Shown here: piece after piece, positions 1 to 64,000 of the stretch
Numbering within the stretch: position 1 is the first letter of the stretch
How the letters are laid out: each line of letters begins with the position of its first letter
Made by a program: the position numbers and the translations under genes
Notes under the pieces: generated by a model
What the model saw: only the letters and a program-made list of their open reading frames with translations
Databases searched by the model: none
Told to the model about the DNA's origin: nothing
Assembly: GCF_004959855.1 (NCBI RefSeq)
Contig: NZ_SPNT01000001.1
Location: forward strand, 186,001-250,000
Reading direction: 5' to 3'
From: Nitratireductor sp. XY-223
GTDB lineage: Bacteria > Pseudomonadota > Alphaproteobacteria > Rhizobiales > Rhizobiaceae
DNA length: 64,000 bases

Positions 1-231
1 TACTCCTGTGTTTGCCGTCCCCGATGTGCCGGTGCTGGCGCAACGGCACGTCGTCACTGCGTTGCCAGTTGCCGTCCTCTGTTTCACAACGGCGCCGCGC
101 AAGCAGTATCGAAACTCCCGCTGACAAGGTCAAGTCGTCGGCACAGTACAAACTGATGTATCGCCAACGACTTGTGTCACAAAAGCACAGTCTTTCTGAA
201 TAAATTGTGGACAGCCGCGGCCGGCCGATCG
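1..231. other. No recognisable gene at left edge
   Basis: No convincing coding frame is seen. The only open stretch is about 63 codons, resembles nothing known and is rich in Arg/Ser, as expected for a random GC-rich frame. It could hold the 3' flank of a gene lying left of the window. Confidence 0.4.
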
Positions 232-897
232 CTAGATTTTATTGCTCTCGTCGCCAAGCATGCGCAGGCTCGCGGCGAGCCCGTTGACGCTGATGGTGTA
301 TTTGACCGGCCTGTCCTGCGGATCGCGGACCGTCGCGCTCGCCCGGTCGGCCTGCAGCAGCGCCTCGACATACTTTTCGTCCAGTTCGGTGGCGGATTCG
401 CAATACCGGTCCACGCAGGACGAGTAGGACAGGTTGAGCGGTTGTTCGTCGCCGGCCTCAAAGACGATACCCCGGTCGACGCGCACGCCCGTCGCGGTCT
501 GCCAGGTTGAGCGGAAGCCGCCGCCGGGTTCGACCGCGATCCGCCAGGAAAATCGCACATTGCCATCCTCCTCCGCCACCTGGTGGGTGATCGAGCAGTC
601 GGCCTGCCGGCGCGCTTGCTCGTCGCAATTGTAGCGCCAGTGACCGATCGTGATCCCGGCGGCGGGCGGTATCGGGCTTTGCGCCACGGGCTCGACCTCG
701 TCCTCGTCAGACGGCGAAAAGGTCACGGCCCTGTGGGTGAAGAGGTCCTCGATGACCTCGGTCTTGGCCCAGGCCACGCGAAGGCCCTCCGGCATCTTTT
801 CAACGAGGCTGTTCAGCCGTTCGTTCGGGGCAATGTAAGCCGTGACGGCGGCGCCGATGGCGACGGCGAGAATGAATATGATGATCGGAAGGCGCAT
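232..897 (-). CDS. Invasion-associated locus B (IalB)-like exported protein
   Basis: The 221-residue product starts with a short hydrophobic segment (about residues 3-20), fitting a signal peptide or N-terminal anchor, and is probably periplasmic or envelope-associated. The mature part has the layout of IalB-family proteins of Rhizobiales: a beta-rich domain of about 140 residues with paired cysteines (C in the HWRYNCDEQ and ADCSI stretches, later SSCVDRYCES) and a C-terminal segment like VKYTISVNGLAASLRML. IalB in Bartonella is linked to erythrocyte invasion, but free-living relatives carry many paralogues of unknown role. The ATG lies after a weak GAAGAA ribosome-binding site. Family assignment rests on motif pattern only. 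Confidence 0.6.
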   Translation of the reverse strand: MRLPIIIFILAVAIGAAVTAYIAPNERLNSLVEKMPEGLRVAWAKTEVIEDLFTHRAVTFSPSDEDEVEPVAQSPIPPAAGITIGHWRYNCDEQARRQADCSITHQVAEEDGNVRFSWRIAVEPGGGFRSTWQTATGVRVDRGIVFEAGDEQPLNLSYSSCVDRYCESATELDEKYVEALLQADRASATVRDPQDRPVKYTISVNGLAASLRMLGDESNKI

Positions 898-1052
898 GGC
901 AATTCTTCGGGCTGGGTCAAAAAACCGAGCGTCGAAATGAACGGCGGCGATTTGATGGCCGCAGCACTGTTTGTGACCGGATGTTAAGCCGGCGTTACAC
1001 TAAGTGATCGTCACGCGCGTGTCATTTGCGATGACCGATGTGTGCGGGCAAC

Positions 1053-1084
1053 AAAAAAGGCGGGCTGTCGTTGCCCGCCTTTTT
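1053..1084 (-). terminator. Rho-independent terminator of the porin gene
   Basis: A perfect 7-bp GC stem (GGCGGGC/GCCCGCC, loop of 7) is flanked by an A-run on one side and a T-run on the other, so it can act in both directions. It lies just downstream of the leftward porin gene. Confidence 0.85.
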
Positions 1085-1102
1085 CAGCCATTCGCAGTTG
1101 GT

Positions 1103-1837
1103 TCAGTTGAAGTGGAAGTTCAACGTCGCCTTGACCGCGTGAATCTCGTAGTCGACGGTTAGCGGGTCGGCACCAAAGCCCACAGCAAAGTCATACGTTT
1201 TCGACTGGAGGTCGATATAGTTGTACTCGGCGCCAAAGGACCAGTTCTGGGTTGGTTTGTACAAGGCGCCGCCACCAATGGTCCATCCGTTGTGCCACTT
1301 CGAATCGGTTGCGCCAATGCCGAACAAGGCGGTGCCCGTCGCCTCGGCGTGACCTCCGGCATAGCCGCCCTGGGCAAAAATCAGCCAGTCGTTGTAGGCG
1401 AATCCCCCTCGCAGTTGCGCCAGAGCCAGGAAGTTGATTTCGGATGACCAGGTGTCAAATGCGGGAAATGCAGGTGAAGCGATGGTCTGATCCAAATCGG
1501 CGTAGGACCCGGAAAGATCGACACCGAATACGAAGTCGCCGTTCTGGTGCAGATATCCGACCTGTCCGCCGCCTATGAAGCCGTCCGGCGACAGGGTGCC
1601 GCCCGTTGCCCCTGTAGCCCCAGGTCCAGTGGTCCAAAACGAACCTGGCGCGAAACTCCAGTTGGCGTCCCCCCAGCCATAGCCTGCGTGCAGGCCGGCA
1701 TAGGGTCCGGTCCAGCGATCGGGCGCCGGTGGGGCCGGTGCGACCACCACTTCCTCTACAGCAACGTCTGCTGCATGTGCCCCGACTGCCAGCAACGATG
1801 AAGCCATTGCGGCTGCTAGAATTGTGCGAATACTCAT
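1103..1837 (-). CDS. Outer membrane beta-barrel protein, Omp25/31 family
   Basis: The 244-residue product has a classical signal peptide (cleavage likely after AVGAHA, residue 22), a short Pro/Val-rich linker, then the WTGPYAGLHAGYGWGD opening strand typical of rhizobial Omp25/Omp31/RopB porin-like proteins. Alternating aromatic/Gly strands continue to a C-terminal strand ending LNFHFN, with the terminal aromatic residue needed for BAM-mediated assembly. It probably acts as an abundant structural outer-membrane protein. It is monocistronic: a strong terminator follows and an inverted repeat lies about 107 bp upstream of the ATG. Confidence 0.88.
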   Translation of the reverse strand: MSIRTILAAAMASSLLAVGAHAADVAVEEVVVAPAPPAPDRWTGPYAGLHAGYGWGDANWSFAPGSFWTTGPGATGATGGTLSPDGFIGGGQVGYLHQNGDFVFGVDLSGSYADLDQTIASPAFPAFDTWSSEINFLALAQLRGGFAYNDWLIFAQGGYAGGHAEATGTALFGIGATDSKWHNGWTIGGGALYKPTQNWSFGAEYNYIDLQSKTYDFAVGFGADPLTVDYEIHAVKATLNFHFN

Positions 1838-1943
1838 GACGATAGTCCCTGCCCCAAAAAATCGCGCCGCACTTACAAATATTAATAGATTATTAATTGC
1901 TTTGAAATGCCGGATCGTCGCCCTGAAACAAGATGAAACCGAC

Positions 1944-1963
1944 CTGTGATCTAATTATCACAG
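1944..1963. promoter_or_regulatory. Inverted repeat upstream of the porin gene
   Basis: Perfect 7-bp arms CTGTGAT and ATCACAG are separated by six AT-rich bases. It resembles a CRP/FNR-class site, but the TGTGA to TCACA spacing is 8 rather than the canonical 6. It may be an operator for the leftward porin gene; the factor is unknown. Confidence 0.35.
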
Positions 1964-2119
1964 ATAGTTAGCCTGTGGATAAGTATTGTCGAGCGCTCCC
2001 GCTCGGCGGATGCTACGAATAGTTGCACGGCATTTGCACGGACGCGTATTCGAATTTTTCGCGCGTAAAGCGGAAGCCGTGCCCGGAGATAAGCTGAGTT
2101 GCGGGGCGCCTTGCGCCCC

Positions 2120-2593
2120 TCAGGCGCGCGCCCGCTGCGCCTGGCAGGCGCCGCCGAAGCAGTCCTCGAACACATGCACCCAGCCATTGTTGTAATGGCC
2201 GCGACTCTCTTCGCCGCCTTCGCCGAGGACGTGCCAATTGCGGTGCTCGAGCGTGACCTGCGTCTGCTGCGGCGACACTTCCTCGAAGCGGATTTCAACT
2301 TCCGTCGCCCTCTCGACCGGCTCCGAGACATGCCAGGAAAAGCACAGGACCTTGCCGGGCTCATAGACCTTGATCGAGCCCCAATGCAGTTCTTCGCCCT
2401 CGGGCGTCGTCTCGATGATCCGGCCGCCGACACCCGGCTCCATGGTCACCGATTTCGCCGGATTGCCGGTGCGTCCCGCGGTCAGCGAATGCTTGTCCAG
2501 CGGCCACCAGTCGGTGGTGCGCTCGGCAAAGACCGAAAAGGCGGTGTGTGGATCGCACTGAACGACAATCAGCTTCTTGATCGGATCGACCAT
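2120..2593 (-). CDS. SRPBCC / AHSA1-domain protein
   Basis: The 157-residue protein belongs to the START-like AHSA1 group: an N-terminal strand with the helix AFSVFAERTTDWWP, then GGRIIETTPEGEELHWGSI and VLCFSWHVSEP strands, and a C-terminal helix following a QVTLEHRNWH strand. The fold makes a hydrophobic ligand cavity; the ligand is unknown. It starts one base after the stop of the ArsR gene (TAA-C-ATG), so the two are translationally coupled. ArsR/AHSA1 pairs are common, and the AHSA1 partner is usually uncharacterised. Confidence 0.82.
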   Translation of the reverse strand: MVDPIKKLIVVQCDPHTAFSVFAERTTDWWPLDKHSLTAGRTGNPAKSVTMEPGVGGRIIETTPEGEELHWGSIKVYEPGKVLCFSWHVSEPVERATEVEIRFEEVSPQQTQVTLEHRNWHVLGEGGEESRGHYNNGWVHVFEDCFGGACQAQRARA

Positions 2594-2594
2594 G

Positions 2595-2903
2595 TTATTC
2601 TCCCATTGTTTTCTTCACTTCGTCCGCATAGGCGGCAAGGACATCGTCCCAGAAGCCGTCGAGGTAGGCCCGCAGTTCGGCAAGTCCCTCGCGGCGGATG
2701 CTGTAATAGCGTGCCGTCCCTTGCGGCCTCGCGGCAACGAGGCCGGCGTCCTGCAGTGTCTTCAGGTGCTGCGACACGGCCGGGCGGCTGATCGGCTGAC
2801 CGGCGGCAATTTCCGTCACGGTTCGCGGCCGGTGGCGCAGCGACTCAAATATGCGCCGGCGCGACGGATCGGCAAGCGCGGTCAAGGCTATTTCGTAAGT
2901 CAC
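2595..2903 (-). CDS. ArsR-family winged-helix transcriptional regulator
   Basis: The 102-residue protein is a bare winged helix: ALADPSRRRIFESL at the N-terminus, recognition helix SRPAVSQHLKTLQDAGLV around residues 38-57, and the wing GTARYYSI. No metal-binding CxC motif of the ArsR/SmtB sensors is present, so it is more like the ArsR proteins paired with SRPBCC enzymes. The start used is a GTG lying inside an inverted repeat; no clear Shine-Dalgarno sequence precedes it. It is probably autoregulated. Confidence 0.85.
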   Translation of the reverse strand: MTYEIALTALADPSRRRIFESLRHRPRTVTEIAAGQPISRPAVSQHLKTLQDAGLVAARPQGTARYYSIRREGLAELRAYLDGFWDDVLAAYADEVKKTMGE

Positions 2904-2928
2904 GACTTACCGTAAGTTTCTGCTTACG
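2895..2928. promoter_or_regulatory. Two adjacent inverted repeats over the arsR start codon
   Basis: GTAAGT-N4-ACTTAC (2895-2910) is followed directly by CGTAAG-N6-CTTACG (2911-2928). The half-site CTTAC recurs four times. The GTG start of the ArsR gene (2901-2903) lies within the first repeat, as expected for an autoregulatory operator on a leaderless or very short leader transcript. Confidence 0.55.
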
Positions 2929-4018
2929 GAGTGTCAAGCCCGATTTCGCGCGACGGATCGTCGAAGAGGGCGTCAAGGCCGGGGTGCCGCGCAAAGACCG
3001 ATGCAATACCGTCGTTGATTTCACGGTTCAGCGTTCCACGGCTCCAAAGGAGAGTGCCGTCGACGGTCACGACCGGGTCGAACACCATCCAGCAGATTTC
3101 GCCCGGCGGATAGGCACCGCAGGTGTGGAAATGCAGGATCCTCGGATTGGGAAAGGCGGTGTTGGACCAGCGGTCGGGATTGTCCTTTGCCGGCATCCGG
3201 TAGGCGCAGGCCGGGTGCATGCCGGAATGCCAGGAGTGCACGAACATCGGCTTGATGGCGAATGTCTCGGAAACATGGCGGTAGTGGTCCCCGACGGCGC
3301 GGACCGATGCGGCATCCCCTTCAAAGCCGGTTATGCGGTTGCCATCGACCGTCGCCATGACGGTGTCGTCCATTGCGAGCCAGGCCGGAGAATAGGGGCG
3401 TGAATTGGTCGGTGTCAGATAGCGGGTGATGGCGACCCGCCCAGAAAAGCCCTCCATCCGGATGGGCTTGTAGACGCCCATGGGGAAGCGCTTGACCGAG
3501 ACATCATCGGCTTCCGCCGCGTCGATGATGGAACGGCCGGCGAGATCGGTGCCGTTCGGGCAGGTGATGCGGATTTGCCGGGCCGCGTCGAGTGTCCGGT
3601 TGAGCGCGTCCTTCAGATCGAGGAAGGCGGCATAGTCGAAGCGGCCGAAGGACGACGCAAGCATTTCGCCATTGATCGCGTAGGACATGACCGCCGGCCG
3701 TCCGGACTGGCGGATGGAAAACCGGCCCTGGTCGCCGATCCTGGCGAAAAACACCGTCTGGTCGTGCGCCGCCATGGCCTCAAGAATGCTTTGGGGAAGC
3801 TTGCCGCTCTCGTCGGGTCCGCCGACCAAACGCAGCGTCGCCGTCATGCCGAGCCGCTGCGCCTCGGCGGCGACTGCCCGCGGCGCCTCGAGGTCGTACC
3901 AGCCGAGATCCGGGTCTTCGTGCAGAATGAGTACGGAATCGCCCGGCTCGGCCCTGGCACAGTTGATCAGCAGGTTGCGGGCCGCCTCGGCAAGATCGTC
4001 GGTTTGCGCATGCACCAT
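2924..4018 (-). CDS. M29-like (NicX/aminopeptidase-related) hydrolase or dioxygenase
   Basis: The 364-residue protein starts with a domain resembling the M29 thermophilic aminopeptidase/NicX family (LLINCARAEPGDSVLILHEDPD). The C-terminal half has a His/Cys/Glu-rich stretch (SWHSGMHPACAY, ILHFHTCGAYPPGEICW) that could bind a metal. NicX is a 2,5-dihydroxypyridine dioxygenase, while true M29 members are metallopeptidases; the sequence alone does not decide between them. The gene lies three bases downstream of the XRE-cupin gene and is probably co-transcribed with it, pointing to a role in the surrounding catabolic locus. The substrate is unknown. Confidence 0.5.
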   Translation of the reverse strand: MVHAQTDDLAEAARNLLINCARAEPGDSVLILHEDPDLGWYDLEAPRAVAAEAQRLGMTATLRLVGGPDESGKLPQSILEAMAAHDQTVFFARIGDQGRFSIRQSGRPAVMSYAINGEMLASSFGRFDYAAFLDLKDALNRTLDAARQIRITCPNGTDLAGRSIIDAAEADDVSVKRFPMGVYKPIRMEGFSGRVAITRYLTPTNSRPYSPAWLAMDDTVMATVDGNRITGFEGDAASVRAVGDHYRHVSETFAIKPMFVHSWHSGMHPACAYRMPAKDNPDRWSNTAFPNPRILHFHTCGAYPPGEICWMVFDPVVTVDGTLLWSRGTLNREINDGIASVFARHPGLDALFDDPSREIGLDTP

Positions 4019-4021
4019 CCC

Positions 4022-4630
4022 CTAGCGCCCCGATGCCTGGACCGACAGGAAGCGGAACACCGGCGTCAGCACTTCCTTGATACCGTAGCGCAACTCCGCA
4101 TCGAGGCTCAGCGAATCGCCGGCGCATAGGTGGATCTCGCGGTCGCCGTAAAGATAGATCGCCTCGCCCTCGAGGGCGTAGACGAACAGGCATCCGTGCC
4201 CGTTGTAGATCGGCGGGCGCGAGTCGTCGCGGCGATCGAGCGTGACCATCAGCGCTTCGAATTCAAGCCCCGTCCGGCGATGAAAGCCGAGGGCGACGAA
4301 GTCGTGCGAGTGGCGGCCGGCGACCCGCGTCGAGACAAGGCCCTTGCCGGCCTTGACGTGGGTGATATCGGCGGTTGCCGTTCCGGTTTCGCGCAGGAGG
4401 CTGACGATCGGCACCTCGAGCGCCCGGGCCAGTGCCTCGAGCGTCGACAGGGAAGGGGAGACCTGGCCGTTTTCGATGCGCGAGATCATGGCAGCCGAAA
4501 CATTGGAACTGGCGGCGAGGTCGCGGGCCGTCAGGTTGTTGGCTTCGCGCAGGGCGCGCAGGGCCTTGCCGACGGCCTCGTCGACACCGAATTCGGATAG
4601 CGGTTTCTTGTTGACTACCTGGTCGGTCAT
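4022..4630 (-). CDS. XRE-family regulator with C-terminal cupin
   Basis: The 202-residue protein has an N-terminal HTH_3 domain (LRALREANNLTARDLA... VSAAMISRIENGQ...SPSLSTLEALARAL, residues 20-80) joined to a cupin sensor domain in the C-terminal half. Regulators of this architecture usually control neighbouring catabolic operons, with the cupin binding the substrate or an intermediate. Two related 24-bp sequences, upstream of the 2OG oxygenase gene and in the divergent ABC-transporter promoter region, are the best candidate operators (inference). Confidence 0.87.
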   Translation of the reverse strand: MTDQVVNKKPLSEFGVDEAVGKALRALREANNLTARDLAASSNVSAAMISRIENGQVSPSLSTLEALARALEVPIVSLLRETGTATADITHVKAGKGLVSTRVAGRHSHDFVALGFHRRTGLEFEALMVTLDRRDDSRPPIYNGHGCLFVYALEGEAIYLYGDREIHLCAGDSLSLDAELRYGIKEVLTPVFRFLSVQASGR

Positions 4631-4663
4631 CAGCGGCGCGTCCGGTTTCCTTTGTTTGCGTTT

Positions 4664-5635
4664 CTATTTGCCATCGTCGCTGCGGTAGGAAAAGGCCTTG
4701 GCGAAACGCCACTGCAGATAGTCGCCGCAGGAAATAGGCTCTTCCTTTATCGCGCAGTCCGACCCGAATATGTCGCGCGGGTCGATCATGGTCCGCGGTT
4801 CCGGGTCATAGGCAAGGACCAGCGACAGGCGTTCCTTGCCGGACGTGTTGATGACGCGGTGCGGTGTCGAGCGGTATTCGCCATTGGTCCAGCGCGCCAG
4901 AAGATCCCCGACATTGACGACCAGCGTGCCGGGAACCGGCGGAGCGGCGACCCATTCGCCGTCCAGCGTCTCCACCTGCAGGCCGCCGACGGAATCCTGG
5001 CACAGCACCGTCAGGACGCCAAAATCGGTATGCGGCCCGACACCGAACTGGCCCGAGTTGCCGTTTTCCTGCGGCGGATAATAGACGTAGGACGCGCGGC
5101 TGAGCGGCGCGTCGTTGGTCTTCAGGAATGTGTCTTCGGGCAGGTCAAGCCCGAGCGCAAAGCCGCGCATGAGATGATGCGCCACCTCGTGGACCCGATT
5201 GAAATATTCCATGGAGACCGCCTGCATCCGAGGCATGAAACCGGGCCAGCGGTTGGCGCCGCGCAGGCTGTGGTCGTCGGGCGTCACGCCCTCGGCGTTC
5301 TCATAGCCCCATATGAAGCTCTCCTTGAGGTCGGCCTTGGCATCGTCCTGCATTTTTGCGCCGCCGACGGACAGGAAACCGCGATGCGCGCCGCTGACCG
5401 CGACCCTGTTCTTGTCGTCAAAGGACTTGCGGAAGAACTCCATGGCCGTGGACCGCGCGGCCTCGATGGCCTCCTCGGGTATGCCGTGGTTGGAAACATA
5501 GATGAAGCCCACCTCGCGGCTGGCGCGATGCAGTTGCCTGGCAACGCCGACCGGGTCCGACCCGTCACGCAACGGGCCGATATCGATCACCGGGATCAGT
5601 TCGCGTTCAACTTGTCTTGGCGCCGGATGGGACAT
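4664..5635 (-). CDS. 2-oxoglutarate/Fe(II) oxygenase, isopenicillin-N-synthase family
   Basis: The 323-residue cytosolic enzyme has the N-terminal DIOX_N region (IPVIDIGPLRDG...) and the catalytic double-stranded beta helix with the iron facial triad HTD (GPHTDFGVL, near residue 200) and a distal His (STPHRV, near residue 255), followed by RLSLVLAY whose Arg binds 2-oxoglutarate. The length matches plant-type and bacterial IPNS-like dioxygenases. These hydroxylate or oxidatively cleave small molecules; the substrate here is probably whatever the adjacent ABC importer brings in. A candidate operator lies 36 bp upstream. Confidence 0.85.
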   Translation of the reverse strand: MSHPAPRQVERELIPVIDIGPLRDGSDPVGVARQLHRASREVGFIYVSNHGIPEEAIEAARSTAMEFFRKSFDDKNRVAVSGAHRGFLSVGGAKMQDDAKADLKESFIWGYENAEGVTPDDHSLRGANRWPGFMPRMQAVSMEYFNRVHEVAHHLMRGFALGLDLPEDTFLKTNDAPLSRASYVYYPPQENGNSGQFGVGPHTDFGVLTVLCQDSVGGLQVETLDGEWVAAPPVPGTLVVNVGDLLARWTNGEYRSTPHRVINTSGKERLSLVLAYDPEPRTMIDPRDIFGSDCAIKEEPISCGDYLQWRFAKAFSYRSDDGK

Positions 5636-5670
5636 GCGTATTCCTCCATCATCGTTGTCGATGCACTATA

Positions 5671-5694
5671 CGCAATTAATTTACTATCATGCAA
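5671..5694. promoter_or_regulatory. Candidate XRE-cupin operator, copy 1
   Basis: Read on the minus strand the 24-bp element has the pattern TTGCA-N4-A-N-TAAATT-N2-TTGCR, giving two TTGC boxes about two helical turns apart. The same pattern occurs at 8038-8061. It lies 36 bp upstream of the 2OG oxygenase start, in an AT-rich gap. Confidence 0.4.
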
Positions 5695-5696
5695 TA

Positions 5697-6284
5697 TCAG
5701 CCCACGGAATTTTCTGCGTAATAGCCGATGACGTCGCCTTCGGTCGTCACACCGAGCCCGTTCAGGCTGCGGTTCACATAGTTGAAATAGCCGATGATCT
5801 GGTTGGCCTCGAGGATCTGGCCGTCGTCGTAACCGGCGGCGCGCAGGCGCTCGACGTCCGCCTCGGTCATGGCGGCGGGTTCGCGCGTGAGCTTGCGCGC
5901 GTAAGCCAGCAGCGCGATCTCGTCGGCGCCAAAGGCCGTTTCCAGCCGGTCTGCGCGCAGGGCCGCTTCCATCGCGTCCGCGCGCTTTTCATCGGCAATC
6001 AGGTGGCGGGCATTGGCCCAGTGGTTGGCAAACGAATAGGCGCAGCCATTGAGCAGCGAGACGTAGGAGGAGACGGTTTCCTGGAGCCAGGGGTGCAGGG
6101 TGTTGGCATCGTCGTGCAGTGCCGCCCGGTAGAGCATGACATGGCCGCGCATGGTGCTGGGTCGCAGCGAATGCACCCGCATGACATTGTCCACCGTTCC
6201 GTGCGGCGTCCGCGCCAGCGCCAGGGCGTCCCGAAGGTCGTCCCCGGCATCCTTGTCGTCGATCATCTCGATCCAGGCTGACAT
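5697..6284 (-). CDS. Carboxymuconolactone decarboxylase-fold (AhpD-like) peroxidase-related protein
   Basis: The 195-residue protein matches the CMD/AhpD-like 'uncharacterised peroxidase-related' group: helices carrying HSLRPSTMRGHVMLY and SSYVSLLNGCAYSFANH, and a second repeat with ADEIALLAYARKLTREP. AhpD has a CxxCxxxH redox site; here the pattern is CAYSFANH, so the first Cys and the His are kept but the second Cys is Ser. Classical disulfide-peroxidase chemistry is therefore doubtful. It sits between the oxygenase and permease genes in a leftward operon. Confidence 0.75.
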   Translation of the reverse strand: MSAWIEMIDDKDAGDDLRDALALARTPHGTVDNVMRVHSLRPSTMRGHVMLYRAALHDDANTLHPWLQETVSSYVSLLNGCAYSFANHWANARHLIADEKRADAMEAALRADRLETAFGADEIALLAYARKLTREPAAMTEADVERLRAAGYDDGQILEANQIIGYFNYVNRSLNGLGVTTEGDVIGYYAENSVG

Positions 6285-6320
6285 CGTTTTCTCCGGCCTC
6301 CTTGTCTTCTTGTATTTGCC

Positions 6321-7082
6321 TCAGCCCCGCTCATCGGCGCGCATGCGGCGCTCGAGCCAGCGCACGCCGGCCGACACGATGAGGATCAGAACCAGATATT
6401 CCAGCACCAGGATCGTGTAGATCTCCAGCGAGCGGTATTCGGTGACGACAAGCTCGTTGGCGCGCCGCGTCAGTTCCTGCATGCCGATGACGGAGACGAG
6501 CGACGACATCTTCAGCATGTAGACGAGCTGGTTGCCGAGCGCCGGCAGGATGCGCTTGATCGCCTGCGGCAGGATCACGAAACGCATGGTGTCGACATAG
6601 TTGAGCGAAACCGACTGCGCGGCCTCGTACTGACCGCGGTGGATCGACTGGATGCCGGCGCGGAAGATCTCCGCCTGGAAGGCGCTGTCGGACAGTGCCA
6701 GCGCGATGACGCCGGCCCAGAACACGCCGATCTTGATGTCGCCGAGCTGCGGCAGGCCGTAATAGACCCACAGGATCATCACCAGGATCGGAATGGCGCG
6801 GATGAATTCGACATAGGTGCGGTTGAAGAGCTTGAGATAACGGTTGTCGGAAAGGCCGGGCAGCGCGACGAGAAGGCCGAGCACGATGGATATCAGGATC
6901 GCCGTGAACGACAGGAGCAGCGTGTATCTGAGACCGCCGAGCAGAAACAGGAGGTTGGACATCCCGGTCTTGGTGGTCGGCGAGACCACGTACCAGCCCC
7001 AATTGGCCGAACATCCGGTCACCAGCAGAGCGAGCATGCAGACTGCGGCAATTCTGACTGCACCGGGTTTCAAGAACGCCAT
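6321..7082 (-). CDS. Polar amino-acid ABC transporter permease (HisM/GlnP family)
   Basis: The inner-membrane permease has 253 residues from the chosen ATG, which follows a strong AGGGAGGG ribosome-binding site; an upstream in-frame extension overlapping the ATPase gene was rejected. An N-terminal hydrophobic segment with a lipobox-like LLVTGCSAN is followed by five or so TM helices, the RAIPILVMILWVYYGLP segment of the His/Glu/Gln permease family, and the EAA loop (EAAQSVSLNYVDTMRFVILPQA) that docks the ATPase. It forms an importer with the ATPase upstream and the binding protein encoded divergently. Only one permease gene is present, so a homodimer is likely. Confidence 0.88.
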   Translation of the reverse strand: MAFLKPGAVRIAAVCMLALLVTGCSANWGWYVVSPTTKTGMSNLLFLLGGLRYTLLLSFTAILISIVLGLLVALPGLSDNRYLKLFNRTYVEFIRAIPILVMILWVYYGLPQLGDIKIGVFWAGVIALALSDSAFQAEIFRAGIQSIHRGQYEAAQSVSLNYVDTMRFVILPQAIKRILPALGNQLVYMLKMSSLVSVIGMQELTRRANELVVTEYRSLEIYTILVLEYLVLILIVSAGVRWLERRMRADERG

Positions 7083-7111
7083 TTGCCTTTCCCTCCCTTC
7101 GCGATCGCCCG

Positions 7112-7876
<765 letters not shown>

Positions 7877-8037
7877 GATGGCCTTCTCCCTCATGGGCGG
7901 CGCCGTGCGGCCGTCGCTGCGGCCGGCCCGCCGCGCTGCGTTCCCGCTATCCGCGAAGCGGGGCAAATGCCCCAATCGGTGATAGTGATTTGCGTTATTT
8001 TTGTTGACTCCGTTGAGTATCATTGAGTTTATTGTCG

Positions 8038-8061
8038 TGCAACAAATTTATTCGATTGCAA
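8038..8061. promoter_or_regulatory. Candidate XRE-cupin operator, copy 2
   Basis: Read on the minus strand this 24-bp element matches copy 1 at 15 of 24 positions, including both TTGC boxes and the central TAAATT. It lies in the AT-rich divergent region between the ATPase gene and the binding-protein gene, where it could control both. Confidence 0.4.
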
Positions 8062-8127
8062 TTTTTGCGCTGTTTCAGGACACCGCGAGAGGCACATAAT
8101 TGAGGGAACATCAAAGGGAGAAAACCC

Positions 8128-8904
8128 ATGAGACTGGTGAAGACATGCCTTGTGGCGGTCATGCTCGTTGCCGGAGCCGCGGCAGCCAACGCACAATCGG
8201 CATTGCAGGAAATCCTCAACGACGGCGTTCTGAAGGTGGGCACAACGGGCGACTGGAACCCGATGACTATGCGCGACCCGGCGACCAACAGCTACACGGG
8301 CTACGACATCGATGTCATGAACGAGCTCGCCAAGGACCTGGGCGTTGAAGTGGAATTCGTCCCGACCGACTGGAAAACCCTGGTCAACGGGGTTGTCTCG
8401 GGCAAGTACCACATCACCGGATCGGCTTCGATCTCGCCGGCCCGCGCCAAGGCGGCGGGCTATTCCGACAGCTATTTCTCGCTTGCCACCGTGCCGCTGA
8501 TCCTTGCCGAGAATGCCGGCAAGTTCAAAGACTGGGACGACCTCAACAAGCCGGAGGTAACGGTCGCCGCAACGCTCGGCACAACCCAGGAAAAGCAGGT
8601 CAAGCAGTTCTTCCCGGATGCAACGCACCAGATCGTCGAGGCGCCGGCGCGTGATTTCCAGGAAGTGCTGGCCGGACGCGCGGACGCGCACATCACCTCC
8701 AATGTGGAGGCCTACAAGCTTGTGGCGAAATATCCGCAGATGGCTGTTGTAACGGTCTCCGCGCCTAAGGCACCGACACCGATCGCCATGCTGATGCCGC
8801 AGTCCGACCAGATCTGGATCAACTATGTCAACACCTGGATCAAGCTCAAGGCAGAGCGCGGCTTCTTCGATGCGCTCGGAAAGAAGTGGCAGCTTTCGAA
8901 CTAG
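8128..8904 (+). CDS. Amino-acid-type ABC transporter substrate-binding protein
   Basis: The 258-residue periplasmic SBP_bac_3 protein has a signal peptide ending near residue 22 (AAAANA), then VLKVGTTGDWNPMTMRD, GYDIDVMNELAKDLGVEVEFV and SGKYHITGSASISPAR, where the ligand-binding Arg/Asp positions lie. A GGGAG ribosome-binding site precedes the ATG. It is the capture component for the divergently encoded permease and ATPase. The ligand cannot be read from sequence. A strong terminator follows, so it is transcribed alone. Confidence 0.9.
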   Translation: MRLVKTCLVAVMLVAGAAAANAQSALQEILNDGVLKVGTTGDWNPMTMRDPATNSYTGYDIDVMNELAKDLGVEVEFVPTDWKTLVNGVVSGKYHITGSASISPARAKAAGYSDSYFSLATVPLILAENAGKFKDWDDLNKPEVTVAATLGTTQEKQVKQFFPDATHQIVEAPARDFQEVLAGRADAHITSNVEAYKLVAKYPQMAVVTVSAPKAPTPIAMLMPQSDQIWINYVNTWIKLKAERGFFDALGKKWQLSN

Positions 8905-8931
8905 CGCGCGACGCGAGACAAGGCATAATGG

Positions 8932-8961
8932 GGGACCGCCGCACAGGCGGTCCCTTCGTTT
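8932..8961 (+). terminator. Intrinsic terminator after the binding-protein gene
   Basis: A perfect 9-bp stem GGGACCGCC/GGCGGTCCC with a 5-base loop is followed by TTCGTTT. Confidence 0.8.
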
Positions 8962-8970
8962 GAGGCGCCC

Positions 8971-9627
8971 ATGATCAGACTTTATTCCATTCCACCCAGC
9001 CTCTACAGCGCCAAAGTGCGGATCGTATTGCGGGCAAAGGGGCTTGCCTTCGAGGACATCCAGCCGCCCGGCGGCTACGGCAGTGACGCCTACCGGGAGA
9101 TCGTCCCGTCGGGAACATTGCCGGCGATCGAACACGACGGCTTCCTCCTGGTCGAATCCGAGGCGATCAACGAATATCTGAACGAGCTCGTGCCCGAGCC
9201 GGCCCTGTTGCCGCGCGACATGGGGCAAAGGGCGCAGGCGCGGGCGCTGTCGCGCTTTCACGACACCAGGCTCGAGCCGGCGGTGCGGGCGCTGTTTGCC
9301 CATGTCGATCCGGACAGACGCGACACGGATTTCGTGGCCGGGCAGGCATTGGTGATCGCCGACCGGCTGGCGCAGCTCGAACGCATGGCAAATCCGTCGC
9401 CATTGCTGACCGGCGAGACCCTCAGCCTCGCGGATTGCGGCTATCCGATCACGCTGACCTTTCTCGAGATGCTGAACCGGCCGATGGATCTCGGCGTCGT
9501 TCTGCCTGATGCGGTCGCCGCCTATTTCGAGGCGCTGAAGCGCGAGCCGAGCATCGCATGGGAGCTCGACAGCTACCGGCCGGCACTTGCAGCCTGGGTC
9601 GGATCGGTGACCGGAACCCCAGCATGA
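8971..9627 (+). CDS. Glutathione S-transferase family protein
   Basis: The 218-residue protein has an N-terminal thioredoxin-like domain (LYSIPPSLYSAKVRIVLRAKGL, cis-Pro in PSGTLPAIE, glutathione-binding ESEAINEYL) and an all-helical C-terminal domain with the SLADCGYPITL N-capping-type motif. It overlaps the creatininase-family gene by ATGA, so the two are translationally coupled. GSTs in catabolic loci often perform isomerisation or ring-opening; here the role is unknown. Confidence 0.85.
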   Translation: MIRLYSIPPSLYSAKVRIVLRAKGLAFEDIQPPGGYGSDAYREIVPSGTLPAIEHDGFLLVESEAINEYLNELVPEPALLPRDMGQRAQARALSRFHDTRLEPAVRALFAHVDPDRRDTDFVAGQALVIADRLAQLERMANPSPLLTGETLSLADCGYPITLTFLEMLNRPMDLGVVLPDAVAAYFEALKREPSIAWELDSYRPALAAWVGSVTGTPA

Positions 9628-10367
9628 GGCTGGATCTTTGCACATGGCCCGAGGTCGAGGCTTATCTGCAAGGCAGCAACGGGGTCATCGTGCCGACCGG
9701 TTCGACCGAACAGCACGGTCCGATCGGCCTGATCGGAACCGACAGCCTGTGTGCGCAGGATATCGCGGAGGGCGCCGGGGCACTCTGCGGTGCCATGGTG
9801 GCGCCGGTCATCGGATATACGCCGGCGCCTTTCAACATGGCCTTTCCCGGCACGCTGTCGGTGTCGGCGGAAACGTTCGGGCAGGTGGTCGGCGAGGTAA
9901 TCGACGGCCTCGTTCAGCACGGATTCCGGCACGTTTACATCCTCAACGCCCACGGCGCCAACCTGGAGCCGCTGCAGGCGGCCACCGGATCGAAACCTGC
10001 CGCGGTCCGCATCCGCAGCTGGTGGGACTTTACCCCGGTCAATGCCTTGCGCCGCGACTATTACGGCGACTGGGAGGGCATGCATGCGACCCCTTCGGAA
10101 GTTGCCATCACACAATACCGCCACCGGGTCGTCGAGGCGCAGGACCTCGATCCGCCGGAGAAGCTCTCGGCGCGATATGTCAGGGATCATGCCGGCGACC
10201 GTCACGGGGCGCCCGACGCGCACCGCGCCCGCTTTCCCGATGGCCGGGTGGGATCGCATTCGGGACTGGCGACGCCGCAACAGGGCAGGGCGCTTTTCGA
10301 TGCGGCGACCAAAGCGGTTGCCGAAGACTATGCCGCATTCCTGGAGACGCCAGCTAGCGGCTCATAA
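9624..10367 (+). CDS. Creatininase-family amidohydrolase
   Basis: The 247-residue protein carries the conserved metal-site pattern of the creatininase family: GSTEQHGP (Glu and His ligands), GTDSL (Asp), LNAHGAN and HATPSEVA (Glu). Members hydrolyse cyclic or small amides (creatinine, formamide compounds in riboflavin/F420 metabolism, mycofactocin precursor). The start is the ATG overlapping the GST stop, because it gives the normal family length; a longer upstream frame lies inside the GST gene. Its last 14 bases overlap the end of the convergent hydrolase gene. Confidence 0.85.
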   Translation: MRLDLCTWPEVEAYLQGSNGVIVPTGSTEQHGPIGLIGTDSLCAQDIAEGAGALCGAMVAPVIGYTPAPFNMAFPGTLSVSAETFGQVVGEVIDGLVQHGFRHVYILNAHGANLEPLQAATGSKPAAVRIRSWWDFTPVNALRRDYYGDWEGMHATPSEVAITQYRHRVVEAQDLDPPEKLSARYVRDHAGDRHGAPDAHRARFPDGRVGSHSGLATPQQGRALFDAATKAVAEDYAAFLETPASGS

Positions 10368-11205
10368 GGTGTTCGGCCAGGAAGTCCGTGATACGCTTGG
10401 CGGAATCGGCGTGCGCGGTGCGGTCGTATTGCAGCCAGTGCCTGCCGCCGGATGCGCCGCTTACGAAAAAACCCTCGCTGAAATCCTCATTGTCGAAACC
10501 GTGGAATGCGTCCGGATAGGTAACAAGTTCGAGCATTCCTGATGCCCGGTTGCGGTCGGCCAGCGTCCTGCAGAGCTCGGGCGGTGTCCAGTCGTCGGCC
10601 TCGCCGATCAGGACCAGCACCGGAATATCGAACTCACGGTCGGGGATGCAGTACGGATAGAAGGCGGCGGCGGAGTTGAACCCGCTGTCGAACTGCCGGG
10701 AGATGCCCTTGGCATTGACCGCCTCGAGCGCCGCTATCCCGCCGTGCGACCAACCGATGAGGCTGATGCGATCGGGATCGATGCCGGGCAGGCCCTGCAG
10801 GTAGGCCAGCGCTCCGTAGGCGTCGAGCGCCCGTTGCGCGGGCGCCGTCGGCCGGCCGTCGGAGGTGCAGACGCGGATCACGCTCCTCGGCCGGAAACTG
10901 TCGACGACGAGGGTCACGTAACCCAGTTCGTTCAGCAGTGACGCCCACTCGAAATGGGCTTGTTGCATCCCGCCGCAGCCATGCATCATAACGACGGCCG
11001 GCAGGCTTCCCTCCCGGTCCGGCCGGGCCAGGTGACCCCAGATCGGAAAGCCGTTGCCTTTATTCCGGTCGTCCTGCCCGCTTGCCTTGCTCGCCAGTTC
11101 AGCGCTCCGGAAGTGCACGACATCCGCGGCTGAAGCCGCGCCGTAAAGCGCAAGTGCGGTAACAAGTGCGATCGCGCCTCTGATCATGGCCAACAGAATT
11201 CTCAC
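10354..11205 (-). CDS. Exported dienelactone-hydrolase-like alpha/beta hydrolase
   Basis: The 283-residue product starts at a GTG preceded by GAGAGGAG at ideal spacing. A hydrophobic signal segment (MIRGAIALVTALALYGAASA) suggests export to the periplasm. The alpha/beta hydrolase core shows the oxyanion segment VVMMHGCGG, nucleophile elbow GWSHGG, acid in GEADDWTP and catalytic His in DAFHGF. Closest in layout to dienelactone hydrolases, though an exported form is more likely a general esterase. The gene runs opposite to the creatininase gene and probably follows the enolase-superfamily gene in one transcript. Confidence 0.82.
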   Translation of the reverse strand: MRILLAMIRGAIALVTALALYGAASAADVVHFRSAELASKASGQDDRNKGNGFPIWGHLARPDREGSLPAVVMMHGCGGMQQAHFEWASLLNELGYVTLVVDSFRPRSVIRVCTSDGRPTAPAQRALDAYGALAYLQGLPGIDPDRISLIGWSHGGIAALEAVNAKGISRQFDSGFNSAAAFYPYCIPDREFDIPVLVLIGEADDWTPPELCRTLADRNRASGMLELVTYPDAFHGFDNEDFSEGFFVSGASGGRHWLQYDRTAHADSAKRITDFLAEHLMSR

Positions 11206-11257
11206 GTCGCGTCTCCTCTCGGCGCCGGGCGAGCGGCCGCACCGCCTGCCGAAGTCG

Positions 11258-12388
11258 TCATGCGGGCGCAGCAAGCGTTTCAACGGTGTACTGGTCGAGC
11301 TTGTCCGTGTCGACCTCGATCCCGAGACCGGGGTCCTCGGGAATGTGGACCGCGCCGTTTCTGATCGGGAAAGGCTCGGTGAGGATATCGTCCTTGGCGT
11401 AGTAGGTCGGCATGTAGAATTCGCAGCCGAGATCGATCTCCGGCAGGGCCGAGACCAGATGGGCGCCGGCGAGATGGGCAAGACCCGTCTCGAACATGCA
11501 ACCGCCATAGACCCCGATCCCGGCCGCTCCGGCGATCGCGGCGATTTCCTGGGCGCGTGCGATGCCGCCGCTTTTCATCACCTTCAGCGAGAAGATGTCG
11601 GTTAGCCGCATCTGCGCCGCAACCAGCGCCTCGCGCGGATTGAAGACGGATTCGTCGGCCATGACCGGCGTGTCGATCGCCGCCGAGATCGCCGCCAGCG
11701 CCTCGAGATTGTCGCGCGGCGTCGGCTGTTCGATAAAACCGAGCCGGAAGGGCTCCATGTCGCGCAGGGTGCGGATCGCGTCGACCGCCTTCAGGCCCTG
11801 ATTGTAGTCGATGCGCAGATCGACGCCCTCGTCATAGGTCTCGCGGATCTTCTCCAGCCGCATGATGTCGAAGCGGTGATCGCGGAAGCCGGTCTTCAGC
11901 TTGAAGATGCGCACGCCGCTGCCGTAGAGATGGGCGATGATCTCCATGTCTTCCTCGAAGACGGGGTTGGCCACCGTGAAGCTGACCGGCACGCTGTTGC
12001 GGCGGCGCCCGCCGATGAGCTGACCGACGGACAGGCCGAGCGTCTTGCCGACAACATCGAGCAGCGCCATTTCGAGTGCCGCCTTCGCCTCGCTGCAGCG
12101 CACGACGACCCGGTCGGCGGCTGCCATGATCTGCTCGCGCCGCAGCGCGTTGGCGCCGACGACATGCGGGCGCAAATGGGTGTTCAGCGCCGCCGCGCTG
12201 GCTTCGGCCGTGCCGGTGAAGACCGGCCATGGCGAGGCTTCGCCCCAGCCCGTGTGGCCGCTGTCGGCGACAAGTTCGAGAACGACGCTGCGGATGGCGC
12301 TGACATCGCCGCTGCCGTGCGAATGCGTGGCCTTGACCGGAACATTGACAATGCGCACGCGCATGTCGGTGATTGTGATGTGACGCAT
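11258..12388 (-). CDS. Mandelate racemase/muconate-lactonizing enzyme (enolase superfamily)
   Basis: The 376-residue enzyme has the N-terminal capping domain and a C-terminal barrel with the KxK catalytic motif (IFKLKTG, near residue 165), metal ligands in LRIDYNQG, FIEQP and MADES, and the second base SLKVMKSGG. The KxK/K arrangement is that of the MLE subgroup (cycloisomerases, o-succinylbenzoate synthase, dipeptide epimerases) rather than mandelate racemase. An AGGAACC site precedes the ATG. It is probably a cycloisomerase or epimerase acting in the unknown pathway of this locus. Confidence 0.88.
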   Translation of the reverse strand: MRHITITDMRVRIVNVPVKATHSHGSGDVSAIRSVVLELVADSGHTGWGEASPWPVFTGTAEASAAALNTHLRPHVVGANALRREQIMAAADRVVVRCSEAKAALEMALLDVVGKTLGLSVGQLIGGRRRNSVPVSFTVANPVFEEDMEIIAHLYGSGVRIFKLKTGFRDHRFDIMRLEKIRETYDEGVDLRIDYNQGLKAVDAIRTLRDMEPFRLGFIEQPTPRDNLEALAAISAAIDTPVMADESVFNPREALVAAQMRLTDIFSLKVMKSGGIARAQEIAAIAGAAGIGVYGGCMFETGLAHLAGAHLVSALPEIDLGCEFYMPTYYAKDDILTEPFPIRNGAVHIPEDPGLGIEVDTDKLDQYTVETLAAPA

Positions 12389-12788
12389 ATGTGGTTCCTG
12401 ATCGTCGACTGGACGCGCCTGATGCGGCGGCGAACGTTCAATAGTTGCCTTGATTTTAGGCAATGTCGAGCGCGAAACGCGGATCGGAGCCCGCCGGAGC
12501 GGAAAAAATGTCGCAGCCTTCACGGCTGTGGCCTTAACGGCGATATTGCGTGACAAATGAACGGGTTGGGCGGGCGCAATATTGTTTCGCCGATGCCCGC
12601 CGCGGTGGAATAAACCGTTTGAAAAATGCATGGATTTGAATAGGTTCTACTAAAGTCGCTTGCGCGCGGCCGAAACATTTGATTAAAAGAACATACGTTC
12701 ATTTCTTTATTGAGCGCAAAAATGAAGAAGCGCATGCGCTTCGCCGGCGGATGGAGGCTCTGCCGGGCTTGGGAGGAGAATCTGGGGA
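12389..12788. other. Divergent intergenic region before the acyl-CoA ligase operon
   Basis: This 400-bp AT-richer stretch separates the leftward enolase-superfamily gene from the rightward ligase operon. No gene is seen. It contains the 15-bp element described at 12695-12709 and probably the promoters of both operons. Confidence 0.5.
12695..12709 (+). promoter_or_regulatory. Candidate TetR operator, copy 1
   Basis: ACGTTCATTTCTTTA is identical to the sequence at 20096-20110, upstream of the TetR gene. It lies about 80 bp upstream of the ligase ATG. The shared 15-mer in exactly these two promoter regions suggests common control by the TetR regulator. Confidence 0.5.
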
Positions 12789-14774
12789 ATGCCATCGACG
12801 GGCAGCGATGCCGGCCGTAAGCCGGTGACTTTTCCGCAATATCTGCTGTTGAACGCCAGCCGCTTTGCCGACCGGACGGCAACGCGCCACAAGGATCTGG
12901 GAATCTGGCAGAGCTGGACCTGGAAGCAGCAGTTCGAGGAAATCCGGGCATTTTCGATCGGTCTGCAGGAGATCGGTGTCGGCGAGGGCGACAAGGTGGC
13001 CATTGTCGGGACCAACCGGCCGCGACTCTACTGGACCTTCTGCGCCGTACAGGCGCTCAAGGCGATTCCGGTTCCGGTCTATGCCGACGCGGTGGCCGAG
13101 GAAATGGCCTATGTGCTCAACCACGCCGGCGTGCGGCTCGCGGTTGTTCAGGACCAGGAGCAGGTCGACAAGATCCTGTCGTTCTCCGACGAGATCCCGC
13201 TGCTCAAGGACGTGGTCTATGACGAGCCGCGTGGCCTGCGCGACTACGACCACACGCATCTGCGCGAGTTCGCCGAGGTCCAGAAGACGGGCCGTGAGGC
13301 CATGGAGGCCGATTCCGGCCGGGCCAAGGCCTGGGCCGACGCGATCGAGGCCTCGGACGGCGAGGAGGTTTCGGTTTTCCTCTACACCTCCGGTACCACG
13401 GGGCGCTCGAAGGGCGTCGTGCTGAAGGCGCGGACCTCGGTCAAGGCGGCCTGCGACACTGCCGAGTTCGACCATCTCAGCGAAAACGACAACGTGCTCG
13501 CCTATCTGCCGCTGGCCTGGGCGGGCGACCATTACCTGAACTACGCGCAAGGTTACGTTTCCGGCCTTTGCATGGCGTGTCCGGAAAGTCCGGAGACGGT
13601 GGCGCACGACCTGCGCGAGATCGGTCCGTCCTTCTATTTCGCGCCGCCGCGGGTCTTCGAGCAGTTGCTCACCAATGTGATGATCCGCATGGAGGATGGG
13701 GGGGCGATCAAAAAGTGGATGTTCCGCCACTATCTGGACGTCGCCAACAAGTATGGCGAGGCAATCCTCGAGGGACGTTCCGTGCCGCTCGGCGGGCGCA
13801 TCGGCTACTGGCTCGGGGAGATGCTGGTCTACGGGCCGCTGAAGAACACGCTCGGCTTTTCCAACATCCGCACCGCCTACACGGCGGGCGAGGCCATCGG
13901 GCCGGACCTGTTTTCCTTCTTCCGGGCGCTGGGCATTAATCTCAAGCAGCTCTACGGGCAGACGGAGGCGTTTCTCTACGTCACCGCGCAGAAGGACGGC
14001 GAGATCCATGCCGACACCGTCGGCAAGGCCGTGCCGGACGTGGAAATCAAGATTTCCGACGACGGCGAGGTGCTGTTCAAGTCGCCGGGCATGTTCGTCG
14101 AATATTATGCCGACGCGGAAAAGACGAAGGAGACCTTCACCGACGACGGTTTCGTGCGCACCGGCGATGCCGGCATCTTCGATGCGCGCGGCGATCTGAA
14201 GATCATCGACCGCGCCAAGGATGTGGGCAAGCTCCGAAGCGGTTCGCTTTTTGCTCCAAAATATATCGAGAACAAGCTGAAATTCTTCCCGAATATCCGC
14301 GAGGCCGTGGCGTTCGGAGACGACCGGGACTTCGTGACCGTGTTCCTGAACATCGATCTTGCCGCCGTCGGCAACTGGGCCGAGCGCAACAATATCTCCT
14401 ACGCGTCCTACCAGGAGCTTGCCGGACTGCCGCAGGTCTACGAGATGATGCGCGAGCACGTGGACCAGGTGAACCGCGACCTTTCGGGCGAGGAACTGAT
14501 GGCCGGATCGCAGATCGCACGCTTTTTGGTGCTGCACAAGGAACTCGACGCCGACGACGGCGAGTTGACGCGCACCCAGAAAGTGCGCCGCGGCTTCATC
14601 GAGGAACGCTACACGCCTCTGATCGAGGCGCTCTATGACGGCTCCGCCGAAAAATACGTGGAGACCGAAGTGACCTTCGAGGACGGACGCAAGGGAAGCA
14701 TCTCGGCGACGGTGCAGATTTCCGACATGCATACCCATCCGGCGGTCGGCGCGACCAAGGAGGCTGCGGAATGA
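12789..14774 (+). CDS. AMP-binding long-chain acyl-CoA synthetase-like ligase
   Basis: The 661-residue cytosolic adenylating enzyme has the AMP-binding P-loop YTSGTTGRSKGV (near residue 200), the YGQTEAF motif, the RTGDAGIFDARGDLKIIDR motif and a C-terminal lysine region (LTRTQKVRRGF). The length and a large insertion before the C-terminal domain resemble FadD15-type long-chain acyl-CoA ligases. A strong GGGAGGAG site precedes the ATG. The stop overlaps the next ABC ATPase start (ATGA), so import and CoA activation are coupled; the natural acid is unknown but the operon context makes a branched, aromatic or fatty acid plausible. Confidence 0.85.
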   Translation: MPSTGSDAGRKPVTFPQYLLLNASRFADRTATRHKDLGIWQSWTWKQQFEEIRAFSIGLQEIGVGEGDKVAIVGTNRPRLYWTFCAVQALKAIPVPVYADAVAEEMAYVLNHAGVRLAVVQDQEQVDKILSFSDEIPLLKDVVYDEPRGLRDYDHTHLREFAEVQKTGREAMEADSGRAKAWADAIEASDGEEVSVFLYTSGTTGRSKGVVLKARTSVKAACDTAEFDHLSENDNVLAYLPLAWAGDHYLNYAQGYVSGLCMACPESPETVAHDLREIGPSFYFAPPRVFEQLLTNVMIRMEDGGAIKKWMFRHYLDVANKYGEAILEGRSVPLGGRIGYWLGEMLVYGPLKNTLGFSNIRTAYTAGEAIGPDLFSFFRALGINLKQLYGQTEAFLYVTAQKDGEIHADTVGKAVPDVEIKISDDGEVLFKSPGMFVEYYADAEKTKETFTDDGFVRTGDAGIFDARGDLKIIDRAKDVGKLRSGSLFAPKYIENKLKFFPNIREAVAFGDDRDFVTVFLNIDLAAVGNWAERNNISYASYQELAGLPQVYEMMREHVDQVNRDLSGEELMAGSQIARFLVLHKELDADDGELTRTQKVRRGFIEERYTPLIEALYDGSAEKYVETEVTFEDGRKGSISATVQISDMHTHPAVGATKEAAE

Positions 14775-15595
14775 ACCAGCATATCGATCCAGGCAGCCTT
14801 CGGGCCGACGACGGCATCGAGAAAGGCGGCATGCTGCTGCATGTCGACAACATCTCGCTCTCGTTCGGCGGCGTCAAAGCGATCTCCGACGTCTCCTTCG
14901 ACATCAAGAAAGGCGAGATCCGCGCGATCATCGGGCCCAACGGCGCCGGCAAGACTTCGATGCTCAACGTCATCAACGGTTTTTACCACCCGCAGGAAGG
15001 CACCATCACGTTCCGCGGTGAAAAGCGTCGCCGTATGAAGCCGCACGCCGCCGCCAGCCAGGGCATTGCCCGCACGTTCCAGAACATCGCCCTGTTCAAG
15101 GGCATGACGACGCTGGACAACATCATGACCGGCCGGATGACGCTGATGCACGGCAATCTCCTGACCCAGGCCCTGTGGGTCGGCCCGGCGCAACGCGAAG
15201 AGCTGGCCCACCGCGAGACGGTCGAGAAGATCATCGACTTCCTGGAGATCGAGCACATCCGCAAGACACCCGTCGGGCGGCTGCCCTACGGGCTGCAGAA
15301 GCGAGTCGAACTCGGCCGGGCGCTGGCCGCCGATCCGGCGCTGCTGCTGCTCGACGAGCCGATGGCCGGCATGAATCTGGAAGAAAAAGAGGACATGAGC
15401 CGCTTCGTGCTCGACGTCAATCAGCAGTTCGGCACAACGGTCGCGCTGATCGAGCACGACATGGGCGTCGTGATGGATCTGTCCGACCGTGTGGTGGTTC
15501 TCGACTACGGCCGCAAGATCGGCGACGGAACGCCCGACGAGGTGCGCAACAACCAGAACGTGATCGATGCCTATCTGGGGGTCAGCCATGACTGA
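14771..15595 (+). CDS. livG: Branched-chain-type ABC transporter ATP-binding protein (LivG family)
   Basis: The 274-residue ATPase has Walker A GPNGAGKTS, signature LPYGLQKRVELGRAL, Walker B LLLLDEPMAGMN and a switch His in LIEHDMG. The LPYG-type signature and the C-terminal IGDGTPDEVRNNQNVIDAYLG are typical of LivG. The start overlaps the ligase stop. It pairs with the LivF-type ATPase at 19150. Confidence 0.9.
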   Translation: MNQHIDPGSLRADDGIEKGGMLLHVDNISLSFGGVKAISDVSFDIKKGEIRAIIGPNGAGKTSMLNVINGFYHPQEGTITFRGEKRRRMKPHAAASQGIARTFQNIALFKGMTTLDNIMTGRMTLMHGNLLTQALWVGPAQREELAHRETVEKIIDFLEIEHIRKTPVGRLPYGLQKRVELGRALAADPALLLLDEPMAGMNLEEKEDMSRFVLDVNQQFGTTVALIEHDMGVVMDLSDRVVVLDYGRKIGDGTPDEVRNNQNVIDAYLGVSHD

Positions 15596-15640
15596 CCGGC
15601 CAGTCGCAGCTCGAGTACCGCATGACATGGGGGACGAGGC

Positions 15641-16642
15641 GTGAGTCCTGACTTTTTGAACTTTATCGAGACCGTTCTCAACGGGCTGATGACCGGGGTG
15701 ATGTACTCGCTCGTGGCGCTCGGCTTCGTGCTGATCTTCAAGGCCTCGGGCATCTTCAACTTCGCGCAGGGCGTGATGGCGCTGTTCGCGGCGCTGACTC
15801 TCGTCGGCCTGCAGACCGGACAGGTGCCTTTTGCCCATCTGATCAATGCCGTCCTGGGCACCGATGTACACCATTGGGGGCCCGGTCTGCCCACGGTACT
15901 GGCCATTCTGGTCACGATGCTGGTGATGATTGCGCTGGCCTTCCTGATTGAAAAGGTTGTGCTGAAGCATCTGGTCAACCAGGAGCCAATCATCCTGTTC
16001 ATGGCGACCATCGGCCTTGCCTATTTCCTGGAAGGCACCGGCGATCTGATGTGGGGCGCTGATGTGAAGGCGCTAGATGTCGGTCTGCCAAGCGGCGGCT
16101 CATTCTGGTGGGAGGACGTGACCCGGAACTGGGCGCCGGCAGGTTCGGACTATTTCGGCATGTATATCGACACGCTGGATGTATCGGCCGCGATCATTGC
16201 CGTCGTCCTGGTGGTCGCGCTGACGCTGTTTTCGCAATACACGGCCACCGGCCGCGCCCTGCGCGCCGTGGCGGACGACCACCAGGCGGCCCTTTCGGTC
16301 GGTATCTCGCTGCGCAGCATCTGGGTGATTGTGTGGTCCATCGCGGGTTTCGTGGCGCTGGTGGCAGGGATCATGTGGGGCGCCAAGTCGGGCGTGCAGT
16401 TCTCGCTGTCGCTGATTGCGCTGAAGGCCCTGCCGGTGCTCATCCTGGGCGGCTTCACGTCCATCCCGGGCGCTATTGTCGGCGGACTGATCATCGGCGT
16501 CGGCGAGAAACTCGCCGAGGCCTATGTCGGACCGCTCGTCGGCGGCGCCGTCGAAAACTGGTTTGCTTACATGGTGGCGCTGGCGTTCCTGCTGTTCCGG
16601 CCGCAGGGGCTGTACGGCGAAAAAATCATCGAGAGGATATAA
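15641..16642 (+). CDS. livH: Branched-chain-type ABC transporter permease (LivH family)
   Basis: The 333-residue membrane protein starts with FIETVLNGLMTGVMYSLVALGFVLIFKASGIFNFAQG, the hallmark LivH N-terminus, and has about eight predicted TM helices and the EAA-type loop around GRALRAVADDHQAALSVGIS. A GTG start is used. It lies 5 bp upstream of the LivM gene. Confidence 0.9.
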   Translation: MSPDFLNFIETVLNGLMTGVMYSLVALGFVLIFKASGIFNFAQGVMALFAALTLVGLQTGQVPFAHLINAVLGTDVHHWGPGLPTVLAILVTMLVMIALAFLIEKVVLKHLVNQEPIILFMATIGLAYFLEGTGDLMWGADVKALDVGLPSGGSFWWEDVTRNWAPAGSDYFGMYIDTLDVSAAIIAVVLVVALTLFSQYTATGRALRAVADDHQAALSVGISLRSIWVIVWSIAGFVALVAGIMWGAKSGVQFSLSLIALKALPVLILGGFTSIPGAIVGGLIIGVGEKLAEAYVGPLVGGAVENWFAYMVALAFLLFRPQGLYGEKIIERI

Positions 16643-16647
16643 CCGAG

Positions 16648-17724
16648 ATGCTGTATCGCGAGACCGGTGATTTCAAATCCAGCTATGCTGCCGACCAGCA
16701 GACCTTTCCGATCAGGTCGGAGCGCTACCTGTTCTGGGGTGCCATGGTCATCGCCTTCCTGGTGGTGCCGTTCTTCATCAACGACTACTGGGAAAAGTCT
16801 GTCCTCGTTCCGTTGCTCGTCTGGTCGATGGCGGCACTGGGGCTCAATATTCTGACCGGTTATTGCGGTCAGGTGAGCCTCGGCACCGGCGGTTTCATGG
16901 CCGTGGGCGCCTATGCCTGCTACAAGCTGATGACCGCGTTTCCGGATCTCAACATTTTCATCGTTGTCATCCTGTCAGGCGGCGTGACAGCCTTTGTCGG
17001 CATGCTGTTTGGATTGCCATCGCTGCGCATCAAGGGATTTTACCTGGCGGTGGCGACACTGGCGGCCCAGTTCTTCCTTGTGTGGCTCTTTAACAAGGTG
17101 CCGTGGTTCTACAACTACTCGGCCTCCGGCCAGATCACCGCACCCGAACGCACCATCTTCGGGATCGCCGTGACCGGCGCGAGCGCGCCGCCCTGGGCCA
17201 CTTACCTGTTCTGTCTGACATTGGTGTTCCTGTTTGCGTGGATCGCGCGCAACCTGACGCGCGGTACGCTGGGCCGGTCCTGGATGGCGATCCGGGATAT
17301 GGACATCGCGGCCGAAATCATCGGTGTGCAGCCGCTGAAGGCCAAGATTTCGGCCTTTGCCGTGAGTTCCTTCTACATCGGTGTCGCAGGAGCGCTCTAT
17401 TTTTCCGTCTGGCTGGGCGCGGTGGAACCGACGGAGGCCTTCGGCATCAACGTTTCGTTCCTGGTCCTGTTCATGGTCATCATCGGCGGGCTGGGCTCGA
17501 TCCTCGGATCGTTTCTGGGCGCCGCATTTTTGACATTGATGCCTGTGCTTTTGAAAAACGTAATGGTTGGCGGCCTTGGATGGCCAACCGACCTGGCCGC
17601 CCATTTCGAGATCATGCTCGTGGGCGGACTGATCGTCTTTTTCCTCATCGTCGAACCGCACGGGCTGGCCCAGCTCTGGCGGCTGGCGAAGGAAAAATTG
17701 CGTCTTTGGCCGTTCCCCTACTAG
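16648..17724 (+). CDS. livM: Branched-chain-type ABC transporter permease (LivM family)
   Basis: The 358-residue permease has a hydrophilic N-terminus of about 30 residues, then LivM features: LNILTGYCGQVSLGTGGFMAVGAYA, LRIKGFYLAVATLA and the loop GRSWMAIRDMDIAAEIIGV. The ATG at 16648 follows GAGAGGATATAACCGAG; an open upstream frame overlapping LivH was rejected. It forms the heterodimeric pore with LivH. Confidence 0.9.
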   Translation: MLYRETGDFKSSYAADQQTFPIRSERYLFWGAMVIAFLVVPFFINDYWEKSVLVPLLVWSMAALGLNILTGYCGQVSLGTGGFMAVGAYACYKLMTAFPDLNIFIVVILSGGVTAFVGMLFGLPSLRIKGFYLAVATLAAQFFLVWLFNKVPWFYNYSASGQITAPERTIFGIAVTGASAPPWATYLFCLTLVFLFAWIARNLTRGTLGRSWMAIRDMDIAAEIIGVQPLKAKISAFAVSSFYIGVAGALYFSVWLGAVEPTEAFGINVSFLVLFMVIIGGLGSILGSFLGAAFLTLMPVLLKNVMVGGLGWPTDLAAHFEIMLVGGLIVFFLIVEPHGLAQLWRLAKEKLRLWPFPY

Positions 17725-17793
17725 GACGGCCGAGGGCAATTGAGCCCCGTAAGGGGTTGTGAAGCGTGTCTGTTTTACCCAGGGAGGAAAGAC

Positions 17794-19083
17794 ATGAAAC
17801 TGAGCAAACTGGCAATGGTGACCGTTGCGGCCGCTATGGTCGGAGGCACACCGGCTTTGGCCGATCTGGTGTTTCCGTCGCTGAGCTACCGGACCGGTCC
17901 TTATGCTGCAGGCGGGATTCCGTTTGCTGACGGCTACGCCGACTATTTCACGCTGCTGAACGAGCGTGACGGTGGCATCAATGGCGTTGAGGCCAGGGTG
18001 CTGGAATGCGAAACCGGCTACAACACCCAGAAAGGCGTCGAGTGCTACGAATCGACCAAGGGTGAGGGTTCGCTTCTGTACCAGCCGCTTTCAACCGGCA
18101 TCACCTACCAGCTGATCCCCAAGGCGACGGCTGACGGTATTCCCGTGCATTCCATGGGATACGGCCGTACGTCCGCCGCTAACGGCAAGATCTTCAGCCA
18201 CGTGTTTAACTATCCCGGAACCTACTGGGACGCGGCCTCGATCATCGTCAACCACATTCTCGACGAGAATGGCGGCGACGTGAAGGGCAAGAAGATCGCG
18301 CTGGTCTACCACAACTCGGCCTACGGCAAGGAGCCGATCCGCACGCTCGAGGAATTGGCCAAGAAGCACGGCTATGAGCTGACGCTCATCCCGGTCGACC
18401 ATCCGGGTCAGGAGCAGAAGTCGCAGTGGCTGCAGATCCGCCGCGAGCGTCCCGACTACGTCCTGATGTGGGGCTGGGGCGTCATGAACCAGGTCGCGAT
18501 CAAGGAAGCCGCCAACATCCGCTTCCCGATGGAGAACTTCATCGGCGTGTGGTGGTCCGCTTCCGAAAACGACGTGCTGCCCGCCGGCGAAGGCGCGAAC
18601 GGCTACAAGGCCGTGACCTTCCACGGCGTCGGTTCCGATTTCCCGGTCTTCGACGACATCAAGAAACACGTCGTTGACACCGGCAAGGCCGCCGGTGCTG
18701 GCGATCAGATCGGCACGGTTCTCTACAACCGCGGCCTTTATGCCGCCATGCTCGCCGCGGAAGCCGCGCGCACGGCCCAGGCCCTGCACAACACGAAGGA
18801 CCTGACCCCGGCGCAGATGCGCGACGGCATGGAGGCGCTGAAGATCGACGCCGCCCGCCTCGAGGAACTGGGCCTTCCGGGCTTCGGTCCTGAAATCAAC
18901 GTGTCGTGCGAAAACCACGGCGGACCGGGCCTCGGCGCGATCCAGCAGTGGAACGCCTCGGACGGCACCTGGACGCTGATCAATGATTTCGGTCCGGCGG
19001 ACCGCGCGGTCATCGATCCGCTGATCATGGAAGACTCCCTGGCCTTCGCCAAGGAAAACAACATTCCGGAACGCTGCAACTAA
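17794..19083 (+). CDS. LIV-type ABC transporter substrate-binding protein
   Basis: The 429-residue Peripla_BP_6 protein has a signal peptide ending near residue 23 (GGTPALA) and a type I two-lobe fold (GPYAAGGIPFADGYADYFTLLNERDGGINGVEARV). An AGGGAGGAAAG ribosome-binding site fixes the ATG. Compared with LivJ/LivK it is about 50 residues longer, as in the HAAT-family proteins linked to aromatic or short-chain acid uptake. A hairpin follows. Confidence 0.88.
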   Translation: MKLSKLAMVTVAAAMVGGTPALADLVFPSLSYRTGPYAAGGIPFADGYADYFTLLNERDGGINGVEARVLECETGYNTQKGVECYESTKGEGSLLYQPLSTGITYQLIPKATADGIPVHSMGYGRTSAANGKIFSHVFNYPGTYWDAASIIVNHILDENGGDVKGKKIALVYHNSAYGKEPIRTLEELAKKHGYELTLIPVDHPGQEQKSQWLQIRRERPDYVLMWGWGVMNQVAIKEAANIRFPMENFIGVWWSASENDVLPAGEGANGYKAVTFHGVGSDFPVFDDIKKHVVDTGKAAGAGDQIGTVLYNRGLYAAMLAAEAARTAQALHNTKDLTPAQMRDGMEALKIDAARLEELGLPGFGPEINVSCENHGGPGLGAIQQWNASDGTWTLINDFGPADRAVIDPLIMEDSLAFAKENNIPERCN

Positions 19084-19095
19084 TGCAGTCCACGG

Positions 19096-19116
19096 CCGCG
19101 CCCTTCCGGGGCGCGG
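19096..19116 (+). terminator. GC hairpin after the binding-protein gene
   Basis: CCGCGCCC/GGGCGCGG forms an 8-bp stem without a T-run. It more likely protects the 3' end of the abundant binding-protein message than terminates fully, since LivF follows in the same direction. Confidence 0.5.
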
Positions 19117-19149
19117 TCGCCTGACAATTTCAGACGGGACCCCCGCGCC

Positions 19150-19992
19150 ATGAGCATTGCTGAGACGACCGAACAGCCGGCACCGGCCGAAGACACCATC
19201 CTTTCGGTGAACAATATCGAGGTGATCTACAACCATGTGATCCTCGTCCTGAAGGGGGTATCGCTGACGGTCCCGCGCGGCGGCATCGTCGCGCTGCTCG
19301 GGGCGAACGGCGCCGGCAAGACGACGACGCTCAAGGCGGTTTCGAACCTGCTCCACGCGGAGCGCGGCGAGGTGACCAAGGGCTCCATCGAGTTCGAGGG
19401 AAAGCAAGTCGAATCCCTGACGCCGAACGAACTGGTGCGGCAGGGGTGTATCCAGGTGATGGAAGGCCGACACTGCTTCGGCCATCTGACGATCCAGGAG
19501 AACCTTCTGACCGGCGCATTCACGCGCCGCGACGGGAATGCCGCGATCAAAAATGACCTCGAAATGGTCTACGATTATTTTCCCCGTCTGCGCGAGCGCC
19601 GCGGCAGCCAGGCGGGCTACACGTCGGGCGGCGAGCAGCAGATGACGGCCATCGGCCGGGCGCTGATGTCAAGGCCGAAGATGATCCTGCTCGACGAGCC
19701 GTCCATGGGGCTGGCGCCGCAGCTGCAGGAGGAGATTTTCGAAATCGTCCGCAAACTGAACGAGCAGGAGGGAGTTTCCTTCCTGCTGGCCGAACAGAAC
19801 ACCAATATCGCGCTGCGCTACGCCACCTACGGCTACATACTTGAATCGGGCCGTATCGTGCTGGACGGCGCAGCTGCGGAACTGCGCGAGAACGAGGACG
19901 TGAAGGAATTCTATCTCGGCGTCGGGGGAGAGGGCCGCAAATCGTTCCGCGACGTGAAACACTACAAGCGGCGCAAGCGCTGGCTTGCCTGA
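19150..19992 (+). CDS. livF: Branched-chain-type ABC transporter ATP-binding protein (LivF family)
   Basis: The 280-residue ATPase has Walker A GANGAGKTT, LivF-type signature TSGGEQQMTAIGRAL, Walker B MILLDEPSMGLAP and the LLAEQNTNIALRYA segment. The basic C-terminal tail (KHYKRRKRW) is longer than in typical LivF. It completes the five-component importer. Confidence 0.9.
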   Translation: MSIAETTEQPAPAEDTILSVNNIEVIYNHVILVLKGVSLTVPRGGIVALLGANGAGKTTTLKAVSNLLHAERGEVTKGSIEFEGKQVESLTPNELVRQGCIQVMEGRHCFGHLTIQENLLTGAFTRRDGNAAIKNDLEMVYDYFPRLRERRGSQAGYTSGGEQQMTAIGRALMSRPKMILLDEPSMGLAPQLQEEIFEIVRKLNEQEGVSFLLAEQNTNIALRYATYGYILESGRIVLDGAAAELRENEDVKEFYLGVGGEGRKSFRDVKHYKRRKRWLA

Positions 19993-20014
19993 CGGTGCCG
20001 CAGGGACGGCACCG
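19993..20014 (+). terminator. Hairpin after livF
   Basis: A perfect 8-bp stem CGGTGCCG/CGGCACCG starts at the livF stop codon, loop of 6. There is no T-run, so termination is possible but not certain. Confidence 0.5.
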
Positions 20015-20090
20015 CGAATATGAGGGATGACGTGTTGGAGGCGACACAGGATGCATCGCGGTTGACGGTGCCCGAGGCGCCTGTTAATTA

Positions 20091-20110
20091 AACAAACGTT
20101 CATTTCTTTA
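20091..20110 (+). promoter_or_regulatory. Candidate TetR operator, copy 2
   Basis: The element contains ACGTTCATTTCTTTA (20096-20110), identical to 12695-12709. Here it is an imperfect palindrome, AAACAAAC facing GTTCATTT (6 of 8 symmetric positions). It lies about 75 bp upstream of the TetR start, so autoregulation is likely. Confidence 0.55.
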
Positions 20111-20183
20111 CTGGTCCGCGAAACGGCGCGATCGCGGGCGATGAGGGGGAAGGCGACCGACACGACGGTCCGGTGGGAGCAGG

Positions 20184-20783
20184 ATGGCACGCAAGGTTGG
20201 ATCGATCGGCGCGGAAACGGCGGACAAGGTGCGCCTTGCCGCCCTTTCGCTGTTTGCGCGCTACGGCTATGCGGCCGTATCGATGCGCCAGATCGGCCGT
20301 GAGATCGGTTTGCAGGCGGGCGCCATCTACAACCATTTCCCGACCAAGCAGCACCTGCTGCGCGGCCTCATGGTCGAGCATATGGAACGGCTTCTGTCGG
20401 CATGGGAAGCGGAGCGGGACGACAGCCTGCCGCCTTGCGAGGCGCTGATCGCTTTCGTGCGTTTCCACATACGCTATCACGTCCAATGCGGCGACGAGGT
20501 CTTCATTTCCTACATGGAATTGCGCAATCTCGAGGAAGAGAATTTTTCCGAAATCGAGGAATTGCGCCGTCGCTACGAACAGAGCCTCGGGCGGATTCTC
20601 GAGGCCGGGAGCAAGGCGAAAGTCTTCGCCGTCAGCGACCCGCGCGTCGCCACAATGGCCGTAATCGCGATGCTGACGGGCGTCACCGCCTGGTACAAGC
20701 CCGAAGGACGTCTTTCGCTGAACCAGATCGAGGAACTCTATGTCGGCATGATATCGGGTGCCGTCGGTATGAAGGAGAGCTGA
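20184..20783 (+). CDS. TetR/AcrR-family transcriptional regulator
   Basis: The 199-residue protein has an N-terminal TetR helix-turn-helix ([37 protein letters not shown], residues 15-60) and a variable ligand-binding half with a TetR_C-type layout. It is the first gene of the leucine-degradation operon, so the likely effector is an acyl-CoA or related acid. The same 15-bp element lies in its own promoter and in the ligase-transporter promoter. Confidence 0.88.
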
Positions 20784-20785
20784 GC

Positions 20786-21949
20786 GTGTTTACCACCGGC
20801 ATGAATTTCGGCTTGGGCGACGATATCGAGCAGCTGCGCGAGACGGTGCACCGCTTCGCCCAGGACAAGATCGCGCCGCTTGCCGGCGAAATTGACGAGA
20901 CCAACCAGTTCCCCATGCATCTGTGGCAGGAGATGGGGGCGCTCGGCCTGCTCGGCATGACCGCCGACCCGGATTTCGGCGGCACCGGCTTCGGCTATCT
21001 GGCCCATGCGGTGGCCATGGAGGAGATTTCCCGCGCGTCGGCCTCTGTCGGCCTTTCCTACGGCGCCCATTCCAACCTGTGCGTCAACCAGATCAATCGC
21101 TGGGGCTCGAGCGAGCAGAAGCAGAAATACCTGCCGAAACTGTGCAGCGGCGAAAATGTCGGCGCACTGGCGATGTCGGAGCCCGGATCCGGGTCGGATG
21201 TCGTGTCGATGAAGCTGCGCGCCGAAAAGCGCAATGACCGCTTCGTGCTCAACGGCAACAAGATGTGGATCACCAACGGTCCCGACGCCGATACGCTTGT
21301 CGTCTACGCCAAGACGGACATGGCGGCCGGGCCAAGGGGCATTACGGCCTTCCTGATCGAAAAGGACATGAGCGGCTTCTCGACGGCGCAGAAACTCGAC
21401 AAGCTCGGCATGCGTGGCTCCAACACCTGCGAACTCGTGTTCGAGGATTGCGAGGTGCCTTACGAGAACGTGCTCGGTGAGGAGGGGCAGGGCGTCAAGA
21501 TCCTGATGTCGGGCCTCGACTATGAGCGCGTGGTGCTGGCGGCCGGGCCGGTCGGCATCATGGCGGCCGCCCTCGACATCGTTGTTCCGTACGTTCATGA
21601 ACGCAAGCAGTTCGACACGCCGATCGGAGAGTTCCAGCTCATGCAGGGCAAGCTTGCGGACATGTACACGACGATGAATGCCTGCCGCGCCTATGTCTAT
21701 TCAGTGGCAGCTGCCTGTGACCGCGGCGAGACCACCCGCAAGGACGCGGCCGGCTGTATCCTCTATGCGGCCGAGAAGGCCACCCAGGTGGCGCTCGAAT
21801 CCATCCAGGCGCTCGGCGGCAACGGTTATATCAACGAGTATGCCACGGGCCGGCTGTTGCGCGACGCCAAGCTCTACGAGATCGGCGCGGGCACCTCGGA
21901 GATCAGGCGCATGCTGATCGGTCGCGAAATCTTCGCGGAAACGGCCTGA
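20786..21949 (+). CDS. ivd: Isovaleryl-CoA dehydrogenase
   Basis: The 387-residue flavoenzyme oxidises isovaleryl-CoA to 3-methylcrotonyl-CoA in leucine degradation. The GTG start two bases after the TetR stop follows GAAGGAG. Acyl-CoA dehydrogenase motifs are [17 protein letters not shown] (FAD binding), [19 protein letters not shown], and the C-terminal [32 protein letters not shown] region, where the last part is highly characteristic of IVD. Its catalytic Glu in IVDs lies in the helix near the [11 protein letters not shown] segment, where a Glu is present. The next gene is methylcrotonyl-CoA carboxylase, supporting the assignment. Confidence 0.92.
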
Positions 21950-21954
21950 GATCG

Positions 21955-23562
21955 ATGGCTGTCCTTTCATCGCAGATTTCGCCGTCCTCGCAATCCTACA
22001 AGGACAATGCACAGCATATGCGCGGTTTGATCGACCGGGTCGGCGAGGTCGCCGCGGCGGTCGAACTCGGCGGTTCGGAACAGGCGCGCGAGCGGCACCT
22101 GTCGCGCGGCAAGCTGCTGCCGCGCGAGCGTGTGCGGCGCCTGCTCGACAACAATTCGCCGTTTCTGGAGATCGGCCAGTTCGCCGCCCACGACATGTAT
22201 GGCGGCGACATTTCCAGCGCCGGCCTGATCGCCGGCATTGGCCGCGTTTCGGGCCGGGACGTGATGATCGTGTGCAACGATGCGACGGTCAAGGGCGGCA
22301 CCTACTATCCGATGACGGTCAAGAAGCACCTGCGTGCACAGGAGGTTGCGCAGCAGAACAATCTGCCCTGCATCTACCTGGTCGACAGCGGCGGTGCCAA
22401 CCTGCCCAACCAGGACGAGGTGTTTCCGGACCGCGAGCATTTCGGCCGCATCTTCTACAACCAGGCGAACATGTCGGCGAAGGGCCTGTCGCAGATCGCC
22501 GTCGTCATGGGCTCGTGCACGGCCGGCGGGGCCTATGTGCCGGCCATGTCGGACGAGACGATCATCGTGCGCGAGCAGGGCACGATCTTCCTGGCGGGGC
22601 CACCGCTGGTCAAGGCGGCCACCGGCGAGGTGGTCAGTGCCGAGGAACTCGGCGGCGGCGATGTGCACACGCGCCTGTCGGGCGTTGCCGACCATCTCGC
22701 CAATGACGATGCGCACGCGCTTGCCCTGGCGCGGCGGGCCGTGGCCAATCTCAACAATCGCAGCGAGCTGCATGCGGACCTGCAGACACCGGAAGAGCCG
22801 CTTTACGATCCGGCGGAAATTGTCGGCGTCATTCCCACCGACCTTCGCACGCCCTATGACGTTCGCGAGGTCATCGCGCGCATCGTCGACGGCTCGCGCT
22901 TCGACGAGTTCAAGGCCCGTTACGGCACGACCCTGGTATGCGGGTTTGCCCATGTGCACGGCATGCCTGTCGGCATCATCGCCAACAACGGCGTCTTGTT
23001 TTCGGAAAGCGCGGTCAAGGGCGCCCATTTCGTCGAGCTGTGCTCGCAGCGCAAGGTTCCGCTTGTCTTCCTGCAGAACATCACCGGCTTCATCGTCGGT
23101 CAGAAATACGAGGCCGGCGGCATCGCCAAGGACGGCGCCAAGCTGGTGACGGCGGTCGCCACCACGGCGGTGCCCAAGATCACCCTGATCATCGGCGGCT
23201 CGTTCGGCGCCGGCAATTACGGCATGTGCGGACGGGCCTACAGCCCGCGGTTCCTGTGGACCTGGCCCAACAGCCGGGTTTCGGTGATGGGCGGCGAGCA
23301 GGCAGCGGGTGTCCTCGCGACCGTCAAGCGCGAGGGCATCGAGCGCAAGGGCGCCAGCTGGAGCGACAAGGAAGAGGCGGAATTCAAGCGTCCGATCCTC
23401 GAGCAGTTCGAGGCGCAGGGCCAGCCGCTCTTCGCCTCGGCGCGGCTTTGGGACGACGGCATTGTCGATCCGCGCAAGAGCCGCGACGTGCTGGCGCTTT
23501 CGCTGGCGGTTGCGCTGAAGTCGCCGGTCGGCGACACCGATTTCGGCCTGTTCAGGATGTAG
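21955..23562 (+). CDS. mccB: Methylcrotonoyl-CoA carboxylase beta (carboxyltransferase) subunit
   Basis: The 535-residue carboxyltransferase has both crotonase-like halves: the N-terminal CoA region with [20 protein letters not shown] and [20 protein letters not shown], and the C-terminal biotin-site half with [20 protein letters not shown] and [16 protein letters not shown], which are diagnostic for MCC. It carboxylates 3-methylcrotonyl-CoA from biotin carried by the alpha subunit. The gene lies 5 bp after ivd and 8 bp before mccA. Confidence 0.95.
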
Positions 23563-23570
23563 GGGGCGTC

Positions 23571-25571
23571 ATGTTCAGGAAGATACTCATTGCCAATCGC
23601 GGCGAGATCGCCTGCCGGGTCATCCGCACGGCGCGCCGCCTCGGCATCGCCTCCGTCGCGGTGTTCTCCGATGCGGACAAGAATGCCCTGCATGTCGAAA
23701 TGGCCGATGAGGCCGTGCATATCGGCGGCGCGGCAGCGGCGGAAAGCTATCTGAACGGCGGCCGGATCATCGAAGCGGCGCTCGCGACCGGCGCCGAGGC
23801 GATCCATCCGGGATACGGGTTCTTGTCCGAGAACCCGGAATTCGTCGAAGCGGTGGAAAAGGCCGGGCTTACTTTCATCGGCCCCTCCGCATCCGCGATC
23901 CGCGCCATGGGTTTAAAAGACGCCGCCAAGGCGTTGATGGAAAAGGCGGATGTTCCGGTAGTCCCCGGCTATCACGGCGAGGCGCAGGAAGTCGTCGTTC
24001 TCGCCGGCAAGGCCAACGAGATCGGCTTTCCCGTTCTGATCAAGGCGCGCGCCGGCGGCGGCGGCAAGGGCATGCGGCTCGTCGAGGATCCGAAAGATTT
24101 CGGCGAAGCGCTTTCGGCGGCCAAGCGCGAAGGCAAGGCGTCGTTCGGGGACGACCGTGTGCTTGTCGAAAAGTTTGTCGCCTCGCCGCGTCATATCGAG
24201 ATCCAGGTCTTCGGCGACGGGTTCGGCAATGCCGTGCACCTGTTCGAGCGGGACTGCTCGCTACAACGCCGACACCAGAAGGTGATCGAGGAGGCACCGG
24301 CGCCCGGAATGACCGACGAGATGCGCCAGGCCATGGGCGAGGCGGCGGTCAAGGCGGCGAAGGCGATCGGCTACAGCGGTGCCGGAACTGTGGAATTCAT
24401 CGTCGACGGAACCGACGGGCTCAGGCCGGACCGTTTCTACTTCATGGAGATGAACACGCGGCTGCAGGTCGAGCATCCGGTGACGGAAATGATCACCGGG
24501 CTGGACCTCGTCGAATGGCAGTTGCGGGTCGCCGCGGGAGAAGCCCTGCCGCTGGGACAGGACGAACTCGGGATCGACGGCTGGGCGTTCGAGGCGCGCA
24601 TCTATGCCGAGGATGCGCAAAAGGGATTCCTGCCCGCGACGGGCACGCTTTCCCATCTGCAGTTTCCGGACGATATCGCGCGCATCGATTCGGGCGTGCG
24701 CGAGGGCGATACGATCACTCCATTCTACGATCCGATGATCGCCAAACTGATTGTCCGCGGTCCGGACCGCGACACCGCGCTCAATCGCCTCGAGACGGCC
24801 CTTATGCGGACCGAGGCCGTGGGCACGACAACCAACACCGCATTCCTGGCCGCACTGTGCCGGCAGGCCGATTTCGCCCGCGGCGACGTCGATACCGGAC
24901 TGATCGAACGTGAACTGGAACAGCTCAACAGGGAAGAGCCGGTTCCGCAGGAGATTGTCGCACTTGCGGCTCTCGCCTGCCTCGATCCCGGATCGCCTGT
25001 CTCAGCATCCGATCCTTTCGCGGCGCTTGGCCTCTGGTCGCATTGGACGCCGCCGAAGCGGGTTGTCCACCTCGTCCACGAAGAGGACGAATACGAATTG
25101 GCTGTATCGCGGCAATCGGACAATGTCTGGAGTGTTTCGGCCTATCACGGCGACAACGGCTTCGAGCCGCAGACCTTCGAGTTGATATCGAGCCGCAACG
25201 GGTTGCTGCGCGTTTCATCGGACGGTGCGGTCTATACCGTCCGCTGCATTCGCGATACGGACTCGCTGACCCTGATCAGAAACGGGTCGACCTATGGCTT
25301 CGGCCTGCCGGATGCGCTTGCCGGTGAGGTCGAAACCGCCGAGGGCGGCGACAGGCTCGTCGCGCCGATGCCGGGTGTCGTCAAGATGATCAAGGTCGTC
25401 ACCGGAGACAAGGTCGCGCAGAACGCGCCGCTCATCGTCATGGAAGCCATGAAGATGGAGTTGACGCTGTCGGCTCCACGGGATGGTGTTGTCGCCGAGA
25501 TCCTGGTGTCGGAGGGCGATCAGGTCGCGGACGGAGCCCTGCTGCTCGCGCTGGAGCCGGAGGAGGGCTAG
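23571..25571 (+). CDS. mccA: Methylcrotonoyl-CoA carboxylase alpha (biotin carboxylase) subunit
   Basis: The 666-residue subunit has a biotin carboxylase domain (KILIANRGEIACRVIRTARRLGI start, ATP-grasp KARAGGGGKGMRLVE, EMNTRLQVEHPVTE), a linker/BT region and a C-terminal biotin-carrier domain with the biotinylated Lys in VMEAMKME. The ATG at 23571 gives the normal family length. Together with MccB it forms the dodecameric MCC. The next enzymes of leucine breakdown (methylglutaconyl-CoA hydratase, HMG-CoA lyase) do not follow here. Confidence 0.95.
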   Translation: MFRKILIANRGEIACRVIRTARRLGIASVAVFSDADKNALHVEMADEAVHIGGAAAAESYLNGGRIIEAALATGAEAIHPGYGFLSENPEFVEAVEKAGLTFIGPSASAIRAMGLKDAAKALMEKADVPVVPGYHGEAQEVVVLAGKANEIGFPVLIKARAGGGGKGMRLVEDPKDFGEALSAAKREGKASFGDDRVLVEKFVASPRHIEIQVFGDGFGNAVHLFERDCSLQRRHQKVIEEAPAPGMTDEMRQAMGEAAVKAAKAIGYSGAGTVEFIVDGTDGLRPDRFYFMEMNTRLQVEHPVTEMITGLDLVEWQLRVAAGEALPLGQDELGIDGWAFEARIYAEDAQKGFLPATGTLSHLQFPDDIARIDSGVREGDTITPFYDPMIAKLIVRGPDRDTALNRLETALMRTEAVGTTTNTAFLAALCRQADFARGDVDTGLIERELEQLNREEPVPQEIVALAALACLDPGSPVSASDPFAALGLWSHWTPPKRVVHLVHEEDEYELAVSRQSDNVWSVSAYHGDNGFEPQTFELISSRNGLLRVSSDGAVYTVRCIRDTDSLTLIRNGSTYGFGLPDALAGEVETAEGGDRLVAPMPGVVKMIKVVTGDKVAQNAPLIVMEAMKMELTLSAPRDGVVAEILVSEGDQVADGALLLALEPEEG

Positions 25572-25581
25572 GGCAGCGCGG

Positions 25582-26454
25582 CTATGTCGGCAGCGTGACG
25601 CTTTGCATCCAGTCGATATCGGGCCGCCCGGCAAGCGCAAAGGTGCGGGCGCGCAGTTCGGCGACGAGGGTCTCGCGGGGGCGCAGGTCCGCAACCTTGT
25701 CACCGGTTATCGGGTCGCCGATCGAAACGTCCACCGGCCTGCCGATCCGGCGCACCGTCTCGCGGCAAAACAGAGACAATCGCAGCGTCGGGCTCAGCAG
25801 GCTGGCGATCTGGAAAAGACGGCTGTTTTGACCGGAAAAGTAGATCGGAACGATCACCGGCCGTGCTGCATGCACCAGCCGCGCGGTGTATGAAATCCAC
25901 GGAAGATCGAATGCCGGCCCCCGGAAGAGGGATGATGCGGTGGCAACGCCGCCTGCCGGAAAAATCGCGACCGAACCGCCGCCCAGCAGCGTATCCAGCG
26001 CGCGGCGCCGTGATGCGATGGTGGTTGCGTTGCCTTCTGTCGTGCCCGAGAACTCGATCGGCAGGACATGCGGCTTTGCCTCCGGGGCGCGGCAAAGCAC
26101 GCTGTTGGCCATGACCTTGACATCGGAGCGAACCTTCAGGGCCAGCCAGCACAGGATGATGCCGTCGACGACGCCATAGGGATGGTTGGCGATGAACAGG
26201 ACCGGACGGTCGCCCGGAATACGCGTCAACGCCTCGGCGTCATAGCGAACATCCACTTCCAGCAAACGCAGGGCGGCGTCGAAGAAGCTCTCGCCGCGTC
26301 GGTCGGGCCGATCCTTCTCGTCGCGGTACCTGCGGTAAAGCCGCTCAAGCCTGAGCTTTCCCGTTGCAGTTTCAATGGCGCGGATTGTCGTTCGCTGAAG
26401 ACGCGGCTGTTCGGGCGTTGAATAGGTTACGTAGGCGGACGAATTCACAGGCAT
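25582..26454 (-). CDS. Lysophospholipid acyltransferase-family protein
   Basis: The 290-residue protein (from the ATG at 26454, loosely preceded by AAGGA) has PlsC-type motifs: block I FIANHPYGVVDG (NHxxxxD-like, with the catalytic His), block III GGGSVAIFPAGGVAT and VIVPIYFSGQ. It is related to the hemolysin-like/OlsA group of acyltransferases used in ornithine-lipid or glycerolipid synthesis, and probably acts at the inner membrane face. The frame is open further upstream to a GTG at 26556, without a ribosome-binding site. It converges on mccA with a 10-bp gap. Confidence 0.75.
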   Translation of the reverse strand: MPVNSSAYVTYSTPEQPRLQRTTIRAIETATGKLRLERLYRRYRDEKDRPDRRGESFFDAALRLLEVDVRYDAEALTRIPGDRPVLFIANHPYGVVDGIILCWLALKVRSDVKVMANSVLCRAPEAKPHVLPIEFSGTTEGNATTIASRRRALDTLLGGGSVAIFPAGGVATASSLFRGPAFDLPWISYTARLVHAARPVIVPIYFSGQNSRLFQIASLLSPTLRLSLFCRETVRRIGRPVDVSIGDPITGDKVADLRPRETLVAELRARTFALAGRPDIDWMQSVTLPT

Positions 26455-27054
26455 GCCCGGGCGCGTTTCCTTTTTCGTCCGGCGCAGAAAGGCAGGATGC
26501 AGCGGACATTGCAAGTGTCGCACCGCAAATTCGCGCAACCGTGCCCCAAGCGCCACAAATTCGCGAAATCGGCGCTAAAATCGATGTTTCTCACATGTAA
26601 AAGTTGTCTGTTGTTGCAATATCGTAAGTTTTGCGTAAGCTTTGTAATATATCGTTTGTATACAGAATTCTATTTCCTCCCTAGACTCGGGCTGCTTGAC
26701 AAGCAGCCTTCTTTTTTGCCTAAATTTCAATAGGTTAAGTGCCCAGTTTTTGCTGTACTTCAAACCGCGCGACCATTCCGCCCGGTTCGATGATTCGTTT
26801 TCAATGGGACAATTTCCGAAAAATTCGGCTTCGAATACCGCGAAATCCGAATGGAAAGCGAAAAAATCGACCCTTTGACCGCCCGATTCGTTCCCGGGAC
26901 CGATCCCCGGCAAAAACCCGTCATCATATGAACGCAATTTGATGAGTGACAATTCGGTCCCGAAAGGGCAGGGTTCCCGTTCAAGCAACCGCAGTCTTGG
27001 CGGGCGGGCCCCGTATGCCGCCGGCCGCGACGCACGCGACAAGCAGGAGACAGG
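26455..27054. other. 600-bp intergenic region with orphan terminator
   Basis: No credible protein gene is present. The middle (26580-26720) is clearly AT-rich compared with its surroundings and contains TATA-like sequences (TAATATAT, GTATACA) followed by a short transcript-sized segment and a terminator. The right half (26750-27050) shows nothing recognisable beyond the promoter of the DUF924 gene. Confidence 0.4.
26690..26717 (+). terminator. Orphan rho-independent terminator, possible small RNA end
   Basis: GGCTGCT and AGCAGCC form a 7-bp stem around TGACA, followed by TTCTTTTTTG. The nearest upstream rightward gene ends 1.1 kb away with a leftward gene between, so the hairpin probably ends an unannotated short RNA. 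Just upstream is TTTCCTCCCTAG, a CCUCCC-type anti-Shine-Dalgarno stretch like those exposed in several alphaproteobacterial sRNAs. Confidence 0.6.
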
Positions 27055-27612
27055 ATGAGCAAGGTGCAAATCGCCCCGCCCGACGCGGTGATATCTTTTT
27101 GGTTCGATGAACTGACGCCGGAGGACTGGTTCACCAAGAGCGACGCGCTGGACCACGACATCGCCGAGCGCTTCGGCCCGACGCACCTGGCGCTGGCCGG
27201 CAAGGTCCCGCAGGAATGGTGGGCATCCGCGGACGCCGTCCTGGCATTGATCATCGTCTTCGACCAGTTTCCACGCAACATCTACCGGGATACGCCGCTG
27301 GCATTCGCGACCGACTGCCTGGCGCTCAAGGAGGCGAAGTCGGCGGTCGATGCGGGGCTGGATCAACTGGTGGATGCCGATCGGCAAATCTTTTTCTACA
27401 TGCCGTTCGAACATTCTGAGGCACTCGAGGACCAGGACCGCTGTGTTGAACTGGTCTCGCGGATGAATGACGAGGAGTATCTGCGCTACGCGCATGCGCA
27501 TCGGGATGTCATCGTCCGCTTCGGCCGTTTTCCGCACAGAAACGCGATCCTGGGGCGCGAGAACACAGCCGAGGAAACAGCCTACCTGGCGCAGCCGGGT
27601 TCCGGGTTCTAG
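27055..27612 (+). CDS. DUF924 family protein
   Basis: The 185-residue protein matches DUF924 (TPR-like helical, YPR-type): VISFWFDELTPEDWFTKSDALD at the start, LALIIVFDQFPRNIYRDTPLAFA in the middle and FFYMPFEHSE, RFGRFPHRNAILGRENTAEE at the end. The family is widespread in Proteobacteria, cytosolic and of unknown function. A good AGGAGACAGG ribosome-binding site precedes the ATG. Confidence 0.88.
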   Translation: MSKVQIAPPDAVISFWFDELTPEDWFTKSDALDHDIAERFGPTHLALAGKVPQEWWASADAVLALIIVFDQFPRNIYRDTPLAFATDCLALKEAKSAVDAGLDQLVDADRQIFFYMPFEHSEALEDQDRCVELVSRMNDEEYLRYAHAHRDVIVRFGRFPHRNAILGRENTAEETAYLAQPGSGF

Positions 27613-27756
27613 GTCGGCCGGTTCCACGATAGGCGCCCGGTCCGGGAGATTTCCCGGAACGACCGGCAGCCGGCTGTGGATTTGTGCCTTGGCGCTGTTT
27701 GTTATCGGATGTGAATCCGTCGTATACCAGTGACCGAATCGGTGCGGGGAATCCAG

Positions 27757-30231
27757 GTGAATTCGATCCTGTTGCGTTTGGTTCTTTTGGGCGCACTCTG
27801 CCTCGGGGCGTTTCTGGCCACGGGTGCACTGTCCCTTGCGCAAACGGACAGCGGGCTCGAGACATCCGGTTCGGATCAGGTCAAAGCGGCACGCAAGGCG
27901 ATCGACGGCGCCGGCGAGGAACTTCAGGAACTCAAAAAGGACGATGAGACCGCCCGCTACGATGACGAGCGGCTGGTCGAATTGCAGCAGCGGCTGGAAG
28001 ACATCGCCAGCGCAATGCAGTCGATCCATGACACCCTGCAGCCGCGGCTCGAGGCCATCAAGGCGCGCGAGACGGAAATCGGGGAACCGCCGGACGAAGG
28101 CGAACCGGCGGAACCGCAGTCGCTTATCGACGAACGCACGCAGCTCGCCAAGGATCGGGCCAGTATCAATTCGGAAATCGGACTGGTTCAGGCGATCGCC
28201 CAGGAAGCGCGCCAATTGGCCGACTCGGTTGCCGGCTACCGGCGCACGCTCTTCCGCCAGTCCCTGCTTGGCAGGGCCGACCTTTCCGCCGAGAGGCTGA
28301 ACGCCGTGCAAGCTGCACTGGCGGAGGAGTCGCGGGAAATCGTCACGCGTATATCCAGTTGGCTGTCGTTTACATGGAGGCATGAACGCGGAGCCTTCCT
28401 TTCGGCGCTCCTGCTGTCGCTGCTGACCGGGGTGCTTTTCATCATCGGCGAATACCGGCTGTTTTCGCGGTACACCCAGCACGACAAGAGCGAAACCGAC
28501 CCGTCGGAATTCAGCAAGCACACCTCGGCGTTCTGGTCGACATTCCTGCCGACAGTGGGCGTTGCGATTTTTTGTACACTGACGTGGTTTTTCCTGAATA
28601 ATTTCAATGTCTTGCGCGGCGATATCTCGCGCATGCTGGCGCCGTTCTTCCAGTTTGTCGTTATCCTCTTCTTCGTCGGCCGGCTCGCCGACGCCGTTCT
28701 GGCCCCGCGACATCCCCACTGGCGCCTGGTGCCGGTATCCGACCGCGGTGCGCACACGTTGTGGTGGCTGATCATGGCGGCAACCCTCGTCAATGCCGCC
28801 GACTACCTGGCCGGCAGCATTGCCGAGGTTCTCGATTCGCCCGTCATCCTGACCATCGCGCGCAGCATGCTGGCGGCCATCATCATCGGCGTGCTGCTCG
28901 TCGTGCTTTCGCGTATCCGCCCGATGCAGGAGCGCGAAGGCCGCGGCCGCGCCTGGCCAAGCTCCATTTCGGTACCGCTGACGGTTCTCGGCGTTGCGCT
29001 TATCGTGCTGCCGCTCTTCGGCTATGTCGGCCTGGCGCGCTTCATCGCCACGCAAGTCGTCGTGCTCGGCGCGCTGATCGTGACGATGTATCTCGGCTTC
29101 CTTTCGGCAAAGGCGGTCTCCGAACCGACAGAGTTTTCCGCCTCTGCGCTGGGAAAAATCCTGTCGGAGCGCTACGGCTTCGGACAGATTGCGGTTGAGC
29201 AGATCGGCCTGCTTTGCGGCATCCTGATCTATGTCTTCGTGATCGTGGTGGGCGTGCCGATCATCTTCCTGGTGTGGGGATTCCAGATCCGCGACATCCA
29301 GGGCTGGGTGGCGGACAGTTTCAGCCAGGTCACCATCGGCAGCGTGACGATTTCGCTGTCTGGCATCCTGATCGGACTTGCCGCCTTCGCCATCGGCTAT
29401 TTCATCACGCGCTGGTTCCAGCGCTGGCTCGACGACAATGTGATGCGCCGCAGCCGCATGGAAGACGGTCTGCGCAACTCGGTGCGCACCGCAGTCGGCT
29501 ATGCCGGCATCATCATCGCCGCCGTCATCGGCGCATCGGTCGCCGGGCTCAACCTGTCCAATCTCGCGCTGGTTGCGGGCGCCCTGTCTCTGGGCATCGG
29601 TTTCGGGCTGCAGAACATCGTCAACAATTTCGTTTCCGGGCTGATCCTGCTGGCCGAGCGGCCCTTCAAGGTCGGCGACTGGGTGGTGACCGGATCGACC
29701 CAGGGCTTCGTGCGCCACATCTCGGTGCGCGCCACGGAAATCGAGACATTCGACCGGCAGTCGGTGATCGTGCCGAATTCGGAATTCATCAATACGCCGG
29801 TCGGCAACTGGACCCACCGCAACCACCTCGGCCGCGTACAGATCGCGGTCGGCGTGTCCTACGATTCCGATCCGCGGCGGGTGATCGAGATCCTCGAGGA
29901 GATCGCCCCGACCAACGATATCGTTCTGCGCAATCCGGCACCGTTTGTCGTTTTCACCGATTTCGGCGCCTCTTCGCTCGATTTCGAGCTGCGCGTCTAC
30001 CTGAGCGATGTGCTTTCCGGCCTGTCGGTGGCGACCGACCTGCGCACCAAGATCTTCGAGCGTTTCAGGGAAGAGGGGATCGAGATTCCCTTCCCGCAGA
30101 CCGACGTGCATATCAAGGCACCGCAACCGGCCGGTGCAGCGCAGGAAGACACGGACAATACAGGTCCGAAAGCAGAGACGCGCGCGGCCGACAAAAAACC
30201 ACCGGCACCGCGCATGGACCCGGACGAATAG
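27757..30231 (+). CDS. DUF3772 mechanosensitive channel, MscS family
   Basis: The 824-residue inner-membrane protein has a signal peptide (LLRLVLLGALCLGAFLATGALSLA), a periplasmic coiled-coil/helical DUF3772 domain (about residues 35-210), about ten TM helices, and the MscS pore and beta domain near residue 600-730 (LGIGFGLQNIVNNFVSGLIL, ERPFKVGDWV). The C-terminus is a charged Pro/Ala/Lys tail. It probably works as an osmotic-downshift valve. The GTG at 27757 is preceded by GGGGAATCC; an upstream GTG at 27730 is possible. Confidence 0.87.
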   Translation: MNSILLRLVLLGALCLGAFLATGALSLAQTDSGLETSGSDQVKAARKAIDGAGEELQELKKDDETARYDDERLVELQQRLEDIASAMQSIHDTLQPRLEAIKARETEIGEPPDEGEPAEPQSLIDERTQLAKDRASINSEIGLVQAIAQEARQLADSVAGYRRTLFRQSLLGRADLSAERLNAVQAALAEESREIVTRISSWLSFTWRHERGAFLSALLLSLLTGVLFIIGEYRLFSRYTQHDKSETDPSEFSKHTSAFWSTFLPTVGVAIFCTLTWFFLNNFNVLRGDISRMLAPFFQFVVILFFVGRLADAVLAPRHPHWRLVPVSDRGAHTLWWLIMAATLVNAADYLAGSIAEVLDSPVILTIARSMLAAIIIGVLLVVLSRIRPMQEREGRGRAWPSSISVPLTVLGVALIVLPLFGYVGLARFIATQVVVLGALIVTMYLGFLSAKAVSEPTEFSASALGKILSERYGFGQIAVEQIGLLCGILIYVFVIVVGVPIIFLVWGFQIRDIQGWVADSFSQVTIGSVTISLSGILIGLAAFAIGYFITRWFQRWLDDNVMRRSRMEDGLRNSVRTAVGYAGIIIAAVIGASVAGLNLSNLALVAGALSLGIGFGLQNIVNNFVSGLILLAERPFKVGDWVVTGSTQGFVRHISVRATEIETFDRQSVIVPNSEFINTPVGNWTHRNHLGRVQIAVGVSYDSDPRRVIEILEEIAPTNDIVLRNPAPFVVFTDFGASSLDFELRVYLSDVLSGLSVATDLRTKIFERFREEGIEIPFPQTDVHIKAPQPAGAAQEDTDNTGPKAETRAADKKPPAPRMDPDE

Positions 30232-30355
30232 CGCCGAATATCTCGCAACCGTCTGTTAGCGGTTTGTTTACCTTCCCGCCAATTTGGCGGCGCCAGACCG
30301 CGAATCCGGGCACATGTTCACCCGATCTGAAGTTTGTTGCGCTAGCGTCGCGCCC

Positions 30356-31819
30356 ATGGATATCCGGGTGGACGACAATAAGGCACGCAGCGAACAGCGG
30401 GACGTTCCGCTGTGTGTCGACCTCGACGGAACGCTGCTGAAGACCGATACGCTCTGGGAGAGCCTTGTCGCGTTGATCATGCGCAATCCGTTGCTGGTCT
30501 TCGCCGCCGCACTGTGGGTGCTGCGGGGGAAGGCGGCACTGAAGAACGAAGTGGCTGCGAGAACCGACCGCGACCCGGCCTCGTGGCCTTACCGCGCCGA
30601 GATCGTTGATCTTCTCACCCGGGAAAAACAGAATGGCCGCCGGATCGTGCTTGCGACCGGTGCGCCAAAGAAGGTCGCGGACGGCGTTGCAAAGCAGCTT
30701 GGCCTGTTCGACGTAGTCCTCCACACCACGCCCGATACCAACCTTACGGCGAGCCGGAAGAAACGCGCCCTTGTCGAACGGTTCGGCGAGGCGGGATTTG
30801 ACTATATCGGCGACAGCGGCGACGACATCGCCGTGTTCGAATCGGCCCGTAAGGCCATCGTCGTCGCCCCCGATCGCGCGGCCCACCGCTGGGCCACGGC
30901 ACACGGCGCCGAGATTGCCGTGGAGCGCGAGGTCAATGCGCGGCTGCTCTTGAAGGCGATGCGGGTGCACCAGTGGCTCAAGAACGCGCTGCTCGCGGTG
31001 CCGCTCGTGCTGCACCACGAATTGCTGAACATCAGCCTTCTCGCCAGCGTCATCGTGGCGTTCTTCTCGTTCTCCTTCGCCGCCTCGTTCGTCTACATCC
31101 TGAATGATCTCGCCGATCTGGAAAACGACCGGCTGCACCACCGGAAAAAGGAGCGCCCGCTCGCCAGCGGCCGTTTGGCGATTCCGAGCGGCATGGGGCT
31201 GGCCTGTGTGCTTCTGGCCGCTTCGCTGGCGCTGGCGCTGCTGTTGCCGCTCGTCTATATGGGCGTTCTGTTAATCTATATCGCCGCGACGACGGCCTAT
31301 TCCTTTGTGCTGAAGCGCAAGCTGCTGGTTGATGTTTTCACGCTGGCGGGTCTTTTCACCTTGCGTATTATCGCCGGTGCGGCGGCGATCGCGTCAGACC
31401 TGTCGTTCTGGCTGCTGGCATTCTCGATCTTCTTCTTCCTGTCGCTGGCGCTGGTCAAGCGCTACGTGGAACTGTCCGAAATCACCTCCGAGGAGGGCTC
31501 CAAGAAACTGGGCCGTGGCTACTATGCCGTCGATTTCGAGATGATCGGCCAGGCCGGGATATCGTCCGCGTTCGGCGCGGCCCTGGTCCTGGCGCTCTAT
31601 GTCAACAGCGACGAAGTCCAGCAGATGTATGCCATGCCGCTGCTCCTGTGGCCGCTCTGCCCGATGATTGTCTACATGCTGTTGCGGATCTGGATGCTGG
31701 CGCGGCGCGGCCAGATGCATGACGATCCCGTCGTCTTCATCATCAGCGACTGGCGCAGCCAGCTGGTCGCGGCCGTCGGCGCGATCCTTGTTCTGGCAGC
31801 GGCGGTCAATCCGCTATGA
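30356..31819 (+). CDS. HAD phosphatase-UbiA prenyltransferase fusion (decaprenyl-phosphate phosphoribose synthase-like)
   Basis: The 487-residue protein has an N-terminal HAD domain (DxDGT motif VDLDGTLLKTD, later IGDSGDDIAVF) and a C-terminal UbiA-type polytopic domain with the Mg-polyprenyl-phosphate motif NDLADLENDRLHHRKKERP and a second D-rich region after YSFVLKRKLLVD. This architecture is related to DPPR synthase (Rv3806c) and its phosphatase Rv3807c: PRPP is joined to polyprenyl phosphate, then dephosphorylated to give lipid-linked ribose. The next gene is a DprE1-like oxidase, overlapping by ATGA. The start at 30356 removes an unlikely N-terminal extension. Confidence 0.8.
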   Translation: MDIRVDDNKARSEQRDVPLCVDLDGTLLKTDTLWESLVALIMRNPLLVFAAALWVLRGKAALKNEVAARTDRDPASWPYRAEIVDLLTREKQNGRRIVLATGAPKKVADGVAKQLGLFDVVLHTTPDTNLTASRKKRALVERFGEAGFDYIGDSGDDIAVFESARKAIVVAPDRAAHRWATAHGAEIAVEREVNARLLLKAMRVHQWLKNALLAVPLVLHHELLNISLLASVIVAFFSFSFAASFVYILNDLADLENDRLHHRKKERPLASGRLAIPSGMGLACVLLAASLALALLLPLVYMGVLLIYIAATTAYSFVLKRKLLVDVFTLAGLFTLRIIAGAAAIASDLSFWLLAFSIFFFLSLALVKRYVELSEITSEEGSKKLGRGYYAVDFEMIGQAGISSAFGAALVLALYVNSDEVQQMYAMPLLLWPLCPMIVYMLLRIWMLARRGQMHDDPVVFIISDWRSQLVAAVGAILVLAAAVNPL

Positions 31820-33159
31820 GCTACGAAAGCTGGGGCCGAAACAACAGCATTGCGCGCGTGGCGCGCACGCCCGACCGGCTGACCCCGGACATCCTGGCAG
31901 GCGGCAGTTTCCTGGCCTACGGCAATGGCCGCTCCTACGGCGACAGCTGCCACAACAGCGGCGGCCGTCTTATCGATATGCGCGGCGCGAACCGCATCCT
32001 GTCCTTCGACGAAGTCAGCGGCGTGATGACCTGCGAGGCCGGGACGCTGCTCTCGGATGTCCTGGAACATGCCATTCCGCGTGGGTTTTTCCTGCCGGTC
32101 ACGCCCGGCACCCGCTATGTCACGGTGGGCGGCGCGATCGCCAATGACGTCCACGGCAAGAACCACCATGTGCGCGGCACCTTCGGCGCCCATGTCGACA
32201 GTCTCCACCTGCTCAGAAGCGATCGCGGCCTGCTGACCTGCTCGCCGACGGAGAACAACGACCTGTTCGCGGCGACGATCGGCGGCATGGGGCTGACCGG
32301 GCTGATCACGCGGGCACGGATCCGGCTCATGCGGGTCGGTTCGGCGGACGTACGCCAGCGCACGCTGCGCTTCGACGGGATCGACGACTATTTCGCCCGC
32401 TGCGCCGAGTTTGACGACATGCACGAATATGCGGTCGCCTGGATCGACCAGATGGCCAGGGGCCGGAAATTCGGACGCGGCCTGCTCCTGGGCGCCGATC
32501 ATCCGTCCGACAAGTCGCCGGCATCCAGACCCGCGTCGAAGCCGTTGCTGTCCGTGCCCTTCGTACCGCCCGTCAATCTGGTGAACCGGGTGACGCTGAA
32601 GGTCTTCAACGAGCTGTTCTTCCGCAAGGAACGGACTGGGGAGCAATGGCGCAAGGTGTCCTGGCAGAGTTACTTCTACCCGCTCGACTCCATCGGGCAC
32701 TGGAATCGCCTCTACGGTCCGCGCGGCCTTCTCCAGCACCAGAGCGTCTATCCGGAGATGAACGGTCACGACACCACTGTGCGGCTCATGGAGTGTGCGC
32801 AGGTGCATGGACACGCGTCCTTCCTGACCGTGCTCAAGCGCTTCGGCGCGTACCGGTCGCCGGGTCTTCTGTCATTTCCGCGTCCCGGTTTCACGCTGAC
32901 GCTGGACTTTGCCAACCAGGGCGCCGAGACGGTCAGGCTGCTTGACGCGCTGGACGATATCGTCATTTCCGCGGGCGGCGCCGTGAACCCCTACAAGGAC
33001 GCCCGCATGAGCGCCGCCACATTCGAGGCGTCGTTTCCCGGCTGGCGGGAACTGGAGGCGCACCGCGATCCGGCCATGATGTCCGATTTCTGGAAGCGCA
33101 CGGCGATGGTGCTGCCGCGGCAAAGCACCCGTCCGGCGATGGCGGCCGCAGCCGTTTGA
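31816..33159 (+). CDS. FAD-linked oxidase, DprE1-like
   Basis: The 447-residue protein has the PCMH-type FAD domain (GNGRSYGDSCHNSGG, TPGTRYVTVGGAIAND) and the DVHGKNHH motif diagnostic of decaprenylphosphoryl-ribose 2'-oxidase (DprE1) relatives. In mycobacteria DprE1 oxidises lipid-linked ribose to the 2-keto form, reduced by DprE2 to arabinose. Here the partner reductase is not obvious; an SDR and an aminotransferase follow. It overlaps the UbiA gene by ATGA. The protein probably acts at the membrane face. Confidence 0.82.
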   Translation: MSYESWGRNNSIARVARTPDRLTPDILAGGSFLAYGNGRSYGDSCHNSGGRLIDMRGANRILSFDEVSGVMTCEAGTLLSDVLEHAIPRGFFLPVTPGTRYVTVGGAIANDVHGKNHHVRGTFGAHVDSLHLLRSDRGLLTCSPTENNDLFAATIGGMGLTGLITRARIRLMRVGSADVRQRTLRFDGIDDYFARCAEFDDMHEYAVAWIDQMARGRKFGRGLLLGADHPSDKSPASRPASKPLLSVPFVPPVNLVNRVTLKVFNELFFRKERTGEQWRKVSWQSYFYPLDSIGHWNRLYGPRGLLQHQSVYPEMNGHDTTVRLMECAQVHGHASFLTVLKRFGAYRSPGLLSFPRPGFTLTLDFANQGAETVRLLDALDDIVISAGGAVNPYKDARMSAATFEASFPGWRELEAHRDPAMMSDFWKRTAMVLPRQSTRPAMAAAAV

Positions 33160-33256
33160 TTCAATTTTAACTATTGTTGCAATTGTCTCTTAACCCTTTG
33201 AATTCACGGAAAATACGGGTTTTTCGCGTAACAAGGATGCGAAGCGGGGAGCCATC

Positions 33257-33694
33257 ATGAACTACATCCCTTTTATCCTATTCACGGTGCTGACCAACGC
33301 GGCGGCGCAACTGATGCTCAAACAGGGCATGCTCAGCCTCGGTCCGCTTGAGTTCGCCGGCGAGAACATTGTCCTGAAGACATTGCAGATCGTCTTTCAT
33401 CCGTGGGTGTTCGCAGGCCTTGTGACCTTCGTCATTTCAATGGCCTCGCATCTTTATGTCCTGTCCAAGGTCGAGCTTTCCTTCGCCTATCCATTCTTGA
33501 GCCTGGCCTATGTGGCCGTCGCCGTCTTCGCCTATCTCGTCTTCAAGGAGGATCTCAATGCCTGGCGGATCGCGGGCATCGCATTCATCTGCGTCGGAAC
33601 CGTTCTGATCGCCCAGTCCGGACGCAACGACCCGCGCGAGATCGCCGCAAATCACGGCAAACAACCCCAAACCATCAGCGAGTTCGACACATGA
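33257..33694 (+). CDS. Small multidrug-resistance/EamA-type membrane protein, flippase subunit-like
   Basis: The 145-residue protein has four TM helices (FILFTVLTNAAAQLMLKQG, the central WVFAGLVTFVISMASHLYVLS, VELSFAYPFLSLAYVAVAVFAYLVF and IAGIAFICVGTVLIAQSG), matching the SMR/ArnE-ArnF fold. Its position in a lipid-linked sugar locus makes an undecaprenyl/decaprenyl-phosphosugar flippase more likely than a drug pump. Four bases overlap the next gene. Confidence 0.75.
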   Translation: MNYIPFILFTVLTNAAAQLMLKQGMLSLGPLEFAGENIVLKTLQIVFHPWVFAGLVTFVISMASHLYVLSKVELSFAYPFLSLAYVAVAVFAYLVFKEDLNAWRIAGIAFICVGTVLIAQSGRNDPREIAANHGKQPQTISEFDT

Positions 33695-34710
33695 AACATG
33701 TTCTGTTCGGCGGCGACGGCTTCGTCGGCCGGGTGCTTTCAGCCCGTCTTGTCAAGGACGGCGAGGAGGTCGTGGTCTGCGACATCGCCAAGGGTGACCT
33801 GCCGCACTACGCCAATTGCCGATTCATCCATCTCGATGTGACCGACAGGGCGCAGTTCGACAAGGTTGAAATCGGCGCCGACGACATGGTCTACAACCTG
33901 TCGGCCAAGATGCTGTCGCCGCTGCAGATCCGTGCCAGGCGGCACGACTTCTTCTGGCCGGTCAATTACTACGGCACGGAGAACATCATCGAGAAGATGG
34001 CCGAGAGCGAGGCTTACCGCCTGGTGCACTACACCACGGACATGATCTACGGCCACACCTTCACCTATCCGCAGACCGAGGAGCATCCGGCCAACCCGCT
34101 CGGGGAATACGGCCTGTCGAAACTGGCGACCGAGGACCTCGCCGCCCGGTGGCGCGAGAAGGGCATGCGCATCTCGCTGTTCCGCCCGCGGCTGATCATC
34201 GGGCCGGGCCGCCGCGGCATTCTCTCCAAGCTGTTCAAGCTGGTGGACTACAATCTGCCGGTGCCGATGATCGGCTCGGGGCGCAATCCCTACCAGTTCA
34301 TTTCCGTGTTCGACTGCGCCGAGGCGGCACGCCTCGCGTGGAAATCGGGTGTGCCCAACGAGGCCTATAATCTCGGTTCGGACAACCCGCCGCCGGTGCG
34401 CAAGCTGCTCGGCGACCTCATCAGGCACGCCGGCTCGCGCTCGTTCGTGCTGCCGACGCCCGGCTGGGCCGTGAAGCGCACGCTTGACCTCTTCGATCTC
34501 GTCAACCTGCCGATCATGGATCCGGAGCAGTATCTGATCGCCGACGAGATGTGCATTCTCGACTGCACCAAGGCGAAGCAGCAGCTCGGCTGGAGCGCCG
34601 ACTATCGCGACGAGGACATGCTGATCGCCGCCTATGACGAATATCGCGACGGTCTCTCCGCCGGCGAAAGCGGGTCGCACGCGACGCCCAAGCCAAACGC
34701 CACAGCCTGA
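33691..34710 (+). CDS. NAD-dependent epimerase/dehydratase (extended SDR)
   Basis: The 339-residue extended SDR has the Rossmann glycine motif FGGDGFVGRVL, the active-site Ser/Thr region YTTDMIYG and catalytic YGLSK (YxxxK, near residue 150). It resembles nucleotide-sugar epimerases or 3-beta-HSD-like reductases. In this locus it could reduce or epimerise the keto-sugar made by the DprE1-like oxidase. ATG overlaps the previous stop (ATGA). Confidence 0.85.
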   Translation: MKHVLFGGDGFVGRVLSARLVKDGEEVVVCDIAKGDLPHYANCRFIHLDVTDRAQFDKVEIGADDMVYNLSAKMLSPLQIRARRHDFFWPVNYYGTENIIEKMAESEAYRLVHYTTDMIYGHTFTYPQTEEHPANPLGEYGLSKLATEDLAARWREKGMRISLFRPRLIIGPGRRGILSKLFKLVDYNLPVPMIGSGRNPYQFISVFDCAEAARLAWKSGVPNEAYNLGSDNPPPVRKLLGDLIRHAGSRSFVLPTPGWAVKRTLDLFDLVNLPIMDPEQYLIADEMCILDCTKAKQQLGWSADYRDEDMLIAAYDEYRDGLSAGESGSHATPKPNATA

Positions 34711-34719
34711 GGCAGGATC

Positions 34720-36135
34720 ATGAATATCGTTCCCAAGATCACCAAGCCGCATCTGCTGACGGTCGAGGACGCCAAGGCGCTCGACCTGCCGACGATGACG
34801 GAATATTTCAAGGAGCACCTGAACCCGGGCCAGCTCCATTTCATGAAGTTGCTCGGTTTCAACAAGGTAAAGATCGAACGTGCCGAGGGGATGTATTACG
34901 TCGACCAGAACGGCCGCAAGATCCTCGATTTCTTCGGCGGTTTCGGATCGCTCGCATTCGGTCACAACCATCCGAAGGTGATTGAGGCCCGCATCAAATT
35001 CCAGGAGGAAAGGCGCCACGAGATCGCCATGGCGTTCCTGTCGCAATATGCGGCGGCGCTGGCGCGGAACCTTGCCGAAATCTCTCCGGGCGATCTCGAC
35101 ATGGTGTTCCTGGGCTCCTCCGGTTCCGAAGCCATGGAAGCGGCCGTCAAGGTCGCCGAGCGGGCTGCCGGTCCCGAGCGCGGCCGCATCGTCTATGCCG
35201 AGAATTCCTTTCACGGCAAGACCAAGGGTGTTTTGTCGCTGACCGATTCACCGCTTTACCGGGGCCAGTTCAAACTGGTGGACGATACGGTGCGGGTGCC
35301 GTTCGGCGACATCGACGCCATCCGCAACGCTTTCGAAGCCGACCCGCAGATCGGCGTCATTGTTCTCGAAACCATCCAGGGCGGCGGCGGCATCATCAAG
35401 GCGCCGGCGACCTTCTGGCAGGAATTGCGGGCGCTTTGCGACAAGCACGACGTGCTGTGGGTCGCCGACGAAGTTCAGTGCGGCATGGGCCGTTCGGGAC
35501 GCTTCTATGCCTTCGAGCACGCCGGGGTCGTTCCCGACGTCACAGCGCTGGCCAAGTCGCTGGGCGCCGGAAAATGCGCCATGGCGGCGATGATCGCGCG
35601 GCGCGATGTCTATATGAAGGCCTACGGCAAGCCGAACACGGCGCTGATCCACGGGCCCGCCACCTTCGGCGGCATCGGCGAAGCGTGCGTGACGGCCATC
35701 GAAGGTCTGAATCTCCTTTACGACGAAGAACTGATCGCAAATTCGGCCGCGCAAGGGGCCTATCTCCTGAAGCGGCTGACGGAATTGCAGGCCAAGTACC
35801 CGAAGATCATCAAGGATGTGCGCGGCGAGGGCTTGATGGTCGGGCTTGAGTTCCAGGATTTCAGCCAGACGCTACCGATGGTTCTGCGTCCGGTCGTGTC
35901 GGTTCTCGACGAAAAGCTGAAAGGTTCGCTTTCCGGCTTCATCGGGGCGCTGCTGCTGCGCGACTACGATACGCTGGTCGCGTTCACCGAATACAACCGC
36001 AATGTCATCCGCCTGGAGCCGCCGCTGATCTGTCAGGGCGAGCACGTGGATGCGTTCGCCGACGCGATGGACGACCTGCTTGGCCGCGGCATCGTCGGCA
36101 TTGTTAAGGATTTCGTCGCAAGCCAGGTAAAATAG
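34720..36135 (+). CDS. Class III PLP-dependent aminotransferase
   Basis: The 471-residue enzyme has GFGSLAFGHNHPKV, LGSSGSEAMEAAVKVA (PLP phosphate binding), the VADEVQCGMGRSG motif with the PLP-binding Asp, and the Schiff-base Lys in TALAKSLGAGKCAMAAMIAR. Class III members act on omega-amino, acetylornithine or amino-alcohol substrates. It directly follows the SDR (9-bp gap), so a role in making an aminated sugar or lipid is plausible but unproved. Confidence 0.87.
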   Translation: MNIVPKITKPHLLTVEDAKALDLPTMTEYFKEHLNPGQLHFMKLLGFNKVKIERAEGMYYVDQNGRKILDFFGGFGSLAFGHNHPKVIEARIKFQEERRHEIAMAFLSQYAAALARNLAEISPGDLDMVFLGSSGSEAMEAAVKVAERAAGPERGRIVYAENSFHGKTKGVLSLTDSPLYRGQFKLVDDTVRVPFGDIDAIRNAFEADPQIGVIVLETIQGGGGIIKAPATFWQELRALCDKHDVLWVADEVQCGMGRSGRFYAFEHAGVVPDVTALAKSLGAGKCAMAAMIARRDVYMKAYGKPNTALIHGPATFGGIGEACVTAIEGLNLLYDEELIANSAAQGAYLLKRLTELQAKYPKIIKDVRGEGLMVGLEFQDFSQTLPMVLRPVVSVLDEKLKGSLSGFIGALLLRDYDTLVAFTEYNRNVIRLEPPLICQGEHVDAFADAMDDLLGRGIVGIVKDFVASQVK

Positions 36136-36215
36136 AGCCGCGAATCAGCGGCCGGCGTTGCTCCTGGGCAGGGCGGTGCGGGTCGTTGTCCGACATCATA
36201 TGGGGATGATGGACG

Positions 36216-37400
36216 ATGGACGGCGGTCCTGTTGTGCCGGCTTCGCGCCTGTTCGGGCGTATCGGAAATTCTCTGGAGAACCGGATAACGCCGGGCGTGG
36301 TTCGCGTAACCGCGCCGCTTCTGTTTCTGCTTGTGATTATTGCCGTTGCCGTCAGCGCACTGGTCGAGCCGGAACACAACTGGGACATGGCACCCTATAT
36401 CGCGGTTGCCCTTGAAAGGGATATCCAGGATCCGGCGGCGTTGCACAAGCGTGTGTGGGGCATCATGGAATCGGCCGCCAGTGCCGATCAGTTCCATACG
36501 CTGACGCAAGGCAGCCAGTACAACATCGAACAGTACACGAACCCCGAGAATTTCCATTCGCAGCTCGGCATGTACCGGGTCAAATACGGTTATGTGGCGT
36601 ATCTGCGCTTTCTCGGGCCGATCATGGGCTATGTCGAGGCGACGCAGGCGGTCAACGCCGTTTCGGTCCTGGTGATCGGTTTGGTGTTGCTTATGTGGCT
36701 TTACCGCTCCGATGCCGCCGACGGTTTGCTTCTGCTTGCGCCCTTCATGCTTGCCATGGGCTTTTTGACCATGGCGCAGATCGCGGTTCCGGACCTGATG
36801 ACCTTCGCGGCGTTCCTGGTTGCCGTCTTCCTGTTGCGAACCGGGCACGAATGGCCGGCCGTGCCTGTCCTGCTGGTCGCTTTCGCGATCCGTCCGGACG
36901 GCATCATCCTCATTTTCGCGCTGCTGCTGGCCTATCTGTTTCTCGACGGCCGGTGGCTGCCACTGGCGATCGCCTTTGCGCTGTCGCTCGCCGGCTATGT
37001 CCTGATCACCCGGGGCGGCGGGCATCCCGGCTGGTGGCCGCATTTCGTATTTTCCAATGTCGAGATGCAGAGCAACATGAACGGGTTCGATCCGCAATTC
37101 AGCATCGCGACCTACCTGAAGGCGCTGGTGCGCGGGGTCTTCGTCGCCATTCGCGACAATGTCTGGCTGGCCCTTGGCGCGATCCTGATGCTGGGCTGGG
37201 CGGTGTTGCGCAGGGCGGGCCGGGAGCCGCGCGGCATCGCCGCAACGCTGCTCCTGGCGCAGCTTTTGTGCGTTGGCGGTAAATTCGTGACTTTCCCGCT
37301 GCCGGATGACCGGGTCTATTTCCTCTATCTCCTGCTCGCGGCCGTATTGCTCCTGGAAAGCTGGAAGCCCCGTTTCGACCTGGCCAAATCCCGCAAGTGA
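36216..37400 (+). CDS. Polytopic membrane protein, possible GT-C glycosyltransferase
   Basis: The 394-residue protein has about nine to ten predicted TM helices. The first external loop carries EPEHNWDMAPYIAVALERD right after TM1; an acidic residue at this position is the signature of lipid-linked-sugar GT-C glycosyltransferases (PMT/ArnT type). I do not recognise the family. As last gene of the polyprenyl-sugar locus it could transfer the sugar to an extracytoplasmic acceptor. Confidence 0.6.
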   Translation: MDGGPVVPASRLFGRIGNSLENRITPGVVRVTAPLLFLLVIIAVAVSALVEPEHNWDMAPYIAVALERDIQDPAALHKRVWGIMESAASADQFHTLTQGSQYNIEQYTNPENFHSQLGMYRVKYGYVAYLRFLGPIMGYVEATQAVNAVSVLVIGLVLLMWLYRSDAADGLLLLAPFMLAMGFLTMAQIAVPDLMTFAAFLVAVFLLRTGHEWPAVPVLLVAFAIRPDGIILIFALLLAYLFLDGRWLPLAIAFALSLAGYVLITRGGGHPGWWPHFVFSNVEMQSNMNGFDPQFSIATYLKALVRGVFVAIRDNVWLALGAILMLGWAVLRRAGREPRGIAATLLLAQLLCVGGKFVTFPLPDDRVYFLYLLLAAVLLLESWKPRFDLAKSRK

Positions 37401-37639
37401 CGCTTAAGGCGACGCGGCGGCACTGTCGTCCGGCGTTTTTCGCATGTCGCAAACAGGCGATACGTTGCAACGTGCGACGTTCATATTTGCGCGCGGCTCG
37501 ACGAAATCCGCATCTTTGCGGCCAACCAAGAGCTTTTGACTTATAACAGCGAGGGCGAATGCCGGTCCGACACGTGTCGACGGTGTCGGAATACGCATTT
37601 GCCGGGCTTGAGAATACGGTCGCGGAAAGGGCTAGGACG

Positions 37640-40150
37640 ATGAAAAACAGCGCGCGTGCGGTAGTGATTGGCGGGGGCGTGGTCGGCGTCTCGACCCTCT
37701 ATCACCTGGCGAAAAAGGGCTGGGACGATGTCATCCTCATCGAGCGCAAGGAACTGACCTCGGGCTCGACCTGGCACGCCGCAGGCCTGTTGCCGCTGTT
37801 CAACATGAGCTATTCGGTCGGCCAGATCCACAAATACTCGGTGCGCTTCTACCAGGAACTCGCCGAGGAAACCGGCATGGACACCGGCTTCAGGAAGGTG
37901 ACCAACGTGCGGCTCGCACGCACGCAGGACCGACTGGACGAGTACGAATACTACATGGGCGTCGCCGAGACGATCGGCATCGAGGTCAACCGGATGAGCC
38001 CGGAGGAGATCAAGGAAAAATGGCCCTATGTAGACACCGACGGGCTGATCGGCGCGATCTGCCACCCGGAGGACGGCTACATCCAGCCGGCGGATCTCAC
38101 GCAGGCGCTGGCCAAGGGCGCGCGCGACCGCGGCGCCACCATCTACCGGAACACGACTGTCGAGGGCATCGACCAGCTCGAGGACGGCCGGTGGCTGGTC
38201 CGGACCGACAAGGGGGATGTGACCTGCGAGCATGTCGTGTCGTGCAGCGGCAACTTCGCCCGTAAGACCGGCGCGATGGTCGGCCTCGACATTCCCGTCA
38301 TCCCGGTCGAGCACCAGTATATTGTCACCGAGGCGCATCCCGAGATCCAGAAATTCCGCGCCGATGGCGGGGCGGAACTTTGCGTGCTGCGCGAATCCGA
38401 TTCCTCCTGGTACATGCGCGAAGAGGCCGGCGGTCTTCTGCTCGGCCCGTATGAAAAGGGCGCCCCGTGCTGCTATGTGGACGGTCCGTCGGACGAATCG
38501 GAATACGAACTCTTCCAGGAAGACCTCGAGCGCCTGATGCCGCATATCGAGACGGCGATCGCACGGGTTCCCTATTTCGGCGAGGCGGGCATCAAGAAGG
38601 TCTACAACGGCGCGATCGCCTATACGCCCGACGGATCGCCGATCATCGGCCCGGCGCCGGGCAAGAAGAACTTTTGGCTAAACGAAGGCCATTCCTTCGG
38701 CGTCACGGCGGCCGGCGGTGCCGGCTGGCAGCTTGCCGAGTGGATCGTCGACGGCGAGCCGACCATCGACATGATGGGCGTCGATCCGCGCCGGTTCGGG
38801 CCCTATGCGACCGAGGGCTATCTGCGCGAGAAAAACGAAGAGGCCTATGCCAACGTCTTTACCGTGCACTATCCGGACGAAGAGCGCGTCGCGGCACGGC
38901 CGTTGAAGCGTACGCCCTGCTACGGCCGCATGGAGGAACTTGGCGCCGTCTTCGGATCCGTCTACGGCTGGGAACGGCCCAACTGGTTCGCGCCGCAAGG
39001 CTACGGCATCGACGTCGACACCATCGGCAAGCCGGACGTGCTGACCAACCACAACCATCCCAATCCGGATGCGGACAACAAGGTCAAGGAAATCTGGTCG
39101 TTCCGCCGCTCGAACTATTTCGAGCATGTCGGCAACGAGGTCAAAAACGTGCACGAGAATGTCGGGCTGCTCGACATGTCCGCCTTTGCCAAGATGGAAG
39201 TCAGCGGACCCGGCGCGCGCGACTGGCTGGATTCGATCCTCGCCAACGCGATCCCAAAGAGGCGCGGCCGCATCGCGCTCGCCCACCTGTTGACCAAAAA
39301 TGGCGGCGTGCGGTCCGAATTCACCGTCTACGAATGGGCGCCGGATCGGTTTTACCTTGTGTCCGCGGGCGCGTTCGAGGCGCATGACCACGATTACCTG
39401 CGCAAGCTCGCGCCGACCGACGGTTCGGTGCGGCTGAACGCCATCACCGAAAGGCTGGGCGTGCTCGTCCTCGCCGGCCCGCGTTCCAGGGACGTTCTTC
39501 AGAAGCTCACGCGCACCAGCCTCGAAAACGCGGACTTCCCGTGGCTTTCGGGCAGGCAGATCAGCGTCGGCCCGGCGAGCGCCCATGCGCTCAGGGTGAA
39601 CTTCGTCGGCGAGCTCGGCTGGGAACTGCATCACCCGATGGAGCAGCAGAACAGGATCTTCGATCTGATCATGGAGGCGGGCGAGGAATTCGGTATCAGG
39701 CCGTTCGGCATTCGCGCCATGACGGCGATGGCGGTGGAAAAGTCCTACCGCCTGATCCCGCGCGAACTATCCATCGAGTACAACGCCTATGAATCGGGCC
39801 TCGACCGCTTCGTCAAACCGAACAAGGGCGAATTCATCGGCCGCGAGGCTGTCGTGCGGGCGCGCGAAGAGGGTCTCAAATGGAATTTCGTCACCCTCGA
39901 GGTGCATGACGTGACAGACGCCGATGCGCGCGGCAGCGAGGCCATTTACAGGAACGGCGAACTCATCGGCCGGGCAACCCATGGAAGCTATGGATGGCGG
40001 CTCGGAAAATCACTGGCGCTGGCCATGGTGCGGCCCGATCTCAGTGCCGCGGGAACGGAACTCGAAATCAGGATCCTCGGTCAATTGCACCGGGCGACGG
40101 TGATCGAGGAGAGCCCGTTCGATCCCGAAAACGGTGTGCTCAGGGCCTAG
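37640..40150 (+). CDS. Dimethylglycine/sarcosine dehydrogenase-like FAD protein with GcvT domain
   Basis: The 836-residue cytosolic flavoprotein has an N-terminal DAO Rossmann domain (VVIGGGVVGVSTLYHLAKKG), the covalent-FAD region GSTWHAAGLLP, a middle FAO domain, and a C-terminal GcvT-like folate-binding half (from about residue 430; SNYFEHVGNEVKNVHENVGLLDMSAFAKMEVSGP onward). This is the architecture of dimethylglycine and sarcosine dehydrogenases, which demethylate N-methylglycines and pass formaldehyde-level C1 to THF. In context it would process DMG produced by betaine demethylation. The ATG at 37640 follows AGGACG; the frame is open upstream. Confidence 0.87.
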   Translation: MKNSARAVVIGGGVVGVSTLYHLAKKGWDDVILIERKELTSGSTWHAAGLLPLFNMSYSVGQIHKYSVRFYQELAEETGMDTGFRKVTNVRLARTQDRLDEYEYYMGVAETIGIEVNRMSPEEIKEKWPYVDTDGLIGAICHPEDGYIQPADLTQALAKGARDRGATIYRNTTVEGIDQLEDGRWLVRTDKGDVTCEHVVSCSGNFARKTGAMVGLDIPVIPVEHQYIVTEAHPEIQKFRADGGAELCVLRESDSSWYMREEAGGLLLGPYEKGAPCCYVDGPSDESEYELFQEDLERLMPHIETAIARVPYFGEAGIKKVYNGAIAYTPDGSPIIGPAPGKKNFWLNEGHSFGVTAAGGAGWQLAEWIVDGEPTIDMMGVDPRRFGPYATEGYLREKNEEAYANVFTVHYPDEERVAARPLKRTPCYGRMEELGAVFGSVYGWERPNWFAPQGYGIDVDTIGKPDVLTNHNHPNPDADNKVKEIWSFRRSNYFEHVGNEVKNVHENVGLLDMSAFAKMEVSGPGARDWLDSILANAIPKRRGRIALAHLLTKNGGVRSEFTVYEWAPDRFYLVSAGAFEAHDHDYLRKLAPTDGSVRLNAITERLGVLVLAGPRSRDVLQKLTRTSLENADFPWLSGRQISVGPASAHALRVNFVGELGWELHHPMEQQNRIFDLIMEAGEEFGIRPFGIRAMTAMAVEKSYRLIPRELSIEYNAYESGLDRFVKPNKGEFIGREAVVRAREEGLKWNFVTLEVHDVTDADARGSEAIYRNGELIGRATHGSYGWRLGKSLALAMVRPDLSAAGTELEIRILGQLHRATVIEESPFDPENGVLRA

Positions 40151-40199
40151 AGCTGTTGGTCCGGCCGTCGGCGATCCGACGGCCTATACGGCCTGCTGT

Positions 40200-40598
40200 C
40201 TACTTGGAAGCGTGGATCTCGCACTTGCCGGAATAGGCATGGGTCCATCGTCGCGCGCCGTTCTGGCAGCCCCTCAGGGCCAGCGCCTCGGCTTCCTCGA
40301 CGCTCTTTCTGTTCAGCGCGACGCCGCAGATGAAGTTCTTTCCCTCATAAGCGGCTGCCGTCAGGTCGGTCGAGGCGTAAGCAGAGTGTCCGCTGGCCGC
40401 GATATATTCCCTGAGAGCCCCCGGGCAGTCGCCCTTGGCAACGGTCAGCGAGAGCGGCAGCGACCGCCTGACATTGCCCTTCCAGCCGGCGAGCGACTCG
40501 CCGGGAGGCGGCGGCGATGAGGATGTGGTACAGGCGGCAAGCAGAAATGCCATGCAGCCGACCATGGCGGATTTTCGGTTTAACGCTGTAAGTTTCAT
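40200..40598 (-). CDS. Small Cys-containing lipoprotein (DUF4189-like)
   Basis: The 132-residue product has a lipoprotein signal with lipobox LLAAC near residue 22, a Ser/Pro linker, then a domain with VAKGDCPGALREYIAASGHSAYA and EEAEALALRGCQNGARRW..CEIHASK. The repeated small-residue helix plus Cys pair resembles DUF4189 stress proteins. Probably an envelope lipoprotein of unknown role. It is monocistronic and convergent with the dehydrogenase gene. Confidence 0.65.
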   Translation of the reverse strand: MKLTALNRKSAMVGCMAFLLAACTTSSSPPPPGESLAGWKGNVRRSLPLSLTVAKGDCPGALREYIAASGHSAYASTDLTAAAYEGKNFICGVALNRKSVEEAEALALRGCQNGARRWTHAYSGKCEIHASK

Positions 40599-40672
40599 GA
40601 ACGCGTTACCCGTTTGTTTTTATTGCGAAACCGAACATGCGGTTAAACAAGCGTTAAGCATGTCCCACCCGA

Positions 40673-40701
40673 TTCATAGCACCACCACTGGTTGCTATGA
40701 A
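40673..40701. repeat. Strong inverted repeat between the lipoprotein and regulator genes
   Basis: TTCATAGCA and TGCTATGAA form a perfect 9-bp stem; the interior CCA/TGG can extend it past a single bulged base. On the plus strand a moderately T-rich stretch follows, but not a clean terminator. Function unclear. Confidence 0.5.
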
Positions 40702-40803
40702 CCGGAAGTTCTTCTTTTGGTAAACGACACGATCGGGCGGCCGCTGCAATTTCTGTATCAACGGCGCGGTGAATCAAAACGGCCTGAAAGCCTTTGTGTC
40801 GGA

Positions 40804-41817
40804 TCAGGCGGCAGAGGTGAGAAGCTGCTTGCGGTCGGCTCGTTCCTGCTGGGGCGAGCGGCCGTAGAGTTCGCGGTAGCACTTGGAAAAATGCGAGGCC
40901 GAGACGAAGCCGCAGGCGACGGCCACTTCCACGACGGGCATCGATGACTGGATCAGGAGGTGACGTGCCCGGTCGAGCCTGATCTCCAGATAGTAGCGGG
41001 CAGGGGAGCGGCCCATTTCCTGGCGGAACAGGCGCTCGATCTGGCGGCGCGACAGACCCGCGTAATCGGCGATTTCCAGGAGGGACAGCGGTTCGGATAG
41101 GTTGCTTTCCATCAGTTCGATGATCGACAGCACCTTGGAATTCTGCACGCCGAGGCGCGCGCGAAGCGGCAGGCGCTGGCGATCGTGCGGATTGCGGACC
41201 CGGTCCGTCAGTGCCTGTTCGCAGACCCGGTTGACCAGGTTGTCGTCGTGGTCCTCTCCGATGAGGTTCAGCATCATGTCGAGCGATGCGGTGCCGCCGG
41301 CGCAGGTGTAGATATTGTCATCCGTCTCGTAGAGGTCGGCATAGACCTCGGCGAGCGGGAACTTCTCCGAAAAGCCCGGCAGATCCTCCCAGTGAATCGC
41401 ACAGCGCCGACCCGACAACAGGCCGGCGGCGGCGAGGACATAGGCTCCCGTGCACAGCCCGCCGACGGATATGTTCCTGTTGTGCACTTCGCGCAGCCAG
41501 GCATGGACCGACTTCTGGGCGTGGGTCTCGACATTGACGCCGGAGCATACGAACACCATGGAGGGGCGCTTTTCGCCGGCGAGGTTGCGCCGTTCCTCTT
41601 CGAGTGTCGCCGTCGCCGACACCTCGATGCCGTTCGAGGCCATGACCGGTGAACCGTCGAACGATGCGATGCGCCAACTGTAGGCCTGGTAACCGAGCAT
41701 GCGATTGGCGAGCCGCAGCGGCTCGATCGCCGTGGCGAACGCGATCAGCGAAAAATCCGGAACCAGATAGAAAACGAAGGATCGCTTTACCGTCGGCGTG
41801 TTGTTATCCATCGCCAT
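40804..41817 (-). CDS. GlxA/GbdR-type AraC-family regulator
   Basis: The 337-residue protein has an N-terminal DJ-1/PfpI-like (GATase1) domain (FVFYLVPDFSLIAFATAIEPLRLANRM, and SVGGLCTGAYVLAAAGLL around residue 130) and a C-terminal AraC double HTH (LSLLEIADYAGLSRRQIERLFRQEMG, ARHLLIQSSMPVVEVAVACGFVSASHFSKCYRELYG). This is the architecture of GbdR, the glycine betaine/DMG-responsive activator of betaine catabolism in Pseudomonas and rhizobia. Location between the dehydrogenase and corrinoid genes supports that. The ATG at 41817 follows CAGGGA; a palindrome lies 31 bp upstream. Confidence 0.85.
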   Translation of the reverse strand: MAMDNNTPTVKRSFVFYLVPDFSLIAFATAIEPLRLANRMLGYQAYSWRIASFDGSPVMASNGIEVSATATLEEERRNLAGEKRPSMVFVCSGVNVETHAQKSVHAWLREVHNRNISVGGLCTGAYVLAAAGLLSGRRCAIHWEDLPGFSEKFPLAEVYADLYETDDNIYTCAGGTASLDMMLNLIGEDHDDNLVNRVCEQALTDRVRNPHDRQRLPLRARLGVQNSKVLSIIELMESNLSEPLSLLEIADYAGLSRRQIERLFRQEMGRSPARYYLEIRLDRARHLLIQSSMPVVEVAVACGFVSASHFSKCYRELYGRSPQQERADRKQLLTSAA

Positions 41818-41847
41818 CAATCCCTGAACATCGCGCCCTGCATGTGT

Positions 41848-41861
41848 CTGTACCGGTACAG
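41848..41861. promoter_or_regulatory. Perfect palindrome upstream of the GbdR-like gene
   Basis: CTGTACCGGTACAG is a 14-bp perfect palindrome 31 bp upstream of the regulator start. It suits a dimeric repressor or activator; symmetric sites are unusual for AraC proteins, so another factor may bind here. Confidence 0.4.
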
Positions 41862-42117
41862 AATCTGTCACGGCGCAGGCGCCCAATCAATATACTGCTA
41901 GCCGCCATTGCCGCTATGGCGCTGAGATTCCAGAAACTTTTCAGTTAAATCTCTCCACCCGCTAAGCAAAAACGCCTTTGCGGCTGCGACCTTTACACAG
42001 TCGGTAAGTCCTGTGAAGCGAATTTTTTTAATGTGAAAATAAGTAAAATTTCGCCCTGCGGTCGATGTGTCGGCGAGACTAGGCGGGCCGGCGCGCCAGT
42101 GGGCGCGCCGGTCGTGT

Positions 42118-42372
42118 TCAAAGGCCGAGGCGGCGGCAGGAATCACGCTTGTCGTAGCGTGCCGGCCAGCCGATGTCGCGCAGCATCTGATCGCTGAGCT
42201 TGGCGATTTCCTTCTCCGTCTGCCGGTGCAGTCTGCGGCACTGGTGGCGCTTCCATAGCGCCCGGATTTCGTTCGCAAGACGCGTTACGATCTGGGTTCC
42301 TGCCCTGTGCCTCGCCGGCACAATGGTGACGCCGTACGGGTTCCGGTTTTCGATACGTGCATTGTTCAACAT
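42118..42372 (-). CDS. DUF1127 family small protein
   Basis: The 84-residue protein is basic and ends with the DUF1127 core (LSDQMLRDIGWPARYDKRD), preceded by an Arg-rich helix. Some alphaproteobacterial DUF1127 proteins bind RNA and affect phosphate uptake and C/N metabolism. A strong GAAGGAG site precedes the ATG. It lies head-to-head with the LysR gene. Confidence 0.8.
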   Translation of the reverse strand: MLNNARIENRNPYGVTIVPARHRAGTQIVTRLANEIRALWKRHQCRRLHRQTEKEIAKLSDQMLRDIGWPARYDKRDSCRRLGL

Positions 42373-42525
42373 GTTCAGGCTCCTTCCAGATTGCCGGTAT
42401 TCGTTTCCGAAAGACCGAAAAATTCAGAGAAGGTCGCGACCCTTGATCTTGACTATGGGGCTTCTATTTGGTTCAATCAAACGAAAAGTAATCAACGTTT
42501 CATTCAAAAAAATTGAACGAAGACC

Positions 42526-43437
42526 ATGAACGCTCCGATCAATCACCCCGCACCGCTTCTCGAGCTCGATATCCTGCGTACCTTCGTCGCCATAGCCGAC
42601 ACGGGCAGTTTCACAGCGGCCGCCTCAATCGTGTTCCGCACGCCATCGGCGGTCTCCATGCAGATCAAGAAGCTCGAAGAAATGCTCGGCAGACCGGTCT
42701 TCGCGCGCGATGCGCGGTCGGTGACGCTGACCAATGACGGTGTCGTCCTGCTCGGTTATGCGCGGCGCCTGCTGTCGCTCAACCGCGAGGCGGTCTCGCA
42801 GTTCGTGTCGCCCGACATTTCCGGCGTGGTGCGGCTCGGCGCCCCCGACGATGTCGGCGAGCGGCTGCTGCCGACCGTGCTGACGCGTTTTGCCAAGACG
42901 CATCCCTCGATCGCCGTCGATGTCGTCATCGACATGAGTTCCAACCTCATCAAGCGCATTGAGGAGCGGCGGCTCGATATCACCCTCCTGACCTGCGCCA
43001 CCGGAAAGGTGCCGGACGGCGGCGAAATCCTGTTGACCGAGCAGCTTGTCTGGGCCGGTGCTAAGGGTGGAAGCGCGCATCTGTGTTCGCCGTTGCCCGT
43101 CTCCATGTGGGAAGAGGGCTGTGCCTGGCGCGCCGGCGCCGTGGAAGGCCTGAACGAGCGCGGCATATCCTACCGCATCGCCTATATGAGCGCCCACACC
43201 GCCGGCCAGCGGGCTGCGATCATGTCCGACCTGGCCGTGGCGCCGCTGCCGAAATCGTTCGTCGGCGAGGATCTGGTGGTGCTCGGCGAGGAAGACGGAT
43301 TGCCGCCGATCGGCACCTATTCGCTCGGCATGATCGTCCGGCCGGATGCCGAGGCGCCGGTCTGCGCGGCCGCCGACCACATCCGTGCGACGTTTGCGAT
43401 GCTCGCCGATACGGGAGAATTCGCGGAGGCGAGCTGA
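42526..43437 (+). CDS. LysR-family transcriptional regulator
   Basis: The 303-residue protein has the LysR N-terminal winged HTH (LDILRTFVAIADTGSFTAAASIVFRTPSAVSMQIKKLEEMLGRPVF) and a periplasmic-binding-like effector domain. Its target is unclear: the divergent gene is the DUF1127 protein, and LysR regulators often control the divergent gene. The upstream region is AT-rich. Confidence 0.88.
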   Translation: MNAPINHPAPLLELDILRTFVAIADTGSFTAAASIVFRTPSAVSMQIKKLEEMLGRPVFARDARSVTLTNDGVVLLGYARRLLSLNREAVSQFVSPDISGVVRLGAPDDVGERLLPTVLTRFAKTHPSIAVDVVIDMSSNLIKRIEERRLDITLLTCATGKVPDGGEILLTEQLVWAGAKGGSAHLCSPLPVSMWEEGCAWRAGAVEGLNERGISYRIAYMSAHTAGQRAAIMSDLAVAPLPKSFVGEDLVVLGEEDGLPPIGTYSLGMIVRPDAEAPVCAAADHIRATFAMLADTGEFAEAS

Positions 43438-43445
43438 CCGGAGCG

Positions 43446-44387
43446 TCAGCGGGGAATCATTTCCACCCGGCGGTTTTTGGCACGGCCGTCCTCCGTATCG
43501 TTGCGGGCCACCGGCGCGAGGAAGCCGGCGCCGGCGGCGACCATCCGCTCCTTGCTGATACCGTGCGCGCTGGACAGCGCATCGACAACCGACTGCGCCC
43601 GCCGGTGCGACAGCCCGAGATTGTAGTCCATGCTGCCCTGGTTGTCGGTGTGGCCGACAATGACCACTGAAAGCTCCGGCGCGCCGTTCAGGAATTTGGC
43701 CATCTCCTCCAGTGTCGGCGCCGATTCCGGTTTGATATTCGCCTTGTCGGTGTCGAAATAGATGCCGTAAAGGGCGACGCTTCCCTTTTCGGCGAAGGCA
43801 TCCTGCATCGCTTTGGCGTCGACCATCTGGAAGGCGAGCTTGTCGATTTCGACGACCGTCACCTGGGTGCGGATCTTTTTGTGCGTATCGGCGCTGATGA
43901 CGACGGATGCGTAGACCTCGCCCTCGGCGCCGGAGCGCTTGGCGCCGAGGTAGCGGTAATTGAACGGATCGACCACCATCTTCGGCAGCGGAAACGTGTC
44001 GAGCGCGTATGCCAGGTTGCCGCCGCCGCACGCCTTGGTGTCGCACTCGAAAACGATCTCGAAGCCGTTGCCCGTCAGGCCCAGTTCGAAATTGCGCGCC
44101 ACCTCGGCCAGCGATTGGTCACCGTCGAGCGTGTAGGCGATGCGGGTGACGGTGCCCTCGATCGGCTTCAGATTGTCCGGATCGCGCTTGGTGGCCGGTT
44201 CGGTGGCGAACGCGTATTCGTCGAATTCGCGATGGTCGTAGGCGTTGATGAACGAGCCGTCGAAGCGACCGACCAGCGGATGATCGGCGCTGCCGGCAAT
44301 GTCCTCGGCATGTGCGACGGTCGACAGGATTGCCGCGACAGCCGCCGATGCGACTGCACGACCAACGCTTCTAAAGGAAGTATCCAT
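43446..44387 (-). CDS. OmpA-family protein with DUF4892-like N-terminal domain
   Basis: The 313-residue product has a signal peptide (AVASAAVAAILSTVAHA), an N-terminal domain with a Cys pair (FECDTKACGGG) and a C-terminal OmpA peptidoglycan-binding domain (YFDTDKANIKPES, VVIVGHTDNQGSMDYNLGLSHRRAQ and KNRRVEMIPR). It anchors the outer membrane to peptidoglycan. The ATG at 44387 was chosen because it directly begins the signal peptide; the frame stays open upstream only as a shadow of the neighbouring gene. Confidence 0.87.
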   Translation of the reverse strand: MDTSFRSVGRAVASAAVAAILSTVAHAEDIAGSADHPLVGRFDGSFINAYDHREFDEYAFATEPATKRDPDNLKPIEGTVTRIAYTLDGDQSLAEVARNFELGLTGNGFEIVFECDTKACGGGNLAYALDTFPLPKMVVDPFNYRYLGAKRSGAEGEVYASVVISADTHKKIRTQVTVVEIDKLAFQMVDAKAMQDAFAEKGSVALYGIYFDTDKANIKPESAPTLEEMAKFLNGAPELSVVIVGHTDNQGSMDYNLGLSHRRAQSVVDALSSAHGISKERMVAAGAGFLAPVARNDTEDGRAKNRRVEMIPR

Positions 44388-44521
44388 TCTTGCGCCCCGC
44401 TGCAATGTTGACGTCAGGGGCAATCTTAGGCAATCGCGAGAGGCGGTCAAAGCCGCCGGCAAAAGGGCATGGATATTCGGTGACAGGCTGTTGCCGCCAT
44501 GCACCATGGCGTCATCTTGCT

Positions 44522-46570
44522 CTAACCGCGCCGCCTGCGTCCTTCGCGGCGGCGCCGTCCACCGCCGTTGTCGGAGGCAGCCGGCTCGGCCCGGGCGGGA
44601 AGCGTGACGGCCCTGGCGAGTTCCGGGAACGCGTCGATCTTGTTCGGCAGGGCCATGGCGTTGACGAAATGCTCCTGGAACTTCGGTTCGAGCGCGGTCT
44701 CGATCTTCTCGATCGCCGTCACGGTCTCTTCGATCTCGCGGCGATAGCCGCGGTTGAGCAGCGCCATGCGCGCGCCGGTTCCAGCGGCGTTGCCGACGGC
44801 CTTGACCTTGTCCAGGTCGCAATCGGGAACCAGGCCGAGGACCATGGCGTATTTGGGATCGATGAAGGAGCCGAAGGCGCCGGCGAGACCGATCCGGTCG
44901 ACATGGGCGATGCCCTGCTTGTCCATGAGCAGCTTGATGCCGGCATAGAGCGCCGCCTTGGCGAGCTGGATGGCGCGCACGTCGTTCTGCGTGATGGTCA
45001 GGCGCGTGTCGCCCTCCCACAGGACGTAGGAGAAGGTGCGCCCGTCCTGGACGATGCGGTCGGTGCGGCTCGCGAGCGATCCGTCAATGACGCCGTCCTC
45101 GGAGATGATGCCGGCCAGGAACATCTCGGCAATCACCTCGATGATGCCGGACCCGCAGACGCCGGTGACGCCGGTTTTCGCGGCCTGGGCGGCGAAGCCG
45201 GACTCGTCCGACCAGGATTCGACGCCGATGACGCGCACCCGCGGCTCGAGGGTTTGCGGATCGATGCGGACCCGCTCGATAGCGCCGCTGGCGGCGCGCT
45301 GGCCGCAGGAAATCTCGGCGCCCTCGAAGGCCGGGCCGGTGGGCGACGAAGCCGCGACGACCCGGTCCTTGTTCCCGAGCACGATTTCGGCGTTGGTGCC
45401 GACATCGACAAGCAGCATGATCTCGTCCTGGCGGTGCGGGCCTTCGCAAAGGGTAGCGGCCGCCGCGTCGGCACCGACATGGCCGGCAATGCACGGCAGC
45501 ATGTAGACGCGCGTGCCGTGATTCAGCGCCAGGTTCAGGTCGGCCGCCCAGCTGTGCACCGCGCCCGATACGGCCAGCGCGAACGGCGCGCCGCCCAGTT
45601 CCGTCGGATCGATGCCGAGGAACAGGTGATGCATGATCGGGTTGCCGACGAAGACAGCGTCGAGGATATCGGCGGGATCGACGCCGGATTCGGCGCAGAC
45701 CTCCTCGATCAGGCCGTTCAGCGCGTTGTGGACCGCATTGGTCATCGCCTCCTGGCCGTCCGGGTTCATCATCACGTAGGAGACGCGGCTCATCAGGTCT
45801 TCGCCGAAGCGGATCTGCGGGTTGGACACGCCGGCGGAGGCGATCGTCAGGCCTGAGAGCAGCGACGACAGGTGCATCGCGATGGTGGTCGAGCCGATGT
45901 CGCAGGCGATCCCGTAGGCTTCGTTCTTCAGCCCCGGATAGAGCGCGATCAGGGCAGGGCGGGCGGTCTCCATGTCCCTGTGAATGGCGGCGGTGACGGC
46001 CCACTTGCCTTCGCGCAGGACCTTCTGGACCTTCGGCAGCAGATGCTGGTCGACGATGATGTCGGTAAAGCCCCAATCGCGCTCGAGCGCCAGTTTCAGC
46101 CGGTCGAGATCGCCGAGCGGCTTGTGCATGTCGGGTTCCTCGACCTCGACATAGCACATCTGGATCGCCGGATTGCGCTCGATCAGCCGCGTGTCGGCCG
46201 CCTTGCGGACGATCTGCGCGTTGACCTGGACATCCTGGGGTACGTCGATGACGAGATCGCCCTCGATCGTCGCCGAACAGGACAGGCGCCGGCCGTCCTT
46301 CAATTCCCGTTTTTCAGCGTAGCGTTTTTCCTTGGCGCCAAACGCGGAAACATGCGCGTCGGCGGAGGTAATGCCGTGCTTGGCGAAATTGCCTTCCTGG
46401 ATTTCGATCTGGCAGCGGCCGCAGATCCCGCGCCCGCCGCAGACGCTTTCGACATAGACGCCGAGCTGGCGCGCCGCCTCCAGGATGTTGGTGCCTTTTT
46501 CGAAACGGCCGCGACGACCGGAGGGCATGAAAAGGACCAGCGGGTCTTTTTCGCTCGCCTTCTGGTCCAT
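44522..46570 (-). CDS. ASKHA-domain corrinoid activation protein (RamA/RACo-like) with Arg-rich tail
   Basis: The 682-residue protein has an N-terminal plant-type [2Fe-2S] ferredoxin domain (CGGRGICGRC with a fourth Cys in RRLSCSATIE), a linker, and a C-terminal ASKHA ATPase domain (IACDIGSTTIAMHL near residue 220, LLVDVGTNAEIVLGN near 390). Such proteins use ATP to reduce inactive Co(II) corrinoid to Co(I) in methyltransferase systems. The protein ends with NGGGRRRREGRRRRG, an unusual Arg/Gly tail shared with other products of this cluster. The ATG follows AAAGGACACCAG. It is downstream of the methyl-THF methyltransferase gene. Confidence 0.87.
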   Translation of the reverse strand: MDQKASEKDPLVLFMPSGRRGRFEKGTNILEAARQLGVYVESVCGGRGICGRCQIEIQEGNFAKHGITSADAHVSAFGAKEKRYAEKRELKDGRRLSCSATIEGDLVIDVPQDVQVNAQIVRKAADTRLIERNPAIQMCYVEVEEPDMHKPLGDLDRLKLALERDWGFTDIIVDQHLLPKVQKVLREGKWAVTAAIHRDMETARPALIALYPGLKNEAYGIACDIGSTTIAMHLSSLLSGLTIASAGVSNPQIRFGEDLMSRVSYVMMNPDGQEAMTNAVHNALNGLIEEVCAESGVDPADILDAVFVGNPIMHHLFLGIDPTELGGAPFALAVSGAVHSWAADLNLALNHGTRVYMLPCIAGHVGADAAAATLCEGPHRQDEIMLLVDVGTNAEIVLGNKDRVVAASSPTGPAFEGAEISCGQRAASGAIERVRIDPQTLEPRVRVIGVESWSDESGFAAQAAKTGVTGVCGSGIIEVIAEMFLAGIISEDGVIDGSLASRTDRIVQDGRTFSYVLWEGDTRLTITQNDVRAIQLAKAALYAGIKLLMDKQGIAHVDRIGLAGAFGSFIDPKYAMVLGLVPDCDLDKVKAVGNAAGTGARMALLNRGYRREIEETVTAIEKIETALEPKFQEHFVNAMALPNKIDAFPELARAVTLPARAEPAASDNGGGRRRREGRRRRG

Positions 46571-46654
46571 CTGGTGTCCTTTCAGATCTGCGCGAATCAA
46601 CGCAAGCAACGTTGCGGCAGGATCCGTGCCGGGGCAAGCCCGGCACGCGCGGCC

Positions 46655-47608
46655 CTAGGCGCGGGCGCGGCGTCCGCCCCGCCGGCGGCCGCCAGTTGCC
46701 GCCGCGGCTACCGCGCCGTCGGCCGCGACCGGAGCCGCTCCGTTGGCCGGTGCGTGATCACGATAGGTCATGATCCAGTTCTGGCAGTTCGGGTCGGTGG
46801 CATTCAGGACGTTGGCGCCGTGGACCATCTCCATTTCCTGCGGACGGCAGGGATTCATGATCGCCGAGGTCATGCCCGACGCGATCACCATGGGAATGAA
46901 CGCGGCGTTGATGGCGTGGCGGTGCGGCAGGCCGAAGGAGATGTTGGACAGGCCGCAGGTGGTGTTGACGCCGAGCTCGTCGCGCAGGCGGCGCACCAGC
47001 CTGAACACCTGCTGTCCGGCCGTTCCCATGGCGCCGATCGGCATGACCAGCGGATCGACGACAATGTCCTCGGCCTTGATGCCGTAGTCGGCCGCATGCT
47101 CGACGATCTTCTTGGCGACGGCGAAACGCACGTCCGGATCCTCGGAAATGCCGGTCTCGTCGTTCGAGATCGCAACGACAGGAACGTCGTATTTCTTGAT
47201 CAGCGGCAGGATCGCCTCGAGCTTCTCGGTCTCGCCGGTCACGGAATTGACCAGCGGACGGCCCTTGGCCACTTCAAGTCCGGCCTCGATGGCGCCGGTG
47301 ACCGAGGAATCGATCGAAAGCGGCACGTCGACCAGGCCCTGGACGATCTCCAGGGTCTTGACCAGCAGTGCCGGTTCGGTTGCGTTGGGATCCACCGCGG
47401 TGACGCCGGCATTGACGTCGAGCATGGTGGCGCCGGCTGCGACCTGCGCCAGGGCGTCGGACTTGACGGTCTCGAAATTGCCTTCCTGCATCTCGGCGGC
47501 CAGCCGCTTGCGTCCGGTCGGGTTGATGCGTTCGCCGATCACGCAGAACGGCTGATCGAATCCGATGACAATTTCCTTGGTTGCTGATGCAACGATCGTG
47601 CGGGCCAT
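46655..47608 (-). CDS. Methyltetrahydrofolate:corrinoid methyltransferase (MtgA/AcsE-like)
   Basis: The 317-residue protein has a DHPS-type pterin-binding TIM barrel: GERINPTGRKRLAAEM, GATMLDVNAGV, PLSIDSS, NSVTGETEKLE, and GLSNISFGLPHR. This is the family that moves methyl groups between corrinoid proteins and THF (MtgA in glycine betaine systems, AcsE, MetH middle domain). Here it would load the betaine-derived methyl from the corrinoid protein onto THF. After the barrel comes an Ala-rich linker and a TGGRRRGGRRARA tail. A palindromic SahR-type site lies 36 bp upstream of the ATG. Confidence 0.87.
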   Translation of the reverse strand: MARTIVASATKEIVIGFDQPFCVIGERINPTGRKRLAAEMQEGNFETVKSDALAQVAAGATMLDVNAGVTAVDPNATEPALLVKTLEIVQGLVDVPLSIDSSVTGAIEAGLEVAKGRPLVNSVTGETEKLEAILPLIKKYDVPVVAISNDETGISEDPDVRFAVAKKIVEHAADYGIKAEDIVVDPLVMPIGAMGTAGQQVFRLVRRLRDELGVNTTCGLSNISFGLPHRHAINAAFIPMVIASGMTSAIMNPCRPQEMEMVHGANVLNATDPNCQNWIMTYRDHAPANGAAPVAADGAVAAAATGGRRRGGRRARA

Positions 47609-47618
47609 TAGGCAGTCC

Positions 47619-48524
47619 TCAATTCTGTGCTACGGTCGTAGAAGGATATAAAGATGTCTTTATATCCCATGTGCCGCGTTCTTCAAGCCACTCGGACGTT
47701 TTTTTCAGTCCGCCGAAGGCAAATACGTGAATCTGCCGTATGGGGGTGTCGTTGCTGGCGAGCACGTGCTCCTCGATCGGGCCGACGACATTTTCGGGCG
47801 AATGGGAGGTCGCAAGGGTGGTCAGCGAGAGCGCGTTCTTCTTGAGGAAGGAAATCGAATTGCCGACGCCGCACATGGCCGCGAACTTGATCAGCGTGGT
47901 GACCTTGGCGGGACCGGCGACACCGAGATGAACGGGCAGGTCGATGCCGTGTTCCTTGAGACCGTCGGCCCAGGCGATGAATTTCTGCGCGTCGAAACCG
48001 AATTGGGTGACGATGCGCAGCTTTGCGTCGCTGCGCTCGGCGAAGGACTTTTTCAGCCGCAGCGCCTGGACGGCCACTTCCTCTGAGAAATCCGGGCTGC
48101 CCTCGGGATGGCCGGCGATACCGATGGCCTCGACGCCGTATTTGTCGAAAAATCCGGTTTCAAGCACTTCCATTGTCGAGGAGAACTCGCCGGCCTGGCG
48201 CTCCAGGCCGCCGCCGATGACCAGCACGTTGCTGACGCCGGCTTCCTCGCTCATGCGCTTGACGCGCTCCTCGAGCGCGCCGCGGGTGGAAAGGCGACGC
48301 GACGCGAAATGCGGGACCGGCTCGAAGCCCAGATCGCGCAGGCGGCGAACCGCGTTCACCAGCGTGTCGGTGGTGTCCGTCCCGATATCGGTGACGTAGA
48401 CGTGCGTTCCCTTCGGAAACAGGTTGGGCAGGTCAGCCGATTCGACCGCCTGGCGCGGGGCCACTTCGATCGATGCTGCGATTTTCTCAGGCCGTTGCGG
48501 CTTCATTTCCACCACTGTCGTCAT
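47619..48524 (-). CDS. MetF-like methylenetetrahydrofolate reductase
   Basis: The 301-residue protein has the MTHFR TIM-barrel pattern: a Glu near VEMKPQRPEKI, VYVTDIGTDTTDTLVNAVRRL, PHFASRRLS, IGIAGHPEGSPDF and IVTQFGFDAQKFIAW. It is shorter and divergent from housekeeping MetF. In this operon it probably runs in the oxidising direction, turning methyl-THF from betaine into methylene-THF. The ATG at 48524 sits after AGGGAGAG; it overlaps the end of the upstream small gene by 38 bp. Its last codons contain a palindromic operator. Confidence 0.82.
   Translation of the reverse strand: MTTVVEMKPQRPEKIAASIEVAPRQAVESADLPNLFPKGTHVYVTDIGTDTTDTLVNAVRRLRDLGFEPVPHFASRRLSTRGALEERVKRMSEEAGVSNVLVIGGGLERQAGEFSSTMEVLETGFFDKYGVEAIGIAGHPEGSPDFSEEVAVQALRLKKSFAERSDAKLRIVTQFGFDAQKFIAWADGLKEHGIDLPVHLGVAGPAKVTTLIKFAAMCGVGNSISFLKKNALSLTTLATSHSPENVVGPIEEHVLASNDTPIRQIHVFAFGGLKKTSEWLEERGTWDIKTSLYPSTTVAQN
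47644..47667. promoter_or_regulatory. SahR-like palindrome inside the 3' end of the metF-like gene
   Basis: Perfect 11-bp arms GGATATAAAGA and TCTTTATATCC are separated by TG. The core ATATAAAGA..TCTTTATAT resembles the SAH-responsive (SahR, ArsR-type) operators reported for methionine/SAM-cycle genes. It lies 36 bp upstream of the MtgA-like gene. Confidence 0.7.
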
Positions 48525-48825
48525 TGTTGCCGGCTCTCCCTCCCGAATTGACAAGGTCAATCAGGCGCTCTTTGGTGTAATCCTCTTCCAGACGCGCGGC
48601 CGCCTTGTCGGCTTCCGCCTCCAGATCGTCGGAGACCGGTTCCGGTGTACCGCGCCGCCACTCGGCGAGATACTCGTCCGTTTCATGAGCTCCGGAGCGC
48701 ATCGCGCACATGTCGATGGCTTCGGTGAAACGCAGCGATAATTCGCGTTTCGCGCTCTTGCGGCCTTTCTTGACAATAACCTGCGCGGGTATGTCCCGCC
48801 AGTAAACGGTAATCAGATCAGCCAT
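48487..48825 (-). CDS. 'Virulence factor' (PF13769-like) small protein
   Basis: The 112-residue protein begins MADLITVYWRDIPAQVIVKKG and has RELSLRFTEAIDMCAMRSG, matching the small 'virulence factor' family found next to methylamine/betaine corrinoid genes; the name is historical. The C-terminus is acidic and Asn/Gly-rich. A strong AAGGAGA site fixes the ATG. Its biochemical role is unknown. It is first gene of the leftward operon with metF-like, MtgA-like and RACo-like genes. Confidence 0.72.
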   Translation of the reverse strand: MADLITVYWRDIPAQVIVKKGRKSAKRELSLRFTEAIDMCAMRSGAHETDEYLAEWRRGTPEPVSDDLEAEADKAAARLEEDYTKERLIDLVNSGGRAGNNDDSGGNEAATA

Positions 48826-48922
48826 GGGTGGTCTCCTTGGCGCGTACATAAGTAAAATCCGCCGGTCTGGCTTGCTGCGCGACGACGCGCAATGCGCTCA
48901 AAAACGACGTGTGCGCCGCAGC

Positions 48923-48928
48923 ATTATA
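48923..48928 (-). promoter_or_regulatory. Candidate -10 box of the corrinoid operon
   Basis: TATAAT on the minus strand lies about 100 bp upstream of the first gene of the leftward operon. The matching -35 region is poor, so this is tentative. Confidence 0.25.
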
Positions 48929-48991
48929 TACGGTTGGCCCGACAGGAAAAAAGCCTTGTATCCGCTGTTGGTTACCGGCCGTCAACGCACC

Positions 48992-49687
48992 CTACACGAC
49001 CGAGCTGAACAGCGCCGTCGTCAGGAAGAGAACGAGCGCGAAAATAAGCGTCGCGACAATGCCGATGATCGATCCGATCACAAGGCAGTTGCCGTCGTTT
49101 TCCGTGTGGGCAAGGCCGATCGTGGCGATGGCAAAGGCCGGAAGCCAGTTGCCGAAAGGTATCGGAACGACAACGATGATCGACATGAACAAGATGTAGA
49201 TGCCGAACAGGCGTTCCGACAGCGGGGTCGTGAGCGGCCAGTTGCGCGGGCGCACCCAGGCTTCCATCCATTTCAGCCACGGCTCAGAGCGCCGGACGAT
49301 CTTCTGAAGCGTCTTCTTGTCGAGGGTGTAGTTGGCGAGGCGTTCGGGCAGCCAGATCTTGTTTCGTCCGGCGACGATCTGCCAGGAAATGAATATCAGC
49401 GGAAGGCCCAGGATCAGGGTCGCGCCCGGCGGCAGCGGGATGAGGTTCGGAATCGAGAACACGATCAGAAAAGCGCCGAACGAGCGCTCGTCCAGAGCTT
49501 CGGCGATTTCCCGCAGCGTAATGCGCGGCCCCATGTTTTCCGAGATTTCCTTCAGCAGGTCGGACAGGCTCTCCGGGCGTTTTTGCCGTTTTGCCGAAAT
49601 ACCGGGAACAGAACCTTCTGCGGGCGTATCGCTCAATATTGTCTCTCTTCGGCTGTCGTACAATCTGTGTTTAATCCGTCGAAACAC
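48992..49687 (-). CDS. Exopolysaccharide synthesis ExoD family protein
   Basis: The 231-residue membrane protein has ExoD features: ITLREIAEALDERSFGAFLIVFSIPNLIPLPPG, followed by three or four TM helices (GIYILFMSIIVVVPIPFGNWLPAFAIATIGL, VIGSIIGIVATLIFALVLFLTTALF). ExoD affects exopolysaccharide and alkaline tolerance in Sinorhizobium. A TTG at 49636 with GAGAGA nearby is an alternative start giving a 214-residue protein. It is likely a separate transcript. Confidence 0.85.
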   Translation of the reverse strand: MFRRIKHRLYDSRRETILSDTPAEGSVPGISAKRQKRPESLSDLLKEISENMGPRITLREIAEALDERSFGAFLIVFSIPNLIPLPPGATLILGLPLIFISWQIVAGRNKIWLPERLANYTLDKKTLQKIVRRSEPWLKWMEAWVRPRNWPLTTPLSERLFGIYILFMSIIVVVPIPFGNWLPAFAIATIGLAHTENDGNCLVIGSIIGIVATLIFALVLFLTTALFSSVV

Positions 49688-49798
49688 GTATCAGCCGATC
49701 ACTAAGGCAATACGTCAACCGCATTCATCGGGATGCGGGCAACACATGTGGGACTTTTTGTGCAAATAGGCAAGGGGATCGCGTGCCGCGGTGGGCGG

Positions 49799-50410
49799 TC
49801 AGGCCGACTGCAGCGATGACGTGAGGTCGCCATAGCCGGTAAAGCGGTACTCATATTCAAGGCCGAGGCGCTCGGCGGCGAGGCGCGCTTTTTCCTGCAG
49901 CTCCGGGTCTTCCTTCTGGGACAGGTAAACCAGCTTGCGGTAATTGCCGAAATACATGTCGCGCAGTTCCGGGTGCCGGTCGAGGCCGAGAGGCTCGACG
50001 ATGAAGCTCTCGAACTGCCGGGCGAGGAAATCGGTCAGGAAGAAGGCGTCGATGTCGTCGTTCCATTCCTCGAAGAGGTCATTGCCGGCAAAGAAGGAAT
50101 AGCAGTGCGGCCCGGCAATGCGCTCCACGCCCTCCTCCTCGCAGACACGGTCGAGCAGGCCGCCGGTGCCGCAATCGGCATAGGCGACATAGATGCGCTC
50201 GAAACCCTCTTCGCGCGCCTTCTTGACCGCTTCCCGGACACCAGGCGCGATGCGGTCCGGATATAGATGCCACTGCGCCGGAAGGCAGGCGAGATCGATG
50301 TGCGAAAGGCCGTTGGCCTCGCACACGGCGAGGATTTCCCGCGCGATCGCACCGCAGCCGATGACGCGCACCGGCTTTTCCTGCGAAGATGTGTGACCCT
50401 GTTCGATCAT
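49799..50410 (-). CDS. DUF1638 domain protein of the corrinoid cluster
   Basis: The 203-residue protein has a Rossmann-like layout (VRVIGCGAIAREILAVCEANGL), Cys residues at DLACLPAQWHLYP, YADCGTGG and GPHCYSFFAG, and FEEWNDDIDAFFLTDFLARQFE. DUF1638 proteins are repeatedly found beside MttB/corrinoid genes but have no known activity; the conserved Cys/His suggest a metal or corrinoid ligand site. It probably lies downstream of the corrinoid-protein gene but after a terminator. Confidence 0.8.
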   Translation of the reverse strand: MIEQGHTSSQEKPVRVIGCGAIAREILAVCEANGLSHIDLACLPAQWHLYPDRIAPGVREAVKKAREEGFERIYVAYADCGTGGLLDRVCEEEGVERIAGPHCYSFFAGNDLFEEWNDDIDAFFLTDFLARQFESFIVEPLGLDRHPELRDMYFGNYRKLVYLSQKEDPELQEKARLAAERLGLEYEYRFTGYGDLTSSLQSA

Positions 50411-50427
50411 GGCGTTACTTATACTGC

Positions 50428-50459
50428 TAAAACAAAATGGCGGCCAACCCGGCCGCCAT
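50428..50459 (-). terminator. Terminator after the corrinoid-protein gene
   Basis: On the minus strand a 9-bp stem ATGGCGGCC/GGCCGCCAT with a 5-base loop is followed by TTTGTTTTAG. It separates the corrinoid-protein gene from DUF1638. Confidence 0.75.
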
Positions 50460-50487
50460 CCGCAAATCCGTTTTGGTTCAGGCGGCG

Positions 50488-51189
50488 TTATCCGGCGCTG
50501 GCCATCTTGTTGTGCTTGCGCTTCATGAATTCCTTGGCCGTCTCGACGGCAACGGCCGCGTCGCGGCAATAGGCGTCGGCACCGACGGCCATGCCGAATT
50601 CCTCGTTCAGCGGCGCTCCGCCGACCAGCACGACATAATCGTCACGGATGCCCTTTTCCTTCATCGTGTCAATCACGACCTTCATATAGGGCATTGTCGT
50701 GGTCAGCAGCGCCGACATGCCGATGATATCGGGCTCGTGCTCGTCGATGGCCTCGAGATAGTTCTCGACCGGGTTGTTGATGCCGATATCGATCACGTCG
50801 AAACCGGCGCCTTCCATCATCATGCCGACGAGGTTCTTGCCGATATCGTGAATGTCGCCCTTGACGGTGCCGATCACCATCTTTCCGAGCTTCGGAGCGC
50901 CCGTTTCGGCGAGCAGCGGCCGCAGGATGGCCATCCCGGCCTTCATGGCGTTGGCCGACAAAAGCACCTCGGGCACGAAAAGAATGCCGTCGCGGAAGTC
51001 CTCGCCGACGATGCGCATGCCCTCAACGAGTGCCTTTGTCAGCACATCGTAGGGCGCCCAGCCGCGGTCGAGCAGAATGGTCGTGCCTTCCTCGATCTCT
51101 TCCTTCAGGCCGTCGTAAAGGTCGTCATGCATCTGCTGCACGAGTTCATCGTCAGACAGTTCTGCTAGAATGATTTCGTCATCGGACAT
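50488..51189 (-). CDS. Corrinoid (B12-binding) protein, MttC/MtgC family
   Basis: The 233-residue protein has the helical methionine-synthase cap domain (residues 10-90, with FVPEVLLSANAMKAGMAILRPLL) and a B12-binding Rossmann domain carrying the DxHxxG motif in GTVKGDIHDIGKNLVG, plus GMSALLTTTMPYM and VLVGGAPLNEEF. It carries the cobamide that accepts the methyl from the MttB homologue encoded divergently. The first 35 residues contain 14 Asp/Glu and one Lys, complementing the Arg-rich tails of its partners. Confidence 0.93.
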   Translation of the reverse strand: MSDDEIILAELSDDELVQQMHDDLYDGLKEEIEEGTTILLDRGWAPYDVLTKALVEGMRIVGEDFRDGILFVPEVLLSANAMKAGMAILRPLLAETGAPKLGKMVIGTVKGDIHDIGKNLVGMMMEGAGFDVIDIGINNPVENYLEAIDEHEPDIIGMSALLTTTMPYMKVVIDTMKEKGIRDDYVVLVGGAPLNEEFGMAVGADAYCRDAAVAVETAKEFMKRKHNKMASAG

Positions 51190-51546
51190 CGGCGTTCCCT
51201 CGATGCTGGCGATTGTCGCGCTTTTGAATCACGTAAGTGTTTATCGTGAAAGTCTTATGCGGGAAAGAACCGAAAAGAGAGTTCTCAAAAACGACGCGCT
51301 CCAATCTGAAAAGCGACCCGTTTATTTCAGCGATCACCGCCGTTCCCGCAGATGGCGGGAACCTGTCGCCATAGCGTCACGGCTTGGCGCATAGAGAAAG
51401 GCGGCGGCCGGGCTGGGCACTAGGCTAAACGATAACGACAAACGCGCGAGTTACGCAGAAGTTCAAAGGGCTGCCGGCCGGCGCACTGATGCCGTAAACC
51501 AATGATAAGGCACAGGGCGCGCAATGCGGCAGGAAAGGTAACCGAG
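51190..51546. other. Divergent promoter region of the corrinoid and MttB genes
   Basis: This 357-bp gap has no gene. It contains a perfect 8-bp hairpin, GTTCCCGC at 51342-51349 and GCGGGAAC at 51355-51362 (loop 5), with no T-run, probably a regulatory structure in the mttB leader or a protein-binding site. No SahR-like palindrome and no recognisable cobalamin riboswitch box were seen. Confidence 0.5.
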
Positions 51547-53118
51547 ATGGAAGCTGAAAAATCAAGTTCCGGCCGCGGCGGAGGCCGACGGGGGCGCGGC
51601 GGTGCCGGCGGTGCGGCCGCAAGACGGGCCTCGCGCAGCGGCGGCGGTCCGGGCGAACAGCAATTCTATATCAGGCGCAAGGTCCGCGCGTACGAGGTTC
51701 TCGACGAAGAAGCCCTGGCGCTGATCGAGGCCAACGCCGAGACCGTGCTCGAGGAGATCGGCATCGAATTCCGCGACGATGCGGAAGCACTGGCGCTGTG
51801 GCGCGAGGCCGGTGCCGATGTGAAGGGCGAGCGCGTCCATTTCCCGAAGGGGCTTTGCCGGTCGCTGCTGAAGACGGCGCCGCAGGTGTTCACGCAGAAT
51901 GCGCGCAACCCGGAGCGCTCCGTCGAGATCGGCGGCAAGGCGATCGTGTTCGCGCCGGTCTACGGCCCGCCATTCGTTCGCGATCTCAACGGCGAGCGGC
52001 GCTATGCGACGATCCAGGACTTCGAGAACTTCGTGAAACTCGCCTATATGGCGCCCTCGATGCACCATTCGGGCGGGACCGTGTGCGAACCGGTGGATAT
52101 TCCGGTCAACAAACGGCATCTCGACATGGTCTATGCCCATATGCGCCTGTCCGACAAGCCGTTCATGGGCTCGGTGACCGCGCCGGAGCGGGCACAGGAC
52201 ACGGTGGACATGTGCAAGATCCTGTTCGGCGAAGACTATGTCGATCAGAACTGCGTCGTTGTGAACCTGATCAACGCCAACTCGCCCATGGTCTTCGACG
52301 AGACCATGCTGGGCGCTGCAAAGGTCTACGCGCGCAACAACCAGGCATGCATCGTGTCGCCGTTCATCCTGTCGGGCGCGATGAGCCCGGTGACGGTGGT
52401 CGGCACGCTGACGCAGATCCTCGCAGAAGTGCTTGCTGGCGCATCCTTCACACAGTTGATCCGTCCGGGCGCGCCGGTGTTGTTCGGCACCTTCGCCGCG
52501 TCGATTTCCATGCAGTCCGGCGCGCCGACCTTCGGGACGCCGGAGCCGTCGCTGGTCTCCTACGGCGCGGCGCAACTGGCGCGGCGGCTCGGTCTGCCGT
52601 TCCGGACTGGCGGGTCGCTGTGCGGCTCGAAGGTGCCGGATGCCCAGGCCGCGCATGAAAGCGGCGCCACCTTGAACATGACGCTGCTTGCCGGCACCAA
52701 TTTCGCATTGCACTCGGCCGGCTGGCTGGAGGGCGGGCTGGTGTCCTGCTACGAGAAGTTCATGATCGACGTGGACCAGCTCGGCATGATGCAGAAATTC
52801 GCCGAGGGCGTCGATCTTTCCGAAGACGCGCAGGCCATGGACGCGATCCGCGAAGTCGGGCCGGGCAGTCATTATCTCGGCTGCGCGCACACGCAGGCGA
52901 ATTTCCAGACGGCGTTCTACCGTTCGCCGCTGGCCGACAACAATTCCTTCGAGCAGTGGCAGCTGGAAGGTGAAAAACGCATCGAGAACCGCGCCAACGA
53001 GTTGTGCAGAAGCTGGCTCGAATCATACCAGGCGCCGCCCCTGGACGAGGGCATCAATGACGGGCTGCGGGACTTCATCCGCCACAAGAAGGAGGCGATG
53101 CCGGACGCCTTCACATGA
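51547..53118 (+). CDS. Non-pyrrolysine MttB-family methyltransferase with Arg/Gly-rich N-terminus
   Basis: The 523-residue protein belongs to the trimethylamine methyltransferase superfamily: VLEEIGIEFRDDAEALALWREAGADV, FAPVYGPPFVRDLNGERRYAT, MHHSGGTVCEPVDIP and HSAGWLEGGLVSCYEKFMIDVD. The frame has no in-frame TAG, so pyrrolysine is absent; non-Pyl members demethylate quaternary amines (glycine betaine in MtgB). With ProVWX and BHMT nearby, glycine betaine is the best guess. The first 35 residues contain a GRGGGRRGRGGAGG-type segment before the conserved fold. The ATG at 51547 follows AGGAAAGG. Confidence 0.88.
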   Translation: MEAEKSSSGRGGGRRGRGGAGGAAARRASRSGGGPGEQQFYIRRKVRAYEVLDEEALALIEANAETVLEEIGIEFRDDAEALALWREAGADVKGERVHFPKGLCRSLLKTAPQVFTQNARNPERSVEIGGKAIVFAPVYGPPFVRDLNGERRYATIQDFENFVKLAYMAPSMHHSGGTVCEPVDIPVNKRHLDMVYAHMRLSDKPFMGSVTAPERAQDTVDMCKILFGEDYVDQNCVVVNLINANSPMVFDETMLGAAKVYARNNQACIVSPFILSGAMSPVTVVGTLTQILAEVLAGASFTQLIRPGAPVLFGTFAASISMQSGAPTFGTPEPSLVSYGAAQLARRLGLPFRTGGSLCGSKVPDAQAAHESGATLNMTLLAGTNFALHSAGWLEGGLVSCYEKFMIDVDQLGMMQKFAEGVDLSEDAQAMDAIREVGPGSHYLGCAHTQANFQTAFYRSPLADNNSFEQWQLEGEKRIENRANELCRSWLESYQAPPLDEGINDGLRDFIRHKKEAMPDAFT

Positions 53119-53198
53119 AAGAAGCCCGAGGACGGCCGGGCTAAAGTGGCCAACCTCATTCACAGGGATGTCTGGCGCTCGGCGTTCAGGGATGACGA

Positions 53199-53888
53199 GT
53201 GATGCGCGACGGCGATCTCTACAACCGTCTTGATACGGCGCTGAAACGACACGGCCTGATGGCCCGCGGCGGGCTTCACCTGACCGAGGACGCGGATCTT
53301 GCCGCGCGCGAATACGGCTTTACCACCGTTGTGCTCGCCGGCCATGCGGGCTCATCGTTCTGGCCCGATTTCGAGACGTTCCGCTCGGGCTATGACGGGA
53401 CGCATCCGCTCGATGCATGGTCCCGTTCTGTCGGTTCCGAAATCGAATCGGAATTCGGCTGTAAAGCTTTGTATCCGTTCGAAAAACCCTGGTGGCCGTT
53501 TCAGAGCTGGATCAAGCGGACCGAGGGGCTGGAGCCGTCGCCGCTGGCCATATTGATCCATCCGGAGTTCGGGCTCTGGCACGGATACCGGGCCGCTTTC
53601 GCCTTTGCAGGCGAGATTGCCGTTCCGGCACCGGTTTCGCTCGCCCATGCGTGCGACAGTTGCGCCGAAAAGCCGTGTATCTCGACTTGCCCGGCTGAAG
53701 CGGTGGCGGCACATGACTTCGCCATCAAGGCCTGCCGGACGCATCTGGACAGCAACGCGGGCCGCTCGGGCTGCATGGTGTCGGGGTGCCTGGCGCGCAA
53801 CGCCTGCCCGGTGGGGCGGCAATATCAGTATGTCGAGGCGCAGCTGCGCTTCCACATGGACGCGCTGGAGCCCCTGGTGAACCGGTGA
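53199..53888 (+). CDS. Cys-rich ferredoxin-like protein, possible [4Fe-4S] electron carrier
   Basis: The 229-residue protein has an N-terminal domain similar to the start of epoxyqueuosine-reductase-like/ferredoxin proteins (RHGLMARGGLHLTED) and a C-terminal Cys cluster: CDSCAEKPCISTCP (near residue 150) and CMVSGCLARNACPVG (near 195), patterns suitable for one or two [4Fe-4S] clusters. It does not look like a full QueG. Placement directly behind the MttB gene makes it a candidate electron donor for corrinoid reactivation. Start codons at 53199 (GTG) and 53202 (ATG) both fit the AGGGA site. Confidence 0.7.
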   Translation: MMRDGDLYNRLDTALKRHGLMARGGLHLTEDADLAAREYGFTTVVLAGHAGSSFWPDFETFRSGYDGTHPLDAWSRSVGSEIESEFGCKALYPFEKPWWPFQSWIKRTEGLEPSPLAILIHPEFGLWHGYRAAFAFAGEIAVPAPVSLAHACDSCAEKPCISTCPAEAVAAHDFAIKACRTHLDSNAGRSGCMVSGCLARNACPVGRQYQYVEAQLRFHMDALEPLVNR

Positions 53889-53892
53889 TGCT

Positions 53893-54921
53893 TCAGGCGC
53901 GCCTGCGGCCGCGGCGCTCGCGTTTCGGCGCATCGGCTGCGTCCGCCGCGGTCTTGTTGCGCAACGGCCCGATCTTCTCGACGATGTCCTCGAGGCTGGG
54001 TTTTTTCGCCCGCTCATGGGTGTCGATTGCCGCGCGCATGGCGCGCAGGTGATCGCAGGACGTGCCACAGCAGCCGCCGATGATCGTCGCGCCCGCATCG
54101 ATCGCCAGGCGCGCGTATTCGGCCATCAGCGGCGGCGTGCCCGAATAGTGGATCTCGGAGCCGACGAATTCGGGGATGCCGCAATTGCCCTTGACGATGA
54201 TGGTGCCGTCCGGATTGGCTTCCTTCATGTCGAGAAGCGATGAGAGTATGTCCGATGCGCCGACGCCGCAATTGGCACCGACCGCCAGCGGCGGCTGTTC
54301 CACGTCGTTCGCGACGTTGTGAATGTCCTTCGGGTGCAGTCCCATCATGGTCTTGCCGGCGGTGTCGAAGGAACCGGTATAGGTATAGGGCATCCCGCAT
54401 CTGACGGCCGCCTCGGCTGCCGCGCGGATTTCGTCCGGCGCCGACATGGTCTCGATCCAGGCGATTTCCGCGCCGCCGGCCTTGAGGCCGTTGATCTGTT
54501 CCTCGAATGCTTCGACCGCTTCCTCATAGGTGAGGGCGCCGAGCGGCACGAGCAATTCGCCGGTGGGGCCTACGGAGCCCGCGACGATCACACGGCGTCC
54601 GGCGCCGTCCGCGACCCGCCTGGCGATCTCGGCGGCCTTTTTGTTCAGCTCAAACACCCGGTCTTGCGCGTGGTGAAGCTTCAGTCTTTGACGGGTGCCG
54701 CCGAAGCTGTTTGTCAGGATGATGTCGGAGCCCGCGTCAACGAAATCCTGATGCAGCTTGACGATCTTTTCCGGCGCGTCCTCGTTCCAGAGCTCGGGCG
54801 CTTCGCCGGATTCCAGGCCCATGGCAAAGAGGTTCGTGCCGGTTGCGCCGTCGGCGAGAAGAACGCCCTTCTCGGCAATGAGATCGGACAGCGGATTGGT
54901 CGATGCGGCGGGAGGGGACAT
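53893..54921 (-). CDS. bmt: Betaine-homocysteine S-methyltransferase (BHMT-like) with Arg-rich tail
   Basis: The 342-residue homocysteine S-methyltransferase-domain enzyme has DGATGTNLFAMGLESGEAPE, ILTNSFGGTRQRLKLH, the zinc ligands in GANCGVGASD and GGCCGTSCDH, and an MVHF-type barrel. It uses betaine (or a related methyl donor) to make methionine and dimethylglycine. The protein ends KRERRGRRRA, a basic tail not needed for the fold. A SahR-like palindrome lies 34 bp upstream of the ATG. The gene runs opposite to the Fe-S gene with a 4-bp gap. Confidence 0.87.
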   Translation of the reverse strand: MSPPAASTNPLSDLIAEKGVLLADGATGTNLFAMGLESGEAPELWNEDAPEKIVKLHQDFVDAGSDIILTNSFGGTRQRLKLHHAQDRVFELNKKAAEIARRVADGAGRRVIVAGSVGPTGELLVPLGALTYEEAVEAFEEQINGLKAGGAEIAWIETMSAPDEIRAAAEAAVRCGMPYTYTGSFDTAGKTMMGLHPKDIHNVANDVEQPPLAVGANCGVGASDILSSLLDMKEANPDGTIIVKGNCGIPEFVGSEIHYSGTPPLMAEYARLAIDAGATIIGGCCGTSCDHLRAMRAAIDTHERAKKPSLEDIVEKIGPLRNKTAADAADAPKRERRGRRRA

Positions 54922-54954
54922 TGTACTTTTCCAAATGGTGCCAAATTGTGTAAC

Positions 54955-54976
54955 GATATAAACATGTCTTTATATC
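54955..54976. promoter_or_regulatory. SahR-like palindrome upstream of bmt
   Basis: Arms GATATAAACA and TCTTTATATC around TG match symmetry at 9 of 10 positions and match the site at 47644-47667 almost exactly. It lies 34 bp upstream of the bmt ATG, where it would overlap or flank the core promoter. Confidence 0.7.
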
Positions 54977-55082
54977 ATGGCAATGCCGAAAAGCGCTCAT
55001 CGGACGGATTTCAATGGCCATGGGTGGGCAAAGAAAAGGCGGCCGAAGGGCCGCCAATTCCCGATTCCGCTTCGGTCGAGCG

Positions 55083-56144
55083 CTATTCGGCGGCAATTGC
55101 CTCCTCATGGGCGACCGGGGTCACCATCGCCGCGATGACATCATGGATGTCCAGCGATCCAACCGGTTTGCCGCCGGCGTCGGTGACGTGGGCCATGGCG
55201 GTGTTGGCGTCGGTCATGGTCTTTGCCGCTTCCTCCAGGGTCGTTCCGGTGACGATGCCCATCCCCTCGGGATCGCCGGACAGCGGCTTCATGATCGTCT
55301 CGACCAGGATCACGCGCCCGCGATTGACCTCCTTGACGAAATTGGAGATGTAGTCGTCGGCCGGGTTGAGTACGATGTCCTGGCCGGTCCCCTGCTGAAC
55401 GATCTCGCCGTCGCGCAGGATCGCGATCTTGTCGCCGAGGCGCAGCGCCTCGTCGAGATCGTGGGTGATGAAAACCACGGTCTTGCGGATTTCCTTCTGC
55501 AGGTCAAGCAGCACCGACTGCATGTCCATCCGGATCAGCGGATCGAGCGCCGAGAAGGCCTCGTCCATGAGCAGGATCGGCGCGTCGTTGGTCAGGGCCC
55601 GCGCCAGGCCGACACGCTGCTGCATGCCGCCTGAAAGCTGATTGGGATAGCTCCTTTCGAAGCCGGTCAGTCCGACCCGGTCGATCCAGCGCTGCGCCCG
55701 CTCGATCTGCTCGGCGCGCGAGACACCCTGCACCTCAAGCCCGTAAACGGCGTTGTCGAGAACCGTACGATGCGGCAATAGGGCGAATTTCTGGAATACC
55801 ATCGCTGTTTCGTGGCGGCGGAATTCCCGCAGTTGGCCGGCACTCATCTTGCACACGTCGGCGTCGCCGACGATGACCTCGCCGGCGGTCGGATCGATTA
55901 GCCGGTTGATGTGGCGGATCAGGGTGGACTTGCCCGATCCGGACAGACCCATGACCACTTGGATGCCGCCGGCGGGCATCTCGATGTTGATGTCCTTCAG
56001 ACCGAGGACATGACCGTACTGCTCGTTCAGCTCGGTCTTGGTCATGCCCTCCTTGACCATGTCGACATATTGTTCGGGGTTCTTGCCGAAGATCTTGTAG
56101 AGATTTCGGACCGAAATGCCGGGGCTCGTCTTCGAATCAACCAT
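55083..56144 (-). CDS. proV: Glycine betaine/proline ABC transporter ATP-binding protein
   Basis: The 353-residue ATPase has the ProV-type N-terminal extension (VRNLYKIFGKNPEQYVDMVKEG), Walker A GLSGSGKST, signature LSGGMQQRVGLARAL, Walker B ILLMDEAFSALDP and a C-terminal CBS-like region. It powers betaine (and perhaps choline or proline betaine) uptake with ProW and ProX. The ATG at 56144 overlaps the ProW stop by 8 bp. Confidence 0.92.
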   Translation of the reverse strand: MVDSKTSPGISVRNLYKIFGKNPEQYVDMVKEGMTKTELNEQYGHVLGLKDINIEMPAGGIQVVMGLSGSGKSTLIRHINRLIDPTAGEVIVGDADVCKMSAGQLREFRRHETAMVFQKFALLPHRTVLDNAVYGLEVQGVSRAEQIERAQRWIDRVGLTGFERSYPNQLSGGMQQRVGLARALTNDAPILLMDEAFSALDPLIRMDMQSVLLDLQKEIRKTVVFITHDLDEALRLGDKIAILRDGEIVQQGTGQDIVLNPADDYISNFVKEVNRGRVILVETIMKPLSGDPEGMGIVTGTTLEEAAKTMTDANTAMAHVTDAGGKPVGSLDIHDVIAAMVTPVAHEEAIAAE

Positions 56145-57024
56145 GGATGACCTCCTGGTGCTTCTGCAGACGCTTGCCGAAGGCCTGGCTTGTGCGGTCG
56201 AAGATGATGGCGATGCCGACAATGGCAAGGCCGTTGAACACGCCGAGGGTGAAGTACTGGTTGGTGATTGCCCTCAAAACGGGCTGGCCAAGGCCCTGGA
56301 CGCCGATCATGGAGGCCACCACAACCATGGCCAGAGCCATCATGATGGTCTGGTTGATGCCGGCCATGATGGTCGGCAGCGCCAGCGGCATCTGGACGTT
56401 CTTCAGCCGCTGCCAATTGGACGAGCCGAAGGCGTCCGCCGCCTCCAGCACATCCTTGTCGACGAGGCGGATGCCGAGATTGGTCAGCCGGATAATCGGC
56501 GGGATGGCATAGATCACGACGGCGATCAGGCCGGGAACCTTGCCGATACCCAGAAGCATGACGACCGGGATCAGGTAAACGAAGCTCGGCATGGTCTGCA
56601 TGATGTCCAGAATCGGATTGACCACCGCCTGGACGCGGTCGGACCGAGACATGATGATTCCGATAGGGATGCCGATGAAAATGGCCAGAACCGTACACAC
56701 GAAGATCATCGATATGGTCTTCATCGTGTCTTCCCACATGTCGAAATAGCCGATCAGCAGCAGCGTGACGACAGAGCCGATAACAATGCGCAGGTCGCGG
56801 CTGGCCAGCCAGGCGATAAAGGCGATGATTATCAGTATTACCGGCCACGGCGTTTCCGTCATGAAGTCTTCAGACGCAATCAGAAAATGCTTCAGCGGCT
56901 CGAAAAACAGTTCGAAATATTCCCCATAGGCCCGAGTGAAGGACCGGAAACCCTCGTCGATCGCTTTCTTAAGCGCGCGCAGGCTCGCTCCGTTCATACT
57001 CGGAAACTCGTACAGCCATTCCAT
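56137..57024 (-). CDS. proW: Glycine betaine/proline ABC transporter permease
   Basis: The 295-residue permease has about six TM helices and the ProW loop with VNPILDIMQTMPSFVYLIPVVMLLGIGKVPGLIAVVIYAIPPIIRL, followed by the EAA-type motif EAADAFGSSNWQRLKNVQMPLALPTIM. It forms the membrane channel of the ProVWX system. Confidence 0.92.
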   Translation of the reverse strand: MEWLYEFPSMNGASLRALKKAIDEGFRSFTRAYGEYFELFFEPLKHFLIASEDFMTETPWPVILIIIAFIAWLASRDLRIVIGSVVTLLLIGYFDMWEDTMKTISMIFVCTVLAIFIGIPIGIIMSRSDRVQAVVNPILDIMQTMPSFVYLIPVVMLLGIGKVPGLIAVVIYAIPPIIRLTNLGIRLVDKDVLEAADAFGSSNWQRLKNVQMPLALPTIMAGINQTIMMALAMVVVASMIGVQGLGQPVLRAITNQYFTLGVFNGLAIVGIAIIFDRTSQAFGKRLQKHQEVIHG

Positions 57025-57082
57025 TTTATTGTCCCTTCCGACCCCGTGTGTGGACTTGTTCTTGTGGTTATTGCGTCCGGCA

Positions 57083-57112
57083 AAAACCCGGCGGGGCGAC
57101 CCGCCGGGTTTT
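57083..57112 (-). terminator. Strong hairpin terminator between proX and proW
   Basis: A 13-bp perfect stem (AAAACCCGGCGGG/CCCGCCGGGTTTT) around four bases, with a T-run on the minus strand. Placed directly after proX, it probably makes most transcripts end there so that the binding protein is made in excess over ProWV. Confidence 0.85.
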
Positions 57113-57118
57113 CAAAGA

Positions 57119-58126
57119 TTAGGAGTTTGCCAGGTAGTTCTTGACCTTGTCGGCAACGTCCGGGGTAACCCACGTGGTCCAGATGTCCTCGTGGTTTTCA
57201 AGGAAGTAGCGGGCACCGTCTTCACCGGTGGCCTGGTTGTCGACCATCCAGGCAAGCAGGCTGTTCACCGTCTTGTTGCCCCATTTGCGGGTGGCAAGAT
57301 AGTCGTAGGCAATGCCGCCGCGCTTCTGGAACTCGTCGGTCACGACCGTGTAGACCTCGGATTTCGGCCAGGCGTTCTTCTGCGGGTTCTCGCACTCGGC
57401 CTGGGACGTACAGGTGTCCCATTGCTCTTTGTCGTGCGGCACGCCGAAGCCGAGGCGAACCATCTCGTATTTGCCGAGAATGGCCGTTGGTGCCCAATAG
57501 TAGCCGAGCCAGCCTTCGTTGCGCTCAAACGCCTTGGCGATCGAGCCGTCCAATCCGGCCGCGGAGCCAGAGTCGATCAGGCTGAAGCCGGCCTTTTCGC
57601 CGCCATAGGCCTTGAAAAGATTGCCGGTCGAGATCTGGCAGTTCCAACCCGACGGACAGTTGTAGACCCCGCCCTTGGACGAATCCTCTGGATCCGGGAA
57701 CAGTTCCGGGTGCTTCAGCGCATCGTCGATCGTCTTGATGTCCGGATAGGCCTCGGCAATGTAGTTCGGGATCCACCAACCCTCGACGCCGCCATCGGCG
57801 AGCGACTCGGCGGCAATGTGAAGGCGGCCCTCGGCGACCGCGGCATCGACCGCGTCACGGAAAGCGTTGATCCACAGTTCCGGAGCGACGTCCGGCTGAC
57901 CCTTTTCGTTCATGGACGCGAATGTCGGCATCGTGTCGCCGGCGACAAGTTCCACATCGCAACCGTAGCCTTCGGAAAGGATGATCTGATCGATATTGGC
58001 CAGCACCTCGGCCGACTGCCAGTTCATCTGGGCAACCGTGACCTTCCCGCAGTCTTCGGCGGATGCGGTGTTGGCAAAGAACATGAGACCTGTGGCGAGC
58101 AACGATGAAGCGATAAGCTTCTTCAT
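57119..58126 (-). CDS. proX: Glycine betaine ABC transporter substrate-binding protein
   Basis: The 335-residue periplasmic OpuAC-type protein has a signal peptide ending near residue 23 (ANTASA), then CGKVTVAQMNWQSAEVLANI and multiple Trp residues (MNWQ, EGWW, EGWLGYYWAP, TTWVTP) suited to a cation-pi cage for betaine. The first gene of a leftward proX-proW-proV operon, partly attenuated by the following hairpin. Confidence 0.9.
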   Translation of the reverse strand: MKKLIASSLLATGLMFFANTASAEDCGKVTVAQMNWQSAEVLANIDQIILSEGYGCDVELVAGDTMPTFASMNEKGQPDVAPELWINAFRDAVDAAVAEGRLHIAAESLADGGVEGWWIPNYIAEAYPDIKTIDDALKHPELFPDPEDSSKGGVYNCPSGWNCQISTGNLFKAYGGEKAGFSLIDSGSAAGLDGSIAKAFERNEGWLGYYWAPTAILGKYEMVRLGFGVPHDKEQWDTCTSQAECENPQKNAWPKSEVYTVVTDEFQKRGGIAYDYLATRKWGNKTVNSLLAWMVDNQATGEDGARYFLENHEDIWTTWVTPDVADKVKNYLANS

Positions 58127-58614
58127 GACGTAAATTCTCCCAGTTTTGCAGTGACTTAATCAAAACGCCTCACTGCTTCACTGCAAGCAACAAGTCGTAT
58201 CCATTGGCGCTACGCGGATGATAATCCCGGCGATTGCCATTCCCCTGTATCGGCTCCCCGGCCGCTTGCGACCCATAAAACGGCAACAGAGTGCAGCACA
58301 ATGGTCTTTTTGCGACATAAATTGACCATATGGCGTTTCACTGGGTGAGAAAAGCACCAATTGAAATTAACCGAACGGACAAATTTTGCCCGAAATTACA
58401 AATTTTTGCCGACTAGGCTCTACACGATTTAATCCAGGCATAAATATTTCGATATCTTGAAAACGACATGACCGTAGTCGGGCGATCTGGGGATTGAACC
58501 GGCCTTGCGACGCCCGACTGACGCATTCGGGCTGGCTTTTCATGCAATGGGCAGTCTATACCCATTCCAAATTGCAGGCGCGACAGGGTCCTGCAGCCGG
58601 AAAGGGATGGCGAA
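58127..58614. other. 488-bp divergent intergenic region between proX and formate dehydrogenase genes
   Basis: No gene is seen. The central part (58300-58460) is AT-rich and probably contains both divergent promoters. No palindrome of the SahR-like type is present. The segment 58500-58614 is the leader of the formate dehydrogenase beta gene. Confidence 0.5.
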
Positions 58615-60291
58615 ATGAACAAGCATGTCAACATCAAGCGACGCGACCGCGGACCCAAGGGACGTCCGCTGGACGATGCGGCGCTTGAGGAAATGCGCGG
58701 CCTTTTCGAGGGGCTGGAGCTGCGCCGTGACCTGCTGATCGAATTCCTGCACAACATCCAGGACACCTATGGCTGTCTGTCGGCGGCCCACATCAGAGCG
58801 CTGTCCGAGCTCATGCGGTTGCCGCAGGCGGAAATTTACGAGGTGGCATCGTTCTACGACCATTTTGACGTGGTCCGGGAAGGGGAGGACGCGCCCGCGC
58901 CCCTGACCATCCGCGTGTGCGATTCCCTGTCCTGCATGATGGCCGGCTCCGAGACGGTGATTTCGGCGCTCGAAAACGGCGCAGACCCGTCGCTCATAAG
59001 GATCGCGCGCGCGCCGTGCATGGGGCGCTGCGACACGGCTCCGGCGGCGCGAGTCGGCGACCGGGAAGTGGACCACGCGACGCCCGACGACCTTCTACGG
59101 CTGGCCAGCGAAGGCGGCTTTGACGCGCTGGTTCCCGAATATATCAACCTCTTTGCCTATCAGGAGTACGGCGGCTACGCGCTCTACGAGAAGGTCCGCT
59201 CCGGGAAGATCGGCGCGGAGGCGCTCATCGAGGCGCTTTCCGATGCCGGACTGCGCGGTCTCGGCGGCGCCGGCTTCCCGGCCGGGAAGAAATGGGGTTT
59301 CGTCCGCTCCTATGAGGGGCCGCGCCTGATGACGGTGAATGGCGACGAGGGCGAGCCGGGCACCTTCAAGGACCGATATCTGCTCGAAAGCGATCCGCAC
59401 CGGGCGCTGGAAGGGGCGCTGATCGCGGCCCACGCGGTCGCCGCCGAGCGCATCTATTTCTATATGCGCGACGAATACCCGGCGGTGCTTGCAATCCTGC
59501 GGGCGGAGATCGAGGCGCTGGAGGCGGCCGGTATCATCGATGCCGGGTTCATCGAGCTGCGCCGCGGCGCCGGCGCCTATATCTGCGGCGAAGAAAGCGC
59601 GATGATCGAGAGCATCGAAGGCAAGCGCGGCCTGCCGCGCCACCGCCCGCCATACATTGCCGAGGTGGGCCTGTTCGGCCGGCCGACACTAAACCACAAT
59701 GTCGAAACGCTGTGGTGGATCCGCGATATCGTGGAAAAAGGCGCCAAGTGGTTCGCCGATCAGGGCAAGCCGGGCCATCCGGGACCGCGCTCGTGGTCGG
59801 TCTCCGGGCGCGTCAAGGAGCCGGGTGTTAAACTGGCCCCGGCCGGCGTCACGGTCCGGGAACTGATCGACGATTATTGCGGCGGAATGGCTGAAGGGCA
59901 CACCTTCAAGGCCTATCTGCCGGGTGGTGCCTCGGGCGGAATCCTGCCCGCCAGCATGGACGGCATTCCGCTCGATTTCGGCGGCGAACTGGCCGATGCC
60001 GATGCCTTTGTCGGTTCCCATGCGGTGGTCGTCCTGTCCGACAAGGACAGCGTGAAGGAAGCGACGCTCAACCTTCTGAAGTTTTTCAAACATGAAAGCT
60101 GCGGGCAGTGCACGCCCTGCCGCGGCGGTACGGAAAAGATGGTCTCGCTGCTGGAGGGCGACGGACCGCTCGACGAAGAGGCAATCCGCGATCTCGAAGC
60201 CGTCATGCGTGACGCGTCGATTTGCGGGCTCGGTCAGGCGGCGCCCAATCCGGTCAACCATTTGCTGGTCCATTTCCGGGACGAGCTTTAG
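58615..60291 (+). CDS. NAD-dependent formate dehydrogenase beta subunit, NuoE-NuoF fusion
   Basis: The 558-residue protein fuses a NuoE-like [2Fe-2S] thioredoxin domain (residues 25-170; CDSLSCMMAG and APCMGRCDTAP give the four Cys) with a NuoF-like domain that binds FMN and NADH (GLRGLGGAGFPAGKKWGFVR, GDEGEPGTFKDRYLLE, GAGAYICGEESAMIES) and a C-terminal [4Fe-4S] site (ESCGQCTPCRGG). This is the diaphorase part of NAD-reducing FDHs; it passes formate electrons to NAD+. Encoded just before the catalytic subunit. Confidence 0.9.
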   Translation: MNKHVNIKRRDRGPKGRPLDDAALEEMRGLFEGLELRRDLLIEFLHNIQDTYGCLSAAHIRALSELMRLPQAEIYEVASFYDHFDVVREGEDAPAPLTIRVCDSLSCMMAGSETVISALENGADPSLIRIARAPCMGRCDTAPAARVGDREVDHATPDDLLRLASEGGFDALVPEYINLFAYQEYGGYALYEKVRSGKIGAEALIEALSDAGLRGLGGAGFPAGKKWGFVRSYEGPRLMTVNGDEGEPGTFKDRYLLESDPHRALEGALIAAHAVAAERIYFYMRDEYPAVLAILRAEIEALEAAGIIDAGFIELRRGAGAYICGEESAMIESIEGKRGLPRHRPPYIAEVGLFGRPTLNHNVETLWWIRDIVEKGAKWFADQGKPGHPGPRSWSVSGRVKEPGVKLAPAGVTVRELIDDYCGGMAEGHTFKAYLPGGASGGILPASMDGIPLDFGGELADADAFVGSHAVVVLSDKDSVKEATLNLLKFFKHESCGQCTPCRGGTEKMVSLLEGDGPLDEEAIRDLEAVMRDASICGLGQAAPNPVNHLLVHFRDEL

Positions 60292-60294
60292 TGC

Positions 60295-60315
60295 CACTGC
60301 CGGGCAGTGTTTGTT
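60295..60315 (+). terminator. Hairpin between formate dehydrogenase subunit genes
   Basis: CACTGC/GCAGTG forms a compact stem just after the beta-subunit stop, followed by TTTGTT. It could partly attenuate transcription into the alpha-subunit gene, but a weak intrinsic terminator is also possible. Confidence 0.4.
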
Positions 60316-60398
60316 CATATCCGGAACAGTGGTCAGTGATATTGCGTACGATATAGATAAGAACCCGAAGGTTCGCTATTTGGTGAGGAAGCGCGCAG

Positions 60399-63188
60399 AT
60401 GACGGACATAAAGTTCAGCCTCGACGGTAAGACCGTAGCGGCGTCCAAAGAAGAGAGTATCTGGGACGTGGCGAAGCGGGAAGGAACCCGCATCCCGCAT
60501 CTGTGCCATCTGGATCAGCCCGGTTACCGACCCGACGGAAATTGCCGCGCCTGCATGGTCGATATCGAGGGTGAACGCACGCTCGCCGCGTCCTGCATCC
60601 GCAAGCCGACCGAAGGGATGGTCGTACGCACCGATACGGAGCGGGCGGAAAAGTCCCGTCAAATGGTGTTCGAACTGCTGGCCAGTGATATGCGGCCACA
60701 GGAGGAAAGCCCGGACAACCAGTCGGCGTTCTGGGAATGGGCATCGTCCATGGGCATCAACGGGTCGCAGCGCTTCCCCTCGAAGTTTGCCGACGACGGT
60801 ATGGACCGCGGATTTGATGTCTCCAATCCGGCGATTGCTGTTAATCTCGATGCGTGCATCACCTGCGGCGCCTGCGTGCGCGCTTGCCGGGAAGTCCAGG
60901 TCAACGACGTTATCGGCATGGCCGGACGGGGAAACCACTCCGTGCCGGTATTCGACATCCACGATCCGATGGGGTTGTCGACGTGCGTGAGCTGCGGCGA
61001 ATGCGTGCAGGCCTGTCCCACCGGAGCGCTCTACGAGAAGTCGCTGATGGACGAGAGCCACACCCGGCGGGACGTCCAGTCGTTCGACCGGGTGGTCGAC
61101 AGCGTGTGTCCCTTCTGCGGGGTCGGTTGCCAGACGAGCGTTGCCGTCAAGGACAATCGCATCGTCCAGGTCGACGGCCGCAACGGCCCGGCGAACGAGA
61201 ACCGGCTTTGCGTCAAGGGACGCTTCGGCTTCGATTATGTGCATTCGCCCGACCGGCTCACAAAACCGCTGATACGCCGAGACGATGCGCCGAAGGCTGG
61301 CGATATGGACCTGCGCGGCGCCGATCCGATGACGGTTTTCCGTGAGGCGAGCTGGGACGAGGCTCTTGAGAGGGCCGCCACCGGCCTCAAGACCATCCTC
61401 GAGAGCGATGGCGGCAGCGCGCTCGCCGGCTTCGGTTCCGCCAAGGGTTCGAACGAGGAGGCTTATCTCTTCCAGAAGCTCATTCGCGAGGGTTTCGGGA
61501 CCAACAATGTCGACCATTGCACGCGCCTGTGCCACGCGTCCTCCGTCGCCGCGCTTCTGGAAGGCGTCGGCTCCGGCGCCGTCTCCGCGCCGTTCACCGA
61601 CGCGATGAAGTCCGATTGCATCGTCGTTATCGGTGCCCGGCCGGCGACCAACCACCCGGTGGCCGCGACCTATTTCAAGCAGGCGGTCAAGCAGGGCAAG
61701 CAGCTCATCGTCATGGATCCGCGGCGGCAGGGCCTGATGCGCCACGCGACGCACCCGGTACAGTTCAAGCCCGGCAGTGACGTCGCCATGCTGAACGCCA
61801 TGCTCAACGTGATCGTCACGGAGCAGCTCTACGACGAGCAATATATCCAGGCCAATGTCTCCGGCTTCGAAGCGCTGAAGGAGAAGGTCAAGGATTTCAC
61901 GCCCGAGGCCATGGCCGAGGTCTGCGGCATCGATGCCGAAACGCTGCGGACCGTTGCGCGGGTCTACGCGACTTCGGAGCGCTCCATCATCTTCTGGGGC
62001 ATGGGGATTTCCCAACACACCCACGGCACGGACAATTCGCGCTGTCTCATCGCGTTGGCACTGACGACCGGCCATGTCGGGCGGCCGGGCACCGGACTGC
62101 ACCCGCTGCGCGGTCAGAACAATGTCCAGGGTGCCTCCGATGCCGGTCTCATCCCGATGTTCTATCCGGACTACAAGTCGGTCGAAAACGCCGATATCCG
62201 GGGCGGATTCGAGGATCTTTGGGGACGCTCACTGGATCCCGTCAAAGGCCTGACCGTGGTCGAGATCGTCGATGCGATCCTCGAAGGCAAAATCAAGGGC
62301 ATGTACATCATGGGCGAGAACCCGGCGATGTCCGACCCGGACCAGCAGCACGCGCGCGCAGCGCTCGCCGCCCTCGATCACCTGGTGGTGCAGGACATAT
62401 TCCTCACGGAAACGGCATGGCACGCCGATGTCGTTCTGCCGGCGTCGGCGCATGCTGAAAAGCTCGGCACCTATACGAATACCAACCGCCAGGTGCAGAT
62501 CGGCCGGCCGGCGATCGATCCGCCCGGCGAAGCGCGTCAGGACTGGGAACTGATTGCCGCTCTCGCCAGGGGCATCGGGCTTGGCTGGGACTACGGCGAT
62601 ATCTCCGATGTCTACGACGAGATGGCGTCGGTCATGCCGTCCCTCGACAATATCCCGTGGGAGCGGATCGAACGGGAAGACGCGGTGACCTACCCGGCCG
62701 ACGCGGTCGACCAACCCGGCAACGAGGTGATCTTCCGGGAAGGTTTCCCGACGGCCGACGGACGCGGAAAAATCGTTCCCGCCGACCTGCTGCCGCCGGA
62801 CGAAGTGCCGGACGAGCAGTTCCCGCTGGTGCTGACGACGGGCCGGCTGCTTGAGCACTGGCACACCGGCGCCATGACCCGCCGCTCCGGGGTTCTGGAC
62901 GAGATCGAGCCGCAGGGCATCGCGGTCATGAACCCTTATGAAATTGAGCGCCAGGGACTGGAACAGGGGCAGTTGGTTACCGTCGAAACCCGCAGGGGCG
63001 TTGTCGAGGCCGTTCTGCGTTCCGACCGGGAAGTCGCCGACGGGATGATCTTCATGCCGTTCTGCTTCAACGAAAGCCCGGCCAACCGGCTGACCAATCC
63101 GAAGCTCGATCCGTTCGGCAAAATCCCCGAGTTCAAGTATTGCGCCGCGAAGATTGCGGCGGTTTCAGCGGCCGACGCCGCGGAATAG
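60399..63188 (+). CDS. fdhF: Formate dehydrogenase alpha (catalytic, molybdopterin) subunit
   Basis: The 929-residue subunit has an N-terminal [2Fe-2S] domain (CHLDQPGYRPDGNCRACMVD), two [4Fe-4S] motifs (CITCGACVRAC, CVSCGECVQAC), the molybdopterin [4Fe-4S] (CPFCGVGC) and the bis-MGD domain. The metal-site residue is Cys (HCTRLCHASS), so no selenocysteine is needed. With the beta subunit it forms a soluble NAD-dependent FDH, the last step of oxidation of betaine methyl groups in this cluster. FdhD and any FdsD-like gene are not in the window. Confidence 0.95.
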   Translation: MTDIKFSLDGKTVAASKEESIWDVAKREGTRIPHLCHLDQPGYRPDGNCRACMVDIEGERTLAASCIRKPTEGMVVRTDTERAEKSRQMVFELLASDMRPQEESPDNQSAFWEWASSMGINGSQRFPSKFADDGMDRGFDVSNPAIAVNLDACITCGACVRACREVQVNDVIGMAGRGNHSVPVFDIHDPMGLSTCVSCGECVQACPTGALYEKSLMDESHTRRDVQSFDRVVDSVCPFCGVGCQTSVAVKDNRIVQVDGRNGPANENRLCVKGRFGFDYVHSPDRLTKPLIRRDDAPKAGDMDLRGADPMTVFREASWDEALERAATGLKTILESDGGSALAGFGSAKGSNEEAYLFQKLIREGFGTNNVDHCTRLCHASSVAALLEGVGSGAVSAPFTDAMKSDCIVVIGARPATNHPVAATYFKQAVKQGKQLIVMDPRRQGLMRHATHPVQFKPGSDVAMLNAMLNVIVTEQLYDEQYIQANVSGFEALKEKVKDFTPEAMAEVCGIDAETLRTVARVYATSERSIIFWGMGISQHTHGTDNSRCLIALALTTGHVGRPGTGLHPLRGQNNVQGASDAGLIPMFYPDYKSVENADIRGGFEDLWGRSLDPVKGLTVVEIVDAILEGKIKGMYIMGENPAMSDPDQQHARAALAALDHLVVQDIFLTETAWHADVVLPASAHAEKLGTYTNTNRQVQIGRPAIDPPGEARQDWELIAALARGIGLGWDYGDISDVYDEMASVMPSLDNIPWERIEREDAVTYPADAVDQPGNEVIFREGFPTADGRGKIVPADLLPPDEVPDEQFPLVLTTGRLLEHWHTGAMTRRSGVLDEIEPQGIAVMNPYEIERQGLEQGQLVTVETRRGVVEAVLRSDREVADGMIFMPFCFNESPANRLTNPKLDPFGKIPEFKYCAAKIAAVSAADAAE

Positions 63189-63209
63189 GGGCTGCCCGGC
63201 AGCCGGCCG

Positions 63210-63821
63210 TCAGCTTGCGTAGCCGAGCGAACGCAGGCGTCGCTCGATGGCCTCGCGCTCGGACGCGTCGAAGGCGCGCTGCTCGCGGTTGTGCGCCTCG
63301 AACATCGCTCTGAACTTTGATCGCGCCTTCGTCATCAACTGACGGCAGGTCTTCTGCGGCGGAATGGCGACCAGGGCTTTCTCGATCAGCGTCTTGTGCT
63401 TTTTCGATATGTCGACATGCTGCTGCTCGTGCCATTCGACGTGCCTGCTGAGGGCTTCGAATGCAGAGCGTGTCCTTCCGTCAGCCCGGTTGAGTTCGGA
63501 CCATTCGGGAAGCGTGACAAGCAGGTCAAGGTCGATTTCGGCGGATTCGATACGGCAGGTCTCGCCATTGCGGACAGTCTTGACCCGCGGCGTCATGCGC
63601 GTCTCGGTGGTGCCGATGGCGTGGCCGTCTTGCGGGCCGCGGCGGGCGATCTGCTCGTTGATCTGCTCAACCGTGGTGCCGGGGACCTTGTAATAGACGG
63701 TTGTCAGGCCCGAACTCGTGCTGGTGCAGGCCGACAGACCCGCAAGGCACAGTGCAAACAGCGCTGTTTTTCCCATTCCAAGGGAACGCGTGCCGGGATT
63801 GTGCTCAAGGTTTTGGCGCAT
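63210..63821 (-). CDS. DUF922 lipoprotein, predicted secreted Zn protease
   Basis: The 203-residue product has a lipoprotein signal (LFALCLAGLSACTS, lipobox LSAC), then a DUF922 domain (TVYYKVPGTTVEQINEQIARRGPQ) with the HExxH-like zinc motif EWHEQQHVDI and a C-terminal coiled helix. Annotated as Zn-dependent protease in relatives but with no shown activity. The ATG at 63821 is preceded by GGGAG at slightly long spacing; an ATG at 63776 directly before the hydrophobic core is also possible. Confidence 0.82.
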   Translation of the reverse strand: MRQNLEHNPGTRSLGMGKTALFALCLAGLSACTSTSSGLTTVYYKVPGTTVEQINEQIARRGPQDGHAIGTTETRMTPRVKTVRNGETCRIESAEIDLDLLVTLPEWSELNRADGRTRSAFEALSRHVEWHEQQHVDISKKHKTLIEKALVAIPPQKTCRQLMTKARSKFRAMFEAHNREQRAFDASEREAIERRLRSLGYAS

Positions 63822-64000
63822 GAACTTTTCGCTCTCCCACTCTGTACCTGCCGAGCTTTGCGTCAAGTTTGCGGAAAAATCGTGTCGGGTACAATATGGT
63901 CGGAACAATAATGCCGGTCCAGAGGTTTGTGTGACCAAAAAAGCACGGTGCAGGCTTTACCGGGCTGCACAAACATGCTTGATGGAAATGAACGGTCGTT

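Follow-up and report, generated by a model that had tools for sequence, protein, structure and literature searches.

We analysed a window of 64,000 nucleotides (the whole stretch of DNA under study) from Nitratireductor sp. XY-223, in which positions 44522 to 54921 hold a cluster of genes for corrinoid-dependent methyl transfer with the following features:

44522..46570, minus strand: RACo/RamA-like corrinoid reductive activator, 682 aa from ATG (Pfam RACo_C_ter, Raco_middle, RACo_linker, Fer2)
44525..44569, minus strand: Arg-rich C-terminal tail of RACo, NGGGRRRREGRRRRG
46655..47608, minus strand: MtgD, methyl-THF:corrinoid methyltransferase (NCBIfam NF005719 above cut-off)
46658..46696, minus strand: Arg/Gly-rich C-terminal tail of MtgD, TGGRRRGGRRARA
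47619..48524, minus strand: short MTHFR-like protein (MetF2-like) without tail (Pfam MTHFR)
49799..50410, minus strand: DUF1638 protein without tail (Pfam PF07796)
50488..51189, minus strand: MtgC, corrinoid hub protein with B12-binding domains, without Arg tail
51145..51189, minus strand: acidic N-terminal extension of MtgC, residues 1-15 (the NF047996 match does not cover residues 1-14)
51502..53118 (start probably 51547), plus strand: MtgB, MttB-superfamily methyltransferase (Pfam MTTB, E 8e-231; solved chain 4yyc, 982 bits)
51571..51654, plus strand: Arg/Gly-rich N-terminal segment of MtgB
53893..54921, minus strand: MtgE, BHMT-like homocysteine methyltransferase module (NCBIfam NF005718 above cut-off)
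53896..53925, minus strand: Arg-rich C-terminal tail of MtgE, KRERRGRRRA

The PF06253, B12-binding, Pterin_bind and S-methyl_trans modules each lie on a protein of their own in the window (Pfam/NCBIfam profiles), which also encodes a RamA-like activator and a DUF1638 protein (Pfam); RACo was found in 35/35 searched genomes bearing MtgD. Judged by sequence, the cluster is the known split methionine synthase/glycine betaine demethylase MtgBCDE with its RamA/RACo activator (PMC12478193). The systems of Ruegeria pomeroyi and Phaeobacter inhibens have the same protein set, i.e. MtgB, MtgC, MtgD, MtgE, a RamA-like activator, DUF1638 and MetF2-like proteins, and likewise several MttB paralogues per genome (PMC12478193; PMC5764234). 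An assignment to anaerobe-type MtgABC was rejected, the MtgC of the window scoring under the NCBIfam cut-offs (NF047995, 182 bits vs 310; NF047996, 208 vs 370), and the pathway is better described as an aerobic MtgBCDE split methionine synthase/betaine demethylase than as anaerobe-type MttB or MtgABC. In the metH model TIGR02082, consecutive parts correspond to MtgE, MtgD and MtgC, and the MtgC model matches cobalamin fragments of MetH; however, the modules of this single-chain cobalamin-dependent methionine synthase are joined on one chain while here they are separate polypeptides, and none of the seven full-length MetH C-termini read reaches five Arg, the highest having four (L333). Next to the cluster there is a ferredoxin-like gene, together with what looks by eye like an ABC transporter of the glycine-betaine type.

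All four Arg-rich termini pointed out in the sequence-only reading are present in the window as quoted, and the pattern proved stronger than that reading had put it. MtgB, which begins with GRGGGRRGRGGAGGAAARRASRSGGGPG, probably starts at the ATG at 51547, not at 51502 (simple codon-score caller). The tails are indeed found on four proteins of the cluster; however, unlinked MttB paralogues elsewhere in the genome also have the N-terminal segment. Similarly, the four catalytic domains belong to four Pfam families, but to call them unrelated is too strong because three of them, MtgB, MtgD and MtgE, are presumably all TIM barrels.

The Arg-rich segments lie outside the catalytic cores. The cores of the solved relatives 2qne (MtgB-like), 3zyy (RACo) and 2yci (MeTr) align nearly full length, and these alignments miss the Arg segments, beginning at MtgB residue 54 (2qne) and running to RACo residue 649 (3zyy) and MtgD residue 284 (2yci). 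The solved chain 4yyc does contain the N-terminal Arg segment in its sequence. The best PDB match of the MtgC model is the corrinoid chain of the MttB-MttC complex 7xcn; we take 2qne, 3zyy, 2yci and 7xcn to be mostly of anaerobic origin. For MtgD only, the tail is predicted to be disordered, with an AlphaFold2 model of mean pLDDT 86 that falls below 50 at residues 298-317.

What the tails have in common is composition. A strict motif common to all four families was not found, in a test that is weak since shuffles keep composition and not relatedness. The commonest common element, GRRxR, occurred in 24/107 to 57/103 or 57/105 sequences per family, and each family has its own habits, i.e. RRGGRxxR in MtgD, RERR in MtgE and [AEG]ARRA in MtgB. 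The definition of an RGG/RG-box asks for two RGG within four residues of each other or for three RG with that spacing. Two RGG so spaced were found in 0/105 RACo, 2/107 MtgD, 0/80 MtgE and 3/103 MtgB segments, and three RG so spaced in none of the same RACo, MtgD and MtgE sequences and in 14 of the MtgB segments. Of the termini in the window, the MtgB segment conforms to the canonical RGG/RG-box and the other three tails do not.

Among relatives, a tail was scored as at least five Arg in the last 20 residues, a threshold chosen after the tails had been seen. By this measure 104/106 RACo, 94/109 MtgD and 80/80 MtgE relatives are tailed, and the N-terminal segment of MtgB has at least five Arg in 103/103 readable relatives (four fragments were unreadable); these sequences share ancestry, so the counts are not independent. 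Two RACo sequences of one genome (L109/L119 of G012) were scored as untailed, their Arg cluster lying ~40 residues before the stop. The 15 MtgD misses comprise 12 proteins with four Arg, one with three, one with two, and L351, which has a broken frame. L351 and L007 (assembly gap, broken frame) were kept in the main tail counts and excluded from the GC/charge, motif and RGG tests; loci cut at contig edges were excluded. The MtgE count applies an identity cut of 44%, which left out one protein, the 43% identical L110 of genome G044; it has no tail, though the partners beside it are tailed. Within the class, we read the tails in genomes from 24 families, and MtgD tails were found in another class in 15/15 hits among 274 genomes. 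By contrast, control termini with at least five Arg were found in 0/96 MtgC, 0/69 ferredoxin-like and 0/26 MTHFR-like proteins, in 0/107 C-termini of MtgB, and in 1/107 DUF1638 proteins.

In 43 of 80 relatives' loci all four genes are complete; here all four termini have at least four Arg in 43 loci and at least five in 36. At the same 80 loci, at least six Arg were found in 63/64 RACo, 34/67 MtgD and 37/46 MtgE, and at least five in 55/67 MtgD and 46/46 MtgE, compared with 9/916 (six) and 25/916 (five) of the other genes. No further tailed partner recurs in the flanks of these loci, where the largest cluster consists of three short proteins ending RVRxNxRRL. In the source genome, of which 1.264 Mb of 6.19 Mb were sampled with the window included, 12/1139 called genes carry at least six Arg within their final 20 residues, RACo, MtgD and MtgE among them. 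Seven of the nine others were named by Pfam, including ribosomal protein S6 and an RNB/S1-domain protein of the RNase R type; both of these Arg-ended proteins bind RNA. On the basis of the own-genome background, the flanks of the 80 loci and the joint four-gene counts, we reject chance as the cause of the tails. Neither of two observations that would speak against the sequence-only reading was made: the tails are conserved in orthologues, and unrelated genes rarely have them.

The Arg-rich segment extends to distant MttB proteins. Seven of the eight MttB-family members of the source genome were read, and 7/7 are tagged, with tagged paralogues reaching down to 26% identity. Among MttB proteins beyond the orthologue set (two of these 43 are orthologues, the others 26-55% identical), 41/43 have at least four Arg in the N-segment; both misses are tailed when read from a start further upstream, and L363 lacks any start codon. 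Within the same class, a second RACo/MeTr/corrinoid set is present in 12/386 genomes and is mostly untailed (RACo2, 0/12; MeTr2, 1/12, with three more proteins having four Arg; Cor2, 0/12). These RACo2 and MeTr2 proteins form separate subfamilies, and therefore the absence of tails could reflect lineage and not partner. The MttB-like L325, which adjoins a corrinoid gene of its own, has no Arg in its N-segment and is a single-protein control. L324 was dropped as a second such control on account of an ambiguous start, an upstream start giving an Arg-rich segment, and a search of 386 genomes at E 1e-80 for more MttB-like controls that adjoin a corrinoid gene of their own gave no hit other than the source. 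The MttB (41/43) and RACo2/MeTr2 counts point towards a tail that tracks the corrinoid partner, but subfamily and partner are confounded there and the MttB control is a single protein. Moreover, two genomes without MtgE (G029 and G125) still have tailed RACo, MtgD and MtgB; therefore, MtgC is the common factor.

MtgC is acidic at its N-terminus, as the sequence-only reading had it: by eye count, residues 1-35 contain 14 Asp/Glu and one Lys. Over 108 sequences the median charge is -13 for the first 35 residues and -19 overall; Leu 8, 11 and 16 are present in all 108, and residues 3-5 and 13-15 are Asp/Glu in 93-99%. However, four other corrinoid proteins of the same class have a comparable net charge (-9 to -24 vs the MtgC median of -19), although their N-termini were set at the last ATG preceding the match and may therefore be truncated. 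In two cases (L322, L325) we also read the neighbouring partners, which are untailed. Because other corrinoid proteins are equally acidic, acidity alone does not single out MtgC, and acidity as a feature unique to MtgC was rejected. Moreover, structure prediction gives MtgC as helical from residue 13 onward and not as an open receptor. The proposal that the tails recruit enzymes to the corrinoid protein is partly supported: the tails exist, they are conserved and specific to this system, and GC content does not drive them, but the acidic N-terminus is not established as the receptor.

We somewhat favour the idea that each tail is a client tag, disordered and Arg-specific, and that such tags gather the separate methyltransferases around the shared corrinoid hub MtgC. 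Four kinds of enzyme would take turns on one MtgC: MtgB with the MttB-type paralogues for methyl donors, MtgD for methyl-THF, MtgE for homocysteine, and RACo, which re-reduces cob(II)alamin. Each would carry a flexible stretch after (RACo, MtgD, MtgE) or before (MtgB family) its catalytic domain, with its Arg cluster terminal or nearly so. These Arg residues would make weak multivalent contacts with acidic MtgC, perhaps at the family-specific acidic N-terminal extension and the cap helices, so that competing enzymes would be kept near the hub and swap quickly, with a possible effect on flux. The idea builds on homology, conservation, GC independence, Arg preference, the disorder predicted for MtgD and the lack of tails in the second corrinoid set; it is supported by the presence of tails on four Pfam families and at two different ends, and by their absence from the hub itself (0/96). 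MtgE may not always need MtgC because the P. inhibens Bmt (MtgE) is reported (PMC12366255) to form methionine from DMSP or betaine alone in vitro.

That the tails are functionless GC-driven extensions of the C- and N-termini, a refutation foreseen in the sequence-only reading, is extremely improbable. The genome has 62% GC, CGN codons are GC-rich, and the Arg count of the MtgE tail correlates weakly with GC3 (Spearman 0.23, p 0.04); however, there is no correlation in RACo (0.11, p 0.26) and a reversed one in MtgD (-0.32, p 0.0008), and the neighbouring genes and the second corrinoid set have no tails. In a genome with GC3 of 0.21-0.24 the tails still hold 6-9 Arg although the protein bodies there use more Lys than Arg, and at GC3 below 0.6 the ratio R/(R+K) is 0.85 in tails vs 0.55 in bodies. 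We reject GC drift because the tails persist at GC3 0.21-0.24 and prefer Arg over Lys far beyond the protein bodies.

Three functional alternatives also have to be weighed. Some RNA-binding proteins have tails rich in Arg and Gly, and the tails studied here could bind RNA, polyphosphate or another soluble polyanion and thereby form a scaffolded enzyme cluster or condensate without direct docking on MtgC. The preference for Arg over Lys fits this account, as do ribosomal protein S6 and the RNase R-type protein among the nine other Arg-ended proteins of the own-genome sample; yet the MtgC hub lacks such a tail (0/96) and the homologues of the second corrinoid set are mostly untailed, while a general scaffold need not follow the corrinoid partner, and we regard it as unlikely. 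We give even less credence to the tails serving their own enzyme, e.g. in oligomer assembly, stability or binding of polyglutamyl-folate or cobalamin phosphate, with likeness arising by convergence only. Every family does have its own local sequence habit; however, from family knowledge the corrinoid protein is the sole partner common to RACo, MtgB, MtgD and MtgE, and the MttB paralogues and the other three families are tailed where RACo2 and MeTr2 mostly are not. Finally, polybasic tails are able to bind acidic lipids, and the tails could hold the enzymes at the inner membrane, or at some other anchor close to a transporter or to an electron donor, in line with the adjoining ferredoxin-like and transporter genes; but the tails show no hydrophobic element by eye, MtgC and the ferredoxin-like protein are untailed, and we consider this very unlikely.

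Returning to client tags on MtgC, docking elements are known from other split enzymes: polyketide synthase docking domains and the basic repeats of CsoS2 on Rubisco are short, partly disordered and join separate catalytic chains. The cluster differs in that one Arg-rich composition is common to several enzyme families serving one corrinoid protein. Searches of the main texts of PMC12478193, PMC5764234 and PMC12366255 found no mention of the tails; among open papers we found no earlier description, in agreement with the sequence-only reading. As far as we found, the way in which four or more enzymes share one corrinoid protein has not been described either.

In R. pomeroyi, methionine synthesis and growth on GBT require MtgC and MtgD (PMC12478193). 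Both R. pomeroyi and P. inhibens depend on parts of MtgBCDE to make methionine, and MtgBCDE is reported to be one of the major routes by which N-osmolytes are demethylated in the ocean (PMC12478193, PMC5764234). Tentatively, and with somewhat less than even confidence, we suggest that aerobic proteobacteria may enrol any methyltransferase into the corrinoid hub by a single code of composition, borne by a disordered Arg-rich tag at one terminus; a new MttB paralogue that acquired the tag would plug into MtgC, and where MetH links its modules covalently there would be an open, expandable metabolon for methyl transfer based on electrostatics. A common tag would explain how the enzymes share one corrinoid protein and would give a sequence criterion for which MttB paralogues use MtgC. 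If true, this would be a clear natural case of a multidomain enzyme that was split and re-joined by disordered charged tails.

The window holds the following genes of a split methionine synthase of the MtgBCDE type and of an adjoining transporter.

44522-54921, gene cluster encoding the activator (RACo/RamA-like), the methyl-THF methyltransferase MtgD, a short MTHFR-like protein, a DUF1638 protein, the corrinoid protein MtgC, MtgB of the MttB family, a ferredoxin-like protein and the BHMT-like MtgE
53199-53888, the ferredoxin-like protein, with CxxCxxxPCxxxCP recognized by eye and no NCBIfam or Pfam match
55083-58126, ABC transporter (ATPase, permease and binding protein), by eye of the glycine betaine type

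The ferredoxin-like gene was matched anywhere in the locus in 67 of 80 MtgC loci (the best 80 of 587), and its product is a candidate electron donor for RACo; the adjoining transporter fits a role in betaine demethylation. The Arg-rich C-termini of RACo, MtgD and MtgE and the N-terminal segment of MtgB, as quoted in the sequence-only reading, were all found as written, and so was the acidic MtgC N-terminus (14 Asp/Glu and one Lys in residues 1-35).

To determine whether the tails are absent in close relatives, we scored de-duplicated proteins for at least 5 Arg among the final 20 residues. Set 1 comprised the 80 MtgC loci (the best 80 of 587, from named genomes that are nearly all Rhizobiales by title), set 2 another 34 genomes of the class that carry MtgD, spread over 23 families besides that of the own genome, and set 3 nine additional genomes, of which two belong to another class. 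In sets 1, 2 and 3, respectively, the tail was present in 62/63, 34/35 and 8/8 RACo, in 53/65, 33/35 and 8/9 MtgD, and in 50/50, 28/28 and 2/2 MtgE; 12 of the 15 MtgD misses had 4 Arg. The MtgB segment had at least 5 Arg in 67/67, 32/32 and 4/4 proteins, four unreadable fragments being left out. Among controls from the same loci, the tail was not detected in MtgC (0/96), the ferredoxin-like protein (0/69), the MTHFR-like protein (0/26) or at MtgB C-termini (0/107), and was found in one of 107 DUF1638 proteins. Where all four genes were complete among the best 80 of 587 loci, all four termini had at least 4 Arg in 43/43 loci and at least 5 in 36/43. Moreover, a search of 274 genomes from a different class of the same phylum found MtgD in 15, all of them with tails of 6-8 Arg; in the two genomes read more widely (G266 and G525), RACo and MtgB were tailed too. 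We also observed a RACo Arg cluster followed by ~40 further residues (L109/L119 in genome G012; the extra stretch may be genuine or result from a frameshift), two adjacent MtgD matches (G137:C88) and two nearby MtgC matches (G158:C2).

Among 5.39 million open-access papers, the only match for Arg-rich tails on corrinoid enzymes was unrelated by its title, and the matches for an MtgC-MtgB complex concerned other, mostly anaerobic systems. The searched main texts on the split synthase (PMC12478193, PMC5764234, PMC12366255) do not mention tails, in agreement with the earlier statement that no tail of this kind was known in MttB systems. The MtgBCDE system is already known and, as far as these searches go, the shared tag is new.

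The Arg count held across GC3 classes, averaging 7.0 (<0.6, n=22), 6.8 (n=45), 6.6 (n=204) and 6.3 (>0.9, n=21) per last 25 residues in 292 tails. GC-driven extension, raised earlier as the rival origin, is rejected, given the weak correlations of mixed sign between tail Arg and GC3 (RACo 0.11, p 0.26; MtgD -0.32, p 0.0008; MtgE 0.23, p 0.04), the low-GC3 genome G045 (GC3 0.21-0.24), in which the three tails have 6, 6 and 9 Arg while the protein bodies have more Lys than Arg, and the preference for Arg over Lys, Arg/(Arg+Lys) being 0.85-0.96 in tails versus 0.55-0.61 in bodies. In 1.264 Mb of the own genome, 12 of 1139 genes, called with a simple codon-score script that makes some spurious calls, had at least 6 Arg among their final 20 residues. 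RACo, MtgD and MtgE account for three of the 12; Pfam names seven of the other nine, S6 and an RNase R-type protein among them. At least 7 Arg in the first 40 residues occurred in 19 of 745 longer, better-scoring genes, MtgB included. On its own the MtgB count is unusual but not extreme; therefore, the weight of this segment comes from its conservation.

The own genome has eight MttB-family matches versus one MtgC-like match (E 1e-10). The N-terminal Arg segment was present in all seven of these eight members that were read, and in 41 of 43 MttB proteins from 40 chosen loci (at least 4 Arg; of the 43, two are orthologues and the others 26-55% identical, and all were drawn from a much longer match list). 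The remaining two (L254 and L358) have at least 4 Arg if an upstream start is used; L363 has no visible start codon. A distant subgroup (L357, L360, L361, L366 and L367; 26-28% identical) has a recurrent N-terminus resembling RRGGRxARRAxRAAP. Two loci types supplied comparisons with other corrinoid proteins.

G147 L322:5428-9108 and L377-L388, second corrinoid set (corrinoid protein, RACo2, MeTr2), present in 12/386 genomes of the class
G057 L325:4869-7003, gene for an MttB-like protein, immediately followed downstream by a corrinoid gene of its own, present in 1/386 genomes of the class at E 1e-80

In the second set, at least 5 Arg were found in 0/12 RACo2, 0/12 corrinoid proteins and 1/12 MeTr2 (exactly 5; three others had 4). 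As RACo2 and MeTr2 form subfamilies of their own, an effect of the partner cannot be told apart completely from one of lineage here. The L325 protein has no Arg at the N-segment; in L324, a second protein of this kind, the segment is ambiguous. None of seven full-length MetH C-termini read reached 5 Arg (highest 4). RACo, MtgD and MtgB remain tailed in two genomes without MtgE (G029 and G125); against the pattern, the MtgE of G044 (L110, 43% identical) has none. As to whether tails occur only in this cluster type, the second set mostly lacks them, and the MttB paralogues carry them. Because these paralogues are tailed, the second set is mostly untailed and MtgE-less genomes keep their tails, the sequences suggest that tails go with probable MtgC clients rather than with enzyme family, genome or gene cluster.

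The Arg clusters mostly lie within 15 residues of the end, behind stretches rich in Ala, Gly, Pro, Ser and Thr, and MtgD residues 298-317 have pLDDT <50 in the AlphaFold2 model. Solved relatives align to the cores only (2qne from residue 54 of MtgB, 3zyy to 649 of RACo, 2yci to 284 of MtgD). The sequence of 4yyc, a close relative of MtgB, takes in the Arg segment.

MtgC has a median charge of -13 in the first 35 residues and -19 overall, and a family-specific extension in which Leu 8, 11 and 16 are invariant among acidic residues and which the profile of anaerobic MtgC does not cover. In R. pomeroyi, genetics is reported to show that MtgC and MtgD are needed for methionine synthesis and growth on glycine betaine (PMC12478193). 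That the tails dock directly on MtgC, as the sequence-only reading had it, is our best guess, somewhat favoured and held at that level because comparable acidity (net -9 to -24) is seen in four further corrinoid proteins from the class, MtgC is helical from residue 13 in the AlphaFold2 model and P. inhibens Bmt (MtgE) is reported to act alone in vitro (PMC12366255). Binding of the tails to RNA or another polyanion, the other target proposed, ranks next and appears rather unlikely. From the known roles of these families, MtgC is the single partner that MtgB, MtgD, MtgE and RACo should have in common; the tails are therefore read as client tags, which would hold separate modules near the MtgC hub.
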